Notes under the pieces: model-generated
The model's input: only the letters and a program-made list of their open reading frames with translations
What the model was told of the DNA's origin: nothing
Database searches by the model: none
Source of the DNA: Methanothermobacter sp.
GTDB lineage: Archaea; Methanobacteriota; Methanobacteria; Methanobacteriales; Methanothermobacteraceae
DNA length: 64,000 nucleotides
Reading direction: 5' to 3'
NCBI RefSeq assembly: GCF_030055425.1
Contig: NZ_JASFYE010000002.1
Span: 1 to 64,000, forward strand
Shown: piece after piece, positions 1 through 64,000 of the stretch
Position numbering within the stretch: the stretch's first letter is position 1
Layout of the letters: the number at the start of each line of letters is the position of its first letter
Made by a program: the position numbers and the translations under genes

Positions 1-2
1 AC

Positions 3-218
3 GGATCAGCACCACAGATAGCCGGAAAAAACATAGCAAACCCCACAGCCATGATACTAACAGCAACACTCATGCTAAAACACCTCAACAAAACACAGGA
101 AGCACAGAAAATACAGGAAGCACTGGAAAAAACCCTTGAAGAGGGTCTGGTTACACCGGACCTGGGCGGAAGCCTCGGTACAATGGAAATGGCTGCTGAA
201 ATAGCAAAAAGAATCTAG
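3..218 (+). CDS. leuB: 3-isopropylmalate dehydrogenase family, C-terminal end (partial)
   Basis: The last 71 residues of a beta-decarboxylating dehydrogenase; the rest lies before the window. The stretch GSAPQIAGKNIANPTAMIL near the start is the NAD-binding signature of the isopropylmalate/isocitrate dehydrogenase family, and the chain ends after an acidic helix with TAG at 216-218. Family members oxidise and decarboxylate 3-isopropylmalate in leucine synthesis. Methanogens also have a paralogue, AksF, for the 2-oxosuberate part of coenzyme B synthesis, and this fragment cannot separate the two. LeuB is preferred because the remembered Methanothermobacter order puts leuB just before a class V aminotransferase and ribH. 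The next gene starts 10 nt later, so the two are probably co-transcribed. Confidence 0.75.
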   Translation, partial: GSAPQIAGKNIANPTAMILTATLMLKHLNKTQEAQKIQEALEKTLEEGLVTPDLGGSLGTMEMAAEIAKRI

Positions 219-227
219 GGTGATGCT

Positions 228-1421
228 GTGCGTACAGAGGACGTCAGGGCCGACATACCACTCCTCAGGGAGAAGGTGTACCTTGATGCTGCAAGCACAA
301 CCCCGACCCCCCTCCCAATTGTGAGGGCAATGACAGAGTACTTTGAAGGATACAACGCCAATACAGGACGCGGGGCGTATTCACTTGCAGTTGAAGCAAC
401 CATGAAACTCCAGGAAGCCCGTGGAAAGGTTGCAGGATTTATAAATGCCTCTGAGGACGAAATAGTATTCACAAAGAACACCTCCGAGGCCATAAACATT
501 GTGGCAGGCGGCCTTGAATTCAGGAAGGGGGACTCGGTGGTTGTACCCAACATCGAGCACCACTCCAACTTCCTTCCCTGGCTCAGGCTCCGTGAAAGGG
601 GTGTTGATGTAAGGATAGTGAGGGCAGACGAAAATGGTGTTGTGGACCCCGCAATGGTTGAGGAGGTGATCGATGAGACCACACGGCTTGTAACCATAAC
701 CCACATCTCCAATGCCCTTGGTACGGTGCAGGATGTGAATGAGGTGGGGATGATCGCTCATGAAAACGGTGCCCTCTACATGATTGACGGGGCCCAGTCC
801 ATTGGACATATGGAGATCGATGTTAGGGAGCTGGGGGCAGACTTTGCAGCCTTCCCTGGGCACAAGGGGACCCTGGGTCCCGTGGGGACTGGTTTCCTCT
901 ACTGCAGGAGGGAATGCCAGGATGAACTTGAACCATTCATGCTGGGTGGGGGTACCGTCATTGATGTCTCAGAGGATGACTACGTTCTGGAAGAGTTTCC
1001 CTCAAGGTTCGAGGCAGGAACCCTCAACATAGCAGGTTTCATAGGCCTGGGGGCATCCATAGACTACATCAACAGGATAGGAATCCATAAAATCAGAAAG
1101 CATGGCCTGAAAATGACAGAAAAGCTCCACAGTGAGGTTTCATCCATTGATAAAATCCAGTGCTATGGTGACCCCCAAAATATTTATGGTATCCTTTCCT
1201 TCAACATAGATAATATGGACCCCCATGACGTTGCAAAGCTGCTGGATGAAACCGCCGGTGTCTGTGTTAGAAGCGGCCACCACTGCGCGATACCAGCCAT
1301 GAGGCACCTGGGAGTTCATGAATCCGGTGGCACCGTGAGGGCATCCATACACTACTACAATACAGATGAGGACATTGAGGTCCTTGCAGAAACCCTGAGG
1401 GAAATAGCAATGATGGGGTGA
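228..1421 (+). CDS. Cysteine desulfurase, SufS-like class V aminotransferase
   Basis: A 397-residue PLP enzyme expected to take sulfur from cysteine for Fe-S cluster or cofactor assembly. The PLP lysine is K213 in FPGHKG, D187 in YMIDGAQS should contact the PLP pyridine, and the GHHC segment carries the candidate persulfide cysteine C353, matching the RxGHHC motif of group II (SufS/CsdA) enzymes. The length is normal for the family. The start is GTG at 228, 4-10 nt after the GGTGAT ribosome site that follows the upstream stop. No Suf scaffold gene adjoins it. A selenocysteine lyase-like role or another sulfur acceptor is possible; the fold and chemistry are secure, the physiological partner is not. 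Confidence 0.85.
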   Translation: MRTEDVRADIPLLREKVYLDAASTTPTPLPIVRAMTEYFEGYNANTGRGAYSLAVEATMKLQEARGKVAGFINASEDEIVFTKNTSEAINIVAGGLEFRKGDSVVVPNIEHHSNFLPWLRLRERGVDVRIVRADENGVVDPAMVEEVIDETTRLVTITHISNALGTVQDVNEVGMIAHENGALYMIDGAQSIGHMEIDVRELGADFAAFPGHKGTLGPVGTGFLYCRRECQDELEPFMLGGGTVIDVSEDDYVLEEFPSRFEAGTLNIAGFIGLGASIDYINRIGIHKIRKHGLKMTEKLHSEVSSIDKIQCYGDPQNIYGILSFNIDNMDPHDVAKLLDETAGVCVRSGHHCAIPAMRHLGVHESGGTVRASIHYYNTDEDIEVLAETLREIAMMG

Positions 1422-1425
1422 TGGG

Positions 1426-1506
1426 ATGAATAAGGCACAGGCAATAGCATTGCTCATAGTAATCATAATGGTATTAAGTACCATTGCAGGCGCACTTGTG
1501 CTCTAA
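1426..1506 (+). CDS. 26-residue single-span membrane peptide
   Basis: A short ATG frame begins 4 nt after the desulfurase stop, with the GGTGATGGG run at its start region acting as ribosome site. It encodes 26 residues: a short polar head (MNKAQ) followed by about 20 hydrophobic residues to the end, so it would form one transmembrane helix. It stops with TAA 12 nt before ribH, whose own ribosome site AAAGGAGG follows at once. The tight fit between two genes and the purely hydrophobic content argue for a real gene, but no family is recognised. Conservation in related genomes would settle it. Confidence 0.55.
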   Translation: MNKAQAIALLIVIIMVLSTIAGALVL

Positions 1507-1518
1507 AGGAGGTATTAA

Positions 1519-1935
1519 ATGGCAGGTGTCAGAATAGGGGCTGTGGTAGCCGAATTCAACTATGACATAACACATATGATGCTTGAACTCGCAAAAGAAC
1601 ATGCTAAATTTCTTGAATCCGAAATAACAAGGGTTATAGCCGTTCCAGGAGTATTCGATATGCCCCTCGCGGTTAAGAAGCTTCTCCTGGATGATGAAAT
1701 CGACGCCGTTATCACGCTGGGGGCTGTTATTGAGGGGGCAACGGACCATGACCAGATAGTGGTCCAGCACGCCTCACGTAAGATAGCGGACCTTTCACTC
1801 GAATACGATAAGCCCGTGGCCCTTGGAATATCAGGTCCCGGTATGACGAGGCTTGAGGCCCACCAGCGTGTTGACTATGCGAAGAGGGCCGTTGAGGCAG
1901 CCGTTAAAATGTACAGAAGACTCAACGAAATTTGA
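1519..1935 (+). CDS. ribH: 6,7-dimethyl-8-ribityllumazine synthase
   Basis: A 138-residue cytosolic enzyme that condenses 5-amino-6-ribitylamino-uracil with 3,4-dihydroxy-2-butanone 4-phosphate, the penultimate step to riboflavin and thus to FMN, FAD and the deazaflavin-using cell's flavoproteins. Family marks are the early FNYDIT segment (13-18), the [10 protein letters not shown] segment (42-51) and [11 protein letters not shown] (68-78) with H77 as the expected general acid/base. Length is typical of the family, which builds pentamers or icosahedral shells. The ATG is preceded by AAAGGAGG at a spacing of about 6 nt. It lies in the same run of plus-strand genes as the desulfurase and methanogenesis marker 11. 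Confidence 0.93.
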
Positions 1936-1953
1936 TGTTTCTGGAGAACCTCC

Positions 1954-2886
1954 ATGGAAATACTCAGACCATCAGACCTGAAGGAAAGGTTCAGGGACCC
2001 ATGGATATCACCCTACACCAAGGTCCTCACCATGGTGGACGGGGATCTCGTTGAGATAGTGGAATACCACCCCTGCATCTCAGGGTCAGAGTGGATGATA
2101 TACCAGTACAGCAGGTCAAGCAGGCTGATAGAGAGGGCCCGTAGGGATGGTAACCGGCACACCTACCTTGCACATACCGGTAAGGCTCCAATAGAACTCA
2201 GGGCGAGTCTCAACGCCGCTGGAATAGAGGAGGTGGCTGTTGAGGGTGACGAGGTCCGTGTTGTGCATGCAGGCCTTGCAGGTGCCGGGGTTGGTGCTGC
2301 CATGTGCCGGGGCATGGCAGAGGGTGTGAAGAGAATCGAACTCTATGAGGTGGGAGGGGGCTCAAAGCCCGGGAGGGCGGCCGTGATAACACCCCGCCTC
2401 GAAAAGGTTGTCCTGGGTATAGATGACACAGACACCCCTGAAAGCGGTGCGACCTGGACCCTTGCCAACAATATGGGTATGGAGATTTCCAGGAGGGGAT
2501 TTGAGTACATCGACCATGTGACGGTTCAGCTCTACCCCCACAACCCCCATAAGACACAGAACTGTGTGTCGGTTGCCCTTGCCTTCGCGGTGCAGCCTGG
2601 GAAGAGCAATGAACTGGTCGATCTTGCTGCAGGTTTTCTTGAAGAGAACACCCTTTCCGATAAAACTTCAATTGCAGTTTTCAGGGGAATAAAGGTTCCA
2701 GAAGAGCTTAAAAAGTATTCAATGATGGCCAAAAAGAGTTTTATGGAAGTTGAGGATGCCGAAGAAGTTGCAGAGTCCCTTGGAATAGACCTCATCGAGG
2801 TAACAGGTTCACAGGGTAAGATAGGGGCCCTTGCAGCCATCGGCCTCTATGATGATCCAGAAGAAGCTGCAAGGGTATACTACTGA
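1954..2886 (+). CDS. Methanogenesis marker protein 11
   Basis: A 310-residue protein found, as far as recalled, only in methanogens and relatives. The C-terminal half begins with VLGIDDTDTPESGATW (about 153-168), the same GIDDTDT start seen in TiaS-type tRNA-agmatidine synthetases, so an ATP or nucleotide-binding fold related to that family is likely. The N-terminal half is an unassigned domain with several cysteines. Its reaction is unknown; the family is named only for its distribution. It starts 18 nt after ribH and ends 7 nt inside the convergent glycosyltransferase gene. No membrane segment is visible. Confidence 0.75.
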   Translation: MEILRPSDLKERFRDPWISPYTKVLTMVDGDLVEIVEYHPCISGSEWMIYQYSRSSRLIERARRDGNRHTYLAHTGKAPIELRASLNAAGIEEVAVEGDEVRVVHAGLAGAGVGAAMCRGMAEGVKRIELYEVGGGSKPGRAAVITPRLEKVVLGIDDTDTPESGATWTLANNMGMEISRRGFEYIDHVTVQLYPHNPHKTQNCVSVALAFAVQPGKSNELVDLAAGFLEENTLSDKTSIAVFRGIKVPEELKKYSMMAKKSFMEVEDAEEVAESLGIDLIEVTGSQGKIGALAAIGLYDDPEEAARVYY

Positions 2887-4583
2887 CCTGAGAACCATAT
2901 GTTGAGGAATTTCCCCTCAGATGCAGTTGCAAACCTCATGTCAGATGAACCCCCTTTTCTGATATCAATTTTTATTATATGGCCTCCATGATAGATCATG
3001 TAGCTGGAGTCCTCTCCCCTGAACCTTATATTTCTTATAAACTCCCCATTAACGGATACAGTGTATGAACCATTCTTCATGACCCCACTGGCCTCTGCAA
3101 CCAGCCGATTGTCAACGTAAACCATGACCTCCGACGCCTGGGACTCATCGTACTGAATTATGATACCGTTATATACCGTTATGTTTGAGCTGGATATGTT
3201 CCTAATTGCATAGACGTTGCTGAATATCTTTCGAAGATTTCCATCCTGGATAACGTCCCCCACGTTAACCCCGAGGGCCTCCCTTGCACTGGTTGGGATC
3301 CTTATTATGTTACCCTCACCGTCACGGGTCCTGTTGAGGGTGTATGCCTCACCATTCAGAAATATGGTGTCACCATAACCAAGCCCAAGGGTATTTATCG
3401 CCTCTTCAGGAATTCTTATGGAGTTATTCTCATTTTCAAGTGCGCTGTCAACCCTGTAGGGTCCCCTGACATCGAATGTTCTGTTTTCATTGTTCTTCTT
3501 CCATATTATGAGGTTACCTGATGTTGGTTCAATTGATATTTTACCATCGTCCACCTTGACTGCACCCAGCAGTGTCGAGATCATTGCAAGAAGGATAAGG
3601 CCCGAAACCAGGATGGGAAAGTGCATGTATACGAATGATCTAGCCGTCTGAAGCTTGCCCCGGGAGCGCCTGAAAACGTATATGGATCTTCTTATTAAGC
3701 TTATAAAGTAATAAAAAGCAACTATGGATCCTGAAACCGCAATTATGATCCCTGCTGTTGCTGGTATTGTCCTTATAAAGAATATGCTGAATATTCCAAG
3801 GGTTGTAAGTGAGAGGCCCAGTATGCACATTCTTATGGACTTTCCCATGGTGTCCATCATGGTTATTCTGCCGTACTCAAGTGCCCTGTCAACTATGGTC
3901 CTTACAACCTCGTTGGCAACCAGGTTAAGGTCCCTGAGGCTTGCCATGTCATGGTGTATTGTCCCTATATCCACCTCCTTAACCGTGAGGCCAAGGACAT
4001 CCGCATCAAGGACTATGCCAACATCGACCCCATAATCCTCCTCAAATTTCATCTTCTCAATGGCGGATCTCCTGGCTGCAAACTGTCCGCTTAGTGGCTG
4101 CTCAAATTTTATCTCAGGGAAGAAGAAATTCAGGAGTGGCTTTGCAGTTAACTCGGTAACCCTCCCAGCCTTTCTCCTGAAGCGTGTTTTTGTGAGGTCC
4201 GCCCTTCCCCTGAGGATGGGCCTTATCATCCTCTCAATTTTCTCTGTTGTCATATTTTCAAGGTCAGCGTCAACAAAAACCACTATGTCTCCACTGGAAT
4301 GCTTGAATCCTGTCCTCAGTGCAGCACCCTTTCCGCGGTTACTGGCATGTCTTATGACCCTTGCACCTGCAGCCTCTGCAACCCCTGAAGTGTTGTCTGT
4401 GGACCCATCATCCACCACTATGACCTCACTCACCATTTTAGAACCTTTAGCTGCCTCAACAACCAGTGCAACGGTCTTTTCCTCATTGAACGCTGGTATA
4501 ACCACTGAAACTGTCTGTTCATCTTCTCTCACTGTCCTGAGGGCACATAAAAGGAAGACCAGGATCAGAATAAGCCATGACAT
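2880..4583 (-). CDS. Membrane glycosyltransferase family 2 with C-terminal AbrB-like repeats
   Basis: A 567-residue protein. Residues 1-17 form a membrane anchor; 24-240 are a GT-A glycosyltransferase of family 2 with VVIPAFNEE, VVDDGSTDNT (57-65), NRGKGAALRTG and the metal-binding DADLEN (105-110). Three hydrophobic spans follow at about 250-275, 277-298 and 318-342. The tail, 343-567, is not glycosyltransferase: it holds two copies of IRIP..A...LG...GD (389-407 and 428-445) that look like AbrB/SpoVT swapped-hairpin units, then a beta-rich end. It probably moves a nucleotide sugar onto a lipid or wall precursor at the membrane. The substrate is unknown. Its 3' end overlaps the convergent marker 11 gene by 7 nt. 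Confidence 0.7.
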   Translation of the reverse strand: MSWLILILVFLLCALRTVREDEQTVSVVIPAFNEEKTVALVVEAAKGSKMVSEVIVVDDGSTDNTSGVAEAAGARVIRHASNRGKGAALRTGFKHSSGDIVVFVDADLENMTTEKIERMIRPILRGRADLTKTRFRRKAGRVTELTAKPLLNFFFPEIKFEQPLSGQFAARRSAIEKMKFEEDYGVDVGIVLDADVLGLTVKEVDIGTIHHDMASLRDLNLVANEVVRTIVDRALEYGRITMMDTMGKSIRMCILGLSLTTLGIFSIFFIRTIPATAGIIIAVSGSIVAFYYFISLIRRSIYVFRRSRGKLQTARSFVYMHFPILVSGLILLAMISTLLGAVKVDDGKISIEPTSGNLIIWKKNNENRTFDVRGPYRVDSALENENNSIRIPEEAINTLGLGYGDTIFLNGEAYTLNRTRDGEGNIIRIPTSAREALGVNVGDVIQDGNLRKIFSNVYAIRNISSSNITVYNGIIIQYDESQASEVMVYVDNRLVAEASGVMKNGSYTVSVNGEFIRNIRFRGEDSSYMIYHGGHIIKIDIRKGGSSDMRFATASEGKFLNIWFSGQ

Positions 4584-4720
4584 CCCTACACCTTCTCCTA
4601 CCTATGAAGTTCTATTGGTTGAAAACCCTTAAATATTAAGCTATTAAGACGCGTCGGGAGATTCTATTAAATATGAATTGAAATAAATATCTATCCATAA
4701 ATGTAAAGGTGAATCTCTAA

Positions 4721-5725
4721 ATGAAGCCCAGAGTGATGATACTCCTTGGAAGCGCATCAGATTTCAGAATAGCTGAAAAGGCCATGGAGATCCTTGAAGA
4801 ACTCAGGATACCCTATGACCTCAGGGTTGCCTCGGCCCACAGGACCCATGAAAAGGTGAAGGCTATAGTCGCTGAGTCCATAAAGGAGGGTGTTGAGGTC
4901 TTCATAGGTATAGCGGGACTTTCAGCCCACCTTCCAGGCATGATATCAGCTAACACCCACCGCCCGGTGATAGGTGTCCCGGTTGATGTTAAACTCGGAG
5001 GACTTGACGCCCTTTTTGCATGCTCACAGATGCCCTTCCCTGCCCCGGTTGCAACGGTTGGTGTTGACAGGGGAGAAAACGCCGCGATACTGGCTGCCCA
5101 GATAATAGGGATAGGTGACCCGGAGGTGAGGGAACGGGTCTCTGAACTCAGAAGGGGTTTCTATGAGAAGGTCCGCCGGGATGAGTGCCAGGTCCTAAAC
5201 AGCATAGAGGGGTCATACTACACCCCCCTCGATGTTGAACTGCCAGAGGTGCAGGATAAGGAAAAATCTGGTGAAGAAGAAGCCCCCATGGTATCTGTGA
5301 TCCCGGGTAGCTACTCGGACATGAAAATCGCCAAGAAGACAACAATGTTCCTTGAGCGGATGGGTATAAGCTATGACCTCAACGTCATATCACCCATAAG
5401 GTACCCCGACAGGTTCGAGAGGTACCTTGAGCGGATGGAGAATGTTAAGCTCTTCATAGCGATAAGCGGACTCTCCGCCCATGTTACAGGTGCCGTGGTC
5501 GCCCTCAGTGACAGGCCTGTGATTGGTGTTCCATGCCCCCTCAAAATGAACGGCTGGGATTCACTCCTTTCCATGATTAACATGCCACCGGGTGTCCCTG
5601 TTGGGACCGTTGGAATCGGTAACGGTGGTAACGCCGCAATACTGGCGGCTGAAATGCTTGGAATATATGACGATAAAATCGAGTCCAGGATAAAGAGGAT
5701 AAAAAGCCGTTCAGTCAAGTTCTGA
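4721..5725 (+). CDS. purE: Tandem PurE-like phosphoribosylaminoimidazole carboxylase
   Basis: A 334-residue protein made of two PurE domains. Domain 1 (3-155) has GSASD (10-14), the SAHRT loop with catalytic H40, and GLSAHLPG (66-73). Domain 2 (190-325) keeps GSYSD and GLSAHVTG, but the catalytic loop reads SPIRY, so isoleucine 226 stands where the histidine belongs. PurE acts in purine synthesis on the carboxylated aminoimidazole ribotide; without a PurK neighbour a direct-CO2 form is possible. A normal single PurE is about 160 residues. Domain 2 is likely structural or regulatory. ATG follows AAGGTGA; AT-rich promoter sequence lies at about 4665-4695. The UbiD-type gene starts 11 nt downstream. 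Confidence 0.85.
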
Positions 5726-5735
5726 TGGTGATTCA

Positions 5736-7007
5736 ATGAGAGAATTCCTTGATAGGCTCAAAGAAGAACCTGTGATAATTGAGGATGAGGTTTCGACACG
5801 ATTTGAGGCTGCAGGTATACTGAGGAGGCATCCCAGGGATGTTGTGATACTGAGGAATGTACGGGAATCAGATATGCCGGTCATATCCGGCCTCTGCAAT
5901 ACCAGGGAAAAGATTGCCCTCTCCCTGAACTGCCAGGTCAATGAGATAACCCAGCGCATTGTCCATGCAATGGAAAACCCGACCCCCATCAGAAACTTTA
6001 GGGGCCTTGAGGGTTACACTTCAGAGGATGCCGACCTCTCAAGGCTCCCGGTTCTAACCCACTACCAGAGGGATGGAGGCCCCTACATAACAGCAGGGGT
6101 CATATTTGCCAGAGACCCTGAAACCGGCGTCAGGAACGCCTCCATCCACAGGATGATGGTCATGTCCAGTGACAGGATGGCGGTCCGCATAGTTCCAAGG
6201 CACCTTTACACATACCACCAGCGGGCCGAGGAGATGGGTGAGGACCTTGAGATAGCAGTGGCCATAGGTATGGACCCCGCCACCCTCCTTGCGACAACCA
6301 CATCCATAGCGATAGATGCCGATGAAATGGAGGTCGCAAACAGCTTCCACGACGGAAAACTGGAACTTGTGAGGTGCAGTGGAGTTGACCTTGAGGTTCC
6401 GCCTGCGGAGATAATACTTGAGGGCAGGATACTCTGCGGTGAAAGGGAAAGTGAGGGCCCCTTTGTTGACCTCACAGACACCTATGACGTTGTAAGGGAG
6501 GAACCTGTCATAGCCCTTGAGAGGATGCATATAAAGGAAGATGCCATGTACCATGCGATTCTGCCGGCAGGATTTGAACACAGACTGCTTCAGGGGTTGC
6601 CCCAGGAGCCAAGGATATACAGGGCAGTTAAGAATACGGTGCCCACGGTCAGGAATGTTGTTCTAACAGAGGGGGGGTGCTGCTGGCTCCATGCAGCCAT
6701 ATCAATTAAAAAGCAGAGTCAGGGGGACGGCAAGAATGTTATAATGGCTGCCCTTGCAGCCCATCCATCCCTCAAACATGTGGTTGTCGTGGACGAGGAT
6801 ATAGACGTTTTTGACCCTGAGGAAATCGAATATGCTGTTGCAACAAGGGTGAAGGGCGATGATGATATCCTCATAGTCCCCGGCGCAAGGGGCTCATCCC
6901 TGGACCCTGCAGCACTTCCCGATGGTACAACAACCAAGGTTGGTGTTGATGCAACGGTGCCCCTCGCTGGAGCAGAAAAATTCCAGAGGGTCAGCAGGTC
7001 CGAGTGA
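5736..7007 (+). CDS. UbiD-family decarboxylase, probable anhydromevalonate phosphate decarboxylase
   Basis: A 423-residue member of the prenylated-FMN UbiD family. Visible marks are NASIHRM (134-140), part of the cofactor and metal site, ESEGPF with E240, and the C-terminal [19 protein letters not shown] segment. Archaea use one UbiD paralogue to decarboxylate trans-anhydromevalonate 5-phosphate in the modified mevalonate pathway to isopentenyl phosphate. The aconitase X subunit of the preceding step lies at 30168-31349 here, so this role is favoured. A general aromatic-acid decarboxylase is the alternative. The UbiX-type flavin prenyltransferase it would need is not in the window. It follows purE by 11 nt, probably in one transcript. 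Confidence 0.75.
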
Positions 7008-7159
7008 AAGGGCACCATTAAGAATTTATTTTTGGATAATGGCTCATTTTTCTACTTTTCTGGTCACAGGAATCTGAGGGCCCGAATCAGATTTACAGAA
7101 TAAATAACATCTTCCATCCTCAAAAAATCTTCAAACCCTGAGGCTCAGAATCATGTTAA

Positions 7160-8167
7160 CTAATCTGTTACAACGTCAACAGCGGCTCTGCAGGCTCTGC
7201 ACTTACCATCACTGATACCCACTGTTCTTGTGAGGTAGCCATCCCTCTTTATGAGTAGCTCTCCACAAACCGGACAGTGGGTGTTCTCAGCATCGGTCCC
7301 TGGAAGGTTCCCCACGTACACATACTTCATGCCCGCCTCAAGGGCAAGCTCCCTGGCCCTCATCAGTCTCTCAACCCCGGTTGGAGGCACATCCTGCATC
7401 CTGTAATGTGGAAAGAACCTTGTGAAGTGGAGTGGAACCTCAACCCCGACCTCAGATACCATGAAGTTCACAAGGGCCACTATATCATCATCAGAGTCAT
7501 TGTAACCGGGTATAAGCAGGTTGGTGACCTCTATATGGATACCCATCTCATGCATCCTTATGATGTTCTCGAGTACGGGTTCTGGCTTCGCATCGCATAA
7601 TTCACGATAAAATCTCTCAGACATTCCCTTGAGGTCAATGTTGGCAGCGTCCAGTAGGGGTCCTATAATGTTAAGGGCCTCCTCACTCATGTAGCCATTT
7701 GTAACATAAACCGTTTTGAGGCCCTCTGCCCTTGCAAGTTCTGCAGAGTCCAGGGTGTATTCAAGCCACATGGTGGGCTCATTGTAGGTCCAGGCTATGG
7801 AGGTGCAGTTACTTCTGAGTGCATTTTCAACCGCCTCCTCCGGTGGGATGTACTTTGTGGGGAAGCCATCTATGCGTGCCTGTGATATGCTCCAGTTCTG
7901 GCAGTACCTGCACCTGAAGTTACATCCAACACTGCCAAGGGAATAGACAAGGCTGCCAGGATGAAAATGGAAGAGTGGCTTCTTCTCTATCGGGTCAACC
8001 GCCTCTGAGGATACCTCCCCATAGGTGAGAGAATAGATTTTACCATCGCTATTTTCACGTGTGAGACAGTATCCCCTTCCCCCTTCAGGTATAAGGCATT
8101 TTCTACTGCACACCAGGCACCTTAACCTATCATCGGCCTTCTCATAGAGTATGGATTCCTTCCTCAT
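7160..8167 (-). CDS. AmmeMemoRadiSam system radical SAM protein
   Basis: A 335-residue radical SAM protein of the pyruvate formate-lyase activase-like group. The cluster motif is CNFRCRYC with C82, C86 and C89. An N-terminal cysteine segment (C17, C20, C24, C34) matches the CxxCxxxC....RGxC pattern typical of the AmmeMemoRadiSam radical SAM protein, and a C-terminal pair of CxxC units forms another metal site. In other organisms this family is encoded near AMMECR1 and Memo proteins, neither of which is seen here. Its substrate is not established. It lies 17 nt downstream of thiL on the same strand. About 150 nt separate its stop from the convergent UbiD gene. Confidence 0.8.
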   Translation of the reverse strand: MRKESILYEKADDRLRCLVCSRKCLIPEGGRGYCLTRENSDGKIYSLTYGEVSSEAVDPIEKKPLFHFHPGSLVYSLGSVGCNFRCRYCQNWSISQARIDGFPTKYIPPEEAVENALRSNCTSIAWTYNEPTMWLEYTLDSAELARAEGLKTVYVTNGYMSEEALNIIGPLLDAANIDLKGMSERFYRELCDAKPEPVLENIIRMHEMGIHIEVTNLLIPGYNDSDDDIVALVNFMVSEVGVEVPLHFTRFFPHYRMQDVPPTGVERLMRARELALEAGMKYVYVGNLPGTDAENTHCPVCGELLIKRDGYLTRTVGISDGKCRACRAAVDVVTD

Positions 8168-8184
8168 GGTATCCCCCCTGCAGT

Positions 8185-9168
8185 TCAGGGGCGCAGATGT
8201 TCATAGCCCCTCACATGAAGTTTATATGTATCTCCATGCTTATCAACCATTTCAATGGAGGGTGACTCTATGACCTCACCTATGATGTGTACTTCCATTA
8301 TTCTGGAGAGTTCATCCATTGCATCGGGTGGTGCAGTGAAAACAAGTTCAAAATCCTCCCCATAGTACAGGGCGAGTTCCAGTGGATCCCCTCCAAGGAC
8401 GGATGCCGCCTCTGATACCTGAGGAGGTACAGGTAACTTCACCTCGTGGATCCTCATCCCCACACCGCTGGCATCCCTCAGCTCACCAAGTTCACTTATG
8501 AGGCCATCGGTTATGTCCGTGGCCGAAGACACAAGCCCAGACTTCGCCATTCTTGATGCCTCCTCAACCCTTGCAATGGGTTTCAGGGATTTTTCAACCG
8601 CAGCCTCAAATCCAGCAGTATCTGTTCCCGATAGAAGAAGCTCTGTGCCTGCAGCTCCAAGTCCAAGGGGCCCCGTAACTGCAATGAGGTCCCCTGGCCT
8701 GGCACCGGACTTCATCATCACAAGGTCCCTCCTGACCCTTCCAATGGCTGTGCCCCCCATTATTATCTCATCCCCCTCATTGGTATCCCCCCCGATGAGG
8801 GGTGCGCCGTAATAACTGCAGGCCTCCAGGACGCCGCTTATGAGGGAGTCAAAGGATTCCAGATCAAGGTCAGGGAGGGCCATGGAGAGTATGAAACCCT
8901 CCGGTGCAGCCCCCATTGCAGCCAGGTCGCTCATGTTCACTGTAACCGTCTTCCATCCCATATCGTGATGGCTCATTTTAGGGGGGAAGTGCCTGCTTTC
9001 AATTAGAAGGTCTGAGGTCACTGCAAGGTAATCATTCCCCATATCAAGAAGTGCTGCATCATCTCCAAGACCGATAAGCTCTGAGGGTCTGAAAAATGAG
9101 GCTGATCTTGATATTATCCTTGAGATGAGTTTCTTCTCGCCAAAGGATGATATTCTATCAGGGGGCAT
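8185..9168 (-). CDS. thiL: Thiamine-monophosphate kinase
   Basis: A 327-residue kinase that phosphorylates thiamine monophosphate to the active diphosphate. Family marks are [10 protein letters not shown] near 33-42, the [13 protein letters not shown] segment, and [10 protein letters not shown], all ATP-Mg and substrate contacts of the PurM/ThiL superfamily. Length is typical. The ATG at 9168 has no clear ribosome site, although no better start is seen; it lies 28 nt after the cfbA stop, so translation may be coupled through the transcript. The call is firm because the ThiL-specific ISSFGE start and [11 protein letters not shown] motif are both present. Confidence 0.9.
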
Positions 9169-9196
9169 TTTATCAAAAATAAATGGGGGGTTATCC

Positions 9197-9622
9197 TTAA
9201 ATAGCTGATTTGACCCTGTCCCGGATTATCTCAGCAATTCGTGGATCTGCCCCAAGGGGCTCGGTGTATACTATTTCACCGTCGAATTCAAATTCCTCGT
9301 GCTCATGTTCATGGTGATGGTGATGTTCAGTGCCATTATCAAGACCCAGAATGTGTGGTATGTCGTGTTTGGTGTGGACTCCATGGGCCAGGAAGACAGG
9401 TGTCACTATGATCTTTTCAACGCCCATTGCTGCGAGTTCGTTTATGGCCTCTGGTATTGAGGGCCTGGATATGTTCATGAATCCCACTGCAACAGGATGG
9501 TCAACCTCTTTCCTGTAGATATCTGCTATGCCATTTATGACCTCCTCACCGTAGGGGAGGCGGCTTCCATGCCCCACAAGAAGAACACCTATCTTAGTTT
9601 TTTGGCCTGAATTTGAATCCAT
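9197..9622 (-). CDS. cfbA: Sirohydrochlorin nickel/cobalt chelatase
   Basis: A 141-residue small class II chelatase (CbiX-S type). In methanogens this enzyme puts nickel into sirohydrochlorin, the first step of coenzyme F430 synthesis, and can put in cobalt for cobamides. Metal-site candidates are H18 in LLVGHGS and H80 in FLAHGVH. A histidine-rich loop at 100-108 (HHHHHEHEH) may store or hand over metal; it lies where the archaeal small enzymes are known to vary. The ATG is preceded by GGAGTGAT, and the first 29 nt overlap the end of the upstream DUF35 gene. Half-size compared with bacterial CbiX/SirB, so it should act as a homodimer. Confidence 0.9.
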
Positions 9623-9992
9623 ATGATATCACTCCATCTTCACCCTCTTCTCTCACCTTGCGGAATACCATTTCGACCTCGTCGCCTATCTCTATTGAAT
9701 CAGGGTCGCAGTCAACAATCTGGCTTGTTATCTTAGCACCCTCCTCCAGTTCAACGATGGCCACCACGTAGGGGGCTATATCCTTGAACTCGTCGGTTGG
9801 GGTGTTTATCACGGAGTAACTGTGTATCTTTCCCCTCCCGCTGAACTTCAGGTCCTCAAGCTTACCTTTACGCCTGCATTCAGGGCATATTATTCTGCTA
9901 GGGAAGAAAACATTCCCGCACTGGAGACATTTTGAACCTGTAAGATTGTAGCGCTGGGGTATATGGCGCCATGTCCTAACGGTTTCTGTCAT
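9594..9992 (-). CDS. DUF35 zinc-ribbon/OB-fold protein
   Basis: A 132-residue cytosolic protein: an N-terminal rubredoxin-like zinc ribbon (C22, C25, C36, C39) followed by an OB fold (about 50-115). In archaea, DUF35 proteins hold acyl-CoA between acetoacetyl-CoA thiolase and HMG-CoA synthase in the mevalonate route. Neither partner gene is next to it here, so that role rests on family knowledge only. The start is ATG at 9992, because a strong GGAGGT lies 6 nt upstream; the open frame itself extends to 10025 without a ribosome site. It overlaps cfbA by 29 nt and probably leads the DUF35-cfbA-thiL-radical SAM transcript. Confidence 0.8.
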   Translation of the reverse strand: MTETVRTWRHIPQRYNLTGSKCLQCGNVFFPSRIICPECRRKGKLEDLKFSGRGKIHSYSVINTPTDEFKDIAPYVVAIVELEEGAKITSQIVDCDPDSIEIGDEVEMVFRKVREEGEDGVISYGFKFRPKN

Positions 9993-10096
9993 GATGTGAC
10001 CTCCATAAATGTAATCAGTTTTCATTATCTATCTTGATTCATTATAATTAAATCATATGGTCAGAGGATATTTAAATCCCTTGTGCTTGCATTGGA

Positions 10097-10116
10097 GTAA
10101 TAAAGATTCTTATTAC
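10097..10116. promoter_or_regulatory. Perfect 7+6+7 inverted repeat in divergent promoter region
   Basis: GTAATAA and TTATTAC form 7-base arms around a 6-base centre (AGATTC), flanked by GG and CC that also pair after one mismatch. It lies in the 240-nt gap between the DUF35 gene (minus) and the pilin-like gene (plus). The short loop and A/T arms fit a dimeric regulator site better than a terminator. AT-rich TATA-like stretches occur on both sides (about 10030-10050 and 10195-10225). Confidence 0.4.
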
Positions 10117-10266
10117 CCCCTGAGTTGATCCATGGGATAATCTGGCCTTTTTTCTATTTCTAATGGTTTAGATCGCCATTGAAGCCCCAGAACGTTTAAT
10201 ATTAACTTAATATCATTTCAGTAATATTTTTATGTCGGTAATACTTAATTTTAATCGGGTGATACG

Positions 10267-11169
10267 ATGGATGATGGAGGCTATGTGATGGCAGGTTTCA
10301 GTCTTCTTCTCATGGTGCCGGCCATGATACTCGCCCTGATGATACTCAGCATCGATGATTCAGCAGTGAAAAGGAGCGCTGATAGGTCCCTATCTGAGAG
10401 TATGACAGGGGCCCTGTGGAATATCAGGGACAGCATCCCGGTGATAACAAGGGAAGTACTAAATGAAACTGCACAGGAGGCCATAAACGGTACACTTCCT
10501 CCAGACCTGGATGCCAGGGCCCATGTAAGAGCAGGGGTACAGGGGCGTATTGACAGGTTATGCGCCGTCCACAGAAACATGAATCTAAGCTGCAGGGTGA
10601 ATTCAGTTGAGGGGGCATCCGACGACCCCTTCTGTATTGAGGTTAACTCCACTGTTGATATTAGGGCAGGAAAAATCCACCACACTGAGAACATTTCGGT
10701 AAGGGTACCTGTTGAGGATCTGCCTGATCCCCTGCCCTTCATGGTTCTGGGAAGGTTGCAGCACAATGAAACGTCAATAGAGTATGGCAGGGCCCTCATG
10801 GAATACATTTCTTCAGAGAACAGGGAGGCCTATGAGGGGGCTTCCGGTCCTTTCCTGATAAGAAGGTGCCCCTATGAACCCTACACCACCCATGGATCCG
10901 GCGGTGTCCTCTACGCCTGCCTAATAAATGGATACTACCATGAGAGTCATGATGGGTCCTGCTACCTCTGTAGACTGGAGGGAAAAACCTCCTGTCCCCA
11001 CCTGGGTCTTGAAACCTTCATAATAACCTCAGGAAATTTTGAGGAGGCCCCGGTATCTGTTGACCATGTTCTATTCACGACAGCATACACTGGCGAACCC
11101 CACAACGTATCAGGATTCATCATATACCTTGACGGGGCCCACAGAAAAAAGTACGGTGTTATACAGTGA
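10267..11169 (+). CDS. Exported/membrane-anchored protein with pilin-like N-terminus, function unknown
   Basis: A 300-residue protein. A short charged head (MDDGGYVMAG) is followed by one hydrophobic stretch (about 10-29), resembling archaeal type IV pilin-like or class III signal sequences; the rest is polar, has many N-x-S/T sites (for example NET, NGT, NST, NIS) and eight cysteines after residue 110, including a CYLC..C cluster, so it should lie outside the membrane. No family is recognised. It overlaps the next gene through GTGA, and both share design: N-terminal anchor, cysteine-rich outer part. The pair likely forms one surface complex. ATG follows GGGTGATACG. Confidence 0.6.
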   Translation: MDDGGYVMAGFSLLLMVPAMILALMILSIDDSAVKRSADRSLSESMTGALWNIRDSIPVITREVLNETAQEAINGTLPPDLDARAHVRAGVQGRIDRLCAVHRNMNLSCRVNSVEGASDDPFCIEVNSTVDIRAGKIHHTENISVRVPVEDLPDPLPFMVLGRLQHNETSIEYGRALMEYISSENREAYEGASGPFLIRRCPYEPYTTHGSGGVLYACLINGYYHESHDGSCYLCRLEGKTSCPHLGLETFIITSGNFEEAPVSVDHVLFTTAYTGEPHNVSGFIIYLDGAHRKKYGVIQ

Positions 11170-11957
11170 TATTCTCAACAGATTTTCTGCTCTCCCTCAT
11201 AATCGTGGCCATTATCGTGGGCATATCTGCAGAACTGATGGAGGTGCAGGAGACCCGAATGAATGAAAGATTCAGAGAAACATACACGAGGGATAAAGGT
11301 GCCACGGCAGCGGATGTTCTCATAAATACTCCTGGAGATCCTGTTAACTGGGAAAAACTTCCTGTAAGCACCTGCAGGTATCCTGGACTTGCCGTCCCGG
11401 GGAAAAGAGGGGTCATATCCTATGAAAAAATAATGAAACTTCGCTCAAAACCGGAATTACTTGAAAGGGCATTCAGGGGACTTCATGTGAGGATTGTGCT
11501 AAGTCCCCTCAACGACAGAATAAGCCCCATAATCATTGGGGATGAATTGAAGGGGAATGAAATACATGTATTTAGAAGAACCGTGAACTGCAACTTCCTG
11601 TCTGATTATGTTATCAGGCGAGAGGAATGCCTGTGTCCCTCAGGTCATGGTGAAAACTGGACATGCATGAATTTCCGCGTTAATGACTCACTTGATTACT
11701 ACCTCATATCAGAGGGCTGCAGCGGATCATTCATCCTTGACACGGACTGCAACAGAAGCCATGAAGAGATAAAAATCCGTTCAGGAAGTTTAAAACTGAA
11801 TTTAACAGGGCAGAGTGTGGTATGGATCCATTTACATGGATGTGGAAGGGGGGTAATAATTGCCGGGCTTCCCCGCTCTGGAATGGATTGCCCTCTGAAA
11901 CCTGATTACTTTGAGGTCCAGCCATGCTCCCTCCAGATTCTCATATCCCCATGCTGA
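11166..11957 (+). CDS. Membrane-anchored cysteine-rich protein, partner of upstream gene
   Basis: A 263-residue protein starting at GTG inside the stop of the previous gene (GTGA overlap), so translation is coupled. Residues 5-22 form a hydrophobic helix in the pilin-like position; the rest is predicted outside, with paired cysteines (CNF, CLC, CMNF, CSGS, CNRS, CGRG, CPL, CSL) suited to disulfides, and several N-x-S/T sites. No family recognised. The plain reading is a minor pilin-like or surface subunit that works with its neighbour; archaeal prepilin peptidase and assembly ATPase genes are absent from the window. Confidence 0.55.
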   Translation: MIFSTDFLLSLIIVAIIVGISAELMEVQETRMNERFRETYTRDKGATAADVLINTPGDPVNWEKLPVSTCRYPGLAVPGKRGVISYEKIMKLRSKPELLERAFRGLHVRIVLSPLNDRISPIIIGDELKGNEIHVFRRTVNCNFLSDYVIRREECLCPSGHGENWTCMNFRVNDSLDYYLISEGCSGSFILDTDCNRSHEEIKIRSGSLKLNLTGQSVVWIHLHGCGRGVIIAGLPRSGMDCPLKPDYFEVQPCSLQILISPC

Positions 11958-12005
11958 CCCAGAGCCCACCACCATAATTACATGGTTCTGAGGTCTAATG
12001 GTGAT

Positions 12006-13337
12006 TCAGAGTCCCATAACTGCTATTATGGCTATTACAAGACACGTGTTTGCCACGGAGTCGGTCATGCTGGTCGACAGTGGGATAACTATGTTGTCAG
12101 GGTCCAGTTCAAGTCTGTAGGATGCTGAGCTCAGATAAAAGCCCACCAGTAGAAGGAACGGGGTCAGGAGGTACCCTGCAAGTGAACTTATAAGAAGCAT
12201 CCTCTCAAGTCCAAGGGACCCTATACCAAGGGAAACACTCACAAAATGGGCTAGAAGCCCGATTGTTGGATATATGATCAGTGACAGTATGGATATTATT
12301 CCAAAGTTTCTGAGGGCCTCCCCATGGGGTCTGAGGGTTGCGGGGACTATACCTGAGTGGAGCCCGGAGGAAAGCCTTGCTCCGAGTATGCTCACAAGGC
12401 CTCCGCTTTCACCTGAAAACAGCGGCACCAGTGCGAGTATTGCAGGGTTGTCAAGTATAAATGACAGTTTACTGTTTAGGACTATACCCGCAGTGGTTCC
12501 CAGGGCTGAGCAGAGAAGAAGTACGGGCACGCTCTGTCTTATTATCCTTCTGAGGTTATATCTGCCCTTAATTCCCATTGCAAGACCCATAATACCCATC
12601 AGAATAAACAGGAAAAAGAGCACCCATTCAAAAATGCCGTTCCTTACAGTTTCAAGGATGGCAAGTGCCGCGAATATTGATGGGAGGGTGAAAAGGTCGC
12701 CTGAAGCTGCTATGAGGGGTGTTGTGATGTTATCAGGGTCCCAGCCGTTCTCATAGCTCTTGAGGGATATGAGGACTGTTGCCGGGAGAAGAACGGCACC
12801 TGATATTATTCCGCCGGCCACAGAGATAACAATGAAATCCATTATTCCCATACTTCGAAATCCGAAGATATGGCAGAATATCCAGGCCATGAATCCAAGG
12901 AAAATTGACATGACCACGGTCAGTATTATGGTCGCCTCAATGTTCTCTGTAAGGACATCTGATTTTCGAAGTTCCGGTGAAAGGGTACCTATATGCAGAC
13001 CTGAACCTAGGCGTGAGCCCAGGGCCCCGAAGATATTACCCCTCATGCCTATGGCGCCGGGTATCAGTACAAGGAGCCCGGGATATGACTCCAGTAGGGG
13101 AGACATCTTACCCAGAAATATACCTGCAACAAGGTCCCCCAGGGCACATATGAAGAGTGCGACGAAGCTTTCCCCTATAACCCTTTTAGAACCCCTGAAA
13201 AAGCTTCCAAAACTCTTGAATAGGTTAAAAGCCCTTACCCATCCCCTTGAGGCCGCTATGGATAAATTCACGGTAAATGTTAGCAGGGACTGAAGTATGA
13301 GCCGAGTCGTCCTCAGTAATCTTCCTGTTATCCTCAT
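12006..13337 (-). CDS. MgtE-type divalent cation transporter (two MgtE membrane domains)
   Basis: A 443-residue membrane protein consisting of two homologous MgtE/SLC41 channel halves without the cytoplasmic N and CBS domains of bacterial MgtE. Half 1 (about 55-225) carries [25 protein letters not shown] and [11 protein letters not shown]; half 2 (about 260-440) carries [18 protein letters not shown] and [10 protein letters not shown]. The PDN motif in each half is a hallmark of the family. Likely cargo is Mg2+ or another divalent ion. ATG at 13337 is chosen because AGGTGAG lies 4 nt before it; a GTG nine bases upstream lacks a ribosome site. The neighbouring PhoU/TrkA-C gene probably supplies the missing regulatory domain. 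Confidence 0.85.
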
Positions 13338-13373
13338 TGACCTCACCTGCTAACATTTACATCATCTCTGGGA

Positions 13374-13970
13374 CTATTCTATGCTGCACCCTATATCCTC
13401 AAGGGTCATCTCACCCTTTGCAAGTGCGAATAAGAGTTCTGAACCTGCTTCGTTTCCCTTGGCGATGAGGGTATCGTTCTCTGCAAGTACCGTGTTCCTG
13501 TCAGGTCCATAAATCCAGGATTCTCCTCTTCTGATGGCTATAATCCTCATGCCTGTTCTGGTTGCAAGTAAAAGGTCTCCCAGTGATTTTCCTGCCAGCT
13601 CTGATCCCTCATCAATTGTCACCCTGACTATTATCTCATCGGACTCCTCCATGACCATCTTGAAGACAGGGTGTGGTTTGATGCCCTTCAGCACCAGATC
13701 AGCGATATCCTTGGCGGAGTTCGCAATGCTTTCAGCTGCCTCACCCACCTCTAGGAGGGCTGTCAGTTTTTCGGCGTCCTCAACAGATCTTGCAGCAAGA
13801 AGTGACTCCTTTTTTATCTCATAGTTAAGCCTGTTAACCTTGTTTTCAAGTTTTATGACCTCCTCTGCAGCGTCCCTGCTGTTAAACAGGAGGGCAGAGT
13901 ATGCAAGATCCACCATCAACTCCGAGAGGTTCTTCATTTCGATGAGAATATCCTTAACACTTTTGGACAA
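13374..13970 (-). CDS. PhoU/TrkA-C domain regulatory partner of the MgtE transporter
   Basis: A 198-residue cytosolic protein. Residues 1-95 are helical and PhoU-like (repeated E/K-rich helices with DLAYSALLF and [16 protein letters not shown]); 108-190 form a TrkA-C (RCK-C) domain ([36 protein letters not shown]). TrkA-C domains bind small ligands and gate ion channels. It is directly upstream of the MgtE-type gene on the same strand with a 36-nt gap, so it likely gates that transporter. This pairing of PhoU and TrkA-C modules next to a CBS-less SLC41-like transporter recurs in archaea. Confidence 0.8.
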
Positions 13971-14041
13971 CTTTCATCCTCCTGGGCTGCTGAAATGATA
14001 TTGGGTGATTTAAAATAAATATCTTGCTGCGGTGAAATCAG

Positions 14042-15115
14042 TTATTTACTGGAGTCCCCTCCTGAAGCCATGAGGCACTCCCTTCGAAGCTTGAGAAGTT
14101 CCTTCTTCCTATCGGTTAGATCATCTGGTTCTGAAATCAGCCGCCTGAGGCCCCTCCTGACGCACTCAACAGCCTCATCGGTGTGTATCCATTTGCAGTC
14201 CTGGCAGCTCCATACGCCCTTATCCCGTATCCAGTAGCCCCCTGTGGACCCCTCACCGCATGGATAGAATGGGCAGTAACAGAATGCACAGTTCTGACCC
14301 TCAAAGTGGCAGGGGTAAAATTCACATTTCTCATCAGGGCCTGAATCTTTGCCATAAGGATTCTCCTCATAGAACTTCCTTGCAAGTTCATGGAGTGGGG
14401 CCTCAACCGCGTATCCGCGGGGTGTGATCATGTATCCATCCCTTGTGTAGGTTGTAACGTTGCCGACTATGATGATGGTGGACATGTCCACAAGGGATTC
14501 ATCCAGGTCTCCAAGAGCCACAATACTCACCTGTGGACTTCCATTTTCGGTCCTCACCACACCCACCGGAGTTTCTGGTTCAAGTTCAGATCTTAGTATT
14601 TCAAGCGCCTCCCTGAAGGGTTTCTTCCTCCTCTTTCCCAGGGGGTTGTAGAGGGCTATTACAAGTCCGGCCCCTGCAGCTGCCCTGATCTTTCTTCTTA
14701 TCTCGGATAGGGGTGTAAGGATGTCGCTTAGACTTATAACCGCAAAGTCATGGAGGGGTGCCCCCAGGTGAGATGCTGCATAGTTGACCGCGGTAACGCC
14801 AGGTATAACCTCAAATTCAACCCCAGAATACTTATCAAATATCTGGAAGAAGACATTGGCCATCCCATAGACACCGGGGTCTCCTGAACTCACCAGTGCG
14901 ACGTTGAAACCTTCAAGGTGTTTCTCGATGGCCTTTTCCACCCTCTCAATTTCAGATCCCATTCCGCTTTTTATTATCTCCTTGCCCTCAAGGAGGTCCT
15001 CTATCTGTTTTATGTACCTTGCATATCCTATGACGACATCGGATTCTTCAAGAGCCCGGAGGGCCCTCACTGTTATATCATCCCTTGTGGGTCCAAGTCC
15101 TATTATCCTTATCAT
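14042..15115 (-). CDS. cbiH: Precorrin-3B/cobalt-factor III C17-methyltransferase with cysteine-rich tail
   Basis: A 357-residue enzyme (also named CobJ). Residues 1-240 are a tetrapyrrole SAM methyltransferase: IRIIGLGP at the start, [11 protein letters not shown] (76-86), [22 protein letters not shown] and [16 protein letters not shown]. It methylates C17 with ring contraction in the anaerobic cobamide pathway. Residues 265-325 form a tail with eight cysteines ([20 protein letters not shown] spacing, then CQDC), suggesting a metal or Fe-S site; longer CbiH forms with Fe-S clusters are known in bacteria. ATG at 15115 has AAGGTG six nt upstream, so the longer frame to 15157 was not used. Other cobamide genes are at 18312-20194. 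Confidence 0.85.
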
Positions 15116-15203
15116 GAAAACACCTTCAGTGGATCGGGGGCTTAGATGTGAAGCCACTGCAGCGGATTTCCAAACTGTATGAATTTACCCTCCCAATTGA
15201 TAC

Positions 15204-15701
15204 TCAGTAAATCCTGGTTACTGAAATGATTCTAAGGGTCCTGACATCGACCCATACCCCTGATGACCTGGTTTCGGCCCTTGCAGCCGCAGTTACAGTG
15301 AACTGCTCGGTTGGCCTTATGACTATCTGACCGCTTCCTGTCTGGTTTTCACGGTAACCGGTCGCTGTTATGTTGATATTTATGTTCTCAAGTGATGTGT
15401 CCTCTGTTGTTGTCGCATTGAGGGAGCGGATGTTTATTCCATCAAGGCCCGTGCGGGATTTAAGGGCATCTGCAACATCTGCATTGTTTATTATCCGGAT
15501 CTCTTCAGGCCCTCCAGTGATTGTGGAGGTTATATTCTTACCTGAATCCAAAAATGAGGACACTGTGTCTATCTGCATTTCAATAAGTTTTTCCACATCC
15601 GGTGGTTTGGACGTTACAAGTGTGTATGAACTTATGAGCCCCGCCTCGAAGAAGGCCAGGAATATTATGAGGAACATGAATAATTTAATGATCCTTGGCA
15701 A
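15204..15701 (-). CDS. Membrane-anchored protein of unknown function
   Basis: A 165-residue protein with a signal-anchor at residues 5-26 and an outer part rich in beta strands, threonine and asparagine, with several N-x-S/T sites. The rest shows no cysteine or catalytic motif and no family I recognise. It may be a small lineage-specific envelope protein. It stands between cbiH and the divergently transcribed DP1 gene, from which it is separated by about 130 nt of promoter-like AT-rich DNA. The ribosome site is AAGGTGATGC just before the ATG. Confidence 0.6.
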   Translation of the reverse strand: MPRIIKLFMFLIIFLAFFEAGLISSYTLVTSKPPDVEKLIEMQIDTVSSFLDSGKNITSTITGGPEEIRIINNADVADALKSRTGLDGINIRSLNATTTEDTSLENININITATGYRENQTGSGQIVIRPTEQFTVTAAARAETRSSGVWVDVRTLRIISVTRIY

Positions 15702-15835
15702 TGCATCACCTTTTTTCTGTGAATGGACCCAAAGGGTAAACTACCATTTCGATAAAGAATATATGAACTCAATGAAATATTTAACCGTGAACCCATTTTA
15801 AAGATTTCTGAATTCCCCTAACCAGTTCATGCAGT

Positions 15836-17308
15836 ATGATTGAAATGAATGAAATAATAGGAAAATTTGCAAGGGAAGGAATTTTAATAGAGGATAACGC
15901 ATATTTCAGGCTAAAAGAAATGGATGATCCTGCAACAGCCTCCTCAGAGATTATAGTTAAGATAAAGAAGAATGGTGGAGGTAAATTCACTCTTCTGACC
16001 TCTGAGATGCTTGATGACCTCTTTGAGGCGACTGAGGAAATAGATAACCCCATGGAAATAAAGGCGAGGGGTCCAATCAATGTTCCAGGGCCAAGGGAAT
16101 TTGACTTCAGGGTCATCACAGACACCAGTAAGAGATCATACACCAGTGGAGAGATAGGTGACATGATCTCCTACTTCAACAGCAGATTCAGCTGCCTTAG
16201 GGATCTTCTCAAAAGACGCCCTGAACTTAAGAGCCATGTACCCATTGCGGATCTTCGCGGCGGGGACGACGCTGTGAGCATCATAGGGATCATCAATGAG
16301 ATACGAACCACAAAGAACAACCACAGAATGCTTGAACTGGAGGATGAAACAGGGGAAATAACAGTGGTTGTGCACAATGAAAACCATAAACTGTTTGAAA
16401 AGTCTGAGAAGCTCGTGAGGGATGAGGTCATAGGTGTTCAGGGCGCGAAAAAGGGGAGGTTTGTGGTGGCCTCTGAGATCTTCCATCCGGGTGTCCCCCG
16501 AATACAGGAGAAGGAAATGGACTTTTCAGTTGCCTTCATATCTGATGTCCACATAGGAAGTCAGACATTCCTTGAAGATGCATTCACCAGGTTCATTAAA
16601 TGGATAAACGGGGACTTTGGAACGGAGGACCATATGAATATCGCTGCTGACATTAAGTACCTGGTGGTTGCAGGTGACATCGTTGATGGTATCGGGATAT
16701 ACCCTGGACAGGAAAAGGAACTCATTATAAAAGATATTCATGAGCAGTATGAGGAGGCTGCAAGGCTTTTTGGAGATATAAGGGATGACATAAAGATTGT
16801 GATGATCCCTGGAAACCACGATGCATCAAGGATCGCTGAGCCCCAGCCTGCAATACCCGAGGAATATGCGAAGCCACTTTACAGCCTCAAAAATGTTGAA
16901 TTTTTGAGTAACCCGTCCATGGTGAGTCTTGACGGTGTAAAAACCCTCATATATCATGGCAGAAGCTTCGACGACATGGCCATGAGCGTGAACGGGCTTT
17001 CCCATGAAAGATCAGATCTCATAATGGAGGAACTCCTTGAGAAGAGACACCTTGCACCCATATACGGTGAGAGGACACCCCTTGCATCTGAGATAGAGGA
17101 CCACCTTGTGATTGATGATGTCCCCCATGTCCTTCATACCGGACATGTACATATAAACGCATACAAAAAATACAAGGGTATTCACCTTATAAATTCAGGC
17201 ACATTCCAGTCACAGACGGAGTTTCAGAAGATATACAACATTGTCCCAACATGTGGTCAGGTCCCGGTGCTCAACAGGGGGGTTATGAAGCTTCTGGAGT
17301 TCAATTAG
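15836..17308 (+). CDS. polB: DNA polymerase D small subunit DP1 (exonuclease subunit)
   Basis: A 490-residue subunit of the euryarchaeal replicative polymerase PolD; it has 3'-5' proofreading exonuclease activity and binds the DP2 polymerase subunit, which is not in this window. An OB fold lies at about 150-225. The calcineurin-like phosphoesterase domain carries all five motifs: SDVHIGS (about 235), GDIVDG (about 280), GNHDASR (about 326), YHGRSFDD (about 373) and TGHVH (about 436), so the nuclease should be active. N-terminal residues 1-140 match the DP2-binding region in length. Start ATG 15836 has only a weak ribosome site. Its 3' end lies 17 nt before the aldolase start. Confidence 0.93.
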
Positions 17309-17325
17309 TCAAAGCAGGTGATTAC

Positions 17326-17889
17326 TTGAATCCATTGAGGGATGTTGTTGATGTTTCGGTCCACCTCTACAGGAGGGGCCTTGTATCTGGAATTGGAGGG
17401 AACGTGAGTGCAAGGGTGGATGATAGGGTTTTCATAACACCCACAATGGTCCCCCTTGACCAGGTGACGCTTAAGAATGTTGCAATGGTTGACCTTGAAG
17501 GGAATGTCTTGCGTGGGGAAGGCCCATCCTCGGAGCTGGAACTCCATCTTGAGGTCTACAGGAGGAGGCCTGATGTCAATGGTGTGGTGCACACCCACTC
17601 ACCATATGCCAGGGCATTTTCAGTTGCCGGGATTGAGATTGAGAAAATGGAGGGCTTCAGGGGACTGGGGCATGGGAAGATCCCTGTGGTACCATATTAT
17701 CCCCCTGGAAGCAGAGAACTTGCAGCTGCCTGTGCAGATAGTATGGTGAATGAAAATGCGACCGTCCTTGAAAACCATGGTGTGGTATGTGCAGGTGAAA
17801 CTGTTAAGGAAGCCCTCCTGCTTGCAGAGTTCATTGAGGAGCTGGCAAAAACCCGGTTCATCGCTGAGGTCCTGAAATTCATGAAATAG
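17326..17889 (+). CDS. fucA: L-fuculose-1-phosphate aldolase-type class II aldolase
   Basis: A 187-residue zinc aldolase of the AraD/FucA family. Zinc ligands H89, H91 (VHTHSPYA) and H151 (ENHGV) and the catalytic E70 (SSELELHL) fall almost exactly at the E. coli FucA positions. In methanogens a homologue is thought to make lactaldehyde, a precursor of the lactyl part of coenzyme F420. The start TTG at 17326 is preferred, because GGTGAT sits 3 nt upstream and the length then matches archaeal homologues; the longer frame would overlap DP1 by 58 nt. Co-transcription with DP1 is likely. Confidence 0.85.
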   Translation: MNPLRDVVDVSVHLYRRGLVSGIGGNVSARVDDRVFITPTMVPLDQVTLKNVAMVDLEGNVLRGEGPSSELELHLEVYRRRPDVNGVVHTHSPYARAFSVAGIEIEKMEGFRGLGHGKIPVVPYYPPGSRELAAACADSMVNENATVLENHGVVCAGETVKEALLLAEFIEELAKTRFIAEVLKFMK

Positions 17890-17904
17890 TTAAATTAACT
17901 GTTT

Positions 17905-17979
17905 AAATAGGATATAAAAAACAGAGATTTATTCAGTAGAAACACTTTAAATCAGACAAAATAGGATATAAAAAACAGA
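17905..17979. repeat. Two exact 21-base direct repeats between convergent genes
   Basis: The 21-mer starting AAATAGGATATAAAAAACAG occurs at 17905-17925 and again at 17959-17979, an offset of 54. Read on the minus strand each copy carries a run of six T, so each could end transcripts from the minus strand; read on the plus strand each resembles a TATA element. They fill the gap between fucA and the convergent UPF0147 gene. Confidence 0.6.
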
Positions 17980-17982
17980 AAG

Positions 17983-18237
17983 TTATTCCCTTATGGATTC
18001 AAGTTCACTGAGTATTTCCCATACCAGTGTCCTTGCATGTATCGGGATGTTGGGGTCGTTGCTTATCTCATCCAGAATTGATATGACCGTGCTGGCCCTC
18101 ACGGTGCTGTCCTCATCCGGGTTGTTGAGAATCTCCTTTGATTCCTCGGCAGCCCTTCTGATGTTCCTTGGAACACTATTATCTTCCATAATGTGTTTTA
18201 AAATTTCAGAAACGCGATCAAATGTTTCGTTACTCAT
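17983..18237 (-). CDS. UPF0147 family small helical protein
   Basis: An 84-residue all-helical acidic protein conserved in euryarchaea as UPF0147. Marks are [21 protein letters not shown], the [22 protein letters not shown] segment and a C-terminal [12 protein letters not shown]. Its function is not known; small size and charge fit an adaptor. The start is the ATG at 18237, which has GGAGGA 6 nt upstream; the frame open to 18291 lacks a ribosome site. It lies apart from the cobamide genes that follow on the same strand but ends 54 nt downstream of nothing else. Confidence 0.8.
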
Positions 18238-18311
18238 GTTGGGTCCTCCCTGCTGAATTCCTGAAGAATGCAGAATGATGTTTATATTCAATCTGGTTTA
18301 TATCATTTGGG

Positions 18312-19301
18312 TTAAAAAGTTTTTGGTGTCCCTGAAACCGCCACTGCAACCGCAACTCCTGATGATTTTGTTTTTCTTATAACGAGTTTTGATCCGGTTC
18401 CTGCACTTTTAAGAGCCGCGGCTTCACATACACTTCCAACACCAAATTTTTCGTTGACAAAATCTGAAAATGAGTGCGTATCCTGTGATCTGAGCTCCTT
18501 GAGGGGTATGATTTCCAGGGGGACCCCCAGATCCTCTGCTGCATCAATTATCCCCCTTTCATCTTTCTTCATGTAACCTGTTGCCAGTGCATCGATCCTC
18601 TCGGGGGGTAGCTTCAAGAGACCAAGTGCTTCCACAATTGCACCGGTTACCCTGGCGGATTCAACTCCCCTCCTTGTCCCTATACCCACTGAAACCTTGA
18701 GGGGAGCCAGTTTCATGACCTCAGAGTTACAGTGGGCCCTTACAATCTCATCTCCATCCCTCAGGTACCTGTAGGTTCTGGACAGTTCACCATCAATTAG
18801 GGGTTCCAGGTTCCTTGATGAGTGCAGTTCCACAGTGTGCCCATTCACAATTGAGGAATTGAAGTGCTTCACGAGGTGCCTGTCAAGTATCACATAAAAG
18901 TATCTTGCTGCGAAGCTGTCAATTCCCACAAGACCATTAACATCAGTTGATGTTGTTATAATGGGGTTTGCGTTGATTATGTCTGCAATTTTGACTGCAA
19001 AATCGTTTGCACCTCCTGCATGTCCCGAAAGGAGACTTATGACATTCTGCCCCATTTCATCAACAACAATAACTCCTGGATCAGAGAATTTGTTTTTAAG
19101 GAGCGGGGCGATCTTTCTCACCATTATACCTGCTGCCATTATACCGATTATCATGTCGCTTCTGGAAAACACCTCCCTGAAGTCTATATCCCTGTGGATT
19201 ATTTCAACTGAAAGAATTGTGGGATCATCCTTAAGACCTGTCTTCAGGCTCTCACCAAGTTTCCTGCCATTTTCTGTGAGTGTCAGTATACTCACTCTCA
19301 T
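18312..19301 (-). CDS. cbiG: Cobalt-precorrin-5A hydrolase
   Basis: A 329-residue enzyme that opens the delta-lactone of cobalt-precorrin-5A, releasing acetaldehyde, in anaerobic cobamide synthesis. The N-terminal part has GIMAAGIMVRKIAP and LLSGHAGGANDFA; the C-terminal part has VGIGTRRGV and ALATGYMKKDERGI, matching the two CbiG domains in order. Length is typical. It overlaps the cbiB gene upstream by 4 nt (ATGA), so the two are co-translated. Corrinoids are needed for the Mtr methyltransferase complex in this kind of cell. Confidence 0.92.
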   Translation of the reverse strand: MRVSILTLTENGRKLGESLKTGLKDDPTILSVEIIHRDIDFREVFSRSDMIIGIMAAGIMVRKIAPLLKNKFSDPGVIVVDEMGQNVISLLSGHAGGANDFAVKIADIINANPIITTSTDVNGLVGIDSFAARYFYVILDRHLVKHFNSSIVNGHTVELHSSRNLEPLIDGELSRTYRYLRDGDEIVRAHCNSEVMKLAPLKVSVGIGTRRGVESARVTGAIVEALGLLKLPPERIDALATGYMKKDERGIIDAAEDLGVPLEIIPLKELRSQDTHSFSDFVNEKFGVGSVCEAAALKSAGTGSKLVIRKTKSSGVAVAVAVSGTPKTF

Positions 19302-20194
19302 GGTATCACCAGTATTATTATTCCTGTTGCAGACACGATGAACAGGACAAGAGATATTGAACTCAGTTTCAGCGCATCTTTAAGCTTTTCAGTTGAAAGT
19401 AACTCTCTGGGATCCCCCAGAACATATACTCCTGGTTTTTCCAGCTGAACAGATAGTGCTCCGGCCGCTGCGGCCATTGTGAATCCTGAGTTTGGACTGG
19501 GAGTGTGTCTGGCGTCCCTGAGGAGTATCCTCAGTGAATTCTTCCAGTTCATGGACAGGAAAAACGCTGCAAGAACAATCATAAAACCTGTAACTCTGGA
19601 TGGTATGTAGTTAAGTATGTCATCAAGTCTGGCAGGGAACCATCCCAGGTCCCTGTTTTCGTCATCAAGGTATCCAACCATTGCATCAAGTGTATTAACG
19701 GCCCTGTAAAGGAATGCTCCTGGAAGTCCAAGTAGGATGAAGTAAAAAAGAGGCGCTGTAACAGAGTCTGTGAGGTTTTCTGTGAGTGTTTCAATGGTTG
19801 CTGAGATTATCTGCTCATCTGTGAGTGTGGTGGTGTCTCTACTCACAAGATAGGAAAGTTTCTCCCTTGCCTCATCAATGCTGTTATCCAGTGATCTTCC
19901 AATATCCAGGGCAGATGTAAAGAGCATCCTTATGGATATTACCGTTGACAGGAGCACTGCAGCTATCAGAGTGTATAGGGGTTCATTCAGGTACCCTATG
20001 AGTAGGGCCGGTGCTGTGAATACCGAGACAACCACCAGAGTCATTATTATTCCTGATAGACGCGTTTTATTGAGTATTCCTTTCATCCATGTTATGATTG
20101 AGCCCATGTGTACAACAGGGTGAAGTATGGTTGGGGGTTCTCCGAGTATAATGTCAATTAAAACTGCGAGTAACAGGACAGGGATTTCATTCAT
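19298..20194 (-). CDS. cbiB: Adenosylcobinamide-phosphate synthase
   Basis: A 298-residue membrane enzyme that attaches the aminopropanol (or its phosphate) arm to adenosylcobyric acid. Marks are DIILGEPPTILHPVVHMG near the N-terminus, NLTDSVTAPLFYFILLGLPGA and RAVNTLDAMVGY, and the DARHTPSPNSGFTMAA segment with four or five hydrophobic spans. It is the first gene of a cbiB-cbiG pair. Also called CobD in other nomenclature. Its start lies about 100 nt from the divergent DUF2299 gene. Confidence 0.92.
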   Translation of the reverse strand: MNEIPVLLLAVLIDIILGEPPTILHPVVHMGSIITWMKGILNKTRLSGIIMTLVVVSVFTAPALLIGYLNEPLYTLIAAVLLSTVISIRMLFTSALDIGRSLDNSIDEAREKLSYLVSRDTTTLTDEQIISATIETLTENLTDSVTAPLFYFILLGLPGAFLYRAVNTLDAMVGYLDDENRDLGWFPARLDDILNYIPSRVTGFMIVLAAFFLSMNWKNSLRILLRDARHTPSPNSGFTMAAAAGALSVQLEKPGVYVLGDPRELLSTEKLKDALKLSSISLVLFIVSATGIIILVIP

Positions 20195-20292
20195 GTTTTC
20201 CCTTTTTGTTGTGATTCATTATATACCAGTGACATGTAATAATTTCACCATGTTATATATTCATGGATAGATATAATTAGTTGTGTGATACC

Positions 20293-20760
20293 ATGCCAGA
20301 GAAGAAGATAAAGAAATGGCTTGAGGAGGAGGGTTTTCTGAGGATGGAGGTCCCTGACGAAAACGCCTCGTTCCATTATGTGATAAACTATCCAGAGGAT
20401 CATGTCATTGATATCATTCAGCCCACTGGAAAGAACGACATGATTCTCATAGCCTGTGCAACCAGTGTCAGTCCGGAGCACCAGTCAGGTATACGGGCCC
20501 TCAGCATGGAGAAAAGGACTGAATTCATATGGAAGGTTCGTTTTACCCTGAACAGGTTTGGAGTTGATTTCCAGCTTGATCATCCAGAGAACGTTCTGAA
20601 CAGTTATCTTGTAACCTCTGAGATATTCTCTGATGGCCTCTCAAAGGACAGGTTGATTTCAAGTATAAAAAATGTTTTCAGGGCTAAACTTCATGTCATG
20701 TGGATGATACAGGAACGCTTTGGTGAGGATAAACCTGAACACGACAGCATGTATGTGTGA
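20293..20760 (+). CDS. DUF2299 family protein
   Basis: A 155-residue soluble protein of the archaeal DUF2299 type: an N-terminal KKWLEEEGF helix, a beta-rich middle with HYVINYPEDHVIDIIQP, and a C-terminal helix LISSIKNVFRAKLHVMWMIQERF. No catalytic motif is evident; the fold may resemble type III secretion chaperones as suggested for the family. ATG at 20293 is used, preceded by GTGATACC; an in-frame TTG 12 nt earlier lies before that ribosome site. Its stop abuts the replication origin, so it marks the left border of oriC. Confidence 0.7.
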   Translation: MPEKKIKKWLEEEGFLRMEVPDENASFHYVINYPEDHVIDIIQPTGKNDMILIACATSVSPEHQSGIRALSMEKRTEFIWKVRFTLNRFGVDFQLDHPENVLNSYLVTSEIFSDGLSKDRLISSIKNVFRAKLHVMWMIQERFGEDKPEHDSMYV

Positions 20761-20766
20761 GGTTCA

Positions 20767-21044
20767 TTTCCAGTGAAAAATATCTATGAAGTGCTTCTGA
20801 GCATCTGGGAGAGATAGATTTCAACTGTAAATTTGTTTTTTGCACCATGAATCTGGTTTGAGGGACATCTATTTCAAGTGTAAATCTGTTCCAGTACATT
20901 TATGGGGCATGAGTGAGAGGTGCATTTCAACTGTAATTTACACATAATACTGATGGAAAGTGAGAGAGAGGTGAGTTTCAAGTGAAATCTTTGTTACAAT
21001 ATTAAATTTTAGAATTAACACGTGACATTGATTTCAACTGTAAA
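20767..21044 (-). repeat. Left array of Orc1/Cdc6 boxes (six, minus orientation)
   Basis: Boxes at 20767-20779 (degenerate), 20819-20831, 20872-20884 (perfect TTTCAAGTGTAAA), 20925-20937, 20976-20987 (one base short) and 21032-21044. Offsets are 52, 53, 53, 51 and 56 bases, about five helical turns. Each is preceded on the plus strand by a G/A-rich run (GAGAGG, GGGAGAGA, GAGGGACA), the complement of the TCTCCC flank of the right boxes. The common variant TTTCAACTGTAAA has one C for G. Confidence 0.85.
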
Positions 21045-21098
21045 ATTGTTGGATGTTCCTGGTCAGACACACCTGGGAAATCCTATCCCTTACATTGG

Positions 21099-21407
21099 CT
21101 ACATTCAAAAATGCATGTCTTCAACATAACAGTAACCAGATCCTGTATTTACACTTGAAATGCATGTCTCCCTTTCAGTATCCCAGCATTTCAGGAATCG
21201 TTACACTTGAAATGCATGTCTCCCATTCATGGATAGATGGACAGATAATCGTTACACTTGAAATGCATGTCTCCCATTCACATTCAGGCAGACTGCCAGA
21301 GCAAATTTACACTTGAAATGCATGTCTCACTGGCCTTATTATGAAAAGGGTTGATATTAATAAAAACTTTTATCTAAGAGTTAGAATAAGAAAATTTACA
21401 CTTGAAA
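21099..21407 (+). repeat. Right array of Orc1/Cdc6 boxes (five plus one decayed)
   Basis: Boxes TTTACACTTGAAA or GTTACACTTGAAA at 21148-21160, 21200-21212, 21251-21263, 21306-21318 and 21395-21407. Four carry the downstream extension TGCATGTCTC, giving full-length origin recognition boxes; a sixth site at about 21099-21120 keeps only TGCATGTCT with a decayed core. Offsets are 52, 51, 55 and then 89; the last gap is filled by AT-rich DNA (21334-21397), the best candidate for the unwinding element. Confidence 0.85.
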
Positions 21408-21464
21408 CTTATCACCTCGCTTATTGGGTGATCTGAAGGGGCACTGCCAGTATTAAAAGGAAAA

Positions 21465-21501
21465 CCTCAAAACCCTAGGGACTGTCATTCCAGTTTTGAG
21501 G
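21465..21501. promoter_or_regulatory. Inverted repeat in cdc6 leader
   Basis: CCTCAAAAC (21465-21473) and GTTTTGAGG (21493-21501) pair perfectly over nine bases around a 19-base centre. The site lies between the last origin box and the cdc6 start, 57 nt from the ATG. It could be a regulator site or an RNA hairpin in the leader; no T-run follows, so a terminator is unlikely. Confidence 0.4.
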
Positions 21502-21557
21502 CCCTTAAAATAAATTCAAGCAGCAGTTTTCTCTAAAACTTTATTTGAAGTGGTACT

Positions 21558-22706
21558 ATGAATATTTTTGATGAGATAGGGGACAAAGAATCTGTTTTTA
21601 AGGATAAGAAATATCTCGACCACAGGTTTCTACCTGACAGGCTGCCTCACAGGGAGGAACAGATACGTTCAATAGCCAAGTACTGGGTTGAAGCACTGAA
21701 TGGAGTCACACCACCGGACATAACAATATATGGAAAAACAGGTACAGGGAAAACTGCGGTTGCCAAATTCGCCATGAAACAGCTCAAGGAAGCATCAAGG
21801 GACTGTGATGTTAACATAAGGACGGAGTACATTCGCTGCACAGATTACACAACAGAGTATCAGGTCATAGCAAGGCTCTGCCAGCAGCTTGGTCGTGATG
21901 TCCCCTACCGTGGCTGGACAAAGGCTGAGATAGTCAACACATTCAGGAACATGTTCAAGAAAAATGCCTTTGGCCAGGACATGATACTCCTTGTTGTCCT
22001 TGACGAGATAGATATACTCCTGAGGAACGATGGTGACGGCCTGCTCTACACCCTCACAAGGACAGATAATGTCTCCATACTATCCATAAGTAACTACGTT
22101 GAATTTAAAAAATTCATAAAACCACGAGTAAGGAGCAGTCTGAGGGACAGGGAGATAGTCTTCCCACCCTACGGCGCCCAGCAGCTTGTTGATATACTCG
22201 AGGAAAGATCCAAACTGTCCTTCAAGGAGGGTGCACTTGATGACGATGTAATACCCCTCTGCGCAGCACTTGCAGCCAAGGAGGAGGGTGACGCAAGGTA
22301 TGCCCTTGACCTTCTCAGGACCGCAGGTGAAATTGCAGATGAAAGGGATTCAGATATGGTTAAGGGGGACTTTGTGAGGGAAGCCAAGGACTACATAGAG
22401 CACAACAAGATCACAGACATCATACTGACTCTACCCAGCCAGCAGCAGAGGGTCCTTGAGGCGATACTCTACCTCACAAAGAGAAAGGAGGAGATAACCT
22501 CAGGAAGGCTCTATGAGGTCTACAAGGAGATATCAAAGGGTGATTCAGTTTCATACAGAAGAATATTTGACTTCATAAATGAACTCGAAATGCTTGGACT
22601 CATATCAACCAACACGGTCTCTAGGGGAAGGGGAAAGGGACGCACCAATATCATAGACCTCCAGTGCGAAACTTCACTCCTGGAGGACTCACTCTGGGGA
22701 GTCTGA
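21558..22706 (+). CDS. cdc6: Orc1/Cdc6 replication initiator
   Basis: A 382-residue AAA+ initiator that binds the origin boxes next to it and helps load MCM. Walker A is GKTGTGKT (59-66), Walker B VVLDEID (146-152), sensor 1 SISN (176-179) and sensor 2 [11 protein letters not shown] (244-254); residues 285-380 form the winged helix that reads the box ([21 protein letters not shown]). All catalytic residues are intact. Its position beside the origin marks it as the origin-linked paralogue (Cdc6-1). The last 18 nt overlap the convergent pyrB gene. Start ATG lies after TGGTACT, a weak ribosome site. Confidence 0.95.
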
Positions 22707-23615
22707 TCTTTCTCTTATCAGCATCTTGAGAAGAGCCATTCTCACAGGCACACCGTAGAATGCCTGCCTGAAATACATCGCCTGTGGAAGCGAATCAACC
22801 TCAGGGGATATTTCATCTATCCTTGGAAGCGGGTGCATTACGATGAGGTCCCTATCGGTGACCATGTCTCTGTCTATATGATAGGCCCCTCTGATCCTTG
22901 AATATTCCTCTGGGTCTGGAAAGCGTTCCTTCTGTATTCTTGTAACATAGAGGACGTCCACATCATCTATAACATCATCCAGCCTCTCGGTCTCTGTAAC
23001 CTCTACACCACTACCTTCAAGGTCATGTATGACACTGTCAGGCATTCTGAGCTCAGGGGGCGATACAAAACTCATTCTCACACCGAAAACAGCAAGTGCA
23101 TAGGCCAGTGAGTGCACTGTCCGGCCATACTTCAGGTCCCCCACAAGTGCAACATTGAGGGATCCTATTTTACCAAAGAACCTCTTCATTGTGTAGAGGT
23201 CAAGGAGGGTCTGGGTGGGGTGCTGACCTGCCCCATCACCGGCATTGATAACCGGAACATCCACAATGTCTGAGATGTAACGGGCAGCCCCCTCAAGACT
23301 GTGCCTTATCACAATTGCATCGGAGTAGCCTGAAAGCATCATTGCGGTGTCGGTCAGACTTTCGCCCTTGGTAGCGGATGTTGCGCCTGTATCTGCAAAT
23401 CCAACCACACTGCCCCCCAGCCTCTTCATTGCAGTTTCAAATGAAAGTCGTGTCCTTGTTGATGGTTCATAGAACATCATCCCAAGTATCTTTCCTGTAA
23501 GAACACTGGAGGACCTTTCTCCAGATGCAACTGGCTCCATCTTTTCTGCTTCCCTCAGAATGAACTCTATATCATCCTTTCCAAAGTCCTTTATTGAGAT
23601 AACATTTTCAAACAT
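22689..23615 (-). CDS. pyrB: Aspartate carbamoyltransferase catalytic chain
   Basis: A 308-residue enzyme joining carbamoyl phosphate and aspartate, first committed step of pyrimidine synthesis. The carbamoyl phosphate site STRTRLSF (52-59), [12 protein letters not shown] and the aspartate-loop region MHPLPRIDE are all present, and the fold length matches catalytic chains. The regulatory chain PyrI is not adjacent. ATG at 23615 is used with GAGGGA upstream; a TTG three bases earlier is in frame. The gene follows trmI by 9 nt on the same strand. Confidence 0.93.
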
Positions 23616-23624
23616 CAAATCCCT

Positions 23625-24356
23625 CTAGACCTTTCTCATGAATGTGAGGTATCCTGTGTGTCCGACCATTCTGGTCCTGGGGCGTGTACCCTTCCTCCTG
23701 ACCTCAATTTCACGTTCAATTATCTCGGATGTCCTCATATCTGCAAATCCCAGCTTTGAGCCGACCCTGTGCAGAATTTTAACCTGTTCAATGTAGGGGT
23801 TGTAGAAAACTGCCCAACCCCCTCTAATAAGGGATTCATGCAGATCCTCCATAAGCTCCCATGGCTGGGGAAGATCCAGGAAGACCAGGTCCAGGTCATC
23901 CTCATCTATACCCTCCTTTATGTCCCTGTTTTTGACCACAATATTCTTAAATCCGAAGTCCCTGATGTTCCTTTCTGCAACCTCTGCAAAGTCCTCCCGT
24001 ATCTCATAGGTTGTAACATGCCCTGATTCACCCACCACATTTGCCAGGTACATTGCAACTGTACCTGCCCCTGTACCTGCATCAACAACCCTTGAGCCGT
24101 TCACTATCCCTGTGTATGCACAGATCATCCCTATGTCCTTGGGAAGGAGGATGGAGCACCTCCTCTCCATGAGTTCAAGGTAATCTGAAAGGCTGGGTTT
24201 AAGGACATACACCTCCCTTCCAAGGTGGGTTCTGAGCACATCTCCTGGTCTGGCCTCCTCTATCATCCGGGACTGGATGATTCCCATGTCACTCTGAAAG
24301 TCCTCCCCTGTCTTCAGGAGGTACTTTTTACCCCTTTCATCCATGAGTATACGCAA
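23625..24356 (-). CDS. trmI: tRNA (adenine-N1)-methyltransferase, TrmI family
   Basis: A 243-residue SAM-dependent enzyme that makes m1A at position 58 (and in archaea also 57) of the tRNA T-loop. The SAM site is VVDAGTGAGTVAMYLA (90-105); the catalytic-site segment LVFLDLPQPWE is near 155, where TrmI has its conserved aspartate; an N-terminal beta domain (1-60) fits the family. The start is TTG at 24356 with GGGTGAT 3 nt upstream. It sits between hef and pyrB with gaps of about 10 nt, so the three probably share a transcript. Confidence 0.9.
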   Translation of the reverse strand: MRILMDERGKKYLLKTGEDFQSDMGIIQSRMIEEARPGDVLRTHLGREVYVLKPSLSDYLELMERRCSILLPKDIGMICAYTGIVNGSRVVDAGTGAGTVAMYLANVVGESGHVTTYEIREDFAEVAERNIRDFGFKNIVVKNRDIKEGIDEDDLDLVFLDLPQPWELMEDLHESLIRGGWAVFYNPYIEQVKILHRVGSKLGFADMRTSEIIEREIEVRRKGTRPRTRMVGHTGYLTFMRKV

Positions 24357-24367
24357 TTGATCACCCT

Positions 24368-26572
24368 CTAATTTTTTTCTGAATCTCTGAATTCTGCTTC
24401 AATAACCTTTCTGATCTCGGATGCTATCCTTTTACCGATTCCCTCCACTTCCATGAGCTCCTTCTCTGATGCGTTCATAACAGCTTCAACCGAACCGAAA
24501 CTTTCAAGGAGCCTTCTGGCATACTTGGATCCAATGTAGGGAAGTGACTCCACAATGAAAAGCTGCTTTTCCTGGAGGGTGAGGGGTTTCTTATCTGTCC
24601 TGATACGCATGTCAGGTTTTCCCTCCCTCTGTTCCCTCAGGGCTATCCTCCTTATCATTGCAGCTGTATCTGCAGGGGACCTTGTGGGGATTATGGGTAT
24701 TCCAAAGTCCACCGCAACGGATGCAAGGGCACCCCTCACAGCATCTGGGTTCATGAAGCCCGAGTAGAGGTCATCACCCTCTATTATCATCACAGGGCGC
24801 TTGAAGTTTTCCACCATCTCCCTGGCCTGTCTGTAAAGTCTCTTATCCATAATTGACCCCAGGAAATCCTGGGTGGTTTTTCTTTCAATCACAGTGTCAT
24901 CGCTGACCTGATAATCACCCACAGAGAGTGTTCTGAGTTCAAAGTCCACCCCAATCTTCCTGAGCTCCCTGAGGACCCTTGAGTTAACCTCACGAGAATC
25001 CACGTAGATGAATGGTCTTTCACCATCAGTTTCAGGAAACCCAAGGGGCGTCAGTTCAATTTTCATGGAACCCCCCCTGAGGCTTTCCTTCATGTTTTTT
25101 TCCTTCCTTATACTTGAGTAATAGTAGGCCTCGTCCCGGGTTTTCTCAGTCATGAGGACAACCATTCTTCCTGATCTTCTTCTTCCTGTCCTTCCCCTCC
25201 TCTGTATCATCCTTATCTCTGATGGGACAGGCTCGTACATGACCACGAGGTCAACTGAGGGTATATCTATTCCCTCCTCTGCCACGCTGGTTGATATGAG
25301 AACATCGTGGTTTCCCATCCTGAATGACTTGATTATATCCCTCTGCTGTTTCTGGGTGAGACCCTTTTCACCGCTTCTACTGTTCTGACCATAAAATTTA
25401 ACGGCGTTTATTCCCTCACGTACACAGCGCTGGTATATTTCCTCAAGGGTGTCACGGAACTGGGTGAAAACTATTATTCTTGAGTCTCCGCCTTCAAGTT
25501 CCTTTCTGAGTATTTCAATGAGTCTGTCAAGTTTCGGGTGTTCAACCCCTGAAACAGAGGCCTTCCTGGTGAGGTACATGGCCCTTGTGAAGTCAGGGTC
25601 CATAATGAGGCTTCTGGCAGCCCTTGTGTTCTTCTTTTTAAGTCGGGTGAGGTATCTGAGAAGCGGATGGATCCCCTGGGTTTCAAGGAGTTCAAGGGCG
25701 TGCTCAACATTTATTGAGGCTGCTATGAGTGATATGGCCCTGTAACATGATTTTGGAGGATTTGATGAGCGGGCGATCCTGTTCTGAACACGGCCCCTGG
25801 CCTTCAGGAGGTCCCTTTTACCCACACTCACAGTCTCTATAACTCCAAGGTTCTTGAGCATCTTCAGACGCGTCTTTAAAACCTTCTTCAGGAGGTCCCT
25901 TATCTCCTCAAGTTCAGGCTGCATCTTAACCCTGACCCATTCTATCCTGATGGGCTTGAGGTAGGGCCTGACATCCGGGTCCTTTTCTGTCTTCACAACC
26001 ACCTCGTTGAGGAAGAGGTTACTGCAGACGGTTTTTATTTTGTCCTCATCTGCACCCGGGGAGGCTGTCAATCCAAGTATAAGGGGGTTTTTCGCGGTCT
26101 GCATATAAGTGGATGCAAGGAAGACGTAGGAGTAGGAACCAACGGCACGGTGGCACTCATCAAATACCAGGAGTGAAACGTCGCTGAGGTCGTACCTCCC
26201 GGCCAGGATATCTGATTCTATTGTCTGGGGTGTTGCAGATATGACCCTGGACTCATTCCAGCGCCTCACCCTTTCCTCAGGGTTTATACTCCCTGTGAGT
26301 GACGTGCATGGTGCGAGAAGGAACTCCCGTAAGCTCTCCTCATGCTGTATGGCCAGCGGTTTGCTGGGTGATAAAATGAGTACTCTGGACCCCCTGTATT
26401 TCTGCAGCCTCTCTGCAGCAACCAGAACGGCAACAATGGTTTTTCCAAGGGCCGTGGGAGCCACTATCATTGAGTTACCCTTCTTTAGGACGTCTGCTGC
26501 CAGTAACTGCTGGTAGGTCCTCGCCTCGACTGTCCCCGGTTTTATCAGTGGGTGCTCTATGTACCTTGCCAT
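24368..26572 (-). CDS. hef: Hef helicase/XPF-family nuclease
   Basis: A 734-residue stalled-fork repair protein, archaeal relative of FANCM and XPF. The SF2 helicase has motif I APTALGKT (38-45), motif II DECH (138-141), SATP motif III variant (112-115) and motif VI QRRGRTGRR. An ERKT nuclease core (about 560) with VDSREVNSR upstream follows, and the C-terminus has tandem helix-hairpin-helix elements (SLPYIGSKYARRLLESFGS, VEGIGKRIASEI). Both enzymatic halves look intact. Its product acts on forked DNA. The gene lies near the replication origin and is read away from the region 26573-26715. Confidence 0.92.
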   Translation of the reverse strand: MARYIEHPLIKPGTVEARTYQQLLAADVLKKGNSMIVAPTALGKTIVAVLVAAERLQKYRGSRVLILSPSKPLAIQHEESLREFLLAPCTSLTGSINPEERVRRWNESRVISATPQTIESDILAGRYDLSDVSLLVFDECHRAVGSYSYVFLASTYMQTAKNPLILGLTASPGADEDKIKTVCSNLFLNEVVVKTEKDPDVRPYLKPIRIEWVRVKMQPELEEIRDLLKKVLKTRLKMLKNLGVIETVSVGKRDLLKARGRVQNRIARSSNPPKSCYRAISLIAASINVEHALELLETQGIHPLLRYLTRLKKKNTRAARSLIMDPDFTRAMYLTRKASVSGVEHPKLDRLIEILRKELEGGDSRIIVFTQFRDTLEEIYQRCVREGINAVKFYGQNSRSGEKGLTQKQQRDIIKSFRMGNHDVLISTSVAEEGIDIPSVDLVVMYEPVPSEIRMIQRRGRTGRRRSGRMVVLMTEKTRDEAYYYSSIRKEKNMKESLRGGSMKIELTPLGFPETDGERPFIYVDSREVNSRVLRELRKIGVDFELRTLSVGDYQVSDDTVIERKTTQDFLGSIMDKRLYRQAREMVENFKRPVMIIEGDDLYSGFMNPDAVRGALASVAVDFGIPIIPTRSPADTAAMIRRIALREQREGKPDMRIRTDKKPLTLQEKQLFIVESLPYIGSKYARRLLESFGSVEAVMNASEKELMEVEGIGKRIASEIRKVIEAEFRDSEKN

Positions 26573-26601
26573 GGTCTTCTATCTGGTGATCAATTTATTT
26601 A

Positions 26602-26614
26602 ATGATTTAATCAT
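26602..26614. promoter_or_regulatory. 13-base perfect palindrome upstream of hef
   Basis: ATGATT and AATCAT around one T, 30 nt upstream of the hef ATG in a 143-nt gap that has no gene. It could be a regulator site. Short and AT-rich, so chance cannot be excluded. The rest of the gap (26615-26715) shows nothing else but AT-rich DNA. Confidence 0.25.
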
Positions 26615-26715
26615 GGCATCGGCTGTTAATGCATATGCTGGAGCGAGATGTAAAGTAGAATTAAATTTCTGGTACCCACAGGGGAAATAAAAAATAGAAA
26701 TTAGGGGACTTAAAA

Positions 26716-27036
26716 TTATGCAAGGACTGATGCGGCTGCAAGCACCGCCGCTGTGGTCATGGTGCTGAGGTGGCATGCGTATAGGGGAGAGGTCTGGAAG
26801 TTATCCCTGAGTACAGGGAAAAACTGGGTGTAGGCTGATATACCCGCCAGGAGCTGGAGGGCCACAGCAGGATAAATGAAATTTCCACCACCCGTCACAA
26901 GATTCAGTCCTGTTGCAATGAGCGCAAGGATGAGGACCCCGAAGTGGGGTGCCATCCTCATCCCCATTATACGGAATGTTATGAAACCTGAGGGGATCCC
27001 TGCAAGTAGCAGAGCAAGCACAATAACCTGATACAT
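26716..27036 (-). CDS. Small membrane protein of unknown function
   Basis: A 106-residue protein with three hydrophobic spans (about 2-20, 33-49, 55-66 plus a hydrophobic C-terminus at 90-106). No family recognised. It lies 10 nt downstream of the TusA-DsrE fusion gene and two genes downstream of the DUF169 gene on the same strand, so it is likely a membrane part of that operon. A role in moving sulfur compounds across the membrane would fit but is only inferred from neighbours. Confidence 0.55.
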   Translation of the reverse strand: MYQVIVLALLLAGIPSGFITFRIMGMRMAPHFGVLILALIATGLNLVTGGGNFIYPAVALQLLAGISAYTQFFPVLRDNFQTSPLYACHLSTMTTAAVLAAASVLA

Positions 27037-27046
27037 CCTATCACCT

Positions 27047-27844
27047 CTAGAAGTTAACTACGGCGTACTTGGGGTCGCTGAGGAGTGTTATGAACGTTGC
27101 GGCCCCAGCGATTTTACATCCTTCTGTTATTTTATCTTCTGTGAGCCCCCTGAACTGGGCGCTCATCTCGCAGACATAGACTTTAGCACCCATTCCAATT
27201 ACCTCCTCCATGAGTTCATTGAGGGCAGGGAAGGCAGGGTGTTTAACCTTTGCTGCTGCGCCCCTCCTGGCAAGGCTCACACCATCCATCAGAAGGAACA
27301 CAGTGACGTCCTTACCCATGCTCAGGGCGGCCTTTGAGAATATGAATGTGGCGTAGGCCCTCTCCGCATTACCTGTTCCATTGCTCTGAATAACCAGGAC
27401 CCTGTCCCTTCCTCTGAATTCCTTTTTCTCGGTCTTTTCTATTTTTTCAAGTATAAGGCTGGTATTTGATTTTTCTATCACCCTGGCGTTCATTTCAGGG
27501 GCTGAAACCGCAAGGTCATCGATAACGTCCTCACTTCCGGACTTTATTTTTATCCTCATCCCCGGTTTCATTGATGATAGTTTTTCGCCTACGATTATAA
27601 GGGGTCCAGGACAGGTTTCACCGGTGACGTCCACCTCTTCAATCTCTCCACGTGAAATATCAACCACCACACCATCAGGTCCCTTTTTAGCAGAATAATT
27701 CATTCCGTACCTGGCTGCAACCTTTTGAATCTCTTCATAGTTCTCCCTGAGTATCAGCTGGAGGTTTTCCTGGCCATTCTTCAGGATGTTGTCTGTGATT
27801 ATGGCTGCAGCGTACCTGTTTACTCCTCTGAGGTTGATCCTCAT
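27047..27844 (-). CDS. TusA/SirA-like and DsrE-like fusion protein
   Basis: A 265-residue fusion. Residues 1-66 are an unassigned helical domain; 67-130 are TusA-like with the CPGPLI motif (C78 as sulfur carrier cysteine); 150-262 are DsrE-like (VLVIQSNGTGNAERAYATF, VTVFLLMDGV, C-terminal KVYVCEMSAQFRGL with a cysteine in the DsrE active position). TusA and DsrE domains pass persulfide sulfur between proteins, so this is a candidate sulfur-transfer protein with both carriers in one chain. ATG at 27844 is chosen: GGGGGT lies 5 nt upstream and the gene then avoids overlapping DUF169; ATG 27856 is the alternative. Confidence 0.75.
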   Translation of the reverse strand: MRINLRGVNRYAAAIITDNILKNGQENLQLILRENYEEIQKVAARYGMNYSAKKGPDGVVVDISRGEIEEVDVTGETCPGPLIIVGEKLSSMKPGMRIKIKSGSEDVIDDLAVSAPEMNARVIEKSNTSLILEKIEKTEKKEFRGRDRVLVIQSNGTGNAERAYATFIFSKAALSMGKDVTVFLLMDGVSLARRGAAAKVKHPAFPALNELMEEVIGMGAKVYVCEMSAQFRGLTEDKITEGCKIAGAATFITLLSDPKYAVVNF

Positions 27845-27846
27845 GT

Positions 27847-28518
27847 TTACCCCCATTTATCCCTGAATTTTCTGAGGGCATCCACTATTCCCTCAAGTTC
27901 CTCTGCAGGGACTCCAACTGCAAGTTCCTCTGGCTTTATTCCGGCATATTTTCTTGACCCGTTGCATCCCATTGTAATGTTTGGAAGGCCCCTCTGGATG
28001 ACCGCAGCCACTGCATCTGCACAGAGTGACTGTATACCTGAGTAGTCCCCTGTGATTCTGCCACCCCTCTCATGGAGGTATGCCTGGCTGAGTCTCAGTG
28101 CCTGGGCAGGTTTGAGTATCAGCACAACCACGTCGGGTTCAAAGTCAGCATCCTCAAGTGGAGCGTACTCTGAGGCATAATATTCCTCATCTAGCATTGG
28201 CACAGCCTTCACGGTTTCATGGGCCGCTTCAGGGGTGCTGTAGTTTCCGAGTTTGTGGTACATGCTCCCATCTGCAACAGGCGCTGGAAGGCTGCAGAGG
28301 CCCATGGCAGCGGCGCCACCCTTACAGAGGTGTTCCTCTGCTGTCGCATGGCCCTTCATCCCCTTTAATCTGGCCTCCTGTATGAACTCGCAGTGCCTCC
28401 TTTTTTCAAGTCTGGGACCTGATGTTTCTTCATCTGCCTTAACAAGTTTGACAGCCACGGGGCTGCCCTCCATCTGCAGGAGTTCTTTGAGTTCACCCGC
28501 GATTTTTTTGTAATCCAT
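27847..28518 (-). CDS. DUF169 family protein
   Basis: A 223-residue soluble protein of the DUF169 family. Typical marks are the PVAVKLVK start, the cysteine CEFIQEAR, HLCKGGAAAMGL and the C-terminal MGCNGSRKYAGI. Cysteines at about 43, 65, 75, 166 and 184 could bind a metal or Fe-S cluster. Activity is unknown. It leads a three-gene minus-strand operon with the TusA-DsrE fusion and the small membrane protein, and faces the HTH-GAF regulator across two palindromes. The ribosome site is GAGGTGG before ATG. Confidence 0.75.
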   Translation of the reverse strand: MDYKKIAGELKELLQMEGSPVAVKLVKADEETSGPRLEKRRHCEFIQEARLKGMKGHATAEEHLCKGGAAAMGLCSLPAPVADGSMYHKLGNYSTPEAAHETVKAVPMLDEEYYASEYAPLEDADFEPDVVVLILKPAQALRLSQAYLHERGGRITGDYSGIQSLCADAVAAVIQRGLPNITMGCNGSRKYAGIKPEELAVGVPAEELEGIVDALRKFRDKWG

Positions 28519-28534
28519 ACAACCACCTCAACAT

Positions 28535-28549
28535 TATAGTATAACTATA
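28535..28549. promoter_or_regulatory. Operator-like palindrome 1 of divergent pair
   Basis: TATAGT-ATA-ACTATA: perfect 6-base arms around three bases. It lies 17-31 nt upstream of the DUF169 start, between a TATA-like sequence on the minus strand and the gene. It matches the second palindrome at 28599-28613 at the pattern YAT-R-GT, 3 bases, AC-Y-ATA. Binding by the divergent HTH-GAF protein is inferred. Confidence 0.6.
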
Positions 28550-28598
28550 CAATAAAGTATAAAAAACTTATATTTAAATATTTCTATAAAATTATAAT

Positions 28599-28613
28599 TC
28601 ATGGTTATACCAT
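28599..28613. promoter_or_regulatory. Operator-like palindrome 2 of divergent pair
   Basis: CATGGT-TAT-ACCATA: perfect 5-base arms (ATGGT/ACCAT) around three bases, with the sixth pair lost. It lies between a TATA-like run (28571-28595) and the HTH-GAF gene start at 28633. Its centre is 64 bases from that of palindrome 1, about six helical turns. Confidence 0.6.
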
Positions 28614-28632
28614 AGGTAAATGGGGTGAGGTC

Positions 28633-30141
28633 TTGGAGAAACTTTCTGAAACCGAGAAGCTGATAATGTCCTACCTTGAATCGAACCCGCCAGAGGAGTG
28701 CATGCTGGATAAGATAACCAGGGGAATAAACCGCAGCAGGGCCACCGTACTCAAATACCTCCACATCCTGGAGGCAAGGGGCCTTGTGACCTACAGGATG
28801 GTGGGGAGAAGTAAACTATGGATGCCAACAAGGGATGCAGATGTTAAGTCAGTGGAGTACCGGGATGACACCTCAAGGGACCCGGAGATCATAAAGAATG
28901 CCTCGGAGATTCACCAGACACTTCTCAGGCTCCTGGAACTTGAAAGAAAAATAGATGACCCTGATAAACTGGTTTTCACAGTGAACACACTCCTTGACAT
29001 AGTTGTATCCAATGAATCATTCAGGAGAATATTCCCCGGCGCCAGAAACCTTGAGGATATCATGGACAGGGAAAGTATAATACTTCTTGAAAGCAAAATG
29101 CATGCCCCTGGTAAAATACAGGCGGATCTCAGGGGAAGGGATGGTATAAGGAGAACCTACAGCCTCTTCATAAGCCCAGTGAATAACTTCTGGGTGATTA
29201 TCGCAAAGGATATGGCAAGCTCATCATTCTCAAAGAATGAACTTGAAGTCCTCCTCACAATCACAAGGCTCAGGACATCATCCGATAGCCTGGAGGACTT
29301 TCTTGGGTCTGCAAGGGAGGAACTGGCAGGAGTTCTGGATATCAAACAGATATCAGTGGTCCTGAGAGATGCATCAGGTTTAAACAGGGTCTATGACCAT
29401 CCATCATCAATTAAACTTGAAGAATTTGATTATTTCATATACAGAAGCATCGAAACACTTGAAACTGTCTCATGGAGCTCGAATAAGGGTCTCATGTTGT
29501 CGGTTCCCCTCATAACAGAGGAAAGGGCAAGGGGGGCAATGATACTTGAGGTCTCCGATGACTCCATATCATCCAGGGCACTTGAAATCATGGAAATGTT
29601 TGCCGATGAGGTCTCAGAGTACATTGAACTTGAGAGGCTCAGAAGGGAGAACGATGAATTTATAAGGACACTCCTTGCAATGAACAAGGTCTCTGAGATT
29701 ATAAACAGCAATGAGGAAGAGAACAGGATACTTGAGAAATCAATTGAAGCGGTTATAGATACCCTTGAATTCGAAATGGGATGCATCTACCTCATGGAAG
29801 AGGAGAAGGAACTCAAACTCAGGGTCCAGAGGAACCTGCCCGAGACCCTCAGCCGGATGTGCATGGCAGGGGTATTCACGGACCTCTTCAGCAGATCGAT
29901 TGAGGATGAGCGGGTAATATATATAACCGCCGAATCCCCTGAATACCGCATCATACACGATTCAATACGTAAAAATAATATAAGGACTATCTTAATGATC
30001 CCAATCAGGTTTTCAGGGAAAATAATCGGGATACTGAACCTTGCAAGTTACAGTGTGAAGCCCTATAACAGGATAAGCCTTGAAAATATCTCATCCATCG
30101 GGCTTCAGCTTGGAAGTGCCATCAGAAAAATAAAGGGTTAG
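28633..30141 (+). CDS. HTH-GAF transcriptional regulator
   Basis: A 502-residue protein. Residues 1-68 are a winged helix (KLSETEKLIMSYLE, RSRATVLKYLHILEARGLVTYR). A PAS-like region follows (about 90-200), then a GAF-like region (about 215-335) and a coiled-coil linker (about 318-345) leading to a second GAF domain (about 350-500). No kinase or output enzyme is seen, so this is a one-component sensor-regulator. The GAF pair likely binds a small ligand; the neighbouring sulfur-carrier operon suggests a sulfur- or redox-related signal. The start is TTG at 28633 behind GGTGAGGT. The gene carries one of two matching palindromes in its own promoter, as expected for autoregulation. Confidence 0.75.
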   Translation: MEKLSETEKLIMSYLESNPPEECMLDKITRGINRSRATVLKYLHILEARGLVTYRMVGRSKLWMPTRDADVKSVEYRDDTSRDPEIIKNASEIHQTLLRLLELERKIDDPDKLVFTVNTLLDIVVSNESFRRIFPGARNLEDIMDRESIILLESKMHAPGKIQADLRGRDGIRRTYSLFISPVNNFWVIIAKDMASSSFSKNELEVLLTITRLRTSSDSLEDFLGSAREELAGVLDIKQISVVLRDASGLNRVYDHPSSIKLEEFDYFIYRSIETLETVSWSSNKGLMLSVPLITEERARGAMILEVSDDSISSRALEIMEMFADEVSEYIELERLRRENDEFIRTLLAMNKVSEIINSNEEENRILEKSIEAVIDTLEFEMGCIYLMEEEKELKLRVQRNLPETLSRMCMAGVFTDLFSRSIEDERVIYITAESPEYRIIHDSIRKNNIRTILMIPIRFSGKIIGILNLASYSVKPYNRISLENISSIGLQLGSAIRKIKG

Positions 30142-30167
30142 AGTGCCGGGCAGTTATTTCAGGCAGT

Positions 30168-31349
30168 TTACAATTTAAGGAGATTCATCCAGTCATCATA
30201 GACTGCATCAAGGCCGCACATACCCGGGACATAGTTGGCTGCCTTTGCAGAGTCAACACCAAGGACCTCATAGCCCAGTTCCTCCACAGGAGCCACCACC
30301 ATGCAGGTGTCGGATACAACCATTCCCCCGGCAGCCTCTATCACATCTGTGTAGCCCATACGGTCCGCGGCACTTTTTATGGCTGCAGATGTGCATACCC
30401 AGAGATCACAGTCAGCGCCCCTTTTACCCACAAAGGAGGCTATCCTTCTTATCTCATCAAGGGAGCAGTGGGGGCATCCAAGGCAGATTAAGTCAGGACT
30501 ATCAGAGGTTGTGGAAAGTTCTTCGCGGGCCTCTGATATGTCATCAGCATTCACACTGATCCTCTCGTCTGCATCCTCCATGGAAGCATCCCTGTACTCA
30601 GGTGTTATGCCATCAACATGGTAGAGTGCAACAGCACCTGATGACGCCATGGCAGCTCCAAGGGCCTTCAGATCCTCGGGCGCTGGTAAACCCCTTATTT
30701 TAAAGTACGGGACACCCTCCCCTGCAATTCGACCTGCAATGTAACCGAGGGCACCGTAGTCTGCACCTGAAAGGTCACACTCCACCTCAACCAGGAGGGT
30801 GGCCTTTCTGTTTTCATCAAGGTGGTAACCGTATTCAGGTGTCCTTCCGCATATTGCAGCTGCAAGCGCCCCCGGGCCGCCCTCCCTGTTTGTCCTGGCA
30901 CCGAGAACCGAGTTTGCATAGGACACCGCAGATGACTCTGACCATGCAATATGGGACCCCCTGAGGGGCACGTTCCCTATGAGATAGGGGGTGCAGGTGC
31001 AGGTGTTCATAACATCCATTGATGAGTAGGCTTCCACTATTCTGAGCTGTCTCCTGGCAAATTCCTCTGAGAAACCCATCTCCCTCCATCTCTCCAGGTC
31101 CATGCCGGCAGGGTTGAGTGTACTCTGGACCCTGACCCTGGCACCACCATCACTCAGGTCCTCCAGGTATTCAAGGCCTGCGTCCCCTATGGTCTTGTAG
31201 GACACGCCTGAGATCTGGGCGGATGATATTTCAACCATCCTCTCAGCCCCGTAGATGTCACCCAGGGCCACCAGTATCTCCATACTTTTCTGGACGGTTT
31301 CACCGAATTCGCCGTCATACATCTTCTCTTCGATTCCATCAAGGTACAT
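30168..31349 (-). CDS. Phosphomevalonate dehydratase large subunit (aconitase X)
   Basis: A 393-residue aconitase X catalytic chain. In archaea this subunit and a small DUF126 subunit dehydrate (R)-5-phosphomevalonate to trans-anhydromevalonate phosphate. Fe-S cysteine candidates are in [22 protein letters not shown] and DTCMVVAP; the [17 protein letters not shown] segment is typical. The small subunit is not in the window, but the next enzyme of the route (UbiD type) is at 5736-7007. The start is ATG 31349 behind GGTG; an upstream GTG overlaps nothing but lacks a ribosome site. It follows the DHH nuclease gene by 21 nt. Confidence 0.82.
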
Positions 31350-31370
31350 AATCAACACCAATGGCAGCAC

Positions 31371-32747
31371 TCACGATTTAATCTGTGCACCGGTTATTTC
31401 ATCCACCAGCTGCAGGAAACTCTCCATATCCCTGTAGGGTACCATGGCACCGGCCGCTATATCATGCCCGCCACCTGTACCTCCAAAACTGGATGCTGCA
31501 TCCCTGAGGGCAGCCCCCAGATTAACACCCCTCTCAACAGCAGGTCTGGTGGTCCTTGCAGATACCTTCACATGCTGGTCCATCCTTGAAAGACCAAGGA
31601 GTGGAATATCAGGGTTCAGCAGTTTAAGGGAGAGTGATATGCTTGCTATGGTTCCCATTATCCCCTTAAAGACCTTGTCCTCACTGTAAATGTACTGTAT
31701 ATTTTCCATTACAGTGGAGCCCTCCCTCCTGATCCATGCAAGACCTCTTATGAGCTCTTCACGGTAGTTTTTCTGAAGTTCAAGGCCCACTTCAAGGGCA
31801 CCTTCACCCTCACCAAGGCATAGTCCTATTCCAATGCCGTATTTACGGTTCTTTCCACAGGCATCAAGAATCCCTGCAAAATCAGACAGGTCACCAACGG
31901 CTGGCTGAAACTCCCTTGAAGTAAAAACCTCACCGAATATATCAGTGTTTATCCTTGATAGTTCATCCCTGAGGATGTCCCTCTCCTCGGGTGAGATGTC
32001 AGCGTATTTTATTCCATAGGAGACTCCTATACGCTCAAGAAAGCCCCTTGAAGCCTCAATGTCTCCTGTTAATCCGGGGAGGGGAGGATTGAATGTGTAT
32101 GCAATGGAACGGTAAAGGGGCTCGGTGTATCGTGATGCCAGTTTGAGGTCGCTGTGAACCTGCAGGACCCCTGCTTCAATCGCCTCATCCATTATGAAAC
32201 GGTTTGCACCTGTGAACCCATCACTGTACTGCATATCGCCCAGGGCTCCAACAAGGGCCAGCTGCCCCGTATTCCTGCTGATGTTCCTGGTTGCCAGGTA
32301 GGCTGCCCCCGAGGCGCTGAGGTCCCTGCTTCCATCAAGGCCATGAAGGTGGGGATTGACGTGTACAACGTTGGAATCTGCCTCAAATTCAGAGGGCTGA
32401 TGATGGTCGGCAACTATGATATCGGCCTTGAGCCTTGATATCTCCTCAAGGTAGGCGCTTCCCATGTCACAGAAAAAGAAGAGGGAGTACTTCTCCCTTC
32501 CAAGTTTTTTTATGAACTCCTTCCTGAGTCTTGAAAGGATGGAGATGTGGAACTGGCCGTTTCTTGATGAAATGGCCCGTGCAACAACTCCTGCAGCAGA
32601 CAGGCCGTCGGCATCGTTGTGGGATATGACCCTTATTATGCTCCCCTTCTCCAGGTGCTCCTCGAGGAGTTTTGAGGCCTCTGACCCCCTCTTTAAGATT
32701 GAGTCGGGGAGTTTACTTAACGAGTAGGGCTGCTTTCTGTGGGTCAT
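31371..32747 (-). CDS. Archaeal RecJ/GAN-type DHH nuclease
   Basis: A 458-residue DHH/DHHA1 protein. Motifs are [12 protein letters not shown] (DHH motif I, about 40-51), [15 protein letters not shown] (the DHH signature), GALGDMQ and C-terminal [14 protein letters not shown] (DHHA1 loop), all phosphoesterase residues present, so nuclease activity is likely. Archaeal members associate with GINS and are related to Cdc45, acting at the replisome. ATG 32747 is used; the frame runs to 32771 but would overlap S15 more. Even so it overlaps the end of rps15 by 35 nt. The order rps15-RecJ is a common euryarchaeal arrangement. Confidence 0.85.
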
Positions 32748-33114
32748 ATCTCCATCCTTCAGGCAGGACACCTTCTCTCACATAGTACTTCACAAGGCGC
32801 CTTATCTTTGATTCAACAATCTGCAGACCCCTTCTTGTGTGGAGGTCCTTTGGGTGCTCCTTGAGGTGGTCCCTTATGTTAACAGCCTTTCTTATGAGGT
32901 TCATGAGATCCTCAGGGTATTCAGGATTCATACCATGCTTTTCCAGTATCTGGGTTATTTTGAGTCCGGTCACGGCCTTAACGCTTGGTATGCCGTGCTG
33001 GTCCCTCAGTATGATTCCTATCCTGCTTGTGGAGTTACCCTCCCTGTATAACTTTACTATGAGATCCTCGATTTCTTCGTTTGAATATTCAACCCATTCA
33101 GGTTTTAGAGCCAT
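32713..33114 (-). CDS. rps15: 30S ribosomal protein uS15
   Basis: A 133-residue archaeal S15 (eukaryotic S13 type) with the extra N-terminal extension [22 protein letters not shown] and the rRNA-binding core [25 protein letters not shown]. It binds the central domain of 16S rRNA. Start overlaps the stop of the upstream pyrophosphatase gene by one nt, and the 3' end overlaps the DHH nuclease gene by 35 nt, so four genes on the minus strand form a tight operon. Confidence 0.95.
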
Positions 33115-33677
33115 TAAATCACCTCATAATTTTCAGTATACCACTGTGCAAATTTCTTAAGGGCCCTGCTCCTGTGTGAAAACCTGTTCTTTTCAATGGT
33201 ACTGAGTTCTCCAAAGCTCCTATCCATACCTTCAGGATAAAACAGGGGGTCAAATGCGAATCCCCTGGTTCCACGCTCCTCAGTACCTATACGTCCTTTC
33301 ACCACGCCCAGAAAAACCTCGGGTTCGGAGCTGGGGGTGCAGAACCCAACAGCCGACCTGAACTCAGCGTAGCGGTCTTCAACATTTTCCATGAGCTTTA
33401 AGATACCTCTGTTTCCAATGGTATCCTGTACATAGGCAGAATAGGGTCCTGGAAACCATTTAAGGGCCCTTATAAATAGTCCTGCATCCTCTACGATAAC
33501 AGGACCGTCCATGATCCGCGCCGCATGCTCTGCACCGTACCGGGCCACCTCTTCAAGGGTTCCCTGAAGTTCAGGGTAGCCCAAATCAGCATGCTCAAGT
33601 TCTATTCCGGTATCATGGAAGATCTTTTCTGCCTCAGATAATTTGTGTTTATTGCCTGTTATAAATGTTACCTTCAA
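33114..33677 (-). CDS. rdgB: XTP/dITP diphosphatase (RdgB/HAM1)
   Basis: A 187-residue house-cleaning enzyme that hydrolyses XTP and dITP to the monophosphates. The nucleotide grip [11 protein letters not shown] (7-17), the metal-site VEDAGLFI and [11 protein letters not shown] with [23 protein letters not shown] are all in place. Length is normal. It lies upstream of rps15 with 1-nt overlap and downstream of the Kae1-Bud32 gene. Confidence 0.94.
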
Positions 33678-33715
33678 TGGGAATCACCTTCGGGTTTTCT
33701 CTCATTTTATAAGAT

Positions 33716-35368
<1,653 letters not shown>

Positions 35369-35431
35369 TCACCAGAACTGTAACTACTTTATTTATTCAC
35401 GGTTATAACTATTGTATCGGTGAAAAGGTGA

Positions 35432-36508
35432 ATGGCAATGTTTGATGGACTTAGGATTTATGGATCAGGCGACCACCTGGAGGGGGTTCTTGACAGGGAA
35501 TCCCTCTTCATATGTGCAGTTGCAACAACCGAGACATCAAGGATTCCTGGAATAACAGGGGCCGGGGCCGGTCCAGACCTGACTGAGTACACACCCGCGG
35601 CTGATGTTGAACTAATAGTACATGACGCCCCAAGGTGTCTTCCTGAGATACCCCAGACAATTGTGGAGGGTGAATCTGCACCCACACCTGCGGTTATAAC
35701 AAAGGCCTCCCTTGAACTGGCTGAGGTACCCTTCATGGTTGCGGATGCAGGGGCATCGGTGAAACCCGACGTGCCCTATATAAACATCAACTCAGGGCAT
35801 GGGGGGGATATAAGAACAGGAAGGGCCGTGGATAATCCTGAGAGAATATATGAGGGGGGATTCATGGTTGGGATGACGCTCTCGAAACTTACAGAGCACC
35901 TTGTGGTTGGCGAAAGCACACCGGCCGGTACAACAACCGCCCTGGGAGTCCTGACGGCCCTTGGTTACGACGCTGATTTCAGGGTCAGCGCAAGTCTCCC
36001 TGAAAATCCCCACAACCTCAAGAGGGATGTTGTAATGGAGGGCCTAAGGAACGCAGGCCTTAAGAAGGGCGATTGCCGTGAAGATCCATTCAGGGCTGTT
36101 GCTGCAGTCGGTGACCCAATGATACCCGCCGTTGCAGGCATGTGCATGGGAAGCAGTGTCCCTGTAACACTTGCAGGGGGGACCCAGATGACCGCGGTGT
36201 GCGCCCTCATGAAGGCAATTGATCCTGCATTCGACTTTTCAGACACGGCAATTGCAACAACCATATTCGTTGCAGAGGATGAAACCTCAGATATAAACAG
36301 GATCGCTGAACAGATAGGTGAAATCGATATCTACGCAGTTGACCCCGGCTTTGAGAGGGCATCCCACAGGGGTCTTCACGAGTACCTCAATGGTTCGGTC
36401 AAGGAGGGCGTGGGTGCCGGGGGTGCAATGCTCCTGGCACTTCTTCATGGAATACCTGTTGAGAGCATAAGGGAGAGGGTTGAGGAGCTCTGCAACACAA
36501 TACTCTGA
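35432..36508 (+). CDS. CobT-like nicotinate mononucleotide-dependent phosphoribosyltransferase (UPF0284)
   Basis: A 358-residue protein of the archaeal CobT-like UPF0284 family. The NINSGHGGDIRTG segment and AGDGSxGxGTTT-like VVGESTPAGTTTALGVLTALGY resemble the nucleotide loop of CobT, which activates the lower-ligand base of cobamides. No bacterial-like CobT is seen, so this may supply the nucleotide loop of the cell's corrinoid, though the base is not known. It is a lone plus-strand gene behind AAAGGTGA with about 80 nt to the divergent Kae1 gene. Confidence 0.75.
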   Translation: MAMFDGLRIYGSGDHLEGVLDRESLFICAVATTETSRIPGITGAGAGPDLTEYTPAADVELIVHDAPRCLPEIPQTIVEGESAPTPAVITKASLELAEVPFMVADAGASVKPDVPYININSGHGGDIRTGRAVDNPERIYEGGFMVGMTLSKLTEHLVVGESTPAGTTTALGVLTALGYDADFRVSASLPENPHNLKRDVVMEGLRNAGLKKGDCREDPFRAVAAVGDPMIPAVAGMCMGSSVPVTLAGGTQMTAVCALMKAIDPAFDFSDTAIATTIFVAEDETSDINRIAEQIGEIDIYAVDPGFERASHRGLHEYLNGSVKEGVGAGGAMLLALLHGIPVESIRERVEELCNTIL

Positions 36509-36532
36509 TTAAGGGGTGATATTCTGTTATCC

Positions 36533-37171
36533 ATGGGCAGGAAGGGTCTGGATGGCATGATACCTGGCCCTCCAATCCTCATGGTAGCAATGCTCCTTTA
36601 TATTTCAGGTTTTTTACTGGACGCTTCTGGCATGCCACCACCATATGGGTTTCTCAACGGGAATATGGTGGTCCATTTTTCCTCCTTCCCTGGCTTCAGG
36701 GAGCAGTTCATTGACTATCTGGGCGCAACAGCTTTCTGGATATTCGTATCGAACATCACCCAGGTACTGATTTTCATATTCACACTGGCAACCACCATTC
36801 AGGTTTTGAAGTTAATTGTTCTATCCGGGGCGCTACTCCACAATCTCGTATCCACGTGGGGTTTGAGGGGAGTTCTGATCTATGCAGGTACGGTGCACCT
36901 TCACCTTGAGGTTATGGGATGCCTGTTCTCACTGCAGGCCGCCAGGGTTTTTATTGGTTCAATTCTGAAGTCCATCTCCGGAGGCTCGGCAGAACCACTG
37001 ATAGTTACGGTAAAAGAAAGGCTCCTGTTCCTGATAGTACTGATCTCTATCATATTCGCAATTGCGGCCATTATTGAGGTCTTCTGGAGCACCTGGTGGG
37101 TCTATATATTCACAGAGAGACAGGTTTCATGGACCTATTTCCACAGCCATGTTGCCTCTGTGGAGCTGTGA
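36533..37171 (+). CDS. Membrane protein, possibly SpoIIM/DUF95-like
   Basis: A 212-residue protein with about five hydrophobic spans (12-30, 64-82, 87-101, 118-130, 161-182). The segment VLIYAGTVHLHLEVMGCLFSLQAA resembles the HxxxE region of SpoIIM-type membrane proteins, so that weak assignment is offered. No catalytic role is known. It lies 24 nt downstream of the CobT-like gene. The ATG at 36533 is about 12 nt past GGGGTGAT, which is farther than usual; a CTG codon 3 nt past it is in frame and could start instead. Confidence 0.5.
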   Translation: MGRKGLDGMIPGPPILMVAMLLYISGFLLDASGMPPPYGFLNGNMVVHFSSFPGFREQFIDYLGATAFWIFVSNITQVLIFIFTLATTIQVLKLIVLSGALLHNLVSTWGLRGVLIYAGTVHLHLEVMGCLFSLQAARVFIGSILKSISGGSAEPLIVTVKERLLFLIVLISIIFAIAAIIEVFWSTWWVYIFTERQVSWTYFHSHVASVEL

Positions 37172-37251
37172 GTTTAATTACAGATTACGAGAAAGAGCTG
37201 GTTGCCCCGGCTTATAAGCAAAAATAAAATATGGGAGTTTAGATGGTAAAT

Positions 37252-38082
37252 TCAGATTATAGATGCCCCCATGATCAGTATGCCCAGCACAAAACAGTAG
37301 TAGGCAAAAATATATAGATCCCTTTCCCTTATGAGCTTCAACAGGAACTTTATTGCAATGTAACCTGATACAGCGGATGCCACGAAACCTGCAATCATAC
37401 TGGCACCCAGGAGGTCCATACCTGCACTGATATCCTTCACCTGGATGAGTGCGGCCCCAAGTATGGCGGGTATTGATAGAAGGAAGCTGTACCTTGCTGC
37501 AAGCTCCCTTTCAAATCCAAGGAAGAGACCTGCAGATATGGTTGCACCGGAACGGGATATACCTGGGGCTATTGCCAGTGCCTGGGCACCCCCTATTATG
37601 AGGGAATCCCTGACACCAAGTTTTTCAACAGGAAGTTTTTCCCTTATCCTTGCGCTGATCCTTTCCGAACCCCACAGGAGAAGACCCGTTACTATAAGGA
37701 AAAATCCAACGGCTGTTATGCTGCTGAACAGGGATTCGAAGAAGTCCTTGAACAGTACACCTGCAAGGCCGGCGGGGATGGTACCTATGATGACCATCCA
37801 GGCCAGCCTCTTAAATGGGTCCTCCTCTATCCCACGCCTGAAATTGCCCCTGGGAATATCTGTAAGACTTGAGATGAATGACCTTATCATGTGGATTATG
37901 TCGCTCCAGAAGTAGGTGACAACAGCCACCAGGGTTCCCACATGGAGCAGGGTGTCAAATGCAAGGCTGGATTTAACACCCATTATTTCAGGTACAAGCA
38001 CAAGGTGGCCTGAGCTGCTTATCGGGAGGAACTCTGTGAGCCCCTGAAAAATTCCGATTATTATTGCCTGAAGAACATCCAT
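37252..38082 (-). CDS. uppP: Undecaprenyl-diphosphatase family (UppP/BacA)
   Basis: A 276-residue integral membrane phosphatase with family motifs GLTEFLPISSSGHLVL (13-28) and PGISRSGATISAGLFLGF, both holding catalytic residues. In bacteria it recycles the undecaprenyl carrier; in archaea with pseudomurein the lipid is likely a shorter or more reduced polyprenyl. Seven or eight hydrophobic spans. ATG 38082 has GTGAT upstream; a GTG nine nt earlier is inside that ribosome site. It ends near the convergent SpoIIM-like gene. Confidence 0.88.
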   Translation of the reverse strand: MDVLQAIIIGIFQGLTEFLPISSSGHLVLVPEIMGVKSSLAFDTLLHVGTLVAVVTYFWSDIIHMIRSFISSLTDIPRGNFRRGIEEDPFKRLAWMVIIGTIPAGLAGVLFKDFFESLFSSITAVGFFLIVTGLLLWGSERISARIREKLPVEKLGVRDSLIIGGAQALAIAPGISRSGATISAGLFLGFERELAARYSFLLSIPAILGAALIQVKDISAGMDLLGASMIAGFVASAVSGYIAIKFLLKLIRERDLYIFAYYCFVLGILIMGASII

Positions 38083-38142
38083 GGAAATCACTTATAACTT
38101 TTAACTTATAACTTCCAAGTTTTCACTTATAATGCTGAAATA

Positions 38143-39063
38143 CTAGAGGTAGGTTAACCAGCCGAAGCTGTCCTCTGATTCGGCCCTGATTATCCTGAAG
38201 AACTCATTCTGCAGCATCTCTGTCACAGGCCCCCTTCGACCTGAACCTATCTCTATACCATCAACAGACCTCACAGGGGTTATCTCTGCGGCTGTACCTG
38301 TGAAGAAGATTTCATCTGCAAGGCAAAGCATCTCCCTTGTAATAGGTTCTTCACGTACAGGGACACCCTCGGCCCTGGCTATCTTCATCACAGAATCCCT
38401 TGTTATACCCTTAAGGAGGGATGAGGATACAGGTGGGGTCTGAAGTTCACCGTCGGTTACGATGAATATGTTCTCGCCACTGCCCTCACTGACATAGCCA
38501 TGGTAGTCCAGCATTATTGCCTCGTCATAGCCATGTCTAACAGCCTCCATCTTGGCCAGCTGGGAGTTCAGGTAGTTTCCACCGGCCTTTGCAAGGTTTG
38601 GCATGGTGTTTGGGGCCATCCTCCGCCAGGTTGAAACACCCACGTCCACACCCACCTCAAGGGCCTCGGCCCCCAGGTAGGCCCCCCATTCCCAGGCAGC
38701 TATGGCAACCTCAACAGGGCAGTTAACGGGGTGAACTCCCATCTCTCCGTACCCCCTGTAGACAACTGGCCTTATGTAGCACTCATCGAGTCCGTTCTCC
38801 CTGACGGTCTCAATTATTGCATCGCATATCTGTTCCTCTGTGTAGGGTATCTCCATCCTGTATATCTTTGCAGAATCAAAGAGCCTCCTTACATGCTCCC
38901 GCAAACGGAAAATGGCGGATCCTTTCCTGTTCCTGTAGCACCTTATTCCCTCAAATACTGAGGATCCATAATGCACAACATGTGAAAGTACATGTATAGT
39001 GGCGTCTTCCCAATCAACCATTTCACCGTTGAACCATATCTTTCCACTGGCTTCGCATGACAT
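38143..39063 (-). CDS. ilvE: Branched-chain-amino-acid aminotransferase
   Basis: A 306-residue class IV PLP aminotransferase that makes valine, leucine and isoleucine from the keto acids. Marks are [13 protein letters not shown] (31-43), the PLP lysine in [13 protein letters not shown], and [10 protein letters not shown] plus [10 protein letters not shown]. Partners ilvC, ilvN, ilvB and ilvD lie at 45224-54818. A TATA-like sequence on the minus strand (39110-39118) fits its promoter. A cluster of TACCTGCTC is absent; ribosome site GAGGTT is weak. Confidence 0.92.
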
Positions 39064-39140
39064 GAGAATAACCTCAGAATGATATTCACTACCTTAGTTA
39101 TACTCCAAGGTTTATATATTGCCCCCATAACCGGAAAAGT

Positions 39141-39148
39141 TTATATAT
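39141..39148 (+). promoter_or_regulatory. TATA box for tRNA-Val pair
   Basis: TTATATAT behind the purine-rich GGAAAAG (BRE-like) ends 24 nt before the 5' end of the first tRNA, so transcription should begin at or just before 39173. Both tRNAs are likely in one primary transcript. Confidence 0.7.
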
Positions 39149-39171
39149 GGTAAGACTTTAAAGTCACACTG

Positions 39172-39244
<73 letters not shown>

Positions 39245-39267
39245 TCTGATTATTGAAGGGTCCTGGG

Positions 39268-39339
<72 letters not shown>

Positions 39340-39501
39340 CTGGATTTATTTCATGAATGCAGCAGTTAATTTTTCATGAGTTCTTAATGATCATCAATCA
39401 AGACCTACCACTTTTCAGAACATTTATCACCGGTGAAAAACATAAACTCAATAAAGTGTCGAAATTTTTCTTGTCGATGCTGAACTGAGGGGGGGGTGAG
39501 A

Positions 39502-40128
39502 ATGCACAGATTTTTTGTCCTTGCCCTGCTATTCATGGCACTGGGGACTGTGAGTGCCCAGGAAACAGAGGACAATGTACAGATCACCACGGATCTTGCA
39601 GTGGATGCAGAATACCTTGATCTTGATGAAAACATTATAAACAGCGCCTCTGTTGGAGATGAGGTCTTTGAGGGAGTGGCAGTCACAAACAATTTACCAT
39701 CAACTGCAACTGGAGTGAAGGTAACCATCACAAGGAGCAGCAATTATCCCTTTGAATACCTTGAACATGAGGTATCCTGGGACAATGGGGTCACATGGAT
39801 CTACAATGACCCATCATACAATCCATCAACCAGTGAGTGGACTATAGGGAACCTGCCAGCCGGTGCAGTCTATAAACTCGTTGTACACCAGAGGGCCGTG
39901 GCAACTGGAACAGCGCAGTTCACTGCAACCATCTCAGGTGCTCTACCTGATATAAATGCCACCAATAACCAGGATACGGCAACCATCGATGTCACTGAAT
40001 CATCTGAAGGGCCTGAACAGGTAACAGGAGCAAAAATGGTTCCCATGCAGGAGACAGGCGCATCCGCAGGATTAATCGTGGCAGGGATATTCATCCTTGG
40101 CGCGGGGCTGGTTATCTCAAGAAGATAA
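39502..40128 (+). CDS. Surface-exposed repeat (DUF11-like) protein with C-terminal anchor
   Basis: A 208-residue protein. A signal peptide at 1-19 ends near SAQ; residues 40-160 show the beta-rich GDEVFEGVAVTNNLPSTATGVKVTI pattern of DUF11 or CARDB-like repeat domains; residues 180-208 are hydrophobic followed by RR, a membrane anchor. It is expected on the cell surface. Function unknown; in this lineage such proteins bind or extend from pseudomurein. ATG 39502 follows GGGGGGTGAGA; an in-frame GTG at 39496 sits inside that ribosome site. A TTTTT-like run near the end may terminate the transcript. Confidence 0.75.
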   Translation: MHRFFVLALLFMALGTVSAQETEDNVQITTDLAVDAEYLDLDENIINSASVGDEVFEGVAVTNNLPSTATGVKVTITRSSNYPFEYLEHEVSWDNGVTWIYNDPSYNPSTSEWTIGNLPAGAVYKLVVHQRAVATGTAQFTATISGALPDINATNNQDTATIDVTESSEGPEQVTGAKMVPMQETGASAGLIVAGIFILGAGLVISRR

Positions 40129-40202
40129 CCATTTATTTTTTGGATCAGTCAGCTAATCTTATTATTCAGTTTTTAAGTTGCAGAGGTCGCTTATTCAGAT
40201 TA

Positions 40203-40979
40203 CTAGATCAGTATCAGTATGACAAGGAGGAGGAGAGAACTGAAGAACACTATTGTCCCCTTTATCATTATAACGGCACCGTCATCCTCAACAAGGTAGG
40301 GTATACCATAGGAGAGGGCGGCGGCAATCATTATCTTCACGATACCCGTGATGCTTGTCCCCAGGCCTGCGGCCATCTGCAGTATGGTTGCAATCAGGAA
40401 GGAAACCACCACAACGGTTATTATGAGTATGATGGTGTTCTGCAGAAGACCCCTTATAATGGGGGTAAGGGGCTGGCGTCTTTCCCTCCTTGATAGAAGT
40501 CCCCGCTGGGACCCTGTGTGCCCTGTGTGAAATATGGTTGATGGGGGACCGTATACCTCAACTTCCTCCTCGTAGTATTCATCCTCTTCCTCTCCTTCTT
40601 CAGGAACCTGAATTTTCTTTGAAAACTCCTCAGCAATTTTTATGAGGCCATTCCTGTCTATCAGCTTCATGTTTCTCTTGACGGCATAGTTTCTGGCCTG
40701 GGATGAGAAATCGGATGTTGTAACAATAACTACCTTGGAGGCCTTCAGGGTCTTTGCAGCCATTTCCATTTCCTTTAAAACGTCCATACCAACCTTCCAG
40801 TTTTCATCATAGTTTTTACAGGCCACCACAACCCCTATATCCCCGAGGGTGGTGGGGAGAATACCATATATGTCCACTATGTGCTGGGAGGTTCTGAAAT
40901 CCTTGTAAACCTTGAAACCAGAATCCTCCATGACTTTGGCGATGAAATCCACGAGTTTCTGCTTCTTCAATTCCTCCAC
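40203..40979 (-). CDS. Mrr-like endonuclease-fold membrane protein
   Basis: A 258-residue protein. Residues 1-115 have the Mrr-type PD-(D/E)XK fold pattern (VDIYG with D36, then VVVACKNY, NYAVKRNMKLIDRNGLI), residues 125-145 are acidic (EEGEEEDEYYEEEVE), and 183-258 hold three hydrophobic spans. The usual Q or E two residues before the lysine is alanine (A53, K55), so cleavage activity may be lost or changed. It may sense DNA at the membrane. No methylase or specificity gene adjoins it. Ribosome site GGGTGGAGGA precedes the ATG. Confidence 0.65.
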   Translation of the reverse strand: MEELKKQKLVDFIAKVMEDSGFKVYKDFRTSQHIVDIYGILPTTLGDIGVVVACKNYDENWKVGMDVLKEMEMAAKTLKASKVVIVTTSDFSSQARNYAVKRNMKLIDRNGLIKIAEEFSKKIQVPEEGEEEDEYYEEEVEVYGPPSTIFHTGHTGSQRGLLSRRERRQPLTPIIRGLLQNTIILIITVVVVSFLIATILQMAAGLGTSITGIVKIMIAAALSYGIPYLVEDDGAVIMIKGTIVFFSSLLLLVILILI

Positions 40980-41067
40980 CCTCCGGGGTTAGACTTAATA
41001 GAGCTATGTTATAAGATATACTTAAAATTTGATATAAATGCTAGCAAAAGGATAGAGATGGTTACCG

Positions 41068-41844
41068 ATGAAGATTCTCATAACAAATGATGACGGAGTG
41101 AACTCATCCGGGATTCTAGCGGCCAGGAAGGCTGTTGAAAACCTTGGAGAGACCATTATAGTGGCTCCAGCCACCCAGCAGAGCGGCATAGGTCATGCCC
41201 TCACCCTCTTTGAACCCATAAGGGTTAGCGAGGTCACCCTCAGGGACGGTTCAGAGGCCTACGCGGTTTCAGGGACACCAACAGACGCCGTGATAATAGG
41301 GATATTCGAGCTGATGGATGAGAAACCTGACCTTGTAATATCTGGTATAAATATGGGGGAAAACCTCGGAAAATCTGAACTCACAACATCAGGGACAATA
41401 GGTGCCGCAATGGAGGCGGCGGTTCATGGTGTACCGTCCCTTGCAGTTTCACTCCAGGTGAGGAGGGGTGACATCAAGTTTCATGATGGCCATGTGGATG
41501 TGGACTTTTCACTGGCATCTGAGCTGACGGAACGGGTTGCATCCAGGATACTCAGGAAAGGCTTACCTGATGGTGTTGATTTCCTCAACCTTAACATCCC
41601 ATCACACCCCTCAGGAAACGATATACGTATCACAAGACTTGGGGACAGGATGTACAATGTCCACATCAAGAAGAGACTGGATCCAAGGGGAAGGCCCTAC
41701 TACTGGATTGATGGTGACCCTGCAGGTAGGGACGCCCCTGGAACAGATGTCCATACCCTGAAGGCTGAAAACACTGCAACCCTCACACCGGTATCCCTTG
41801 ACTGCACCGCACCCCTTGATTCAATGAGGGGATGGCTTGATTAG
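41068..41844 (+). CDS. surE: 5'-nucleotidase SurE
   Basis: A 258-residue metal-dependent nucleoside monophosphatase of the SurE family. Metal ligands are D8, D9 in ITNDDGVNSSG, S39 region (QQSGIGHALT) and N91 region (SGINMGENLG); YAVSGTPTDAVIIG is also typical. Length fits. It stands alone on the plus strand between an Mrr-like gene and a repeat-bearing gap. Start ATG lies 4 nt after the GGTTACCG of the leader. Confidence 0.92.
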   Translation: MKILITNDDGVNSSGILAARKAVENLGETIIVAPATQQSGIGHALTLFEPIRVSEVTLRDGSEAYAVSGTPTDAVIIGIFELMDEKPDLVISGINMGENLGKSELTTSGTIGAAMEAAVHGVPSLAVSLQVRRGDIKFHDGHVDVDFSLASELTERVASRILRKGLPDGVDFLNLNIPSHPSGNDIRITRLGDRMYNVHIKKRLDPRGRPYYWIDGDPAGRDAPGTDVHTLKAENTATLTPVSLDCTAPLDSMRGWLD

Positions 41845-41924
41845 TGGCTCGAGATCATCGATAACTCCCTTTGACCATACATCCACGCTTCTGATCTCTG
41901 AATATCTCCTGAGTTCTGGCCTAA

Positions 41925-42050
41925 GAATTTCTTTTTACTTTTCTGGTCGCTTTCTGGTGTAGATGTAATTATTTGGAGGAATTTCTTTTTACTTTGGTCT
42001 CCATAATCTGGTGGAGATCTGGGTGTAAATTCGGAAAAATTTCTTTTAAG
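41925..42050. repeat. Degenerate tandem repeat with T-rich cores between surE and a membrane operon
   Basis: GAATTTCTTTTTACTT is found exactly at 41925-41940 and 41979-41994, and a shorter form (AATTTCTTTT) at 42038-42047, offsets of 54 and about 58. The spacers are also related (TCTGGTG..AGAT, GGAGG or CGG at the end). Each core carries T-runs typical of archaeal terminators, so the array may stop surE transcripts. No gene lies between 41845 and 42089. Confidence 0.6.
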
Positions 42051-42089
42051 AGAAGGTCCAATTTAAAATAAAAGATTGGAGGACCTTAA

Positions 42090-42407
42090 ATGGAATACAC
42101 TATTTTTAACGTGACTCTTCCATTAATAGGGCTTTATATATTAACCTATACGCTTTACAGGAATGGTAGGATACGAAGAAGTTTTCATGTGAACCTCTGG
42201 AACCTGATCATACTCATCGCATTTCTGATATCAGGGATTGGAGGTTTCGTCCTTCTCCTCCTGGTGGAGAACGGTATAAGGTTTCCACTGAACTCACAGC
42301 TTCTCTACTGGCATGTGGAGGCGGGCCTGGCCCTCGTGCTTGTAACGGTTTTTCACTTCCACTGCTACACAGGCAGCTTAAACAGAATCCTGGGGGTTGG
42401 TAAATGA
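42090..42407 (+). CDS. Small membrane protein with H-x13-H-x-H pattern, pair member A
   Basis: A 105-residue protein with three hydrophobic spans (about 7-23, 37-58, 76-94). YWHVEAGL carries H75 and the third span ends HFH with H89 and H91. The whole protein aligns with the C-terminal part of the next gene: RNGRIRR/RSGYIRG, LWNLI/LWNML, ISGIGGF/GTGLTGI, YWH and the spaced H..H.H. Such histidines could bind heme or metal, but no heme motif is proven and this lineage lacks cytochromes for methanogenesis. Overlaps the next gene by 4 nt (ATGA). AGGACCTTAAATGG gives only a moderate ribosome site. Confidence 0.6.
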   Translation: MEYTIFNVTLPLIGLYILTYTLYRNGRIRRSFHVNLWNLIILIAFLISGIGGFVLLLLVENGIRFPLNSQLLYWHVEAGLALVLVTVFHFHCYTGSLNRILGVGK

Positions 42408-43114
42408 ACCTGAAGAAAGGATTTAAGTTTCTGACCGGAATTTTACCATTCGCAGCCGCAATATCCACTTCCGGCATTTCATGCGCCGCTTCATGCCCCT
42501 ATGGTCTTGTGAACGACCCCTACCCTGGACAGTGCCCAAGGTTCACGGATCTCAACGGTGACGGCATATGTGACCTCTCACAGACAGCATCCACAACAGA
42601 TTACGCAGCATCTGAGGATAAGGAAGCTTCTTCATCTGACCAGGGGGCTTCTTCATCCAGCGGTAGCGATGATTACAGTCCAGCAGAAACTTCTGAAATC
42701 AACAGGACACAGAATCACACCCCTGAACATAACGTGAGTGGAGATGTTTCAGACGGTACCATTGGAGAGTTCAGCGGCCATGAAACAGATTACCATTTAA
42801 TACCTGTGAGCCTCATTATAGTGGGGGCGTACCTCCTAACGCTTTACCTCATGCGCAGCGGCTACATCAGGGGTTCAGTGTACAGAAGGCTGTGGAACAT
42901 GCTAATAACTGTGGGATATGCCGGGACAGGACTTACAGGTATACTCCTCCTCATATTCATACGCCTTGGTGTAAAAACGGCCATGAATCCATCTGTGACC
43001 TACTGGCATGCTGAACTTGCAATTCTGATGGTTACAGGTACCCTGATACATGCCCACATATACTGGAAGCCTTTAAAGGGCATGTTCAGCCAGCTGATGA
43101 GGGGCGCATCCTGA
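42404..43114 (+). CDS. Membrane protein with Cys/EF-hand-like segment and H-x13-H-x-H domain, pair member B
   Basis: A 236-residue protein. A signal sequence (7-28) is followed by CPYGLVNDPYPGQC (31-44) and DLNGDGICD (49-57), a cysteine plus Ca-loop-like motif; similar segments occur, from memory, in Fe-S or FMN-linked membrane proteins of other archaea and anaerobes. A polar linker of Ser/Asp residues (60-128) leads to three hydrophobic spans (135-151, 167-188, 203-219) that match the previous gene, with H202, H216 and H218 aligned to H75, H89 and H91. The N-terminal part should be outside. Function is unknown; an electron-transfer role is possible. Confidence 0.6.
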   Translation: MNLKKGFKFLTGILPFAAAISTSGISCAASCPYGLVNDPYPGQCPRFTDLNGDGICDLSQTASTTDYAASEDKEASSSDQGASSSSGSDDYSPAETSEINRTQNHTPEHNVSGDVSDGTIGEFSGHETDYHLIPVSLIIVGAYLLTLYLMRSGYIRGSVYRRLWNMLITVGYAGTGLTGILLLIFIRLGVKTAMNPSVTYWHAELAILMVTGTLIHAHIYWKPLKGMFSQLMRGAS

Positions 43115-43292
43115 TGGTGAAGCAGATCACCACTGAAGAATCATGATGGGCTTCAGAATCCCCACTCCCCACCTTTAAAATTCCATTTATTAGTATGATG
43201 TGTGGACTCTCAGGTATTCAAAGGTAAATCACTGAATGGGTCAGTGCCAAAAAATTATCAGTGTTTACCCCCATAGGTATAAGAGTGGTTCC

Positions 43293-43580
43293 ATGAAGAG
43301 GCTCCTGTGGTGGCTTATTGCAGCGACACGTGGGGGAGTGAACCGTGCAAGGATAATCCGGATGCTGCATGAGAGGCCATACAATACCAACCAGCTGGCA
43401 GAGGCGCTTAAACTTGACTATAAGACTGTTCAGCATCACCTAAGGGTTCTTGAGAAGAATAAAATCATAGTATCATCAGGTGAGAGGTACGGAAAGATGT
43501 ACTTTCTTTCAGATGCAATGGAGGAGAATTACGACTTATTTGAGGATATAATGGATAGGATCAGGGGGGTGGATGTATGA
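43293..43580 (+). CDS. ArsR-like winged-helix regulator
   Basis: A 95-residue DNA-binding protein: GGVNRARIIRMLHERPYNTNQLAEALKLDYKTVQHHLRVLEKNKII is the classic winged helix of the archaeal ArsR type, and the wing reads SSGERYGKMYFLS. No metal-binding cysteine pair is present. ATG 43293 is used; the frame extends upstream to 43236 without support. It ends ATGA-overlapped with the small membrane protein downstream, so they are co-translated. A gap of about 180 nt separates it from the preceding gene. Confidence 0.8.
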   Translation: MKRLLWWLIAATRGGVNRARIIRMLHERPYNTNQLAEALKLDYKTVQHHLRVLEKNKIIVSSGERYGKMYFLSDAMEENYDLFEDIMDRIRGVDV

Positions 43581-43894
43581 GGGGAGTTCATGCCCGTAAT
43601 TTCATGGCAGATCCCGGGCTCACATTCCTGGCGGTTGTAGTGGGGATTCTGAATGTGTTCGTCCTCCTCATCCTTCTGGGGGTCTATGTTTCAGGCTACA
43701 GGAAGATCCGGTCCAGTTTTACACTTGGACTTATAGGGTTTTCCATGCTGCTGCTCCTGCAGAACATCATATTCATAATTTTCATGCTGATACGGGAGGG
43801 TTTCAGGGGACATGGACTGGGATTTCCTGTTCTCAGTGTTAACCTCTGTCAGCTTGCCGCGCTTCTGGTTCTCCTCAGGATAACCTGGGAGTAG
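43577..43894 (+). CDS. Small three-span membrane protein coupled to ArsR-type regulator
   Basis: A 105-residue protein with three hydrophobic spans (about 14-36, 48-70, 83-101) and no motif I know. It starts ATG inside the regulator's stop (ATGA), which means coupled translation. Archaeal genomes often pair a small winged-helix protein with a three-span protein like this; the membrane protein may control the regulator. No substrate can be named. Confidence 0.55.
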   Translation: MRGVHARNFMADPGLTFLAVVVGILNVFVLLILLGVYVSGYRKIRSSFTLGLIGFSMLLLLQNIIFIIFMLIREGFRGHGLGFPVLSVNLCQLAALLVLLRITWE

Positions 43895-43981
43895 CCCTGC
43901 AGTTTAACTGAAGGATGGAGGATATGTGAAGTATATATAGGCGAATCATTATAGCATTACTAAATCTTTAAGGGGATTCTG

Positions 43982-44185
43982 ATGAAAGGCGATGATAAGG
44001 AGTTCAGGGTTAACAAGCAGTTCCTGAAGTTTAAAAACAGGAATGTTCTTCTAACACTCAAAAACAATGAAGAGGCAAGGGGAAAACTCATATCAATAGA
44101 TAATTACCTCAACACAGTTCTTCAGACTGAGGAGGGCATCAGGTTCATTAAGGGAACCAAGATAGCGTTCATTGCAATGGAATAG
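43982..44185 (+). CDS. Sm-like (LSm) RNA-binding protein
   Basis: A 67-residue LSm-fold protein: Sm1 core FKNRNVLLTLKNNEEARGKLISIDNYLNTVL and Sm2 core RFIKGTKIAFIAME. Sm-like proteins form six- or seven-subunit rings on U-rich RNA and take part in tRNA and RNA processing. It differs from the longer standard archaeal SmAP1 and is probably the second LSm of the cell. GGGGATTCTG is the ribosome region. It abuts the marker 12 gene on the opposite strand. Confidence 0.75.
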   Translation: MKGDDKEFRVNKQFLKFKNRNVLLTLKNNEEARGKLISIDNYLNTVLQTEEGIRFIKGTKIAFIAME

Positions 44186-45178
44186 TTAGATATCAACCTC
44201 TATTCCCAGAATCTCTCTTTTTCCCCCGTGTATATCACGCGCTATCTGGGCACTCCCCATGGAACCGGAGGTTGCATCCAGCCTCTTCACAGGGGCCAGT
44301 TCATTCACCATATCTGCAAGTTTTCCGTGGAAATCGTAGGGTTCCCTCATGGCACCCATGGATCCGGTGAGAACGATCCCATCAACACGCTCTGAGATGC
44401 CTGCAAGCCCCCATATCTCCATGGCTATGGTCATTATCATGGTCTCAAGTGCAAGGGCCGCTTCCCTCCTTCCCTCAAGGTACATATCAAGGAGTTCATC
44501 CCTTGCACGGGATACCCTCGTATCTATGCCGGCTATCTTAACAGCCCCCGCATGAGAAAAACACTCGTTTGCTGTTTTTTCACCATCATCTATTTTCCTG
44601 AGCATTTCAAGGTCAAGAGGCCCATGTATAACCCCCATGGCACCTATACAGGCATCCATCGCACCTCTTATCTTCCCGTCCTGTATGAGCATGGTCACAG
44701 TATTGGAGCTTATATCGGAAACTATCATGTTCTCCCAGCCGGTATCCAGGTATGCATTGTAGCATATGCTCACCTTCTCTGGACTTGCGTGGTGGGAGTA
44801 GGCTGCCCGGAACCTCTCATCAAGACAGGGGGTGTTGCGGTGAAGGCCAGGTATCAGTACAGTGGGTATTCCAGAGGACTCTATTTCACTGTAAACGGCT
44901 GTCCCGCCACCTGTGACCTTACCGGCCCCTCCAATGGAGATGATACCCCTGTTCTTCACCCGATCAATGGGCTTTATCCTGTTTATACCGTCACCCATTG
45001 CATAGGTTATTGCCATGAGTTCTATCTCTTCAGGGGACACCCTTCCTTCAAGCTCCTCAAGGGCGGAAACCCTGCCCGCCGAGAGTTCCTCCCTCCCTAT
45101 CTTGAAGTGCTCGACCTTATCCCCAAGGATTGTGAAGGACACTCCTGTTGTCCCATGGTCCATACCCACAAATACCAA
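44186..45178 (-). CDS. Methanogenesis marker protein 12
   Basis: A 330-residue protein of the actin/Hsp70 ATPase fold (DHGTTGVSF phosphate-1 loop; IVSDISSNTVTML phosphate-2; VLTGSMGAM adenosine segment). It is found in methanogens and named only by distribution; its reaction is unknown. The start TTG at 45178 is chosen because GGTGAT lies 4 nt upstream; the GTG at 45187 is part of that ribosome site. It abuts the LSm gene. Confidence 0.75.
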   Translation of the reverse strand: MVFVGMDHGTTGVSFTILGDKVEHFKIGREELSAGRVSALEELEGRVSPEEIELMAITYAMGDGINRIKPIDRVKNRGIISIGGAGKVTGGGTAVYSEIESSGIPTVLIPGLHRNTPCLDERFRAAYSHHASPEKVSICYNAYLDTGWENMIVSDISSNTVTMLIQDGKIRGAMDACIGAMGVIHGPLDLEMLRKIDDGEKTANECFSHAGAVKIAGIDTRVSRARDELLDMYLEGRREAALALETMIMTIAMEIWGLAGISERVDGIVLTGSMGAMREPYDFHGKLADMVNELAPVKRLDATSGSMGSAQIARDIHGGKREILGIEVDI

Positions 45179-45223
45179 GCCAATCACCTTTTAAAAGAAA
45201 AATATGGGATTTATCGGCGGAGT

Positions 45224-46210
45224 TTATTTTTCAAGGCCGCAGAGTTTCCTGAGCTTTGAGCCCACCTTCTCTATCTCCAGTTCTCCCTCAAGGGCCCTCA
45301 TCCTTTTAAGCATCGGGGCACCGGCCCTGTTTTCAAGGGCCCATTCCTTGGCGAATTTACCGTTCTGGATCTCTTCCAGTATTTTATGCATTTCCTTCTC
45401 TGTTTCCTCTGTTATAACCCTCTTTCTCCTTGTAAGGCCCCCGAACTCTGCTGTGTTACTCACATTGTGCCACATGCCCTGGAATCCCCTCTCGTAGATG
45501 AGGTCCACTATCAGTTTGAGTTCATGGCATGTCTCAAAGTAGGCGATCTCTGGCTGATAACCGGCCTTCACAAGGGTTCTGAATGCGGTGTTTATGAGTT
45601 CTGTTACACCACCACAGAGCACGGCCTGTTCACCGAAGAGGTCGGTCTCTGTTTCCTCCTTGAAGGTGGTCTCAAGGACACCTGCACGTGCAAGTCCGCA
45701 TGCCTTTGCCATGGCAAGGGCCTGTTCAAGGGCGTCTCCGGTTGCATCCACCTCAACAGCCACGAGACCAGGTATTCCAAAGCCCTCAAGGTAGGTTCTC
45801 CTCACCATTGCACCGGGACCCTTGGGGGCCACCATGGTGACGTTTACCCCCTCAGGGGCCCTTATGTAGCCGTAGTGTATGTTGTAGCCATGTGAGAAGG
45901 ATATGGTGTTGCCCTCCCTGAGGTATGGTTTTATGGACTGCTCAAATACTGTCTCCTGTATCTCGTCGGGTATGAGTATGTGTACGATGTCGGCCTCCCT
46001 TGAGGCGTCCTCAACTGTCATGACGTTCATACCATCATCATGGGCCTTCTTCCAGGAGGCTCCACCCCTTCTGAGCCCAACTATAACATCAAGTCCGCTG
46101 TCGGCCATGTTCCTGGCCTGGGCTTCTCCCTGACTGCCGTAACCTATCACGGCTATCTTCTTATCTGCCAGTATCTCCATGTCAATGTCATTTTCATAGT
46201 AGATCTTCAT
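45224..46210 (-). CDS. ilvC: Ketol-acid reductoisomerase
   Basis: A 328-residue class I enzyme that isomerises and reduces acetolactate or acetohydroxybutyrate, second step of valine and isoleucine synthesis. The NAD(P)H loop [13 protein letters not shown] (25-37), the VAPKGPG segment (141-147) and [32 protein letters not shown] with the metal glutamate and aspartate are present. ATG 46210 has GAGGAGGT 5 nt upstream. It is the last gene of the ilvB-ilvN-ilvC run. Confidence 0.95.
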
Positions 46211-46272
46211 GAAAAACCTCCTCATCTCTAATTAACAGGGTCATTAAAAATAAAATTTGTGTTCATCTGGAT

Positions 46273-46770
46273 TCAGATGGTTCTCCCACCACGGGACATT
46301 GCAGTTGGCCCGGTCCTTGCAAGTTCCTTGATTCCAAAGACCCTCAGGAGCTCAAGGAAGGCGTCTATCTTCTCTGAGTCCCCGGTGACCTCAACTGTAA
46401 GTGCCTCACTGCTCACGTCCACTATCCTCCCCCTGAAGATGTTGGTGTACTGTATTATCTCTGACCTCTCCTTCTCTGATGGGGCGTGTACCTTAACCAT
46501 GCATAGCTCCCTCTTAACGGTGGATGATGGTTCAAGGTCACGGACCTTTATAACGTCTATCAGCTTATTGAGCTGCTTGGTTATCTGTTCAAGCACGCGG
46601 TCGTCGCCCCTGGCTATTATGGTCATCCTGGCGATTCCAGGTGTTTCGGATTCCCCTACAGTGATGCTTTCGATGTTGAATCCACGCCTTGTGAAGAGTC
46701 CTGCAACCCTCTGAAGGACACCGGGTCTGTGCTCAACAAGGGCACTGATGATGTGTGTGTCGGGTTTCAT
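46273..46770 (-). CDS. ilvN: Acetolactate synthase regulatory subunit
   Basis: A 165-residue ACT-domain subunit that gives feedback control and stability to IlvB. ALVEHRPGVLQRVAGLFTRRGFNIESITVG is the valine-binding ACT motif. Start ATG 46770 follows GGTGATTAAG; it begins 1 nt after the ilvB stop, so both chains are made in step. A GTG at 46779 is part of the ribosome site. Confidence 0.94.
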   Translation of the reverse strand: MKPDTHIISALVEHRPGVLQRVAGLFTRRGFNIESITVGESETPGIARMTIIARGDDRVLEQITKQLNKLIDVIKVRDLEPSSTVKRELCMVKVHAPSEKERSEIIQYTNIFRGRIVDVSSEALTVEVTGDSEKIDAFLELLRVFGIKELARTGPTAMSRGGRTI

Positions 46771-46771
46771 C

Positions 46772-48496
46772 TTAATCACCGTCCGCCTTCACTCCAGAGT
46801 ATCTTATTTCCTGGGGATCCTCCCTTTCAACCCTGTACTCCCCCACTATTTCGGTCAGACCGCAACCTGGTGGGACCATTGGGAGTATCTCCTCCGGGTC
46901 TATAACTATATCCAGAAGGGCTGGTTCACCTGATCTTATGGCCCTTGAAAGGGCTTCAGATGTTTCACCCGGTTTTTCGACCCTTTCAGCCTCAATTCCA
47001 AATGATTCAGCCAGTTTAACGAAATCCGGGACCTCGCCGAGGTGTGTATGGGACATCCTCTCATCATAGAAGAGGCGCTGCCACTGGGCAACCATACCAA
47101 GGTGGCGGTTGTCCATGACACATATCACAACGGGTATGTCATATTCCCTTATGGTTGCAAGGTCCTGGCAGACCATCAGAAATCCGCCGTCGCCACAGAC
47201 AGCCACAACGTCATTCTCTGGAAGAGCAACCTTTGCCCCTATGGCGGCAGGAAAACCGAAACCCATGGTCCCAAGGCCACCTGATGATATGAATTTTCTG
47301 GGGGCCCTTGATGTGTAGAAGTGGGCCATCCACATCTGGTTCTGTCCAACGTCTGTTGTGACAACGGTTTCATCATCCAGGACCTGGCTTATCTCCTTTA
47401 TAACCTGCTGGGGTTTCAGGGGGACTTCTTCATAACTCATCCTTGGCATGCAGTCCGATCTGAACTTCTGAACACCCCTCAGCCACTCATCATCCCTTTC
47501 ACCGTGTTTTTTGAGTTTTGCTATAAGCTCCCCAAGGACATTCCTGGCGTCACCGACGATGGGAACATCAACGGCCACGTTTTTACCTATCTCGGCGGGG
47601 TCAATGTCCACGTGTATTATTCTGGCATTGGGGGCGAATTCTGCAACATTACCGGTTGTGCGGTCTGAGAATCTGCATCCAACCGCTATGAGGCAGTCAC
47701 ACTCGTCCACTGTTAGGTTTGCAACCTTGCGGCCGTGCATACCCAGCATACCCATGGCCGAAGGATGGTCCTCAGGGAAAGAACCCTTACCGAGGAGTGT
47801 GGTGGTCACAGGGGCCTTTATGAGTTCTGATAGCTCCATGATCTCCTTTGAGGCACCTGATATTATCACTCCACCACCTGCCAGTATAACTGGCTTTTCT
47901 GACCTCTTTATGAGCTCTGCGGCCCTTTTTATCTGGAGCGGGTGGCCCCGGAGGGTCGGCCTGTAACCCTGAAGGTCCAGCTCATCAAGGGGATCCTGGA
48001 CCTCCTGTTCCTGTATGTCCTTTGGAAGGTCTATGACAACGGGGCCAGGGCGTCCTGTCTTTGCTATGTGAAAGCTTGCCCTTACCATTGCAGGGATTTC
48101 ACTTGCATCAGCTGGCTGGAAGCTGTGCTTTGTGATGGGCATGGTTATGCCTATCATGTCCACCTCCTGGAAGGCATCATTCCCGATGAGGTGGGTGGGG
48201 ACCTGACCTGCAATTGCAACTATGGGTGAGGAGTCCATGTAGGCTGTTGCGATACCGGTTACAAGGTTTGTGGCCCCTGGCCCTGAGGTTGCTATGCAGA
48301 CCCCCACCCTGCCTGAGGCCCTTGCATATCCATCTGCGGCGTGGGCTGCGCACTGCTCATGTCTTACAAGGATGTGTTTGAGTTCGGAATCATAGAGCAT
48401 GTCATAGAGTGGCAGTAACTGTCCACCGGGGTATCCGAATACGGTGTCTGCTCCCTGATCCAGAAGTGATCTGATTATTGCCTGGCCACCTTTCAT
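46772..48496 (-). CDS. ilvB: Acetolactate synthase catalytic subunit
   Basis: A 574-residue ThDP enzyme that makes acetolactate from pyruvate. Marks are FGYPGGQLLPLYDML (23-37), HEQCAAHAADGYARA with the catalytic glutamate E47 region, and the ThDP motif GDGGFLMVCQDLATI...VMDN. ATG 48496 has AAGGTG six nt upstream. A 14-base motif shared with ilvD lies 22-35 nt upstream of the start and overlaps an inverted repeat. Leads the ilvBNC operon. Confidence 0.95.
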   Translation of the reverse strand: MKGGQAIIRSLLDQGADTVFGYPGGQLLPLYDMLYDSELKHILVRHEQCAAHAADGYARASGRVGVCIATSGPGATNLVTGIATAYMDSSPIVAIAGQVPTHLIGNDAFQEVDMIGITMPITKHSFQPADASEIPAMVRASFHIAKTGRPGPVVIDLPKDIQEQEVQDPLDELDLQGYRPTLRGHPLQIKRAAELIKRSEKPVILAGGGVIISGASKEIMELSELIKAPVTTTLLGKGSFPEDHPSAMGMLGMHGRKVANLTVDECDCLIAVGCRFSDRTTGNVAEFAPNARIIHVDIDPAEIGKNVAVDVPIVGDARNVLGELIAKLKKHGERDDEWLRGVQKFRSDCMPRMSYEEVPLKPQQVIKEISQVLDDETVVTTDVGQNQMWMAHFYTSRAPRKFISSGGLGTMGFGFPAAIGAKVALPENDVVAVCGDGGFLMVCQDLATIREYDIPVVICVMDNRHLGMVAQWQRLFYDERMSHTHLGEVPDFVKLAESFGIEAERVEKPGETSEALSRAIRSGEPALLDIVIDPEEILPMVPPGCGLTEIVGEYRVEREDPQEIRYSGVKADGD

Positions 48497-48517
48497 TGGA
48501 AACACCTTGAAAATCTA

Positions 48518-48533
48518 TCATTATTATTAATGA
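48518..48533. promoter_or_regulatory. Palindrome and shared ilv motif upstream of ilvB
   Basis: TCATTA-TTAT-TAATGA is a 6+4+6 inverted repeat. Its first 14 bases (48518-48531) recur as TGATTATTATTAAT before ilvD, with one mismatch, in the same orientation in the plus strand and at the same distance from the start. TATA-like TTTATAAGAAAT on the minus strand at 48545-48556 would place transcription start in the palindrome, so this looks like an operator. Confidence 0.5.
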
Positions 48534-48627
48534 CATATTTCTTATAAATACATAATAAAGGTAAGTGGTAAGGTTATATAAAACAATAGGGAGATTTAAG
48601 TTTATCAATTTCAGGGAGGATTATCCG

Positions 48628-49941
48628 ATGAAAATACTTGTTGTGGGAACAGGAGCAAGGGAACATGCCATATGCAGTGCACTGGCAGATGAGGCAACAA
48701 TATACTCTGTGATGGGTAACAGGAACCCAGGTATATCAAGGCTTGCCAGTGAATTCATGGTTGCTCCTGAGGTTGACACAGAAAGGGTGGTCAATTTCGC
48801 ATTCAGTAAGGGCGTTGACCTGGCATTCATAGGTCCTGAGGCACCCCTCGAGGCAGGGCTGGTCAATGCCCTTGAGGAAGCAGGCATACTATCGGTGGGG
48901 CCCACCAGGGAGGCTGCCAGAATTGAGACAGACAAGTCATTCATGCGCAGACTCTTTGAAAGTTACAGTATCCCCGGGTCAATAACCTACCGTGTCTTTG
49001 ATGACAGGGAGGAACTCAGGGAGTTCATGGATGACTTTGAGGGCGAGGCTGTGGTAAAGCCGGTGGGACTCACAGGCGGAAAGGGTGTTAAGATAGTCGG
49101 CGAACACCTCCAGGACAACTCAGAGGCAATTGAATACGCCTGTGAGGTAATAGACAATCGTATAGGCGGCCATGCAAGTGTTGTTATAGAGGAAAGGGTT
49201 GTTGGGGAGGAATTCACCGTCCAGGCCTTCTCTGACGGCGACCGTATCGTACCAATGCCCGCAGTACAGGACCACCCCCACGCATATGAGGGTGACCAGG
49301 GCCCAATAACAGGAGGGATGGGTTCCTACTCAGACTCAGATGGTCTTTTACCGTTTCTAACACAGAAGGACTATGATGAAGCAGTTGAGATAATGCAGAA
49401 GACAATCGATGCAATTAAAAGTGAGGCAGGGCCCTATAAGGGAGTTCTCTATGGTCAGTTCATGCTCACAGCCGACGGACCGAAACTCATAGAGTACAAT
49501 GCACGTTTCGGGGACCCTGAGGCAATGAATGTGCTCCCACTACTTGAGTCCAGCATGCTTGAGATCTGTGAGGGAATCGTGGACGGAAGTCTCAGCGGGG
49601 CAAGGTTCAGGAACCTTGCAACGGTCTGCAAGTACCTTGTACCTGAGGGATACCCTGATAAGGGGGTTGCAGGCTCTGAAATAAGGGTTGAAGAGGATAA
49701 AATAGAGGACATGGGGGTTATAACGTACTATGCAGCGGTTAACCAGGAGAACAGCACCATATACACCTCCTCATCCAGGGCACTTGCACTGGTGGCCCTT
49801 GCAGAGAACATATACTCTGCAGAGGAGCTCTGTGAGAACGCCACAGGACACGTGAAGGGAAGGCTCTACCACCGGAGAGATATAGGTACCAGGGAGCTTG
49901 TTGAGAAGAGGGTGAAGCACATGGAGGACCTCCGGTCCTGA
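48628..49941 (+). CDS. purD: Phosphoribosylamine-glycine ligase
   Basis: A 437-residue ATP-grasp enzyme for the second step of purine synthesis. [15 protein letters not shown] near the start, [30 protein letters not shown] and [12 protein letters not shown] are all typical. ATG 48628 has GGGAGGA at 8 nt upstream. It starts a plus-strand pair with argF, which begins 12 nt after its stop. The long gap 48497-48627 on the opposite side carries the ilvB promoter. Confidence 0.95.
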
Positions 49942-49953
49942 GGAGTTGGGCAG

Positions 49954-50853
49954 ATGAGGCATCTTCTATCTGTATGTGACATGGAAGACGTGGTGGCACT
50001 CCTTGACCTTGCAGATGACTACAAGGCAGGAAAAATCCCGGGAAAGGTACTTGAGGGCAGGACCCTTGCCATGATCTTTGAGAAATCATCAACAAGGACC
50101 AGGGTCTCCTTTGAGGTTGGGGCATCCCAGCTGGGTGCACAGCCCCTCTATCTATCAGCATCAGACCTGCAGCTTGGAAGGGGGGAGCCAATAGCAGACA
50201 CCGCAAGGACCCTCAGCAGATACGTTGATGGGATCATGATAAGGGCCATAAGGCACTTAGATGTGGTTGAACTTGCATCAGAGTCTTCTGTACCTGTTAT
50301 AAATGGGCTCACGGATCTTGAACACCCATGCCAGGCGCTGGCTGACATGCAGACTGTAAGGGAGAAACTGGGGGACTTCAGTGGTAGACTGGTATTCGTG
50401 GGTGATGGTAACAACGTCTGCAACTCACTGCTCCTCATAACAGCAATGCTGGGGATGGACATGGACATTGCCTGCCCACCAGGCTATGAACCCGACACGG
50501 AAATCACTGGAATGGCAGAAAAAATCGCCAGAAAAAGTGGTTCGGAGATAAGGGTGCTCCATGACCCTAGGGAAGCTGTTGATGGCGCGGATGTTGTCTA
50601 CACCGACGTCTGGGTCAGCATGGGCTATGAGGAAGAGGCGGATGAACGCCTCAGGGTATTCAGGCCATACCAGGTGAACTCAGAGCTCATGAAACTCGCA
50701 TCCCCCGACGCCATATTCATGCACTGTCTTCCTGCTGTGAGGGGGCAGGAAACGACCTCTGAGGTCATCGACGGGCCGCAGTCAGTTGTCTGGGATCAGG
50801 CAGAAAACAGGCTACATGCACAGAAGGCGATAATGCACTGGCTCATGGGATGA
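49954..50853 (+). CDS. argF: Ornithine carbamoyltransferase
   Basis: A 299-residue enzyme joining carbamoyl phosphate and ornithine for arginine synthesis. STRTRVSFE (47-55), HPCQALADMQT, and FMHCLPA with the ornithine-side cysteine are conserved. Length is typical for anabolic OTC. GGAGTTGGGC sits just before ATG. It follows purD; arginine and purine genes share no other link here. A gap of 171 nt with nothing recognisable separates it from the convergent argS. Confidence 0.95.
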   Translation: MRHLLSVCDMEDVVALLDLADDYKAGKIPGKVLEGRTLAMIFEKSSTRTRVSFEVGASQLGAQPLYLSASDLQLGRGEPIADTARTLSRYVDGIMIRAIRHLDVVELASESSVPVINGLTDLEHPCQALADMQTVREKLGDFSGRLVFVGDGNNVCNSLLLITAMLGMDMDIACPPGYEPDTEITGMAEKIARKSGSEIRVLHDPREAVDGADVVYTDVWVSMGYEEEADERLRVFRPYQVNSELMKLASPDAIFMHCLPAVRGQETTSEVIDGPQSVVWDQAENRLHAQKAIMHWLMG

Positions 50854-51024
50854 TTGAGGGTGTTGCCTGTGGTGATGGACTGCTCAGGCAGGCATGAACA
50901 GGAGTCCAGGGAGGGCTTCTCTGTTCACAGCATCCTTCTTTTATCCAACGCCGACTGAATGTCAGACTTCAATACATTATGTGCACATGAATTTTTCTGA
51001 GTTCCTGTTTAACCAAAAATTAAT

Positions 51025-52716
51025 TTACATGGTCTCCGGGGCATGTATACCCAGAAGACCAAGGGCATTTCTGATCACGATCCTGACAGAATCAACGAGC
51101 CTCAGCCTTGCACCCTCAAATTCAGACCCGATGACAGGTGTGGATCTGTAGAAACTGTTGAAGGCATTTGCAAGGTCCTGCACGTACTGTGCCACAGGGT
51201 GAACCCTCCTTGCCATGGCGGCCTCCTCAACAACCACAGGGAAACGGGCAAGGAGACGGACAAGTTCTTTTTCATCGTTTTCAGGTTCCCAGGTGTCTTC
51301 GATATCCTCATAGCCATTGAAGGATGCCTTCTTGAGGAGTTTGCATGCCCTTGCATGGGCGTACTGTATCGATGCACAGCCACGTTCAAAGCTGAGGGCC
51401 TCATCCCACCTGAACACAATGTGCTTCTCGGGGGAAAGGCGCGCTATATAGTACCTTATGGCCCCGTTGCCGATGGCCTCGGCGATATCGTCTGCAACGT
51501 CATCTGGAAGTTCTCTCCTCTTTTTAACCTCCTCAAAGGCCCTTTTATGGGCCTCGTCCATCAGTTCATCCACCGATATGAATACGCCCCTCCTTGTGGA
51601 CATTGAGCCCTCAGGGAGTGTTATGAACTCGTAGAATATGACCTCTGGTTTCTTACCCCCAAGGAGATCCACGGCGATTCCCACCTGCTCCGCTGCAAGT
51701 TTATGGTCCGATCCAAGGACGTCAATGAGAATATCCCCTTCACGGGATTTCTGGAGATGGTAGGCTATGTCCCTTGTGGAGTAGAGGGATGTTCCATCTG
51801 AACGGGTGAGCACAAGTTCCTTTTCAATGCCGAAATCCTCAAGGTCAAGGTAGAGGACCTCATTTTCCCTGGTGAGTCCCGTTTTTCTGAGGGATTCTAT
51901 AACCTCACCAACCGTCCCATCCCTTACCAGTTCCCCCTCCCACACGAACCTGTCGTGGTGGACGTGTAGCCTTTGCATGGTCTCCTTCATTCCATCAAGG
52001 CAGTACTCCACAACCTCCCTGAAGGTGTCCTCGTTCTCACCGGCCTCGTATTTCCTCAGGAGTTCATCCACCTCATCTTTTATACCAGGATCCTCTTTGA
52101 GTTTCTGGTTAACCTCAAGGTAGAGCCTTCCAACCCTGTGGTCCCTCTTATCCCCGGGGTAGTCATCCAGGGTTTTCTGGAGGTTCAGAAGGCCCCAGAC
52201 AATCATGGCTATCTGTCGCCCCATGTCATTAACGTAGTACTGGGTTTCAACCTGGTATCCTGCCATTCTGAGTATCCTTGCAAGTGAGTCCCCGATGATG
52301 GCATTCCTTATATGCCCTATGTGCAGGGGACCGTTGGGGTTTGCAGAGGTGTGCTCAAGGATTATCCTCTCACCCCTCTCTGGATGGGACCCGTAGTCGT
52401 CATCCATGATTTCAAGGAGTTTTCCTGAAAGCTTTCCATAGTCAACAAAGAAGTTTATGTAGGGCCCCTTTGATTCAACGGCCTCAAAGATCCCAGGAGT
52501 TTCAATCACCGACATTATATCGGAGGTTATCTCCATTGGCGGTCTTTTGAGTTCACCTGCAAGTTCAAAGGCCACCGTGCATGCAAGATCTCCCAGCTGG
52601 GGGTTTGGTGGTTCCTCCAGTTTGATCTCTGATGGTACTGGTAGCTGGAGCTTCTCAAGCGCCTCAATTATTGAATCCCTTGCACTGTTTTCAATGTATC
52701 TGAACAATTTCCTCAC
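51025..52716 (-). CDS. argS: Arginyl-tRNA synthetase
   Basis: A 563-residue class I synthetase. The HIGH-type motif is HIGH in [13 protein letters not shown] (about 133-142), the KMSKS region reads EGSMSTRRG, and the C-terminal [18 protein letters not shown] with DALRPH-like end fits the anticodon domain. Length matches archaeal ArgRS. It follows signal peptidase by 6 nt on the minus strand. Start ATG 52716 with GAGGAA upstream. The C-terminal MPDALHAPETM end reads GIHAPETM, normal for the family. Confidence 0.94.
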
Positions 52717-52722
52717 CTGCCT

Positions 52723-53160
52723 TCAGAGTCCCTTAAGCCAGAGTGTTATGTAGCCCACCTTGGGTATCATTAGCGGATTTGAACCCACCGTTATAACCCT
52801 TGCCTCAACCTGTGATGGGTACACAGGTGCGGGGTCAGGTGATGGGTTGTTGTCACCCTTTGTGATGTAGTATTTTTGACCTGCTTTATCCTTTTCGACG
52901 GCTATAACCCTGTGTATGACCGGTTCGGGGAACCATGTGGCGTCATAGATTATTATGTCACCCTTCTGCACGTTTTCAGGGTCCAGTTCATTTATGCCAA
53001 AAAAGTTGCTCTTCTCGATTATCACTATGTCGCCCCTGTAGAATACGGGCTCCATGCTTCCTGATACAACCACGTTCATGTGCTGTGATGCAACAACAGC
53101 GAGTAAGAGGAGGAGAATGTATGCTGCTGCTTCAATCAATTCCCTTTTATCATCACTCAT
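52723..53160 (-). CDS. Signal peptidase I, archaeal Ser/His type
   Basis: A 145-residue membrane protease cleaving Sec signal peptides. A transmembrane helix at about 8-25 precedes the catalytic SGSMEP with S35; VIHRVIAVE has H83 in place of the bacterial lysine, and KGDNN has D103, the archaeal/ER type Ser-His-Asp set. ATG 53160 is used; the open frame runs farther up without a ribosome site. Neighbours ilvD and argS are on the same strand with gaps under 10 nt. Confidence 0.93.
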
Positions 53161-53168
53161 GCTCACAC

Positions 53169-54818
53169 CTATCTCAGAATGGCACCTGTATCTGCTGAAC
53201 CTGCGAGTTTCCTGTAGCGTGCAAGCCATCCCTTAACGCGGCGCTCTGGTTTTTCTGCAGATTCAATCCTTCTTCTGATCTCATCTTCTGTCAGATCAAC
53301 CTCAAGCTTTCTTGAGGGTATATCTATCCTTATTGTGTCCCCATCCCTCACAGCCGCTATGGGACCATCCTCCATTGCCTCGGGGGAGACGTGTCCCACG
53401 CATGGCCCCCTGGTACCACCTGAAAACCTTCCATCGGTTATGAGGGCCACCCTTTCAAGCCCCATACCTGCAATTGCAGAGGTGGGGTTCAGCATCTCCC
53501 TCATACCAGGGCCCCCCTTGGGGCCCTCGTACCTTATTACGATGACATCACCCTCGGCTATATCTCCACTGAATATTGCCTCAACACACTCATCTTCACT
53601 CTCAAATACCCTGGCTGGGCCCTCATGGACCAGCATATCCTCTGCAACGGCCCCCTGTTTCACCACGGAGCCCCTGGGTGCCAGGTTACCCCTGAGTATG
53701 GCGAGGCCACCCTCCCGGTGGACCGGGTCATCCAGGGGCCTTATAACTGTGGTGTCACTCACCCTGGCATCCCTCATGTTCTCAGCGACGGTTTTTCCTG
53801 TGCAGGTTATGCAGCTGGTGTTGAGGTGATCCATGAGGGTTTTCATGACGGCCGGTATTCCCCCTGCCCTATCAAGGTCTATCATCATATGATCACCTGC
53901 CGGTGATATTGATGCTATGTGGGGTATTCTGAGGCTCAGCTCATCAAAGACGTCAAGGTTGATGCCAAGGCCCTCCATCTCAGCTGCTATGGCAGGGATG
54001 TGGAGTGCGCTGTTGGTTGACCCCCCAAGTGCAAGGTCCACCATCACCGCGTTTTCAAAGGCCTCCCTGCTCATTATATCTGTGGGTTTGAGGTTTTCCT
54101 TCACCATTTCCACTATCCTGTGACCTGAGAGCCTTGCAATCTGCCTCTTTTTTGAGCTTACAGCATGGGCAGTTGCGCATCCAGGGAGGCTCATTCCCAA
54201 TGCCTCTGTGAGGCAGGCCATGGTGTTGGCTGTGAAGAGTCCTGCACATGAACCTGGACCTGGACAGGCGCATCTTTCGAGCTCGGCGAGTTCATCCTCA
54301 CTCATTTCACCTGCACTCACTGCGCCTACACCCTCATATACATTTATGAGGTCAACCTTCCTTCCCTGGAACTCTCCTGGTAGCATGGGGCCACCGGTGA
54401 CCACTATTGATGGTATGTCAAGTCTTGCAGCGGCCATCAGCATACCCGGTACTATCTTATCACACGTTGGAAGAAGGACAAGTCCGTCAAGGGCATGGGC
54501 CATTGCCATGCTCTCCACGGTATCTGCGACTATCTCCCTTGATGCAAGGGAGTACTTCATGCCCTCATGGTTCATGGCTATTCCGTCGCATATGGCCATG
54601 GTGTTGAATTCAAATGCAACTCCACCTGCAGCGTTGATTCCGGCCCTGACCTCATCTGCAAGTTCCCTAAGGTGGAGGTGGCCTGGCACGATATCCGTGT
54701 AGCTGTTGGCTATCCCTATGAATGGCTTTTCAAAGTCATGGTCTGTCAGGCCACATGCCCTGAGGAGGGAGCGGTGGGGCGCCCTCTGTATTCCCCTTTT
54801 TATGGTATCACTTTTCAT
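53169..54818 (-). CDS. ilvD: Dihydroxy-acid dehydratase
   Basis: A 549-residue Fe-S dehydratase for the third step of valine and isoleucine synthesis. [47 protein letters not shown] and [11 protein letters not shown] with the Fe-S cysteines are present in the right order. ATG 54818 follows GGTGATTCC. The shared ilv motif lies 26-39 nt upstream. Divergent from the MgtC/DUF4010 gene. Confidence 0.95.
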
Positions 54819-54843
54819 GGAATCACCGTTATTATCATCACCC

Positions 54844-54857
54844 TGATTATTATTAAT
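54844..54857. promoter_or_regulatory. Shared ilv motif upstream of ilvD
   Basis: TGATTATTATTAAT, which differs by one base from the ilvB copy (48518-48531) and sits at 26-39 nt from the ATG, against 22-35 for ilvB. It extends to the near-palindrome TGATTATTATTAATTATCA (54844-54862, one mismatched pair). A TATA-like stretch on the minus strand is centred near 54872, as at ilvB. Confidence 0.5.
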
Positions 54858-54902
54858 TATCATGGAATAAATAATATTAATTTAACTGTCATATATTATA
54901 AC

Positions 54903-56147
54903 ATGGATTTCCCTGTAATTAAGTTTTTGATAGCCCTTGCCATAGGAGCCCTGGTGGGTATTGAGAGGGAGCGGAGGACCCAGGGGACTGAATTTGCGGG
55001 TATAAGGACCTTCATCCTGATATCACTCATGGGGGCCCTTTCAGCATATCTATCAGAGATTTTCCCTCTGATGCTTCCTCTTGCCTTTCTGGGTCTGGTT
55101 GCCATAGTATCTGCGAGTTACATTGTGAGCACGAGGGATGATGGGGATATTGGGATAACAGGTGAGGTTGCAGCGTTTGTAACCTTCATGCTTGGGGCCA
55201 TGTGTTTTTCAGGTGATTACAGGCTTGCAGCAATGCTTGCCATCATTGTAACGGCTCTCCTTGCCCTCAAAAGGTACATTCACATTGCCGTAAGGAGGAT
55301 AAGTGAGAGGGAGATGATAGATACAATAAAATTCCTTGTAATAGCCTTTGTGATTCTCCCTCTTCTTCCGGATACATCGCTTGGCCCGTGGGGGGTTTTC
55401 AACCCCTATCAGGTGTGGCTGATGGTGGTGTTCATATCAGCCATAAGCTATTCAGGTTACATTGCAATGAAGATAGCAGGTCCAGACAGGGGCCTTAGCG
55501 CCACGGGAATAATAGGGGGACTGGTGTCAAGTACAGCTGTGGTTACGGCAATGGCAGGTCGGGTTAGGGAATCTGATGATCTCATAAGGCCTGCGGTGTT
55601 CGCATCGGTCGTTTCAAGTTCAATGATGTTTTTCAGGATCCTGCTGGAGGTCTCCGTTATAAACCCCTCACTTATGGGATACGTTGCACCCCCAATGCTT
55701 GCAATGGGGGTAACCGGGATGGCCATGGGTGTTCTGTTCATCAGGTCACCATCGAAGATTGATCAGGATATTAAAATTCAAAACCCATTCTCTGTTAAGC
55801 CTGCACTCATATTCGGGGCGCTTTTCATGGCTATTCTATTCCTATCCAAGGCAGCGAACGTCTACATTGGCAGTGGGGGTGTCCTGGCTGCGGCTGTGAT
55901 TTCTGGGGTTGCTGATGTGGATGCCATAACTGTGAGCATGTCTTTACTGGCAGCAGGGGGTTCTTTAAGTTCTTCAACAGCTGCAGCTGCCATAACCCTT
56001 GCAGGAGTCTCAAATACAATTATAAAGGGCGGACTGGCTTTTGCACTTGGCACAAGAATGTTCGGGAAAAGGGTGGGGACCCTCTTCCTCGTCATTGTTG
56101 GCACAGGCCTCGTGGCGGTTGGCCTTATGGTATCTAGTTACTTTTGA
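54903..56147 (+). CDS. MgtC/SapB and DUF4010 membrane protein
   Basis: A 414-residue polytopic protein. Residues 1-140 match MgtC/SapB (IKFLIALAIGALVGIERERR, GIRTFILISLMGALSAYLS, GITGEVAAFVTFMLG); the rest is the DUF4010 part with AIDGxVSSTAVT-like GLVSSTAVVTAMAGR and a final ADVDAITVSMS helix, giving about 12 spans in all. Transported species is not known. The ATG at 54903 is the first methionine that fits the domain, but no ribosome site precedes it and a TATA-like AATAATATTAATT ends about 22 nt before it, so a leaderless message is likely. The frame upstream to 54567 lies inside ilvD and is not used. Confidence 0.8.
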   Translation: MDFPVIKFLIALAIGALVGIERERRTQGTEFAGIRTFILISLMGALSAYLSEIFPLMLPLAFLGLVAIVSASYIVSTRDDGDIGITGEVAAFVTFMLGAMCFSGDYRLAAMLAIIVTALLALKRYIHIAVRRISEREMIDTIKFLVIAFVILPLLPDTSLGPWGVFNPYQVWLMVVFISAISYSGYIAMKIAGPDRGLSATGIIGGLVSSTAVVTAMAGRVRESDDLIRPAVFASVVSSSMMFFRILLEVSVINPSLMGYVAPPMLAMGVTGMAMGVLFIRSPSKIDQDIKIQNPFSVKPALIFGALFMAILFLSKAANVYIGSGGVLAAAVISGVADVDAITVSMSLLAAGGSLSSSTAAAAITLAGVSNTIIKGGLAFALGTRMFGKRVGTLFLVIVGTGLVAVGLMVSSYF

Positions 56148-56200
56148 TTTGTTAGGCTTGATGGTGTTGGCACCTTTTTTAATTTGAATCCACCACAAAC

Positions 56201-56518
56201 TCATGACCTTATCATGGTGAGGAGCATCTTGAAGGGTTCCCTCGCCATCACTGCATGTGGCTCGTTGGCCGGCATTATTATCATCTCCCCTGCGGCCACA
56301 AGGTTCTTCTCTCCACTTATTGTAATTTCTGCCTCACCCTCGATCACCTGGACCATGGCATCGAAGGGCGCAGTGTGTTCACTGAGGCCCTGCCCCCTGT
56401 CAAAGGCAAAGAGGGTCACTGTACCGGTGTCCTTTCTGATGATCTCCCTGCTCACAACTGAATCGTCCTGGTAGTCAATGAGCTCATTCAGTTTCAGAAC
56501 CTTTCCCTTAATCTCCAT
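56201..56518 (-). CDS. Cupin domain protein
   Basis: A 105-residue single-domain cupin: motif 1 spans GLSEHTAPFDAMVQVIEGEAEI (metal histidine H48) and motif 2 is GEMIIMPANEPHAVMA (H88). A metal enzyme or a sensor; substrate unknown. It follows the rubredoxin-Hcp gene by only 6 nt on the same strand, so the two are probably in one transcript; this hints at a redox or nitrosative stress role, but the link is context only. Confidence 0.75.
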   Translation of the reverse strand: MEIKGKVLKLNELIDYQDDSVVSREIIRKDTGTVTLFAFDRGQGLSEHTAPFDAMVQVIEGEAEITISGEKNLVAAGEMIIMPANEPHAVMAREPFKMLLTMIRS

Positions 56519-56524
56519 TTTTCA

Positions 56525-58000
56525 TCACCCCATCATTTTCTTCATGTCCTCTTCAGGGTCACCTATTGGTGTGAGTTCATAGTTATCAACGAGCACATTT
56601 ATGATGTCGTCGTTGGCCCATCCAGGCAGTATGGGACCTATGTACATGCCCCTGAGGTTGAGTGATAGGAGGCTCCAGAGTATTGCAGCGGCCTTCTGCT
56701 CCATCCAGCTGAGGACTATGCTGAGGGGCAGATCATTCACGTCCATACTGAAGAGGTTGCTCAGTGCCTCCACAAGTTCCACTGCCACTATGGAGTCGTT
56801 GCACTGGCCAAGGTCTATTAGCCTGGGAATCCCCTCAATGTCACCCAGATCCATTGAGTTGAAACGGTACTTGCCGCAGGCCAGTGTGAGGACCACGGTA
56901 TCCTGGGGGAGCTTCCTCACAAATTCGGTGTAGTACTCTGCCCTGGGTAGCGGAGAATCACACCCACCAACAAGGAAGAATCTCCTGATTTTACCCTCCT
57001 CCACCAGCTCCTTTATTTTATCTGCAAGTGAGAGGATTGTTGAGAGTCCGAAACCTGTTGTTAGTGTCGCTGCCTCCTCCTCTTTAAGGGGTGGAAGTTC
57101 CAGTGCCTTCTCTATCACTGGACTGAAGTCGTAGCCATCCACATGTTCAACCCCCGGGAGCCGGGCAACACCACAGGTGAACATTCTATCCCTGTAGCTG
57201 TCATGGGGTAGCAGAACACAGTTTGATGTTCCAAGCACCGCGGCGCTGTAGCGTGAGAAGGTCTCCCTCTGGTCGAACCAGGGCCCTCCGAGCTGCCCGG
57301 CAAGGTGCGGGTACTTCCTGAGGCCAGGGTAACCATGGGCTGGGAGCAGCTCCGAGTGTGTGTACACATTCACACCAGTATCCTCGGTCTGCTTGAGCAG
57401 CTCTTCAAGCGCCTTCAGGCTGTGACCTGTTGCTATTATGGCGGGGCCATCAAGGGCCCCAACCCTCACCTCTGTGGGTTCAGGTTCCCCGTAGGTGTCA
57501 ATGTGGGCCTTTTTGAGGAGCTTCATGGTCCTCAGGTTCATCTCACCAGCCTCAAGGGCGAGGGTTACGAATTCCTCTGCATCGAAGTTCACGTTGGTGA
57601 GTGTTGAGTAGAATCCCCTCTCAAGGAAGGCATCCACAACTTCATCTGTGTATCCGAGTTCACGGGCATGGTAGAGGTAGGCAGAGATCCCCTTAATTGC
57701 AAATAGAAGGTTGTCCTGGAGTCTTGCAACGGTTGCTTCCTTTCCACAGACCCCCTTTACTGTGCAGGCCCTTCCACGGACGGTCTGGGAGCACTGGTAG
57801 CAGAACATGTCTATGTCCTCTGGCCTCACGCGCCTCACCTCACCCTTCAGGGGCTCGAACTGGTCCTTACCCACATTGCATACCGGGCAGACCCAGTCCT
57901 CTGGAAGTTCCTGGAAGGGGGTTCCAGGTTTTATACCTGATGTGGGGTCACCCACGTCAGGGTCGTATATGTAGTCACATACCTTGCAGCGGTACTTCAT
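56525..58000 (-). CDS. hcp: Rubredoxin-hybrid cluster protein fusion (hydroxylamine reductase type)
   Basis: A 491-residue fusion. Residues 1-52 are a rubredoxin (C5, C8, C38, C41, with YxCxxCxYxYDPxxGD). The rest is the hybrid cluster protein: N-terminal cluster cysteines C67, C70, C79 and C85 ([20 protein letters not shown]), then the hybrid cluster ligands in [35 protein letters not shown] and [10 protein letters not shown]. Hcp proteins reduce NO or hydroxylamine. Fusion with rubredoxin would deliver electrons directly. ATG 58000 follows GGTGATTGAA; a longer frame is not supported. Divergent from the TrmB-type regulator. Confidence 0.88.
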
Positions 58001-58021
58001 TTCAATCACCATATTAAAAAC

Positions 58022-58050
58022 TGACAGCAAATTATATATAGATTTTGTCA
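58022..58050. promoter_or_regulatory. Inverted repeat around TATA box between hcp and trmB-like gene
   Basis: TGACA (58022-58026) and TGTCA (58046-58050) form 5-base arms around 19 bases that hold TATATATA (58032-58040). The arms flank the likely promoter of the TrmB-type gene and lie 22-50 nt from the hcp start, a position suited to a repressor controlling both. Inference only. Confidence 0.4.
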
Positions 58051-58087
58051 CTATTTGAGTATAAAATGTAACACTAGAGGTGTCTGT

Positions 58088-58834
58088 TTGGAGAGGAAGG
58101 TGAGGAATGCGCTTAGACTCCTGGGACTTACAGATTATCAGGCGGCCGCATACACTGCAATGGTGTCACTGGTATCTGCAGGGGCATCCGAGGCGGCCGA
58201 GGCATCAGGAATCCCAAGGTCAAGGATCTATGAGGTACTGAGGCAGCTTTCAGAAAGGGGATTCGTGGAGGTGGAGCGCGGCAAACCTCTCAGGTACCAT
58301 GTGGTCCCCCCTGCAGAGGTTTTCAGGAGGGAAAAGAAGAGAATAATGAAGGAACTGGATGATGCCATGCACCAGCTCAGGCGAACCTATGAGGACCAGG
58401 TTTCAAGGGTACCGGCCCCGGTATGGCTCATACACGGACAGGAGAAGATAATGAAGAAGGAACTCGAGATCATATCGAGGACAAGGTCCGAACTCAAAAT
58501 GAGGATGGGTTTCATATTCAGGGGCGAGCTGAGAGAGCTGCGCCCTGCAATTGAGAGGATAATGGATAGGGGTGCTGATGTAAGGATAATGGCACCTGAG
58601 GATCTTGATCTGCCCTGTGAGGTGAGGGTCGTGAGCATGCCGCCTGTTCGGATGTTTGTGAGGGACTCAGTGGAGATGATGTGGATATTCTCCAGGTTCA
58701 CACCTGAGGGATCACCGGTACCTGAGTCTGCAATGGGTATATGGAACCAGTACCCTGAGATAGCAGAGAACTACTCGAGGATATTTGACGGCATATGGCA
58801 TGGGAAATCCTATGGAGAGGGAGGAGGTATCTAG
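58088..58834 (+). CDS. TrmB-family transcriptional regulator
   Basis: A 248-residue regulator. Winged helix (about 1-70): [21 protein letters not shown] and [31 protein letters not shown]. The middle is a coiled-coil ([18 protein letters not shown]), the end is a PLD-like effector domain ([25 protein letters not shown]). It likely controls the divergent rubredoxin-Hcp gene. TTG at 58088 is chosen because GAGGTG is 5 nt upstream and the winged helix starts there. An upstream TTG at 58055 lacks a ribosome site. Effector unknown; the family often senses sugars, but redox or NO signals are possible here. Confidence 0.75.
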
Positions 58835-58990
58835 CCACACCATTTATGCAGTAATCTGCCGGGTCTTCAGCACTTAATCCATGGATATGCAGTTTTCTGG
58901 AGTCTTTTATCATTCCCCTTCACATAGGCAATATTTAAAAACCTTCGCCCTTAAAACAATAACATTATATTATTCTTACAAGGTGATGGC

Positions 58991-60808
58991 ATGAGGATAC
59001 TGTTAATTCACTCTGATTACCTGGAATACGAGACAAAGAACAAAACAGGGATAGCGGAGGAAATACCCGAAGATAAAATGAAGGGACACTTCACCGAGTC
59101 CCTGGTGGTCTTCACAGCGGTGGAGGCTGAGGATGAGGAGAACCCTGATTCAGTCATTGAAAATGCGGTAAATGAAATAGTGAGGGTTTTTGGTGACGTT
59201 AAGGCTGATAATGTGGTTATATATCCATATGCGCACCTCAGCTCCTCACTGAGCTCCCCGAAGACAGCCCGCAGGGTTCTTGAGGGAATGGAGGAGGCGC
59301 TGAGGGAGAGGGGAATTGAGGTCTCAAGGGTCCCCTTCGGCTGGTACAAGGCATTCAGAATATCCTGCAAGGGCCACCCACTATCGGAACTCTCAAGGAC
59401 CATAAGGCCGGAGCCCATCAAAGAGGAGGAGGAATCAGAGGAATCAGAGTGGTTCATACTCTACAAGGGCCAGAAAATCAGACCGGAAGAATTTGAATTC
59501 ACAAGCAGGGACCTTGAAAACCTTGTGAAGTATGAACTGGGTGTGCTCGAATCATCCGGCGAGGAGCCACCACACGTTAGACTCATGAGGGAGAAGGGCC
59601 TGGCGGATTATGAGCCATCAGCAGATGTGGGACACCTCAGATGGTACCCCAGGGGAAGGCTCATAAGGGATCTTCTTGCAGACTACGTTTACATGCTCGT
59701 AACCAGTGAGGGGGCCATGCCGGTTGAGACCCCCATAATGTATGACCTTGAGGACGAGGCCATCAGGGTCCATGCAGAGAAGTTCGGTGAAAGGCAGTAC
59801 AGGATGAAGAACAAGAAGGAACTCATGCTGCGATATGCATGCTGCTTCGGGGCATTCAGGATACTCTCAGATTCCTTCCTCACATGGAAGAATCTCCCTG
59901 CCTCAATATATGAACTCTCCACCTACAGCTTCAGGCTTGAGAAGAAGGGTGAGGTGGTTGGCCTCAAAAGGCTCAGGGGCTTTACAATGCCCGACCTTCA
60001 CACGGTATGCGCCGACCTTGAACAGGCCCTCACCGAGTTTGCAGGGCAGGTCGGGATGTGCATGAAGACAGGTGAGGACCTCCAGGTGAACTATGAGGTG
60101 ATATTCAGGGCCACCAGGGATTTCTATGAGGAGTACTCTGACTGGGTGCACTCAGTGGCGGATAAGATAGGAAAACCTATACTCCTTGAACTTCTACCCT
60201 CAAGAAAGCACTACTGGATTGCCAAGATGGACTTTGCAGCCATAGATTACCTTGGAAGGCCAATAGAGAACCCAACAGTTCAGATAGATGTTGAGAGCGG
60301 GGAAAGATTCGGCATAACCTATGTTAACAGTGATGAGGAGGAGGTCAACCCTATAATCCTCCACTGCAGCCCAACAGGGAGCATAGAGAGGGTTATCTGC
60401 AGTTTACTTGAAAAGACGGCCATTGAGATGGATGAGAAACCACCAATGCTACCTGTCTGGCTTTCACCGACACAGGTAAGGGTGCTTCCAATTGCCGAGC
60501 GCCACCTTGAATTTGCAGAGTCCCTTGTATCAGAGATGACTGCAAATGATGTGAGGGCGGACCTTGACGACAGGGCGGAGACCCTTGGTAAGAAGATAAG
60601 GAACGCTGCCCAGGACTGGGTACCCTACGTTGTGGTTGTGGGTGACAGCGAACTGGAGGGCAAACTCACAGTTAACATCAGGAGCACAGGTGAAAAGGTT
60701 CAGATGGATCTCCATGAGCTCATCGAACTCGTCAGATCAGAGACCCAGGGAATGCCATTCAGAAGGCTACCCCTCCCTGTCAGACTTTCAGAGAGAATCA
60801 ACTTCTAA
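58991..60808 (+). CDS. thrS: Threonyl-tRNA synthetase, archaeal type
   Basis: A 605-residue class II synthetase with the archaeal N-terminal editing domain of D-aminoacyl-tRNA deacylase fold (1-140, [20 protein letters not shown]). The catalytic core has GRLIRDLL (motif 1 region), the zinc set C280 region ([10 protein letters not shown]), and motif 3-like [29 protein letters not shown]; the anticodon domain ends at 605. GGTGATGGC precedes ATG. A TATA-like AATATTTAAAA lies about 55 nt upstream. The final residues abut the ParA locus with about 105 nt of AT-rich DNA. Confidence 0.94.
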
Positions 60809-60914
60809 AAAATTTTTTGGCCCCTCTTCTTATAAGTTATAACTTATAAGATATAATTTATAAGTTCTAAATTCTAAGTTCCAAGTGATTATCCTATCAG
60901 TTGATGGTGATTCA

Positions 60915-61682
60915 ATGGGAGAGATAATTTCAATCATAAACCAGAAGGGGGGCTGTGGCAAGACAACAACCGCAGTGAACCTCTCAGCAGCCCTTTCACT
61001 ACTTGAGAGGAGGGTGCTGGTGGTTGACATGGACCCCCAGGGTAACGCAACGACAGGGTTCGGTGTGAATAAATCTGAACTGGACTCAACCATCTACACA
61101 GTACTCAGCAGAAAGGCATCCCTCAGGGATGTGATACTGCCAGCCGAACTCGAGGACCTGTACCTTGCACCCAGCAACATATCCCTGAGCGGTGCAGAGA
61201 TCGAACTCAGCAGCGAGATAGGCTACCACGCCATCCTCAAGGAGGCTCTGGGGGACGTGAGGGATGAATTCGACTACATATTCATAGACGCCCCGCCGTC
61301 ACTGGGGATACTCACACTCAACGCCCTCGTGGCATCTGACAGTGTCATAATACCAATACAGGCGGAGTACTATGCCCTCGAGGGAATGGCCGACCTCCTC
61401 AGAACAATGAACCTTGTTGAGGAACGTCTCCAGAGCCCCTGCCCCATAAAGGGGATACTCATAACCCTCTATGACTCGAGGACACGCCTTGCAAGGGACG
61501 TGCAGGGGGAGGTTGAGAAGTTCTTTGGTGAAAGGGAGAACATCTTCAGAACAAGGATACCGAGAAACGTACGCCTTGCAGAGGCCCCAAGTCATGGAAA
61601 ACCATGCATCACCTATGACCCTGAAAGCACAGGTACGGGGGCCTACATGAAACTCGCAGCTGAAATACTGGACATGGAGTGA
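60915..61682 (+). CDS. ParA/Soj family ATPase
   Basis: A 255-residue deviant Walker ATPase: KGGCGKTT (11-18, with cysteine where ParA usually has valine), LVVDMDPQGNATTGFG and DYIFIDAPPSLGILTLNAL are typical of ParA/Soj. It should bind DNA as an ATP dimer and position chromosomes. No ParB or centromere array is adjacent; the short downstream gene is the likely partner. GGTGAT is 3 nt before ATG; the longer frame to 60885 is not supported. It follows thrS on the same strand. Confidence 0.9.
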   Translation: MGEIISIINQKGGCGKTTTAVNLSAALSLLERRVLVVDMDPQGNATTGFGVNKSELDSTIYTVLSRKASLRDVILPAELEDLYLAPSNISLSGAEIELSSEIGYHAILKEALGDVRDEFDYIFIDAPPSLGILTLNALVASDSVIIPIQAEYYALEGMADLLRTMNLVEERLQSPCPIKGILITLYDSRTRLARDVQGEVEKFFGERENIFRTRIPRNVRLAEAPSHGKPCITYDPESTGTGAYMKLAAEILDME

Positions 61683-61683
61683 T

Positions 61684-61986
61684 ATGATGACACAGAAGAA
61701 GGGCCTTGGAATGGGACTCGATGCACTCATCCAGTCAAGGACAAGGAAGGAAGTGAAGGAGACCTCTGACTCAGTGGCCGGAGATGTGCAGGTTGAGGCT
61801 GTTATAAGGGAGGTTAAACGCAACCCCCGCATAACCCTCTGGTCTGCAAGGTCTGCAGCGGTACTCAGGTACCTGAAAAAGACACAGCCAGAGTTCAGCA
61901 TAAGCAGGGAGGCATCGGACCTCATAGAAAGGGCCGTTAAGGAGAAGTACCCTGAAATATGGGAGATGTTCTCTGAACTCCAGTAA
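61684..61986 (+). CDS. Small ParA-partner protein with ParB-like N-terminal tip
   Basis: A 100-residue protein starting 1 nt after the parA stop. Residues 5-16 read KKGLGMGLDALI, which matches the N-terminal ParA-activating tip of ParB proteins (KxGLGxGLxAL), but the ParB/CTPase and HTH parts are missing. Residues 45-100 form a basic helical domain (IREVKRNPRITLWSARSAAVLRYLKKTQ) suitable for binding DNA or another protein. It may stimulate the ATPase or link it to other cargo. No family name recalled. GTGAT precedes the tandem ATG codons. Confidence 0.65.
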   Translation: MMTQKKGLGMGLDALIQSRTRKEVKETSDSVAGDVQVEAVIREVKRNPRITLWSARSAAVLRYLKKTQPEFSISREASDLIERAVKEKYPEIWEMFSELQ

Positions 61987-61987
61987 T

Positions 61988-63112
61988 TCAATCGCTCTTA
62001 TTCCAGCTGCTGAGGGTTGTCTGGGATCCATCGAGGTATATGAAGGGTTCAGCCCTGCCCAGCCTCACCCCCATTCCCTTCAGGATATCCGGGGTGAGGT
62101 TAACCTTACCCCTCAGTTCAATTATTTTTCTGGCCGACCTTGGTCCTATTCCAGGGACCCTGATGATTTCATGATAGGGGGCGGTCTTGAGGTCCACCGG
62201 GAAGATATCCATCTCCATGGCTGCGGCGTACTTTGGATCCACAGAGGTGTCCAGGTAGCCCCCACTGAACCTCAACTCGTCAACACCGAAACCATAGGAC
62301 TTCAGGAGGGAGTCAGCCTGATAGAGTCTGAAGACACGCCCGGGGTCTGCTTCGGCCCTTTTCTCAAGTGCAGTCCCTTCAATGGGCTGAAAACCACTGA
62401 AGTACACCCTCCTGAGGGAATATTTATCGTAGATCCACTTAACACGTTTAACTATATCCTCATCTGTTTCATCAACAGCCCCAACCATCAGCTGGGTGCT
62501 CTGACCTGAGGGTGCAAGTTCAGGGTGTCTCCTCTTGAACCTGCTGATCCACCTCATTCTCCGCAGAATGTCAACACTGTAGTCCTTGGTGGATGAAAGT
62601 TCATCAAGACCATCCCTGGTTGCGGTCTCAAGGTTGATGCTCACACGACTTGCAAGTTCCATGGCCCTTCTTACGGTGTCCATGGATGAGCCCGGTATGA
62701 TCTTGAGGTGTATGTAACCGCCATAACCCTCAAGTCTCAGGATTCTGAGTGTCTCCAGGAGCTTTTCCATGGTTTCATCAGGGTCCCTGCTCACCCCGGA
62801 GCTGAGGAAGAGTCCATCAACGTAGCGCCTCTCATAGTAGTCAAGGAATATCCCTGCAACTTCCTCCGGCTTCAGCTCAACGGGCTCTTTCTCTGCGCTG
62901 TTTATACAGTACCTGCAGTCGTTGCAGCACCTGTTGGTGAGCAGAACCTTGAAGAGGGGGACCCTGCAGCCCCTGTAACTTGTGTAGTAGATACCCGGCA
63001 GCGAAGGGTTCCGCTGGGAGGGGTCTGCACTGTAGTCGCAGAGGTCAAACTGGGCGCTGTCACTCAGCACCTGGACCCTTTCAGCAAGACTCATGGTGAA
63101 TAATATGTCCAT
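61988..63112 (-). CDS. Radical SAM protein, putative DNA modification/repair type
   Basis: A 374-residue radical SAM protein with CCNDCRYC (C61, C65, C68 region) and a C-terminal HhH unit (IIRVPGIGPRSARKIIELRG) that binds DNA. It fits the family linked in bacteria to a uracil-DNA glycosylase-like gene (often described as putative DNA modification/repair). No such partner adjoins it here. A DNA or nucleic-acid substrate is likely. ATG 63112 lacks a clear ribosome site; ATG 63094 also lacks one. It runs opposite to the ParA genes, ending 1 nt after the small partner gene. Confidence 0.8.
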   Translation of the reverse strand: MDILFTMSLAERVQVLSDSAQFDLCDYSADPSQRNPSLPGIYYTSYRGCRVPLFKVLLTNRCCNDCRYCINSAEKEPVELKPEEVAGIFLDYYERRYVDGLFLSSGVSRDPDETMEKLLETLRILRLEGYGGYIHLKIIPGSSMDTVRRAMELASRVSINLETATRDGLDELSSTKDYSVDILRRMRWISRFKRRHPELAPSGQSTQLMVGAVDETDEDIVKRVKWIYDKYSLRRVYFSGFQPIEGTALEKRAEADPGRVFRLYQADSLLKSYGFGVDELRFSGGYLDTSVDPKYAAAMEMDIFPVDLKTAPYHEIIRVPGIGPRSARKIIELRGKVNLTPDILKGMGVRLGRAEPFIYLDGSQTTLSSWNKSD

Positions 63113-63628
63113 GATTCTATAACTAATTATATCAGGGGGCTCGCGGGATCCGCAGTGATTCTGATGGGGAGATAAGATGAATGATTTGAAAGGATTATAA
63201 TTGATTTTAAGTCATCATAAGAATTTAAATTAGATTTTAGATCACCAGAAAAGTTTAAAATTTCAAAGCATCCATATAATGCTCTGATATAAACACAGGT
63301 CCTTTTTAAGGTTCTGGATCCTCTCAGTATGGTGCCTCTGCACCCCCTTAAATAAACCATCAGATCATTCAATTTAAAAAACGATTTAATATGGCTTATT
63401 TTTTGAAAAAAGGAAACGTTAGTGTCAAAGTGATTTAAAGAAGAAATTAAAACATCACACCCATTACTTCAATTTTTAAAAAGTAATTAGAAGGCTCTGA
63501 TTGAAAAAAAGAGTTATAAAACGTCTTATTTTTCAATTCTGAGGCAAAATATTTATATATGAGGTCAAAGTTATATTCCCAACATCCAGAGGGAACATTA
63601 AATATCTTTCTGGATTGGAGGCGGTAAA
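63113..63628. other. 516-nt intergenic region without a recognised gene
   Basis: AT-rich DNA between the radical SAM gene and the exported protein. A short GC-richer island (about 63290-63350) holds GGTGC-CTCT-GCACC (63331-63344) and GGATCC within GGTTCTGGATCC, which could fold, so a small RNA is conceivable. Several T-runs and a TATA-like ATTTATATAT at about 63550-63559 serve the next gene. No tRNA or known RNA family is recognised, and the minus-strand frame at 63127-63372 does not look like a protein. Confidence 0.5.
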
Positions 63629-64000
63629 ATTAAGCGACTTTTTATTGCATCTTTATTTCTATTCTCCATAGCTGCAGCGGGCATAACCGCTTCTGAAGCG
63701 GAGGATAGAGGAACTGAAATCAGTGCAAAGCCCCTGAAGGTGGATGCCAAGAAGTATCATAAGAAGTACAGCAAAAAAAGAATCCATACAAAGGCGTACT
63801 ATAAAAAGAGGGTCCTCAAAAGGAAACATGTGAGGGCCTACAGACACACATCAAGGGATGTGGGGGCATCATCCCACACTGTAACCGCGGATTACGTTGA
63901 GGCCAGTGGAAGGTGTTCATGTTCACTTCATGTGGACTACAAGGAGCATCAGTCACGATTCAGGAATTACTGCCCATTCTGTGGCAGGCACGGAACACTG
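63629..64000 (+). CDS. Exported Lys/His/Tyr-rich protein, start of gene (partial, apparent ATT start)
   Basis: The first 124 codons of a gene that runs past the window edge. The frame has no ATG, GTG or TTG between the TAA at 63599 and the signal sequence; the codon in place is ATT at 63629, with GGAGG at 63617-63621 giving a normal 7-nt spacing. After it come KRLF and a hydrophobic signal core ending near ASEAED. Then a strongly basic, Lys/His/Tyr-rich stretch (about 40-75) and a cysteine pair region, CSCSLHVD and CPFCGRHGTL, which resembles a zinc ribbon. From memory, such CxC...CxxCGxxGTL regions occur in wall-linked proteins of this order. Function is not known. Confidence 0.55.
   Translation, partial: MKRLFIASLFLFSIAAAGITASEAEDRGTEISAKPLKVDAKKYHKKYSKKRIHTKAYYKKRVLKRKHVRAYRHTSRDVGASSHTVTADYVEASGRCSCSLHVDYKEHQSRFRNYCPFCGRHGTL

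Follow-up and report, generated by a model that had tools for sequence, protein, structure and literature searches.

A segAB cassette in Methanothermobacter with a ParB-type tip on SegB and candidate centromere arrays of heptad repeats

A gene for a ParA-family ATPase that is followed at once by a gene for a very short partner raises the question of what such an ATPase positions, and by what means. One such pair lies in the window, the stretch of 64,000 nucleotides of a Methanothermobacter genome that was analysed here as a whole. The initial annotation described the pair as parA directly followed by a gene of 100 residues, took the encoded partner for a ParB tip and little else, and proposed a different positioning system, for the chromosome or another cargo. 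The two genes indeed lie one base apart:

60915 to 61682, plus strand: segA (parA), a Soj-type ParA ATPase of 255 residues (Pfam AAA_31, E 8e-64).
61684 to 61986, plus strand: segB, 100 residues comprising a ParB-type tip (residues 7-16), a short linker and a SegB-type ribbon-helix-helix domain (about 35-100).

By open reading frame and translation, segA starts with ATG at 60915, its stop codon ends at 61682, and its product contains the deviant Walker A motif KGGCGKT. The segB frame begins one base past that stop and its protein opens with MMTQKKGLGMGLDALI. In a PDB search, the nearest solved structures to SegA were bacterial ParA/Soj proteins (8RAY, E 4e-72; 1WCV, E 1e-60). The match to the Sulfolobus SegA chain 7DUT was far weaker (E 6e-19), and McdA was detectable only as a distant relative (E 2e-16, against 1e-60 for Soj).

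The N-terminus of SegB holds GLGMGLDALI, a ParB-type ParA-activating tip. None of 200,000 shuffles of SegB's own residues recovered the tip, and of 80 related partners 78 contain LGxGLxx(L/I)(I/F), the remaining two being truncated at contig ends; its occurrence is therefore not due to chance, and the N-terminus was correctly recognized as ParB-like. At the central position of the tip, Lys or Arg is found in 75 of the 78 relatives and Leu or Met in three. The residue is Met in the SegB of the window and in every Methanothermobacter-group sequence read, and this departure from the usual basic residue predicts a weaker or different stimulation of SegA. In bacteria, the N-terminal peptide of ParB suffices for both binding and stimulation of ParA (PMC12462528). 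The pair thus combines an N-terminal activating tip with a Soj-type ParA, as ParABS systems do, with the activity of the tip predicted from its sequence. SegB has been stated to show no similarity to ParB (PMC9178275), which seems untrue for the tip of euryarchaeal SegB proteins.

The remainder of the protein shows that the partner is not a tip alone. A PDB profile built from 30 SegB relatives matched the C-terminal 65 residues to Sulfolobus SegB (7DUV, E 7.7e-14; 7DV2, E 8e-11); the match spans the whole C-terminal domain, so that residues from about 35 to 100 correspond to the SegB ribbon-helix-helix domain, and Sulfolobus SegB was the sole significant kind of solved relative. Because the alignment starts at chain residue 10, leaving the tip portion unmatched, no tip was detected in the Sulfolobus chain. 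The relatives share one architecture, in which a linker that varies in length joins the tip to a conserved C-terminal domain of ~65 residues. An AlphaFold model of the monomer was of moderate confidence, with 7DUV and 7DV2 as the top Foldseek matches, neither of them significant; as these did not settle the fold, support for it comes from the sequence profile. Scans of SegB with Pfam and NCBIfam returned nothing useful: Rap1a, at E 0.05 and under its cut-off, was taken as chance, and a histone fold, our first thought from the sequence, was discarded when the PDB profile search gave SegB instead. No omega chain appeared in that search at E up to 10, and hence homology to this plasmid protein was not detected.

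As annotated, the partner lacks the ParB/Srx CTPase and HTH domains of a ParABS partner, with no Pfam match to either. A full ParB elsewhere in the genome would have spoken for another partner of this ParA; we searched the whole genome with Pfam and ParB_N (PF02195) was absent. Sulfolobus SegB is a ribbon-helix-helix centromere-binding protein that recognizes DNA in front of segAB and at other places (PMC12284271). Given the SegB profile match, the DNA-binding nature of SegB and the lack of ParB_N in the genome, the pair, in which a ParA-family ATPase gene precedes a gene homologous over the SegB ribbon-helix-helix domain, is an archaeal segAB chromosome-partition cassette. The C-terminal half had been called basic, which holds for residues 36-68 (net charge +6) and not for residues 51-100 (0) or 35-100 (+2). 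Attachment of this part to DNA is probable from its kinship with SegB, whereas the suggested non-DNA cargo fits neither a DNA-binding domain nor the DNA arrays described below.

The cassette is widely conserved. Of the 151 genomes of the order that were searched, 135 encode SegB, and all 19 genera are represented among them. The partner is downstream of the ATPase gene in all 75 named loci whose contig includes the latter; the closest two genes overlap by 11 bp and the most distant are 451 bp apart. Sampling outside Methanobacteria recovered the pair in Thermococci metagenome-assembled genomes (MAGs), with the genes overlapping by 4 bp; within the class it also occurs in a genome of another family (G151), which we take to be Methanothermus. 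A review had already placed segAB in M. thermautotrophicus (PMC5120986), and a 2025 paper describes it as wide in Euryarchaeota (PMC12284271).

Contrary to the annotation, which saw no parS array, repeats accompany the cassette. Two arrays lie in the window and two more outside it:

60828 to 60885, no strand: candidate SegB site at the segA promoter, with eight tandem heptads (60830-60885) and a perfect 24-bp palindrome (60828-60851).
38092 to 38133, no strand: second candidate for a SegB site, an intergenic array of six degenerate heptads flanked by two minus-strand genes.

The heptad at segA is TTATAAS, giving the core TTATAA-S-TTATAA, and its lag-7 periodicity stands 8.5 standard deviations above shuffles (z 8.5); palindrome and heptads provide the palindromic sites upstream of segA that are typical of segAB. 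Of 69 related loci, 54 have the exact 13-mer no more than 500 bp upstream of segA, compared with a single one of the 587 control windows taken from those loci, and a reversed control pattern gave 0 in this comparison. In two Thermococci loci that are nearly identical to each other, TTATAACTTAGAACTTATAA occupies the equivalent place. No significant lag-7 periodicity was seen in front of segA in Methanothermus, in two further loci (L074 and L198) or in a Methanohalobium plasmid. The junction that holds the array at 38092-38133 also carries one in two other species of the genus. The Sulfolobus SegB motif from ChIP, TCTAGA-S-TCTAGA (PMC12284271), has the same 6-1-6 layout as the heptad core. The arrays give exact candidate centromere coordinates in methanogens, with the same motif in the Thermococci MAGs; the 2025 study saw no SegB sites near segAB in Thermococcus sibiricus and supposed a different motif (PMC12284271).

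To place the arrays in the 1.67-Mb genome, we scanned it for three heptads with up to three mismatches, all genome-wide counts deriving from such pattern searches. Matches fell at four places on the contig of the window, at 38.1, 60.8, 79.9 and 106.8 kb, with one weak place elsewhere in the genome; the reversed control gave one match. The four arrays, of 4-8 heptads each, lie within 69 kb (P 2.8e-4 for random placement of four loci). The same contig carries, outside the cassette, a replication initiator gene that serves as context:

21594 to 22661, plus strand: orc1/cdc6 replication initiator gene (TIGR02928, E 1.8e-129).

This gene probably marks an origin region, and with orc1/cdc6 at 21.6 kb the arrays sit 16-85 kb from it, all to one side. 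The gene is about 39 kb from segAB, and the contig has another copy at 217.6 kb. Just upstream of the first copy, at 21149-21280, is a tandem repeat of 2.6 copies of a 51-bp unit, possibly part of the replication origin.

In the seven other genomes of the genus the arrays are likewise clustered around segAB. Most arrays in two genomes (G145 and G150) occupy equivalent intergenic junctions with diverged repeats, and every array examined is intergenic or at gene ends, several beside gene starts. The more AT-rich genera show many matches within about 20 kb of segAB, over a higher, sizeable background, and one genome with segAB (G128) yielded no strong array. In Methanothermus, six clean arrays of four heptads each are confined to 63 kb and lie 30-94 kb away from segAB, with none directly before segA. 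Five of these six lie inside a longer repeat with conserved flanks (G151:C1:1073612-1136475; L180-L182); the first three are oriented one way and the last three the opposite way, the switch falling between 1.081 and 1.092 Mb.

Other SegAB pairs are accompanied by repeats of different sequence. One genome (G140) has a second, diverged parA-segB pair (L139:2680-3754, contig C1), preceded by an array whose period is 8 bp (P 0.0025); its partner is 37% identical and bears the tip GGFGADMGSML, and by eye the pair adjoins NurA- and HerA-like genes. Two segAB pairs from IMG/VR, L198:953-2468 (tip VMGKGMDALF) and L199:1985-3162 (no clear tip), have 7-bp arrays through the linker-coding sequence of segB (P 0.0075 and 0.0025), and one of the two has a further 7-bp array upstream of the ATPase gene. 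As heptad repeats run through the linker-coding part, the candidate centromere of these pairs seems to lie partly inside segB itself. On plasmid pMETEV01 of Methanohalobium evestigatum (L200:1444-2969, NC_014254.1), a gene for an ATP-binding protein precedes a SegB-like gene whose product is 34% identical to the SegB of the window; TATAAAG repeats upstream have no significant periodicity (P 0.10). SegB reportedly wraps DNA in the way that the plasmid protein omega does (PMC9178275); for full activation of its ParA, omega requires at least four contiguous heptads (PMC9499535). Arrays of 7 or 8 bp and of varied sequence fit a ribbon-helix-helix protein that sits side by side on DNA in this manner.

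Taken together, these results favour, at a probability of roughly 0.8, a euryarchaeal SegAB cassette in which SegB acts on TTATAAS arrays, its tips activate SegA and origin regions are moved apart. SegB dimers would bind and coat the tandem 7-bp repeats through the C-terminal domain, both at the segA promoter and at the three further arrays of the same 70-kb cdc6-proximal region. An array coated in this way would display many N-terminal ParB-type tips, and these may contact nucleoid-bound SegA dimers and activate them, as the ribbon-helix-helix ParB of pSM19035 does with its ParA. Repeated tethering and release could then move the duplicated origin regions, with segAB, apart. Autoregulation through the array that covers the segA promoter is also probable. 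Points that weigh against this reading are the Met in the tip, the lack of an array directly before segA in Methanothermus, the lack of a strong array in G128, a draft genome (G124) with arrays in which segAB was not found, the fold matches that fell short of significance, and the background of the motif in AT-rich genera.

The best-surviving alternative, to which we give a small share of the probability, is that the heptad arrays serve another DNA-binding protein, such as an origin or nucleoid factor, and that SegB binds elsewhere. The proximity of the arrays to cdc6 would suit such a factor, as would the position of the Methanothermus arrays, away from segA. Arrays also persist where the genes seem to be missing: when draft genomes without segAB were examined for loss of arrays, one (G124; 98% complete) kept them, with 20 array matches on C4 and C11, 19 of them on a single contig, and segA and segB were not found. 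This genome is a draft of 20 contigs; the genes may lie in an assembly gap, or the arrays may exist there without them. A separate binder fits poorly with the presence of the motif just before segA throughout the order and in the two Thermococci loci, with the 6-S-6 layout common to the Sulfolobus SegB motif, and with the arrays of different sequence that other SegAB pairs carry in or near their own cassettes.

Slightly less probable still is that SegB and the heptads form mainly a local transcription regulator, an autorepressor with a few neighbouring targets and little or no role in chromosome movement. Ribbon-helix-helix proteins are often repressors, one array lies over the promoter region of segA, and the intergenic arrays, several of them by gene starts, would be in keeping with this function. 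A plain repressor would, however, have no need of a conserved ParA-activating tip or of constant pairing with a ParA, and the arrays cluster near cdc6 rather than along a regulon. Moreover, Sulfolobus segAB mutants segregate their chromosomes defectively (PMC12284271). An adaptor that links ParA to a non-chromosomal cargo, in an McdAB-like or other positioning system, is very improbable: the short partner without CTPase and HTH domains and the distant kinship of the ATPase to McdA would allow it, but the C-terminal domain is that of a DNA binder, the ATPase is far nearer chromosomal Soj, and DNA arrays accompany the cassette.

The pair is thus a known type of cassette with centromere-like arrays rather than a different positioning system with a minimal partner. 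Within this type, we think it likely that euryarchaeal SegAB constitutes a distinct subtype, in which a Soj-type ParA, a ParB tip and an archaeal ribbon-helix-helix binder are combined with a discrete centromere, made of TTATAAS arrays that occupy a small number of fixed intergenic positions around segAB and cdc6, and in which heptad sequence and period vary by pair. No report of the tip or of the heptad arrays of euryarchaeal SegAB was found in the literature searched, which included few subscription papers, and their novelty is provisional to that extent.

Compared with the SegAB of Saccharolobus solfataricus and Sulfolobus acidocaldarius (PMC5120986, PMC12284271; 7DUV, 7DV2, 7DUT), the present cassette has the same order of a ParA ATPase gene and a ribbon-helix-helix segB, palindromic sites upstream of segA built of two 6-bp halves around G or C, and further sites grouped near segAB and an origin. 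It differs in its bacterial Soj-like ATPase, distant from 7DUT, and in the ParB-type tip, undetected in the Sulfolobus chain. The sites differ as well: here they are few intergenic tandem arrays of 4-8 TTATAAS heptads, whereas the 13-bp Sulfolobus sites are scattered and mostly intragenic, 83.7% of them inside genes (PMC12284271). The ParA (delta) and ribbon-helix-helix ParB (omega) of pSM19035 (PMC9499535) likewise feature a small partner with an N-terminal activating region and arrays of at least four contiguous 7-bp repeats that cover promoter regions. In contrast to that plasmid system, the present one is chromosomal and archaeal, its heptad is TTATAAS instead of WATCACW, and its tip is of the chromosomal ParB type; SegB may resemble omega in its way of working, while no sequence homology to it was detected here. 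Bacterial ParABS (Soj/Spo0J; PMC12462528) relies on parS palindromes and sliding clamps, where the archaeal genome, devoid of ParB CTPase/HTH proteins, has a ribbon-helix-helix binder and heptad arrays. With ParABS the cassette nevertheless shares a Soj-type ParA, a GLGxGLxAL-type N-terminal tip and the grouping of sites in a single, probably origin-proximal, region, and the tip of euryarchaeal SegB points to a single chemistry of ParA activation common to bacterial and archaeal chromosome segregation.
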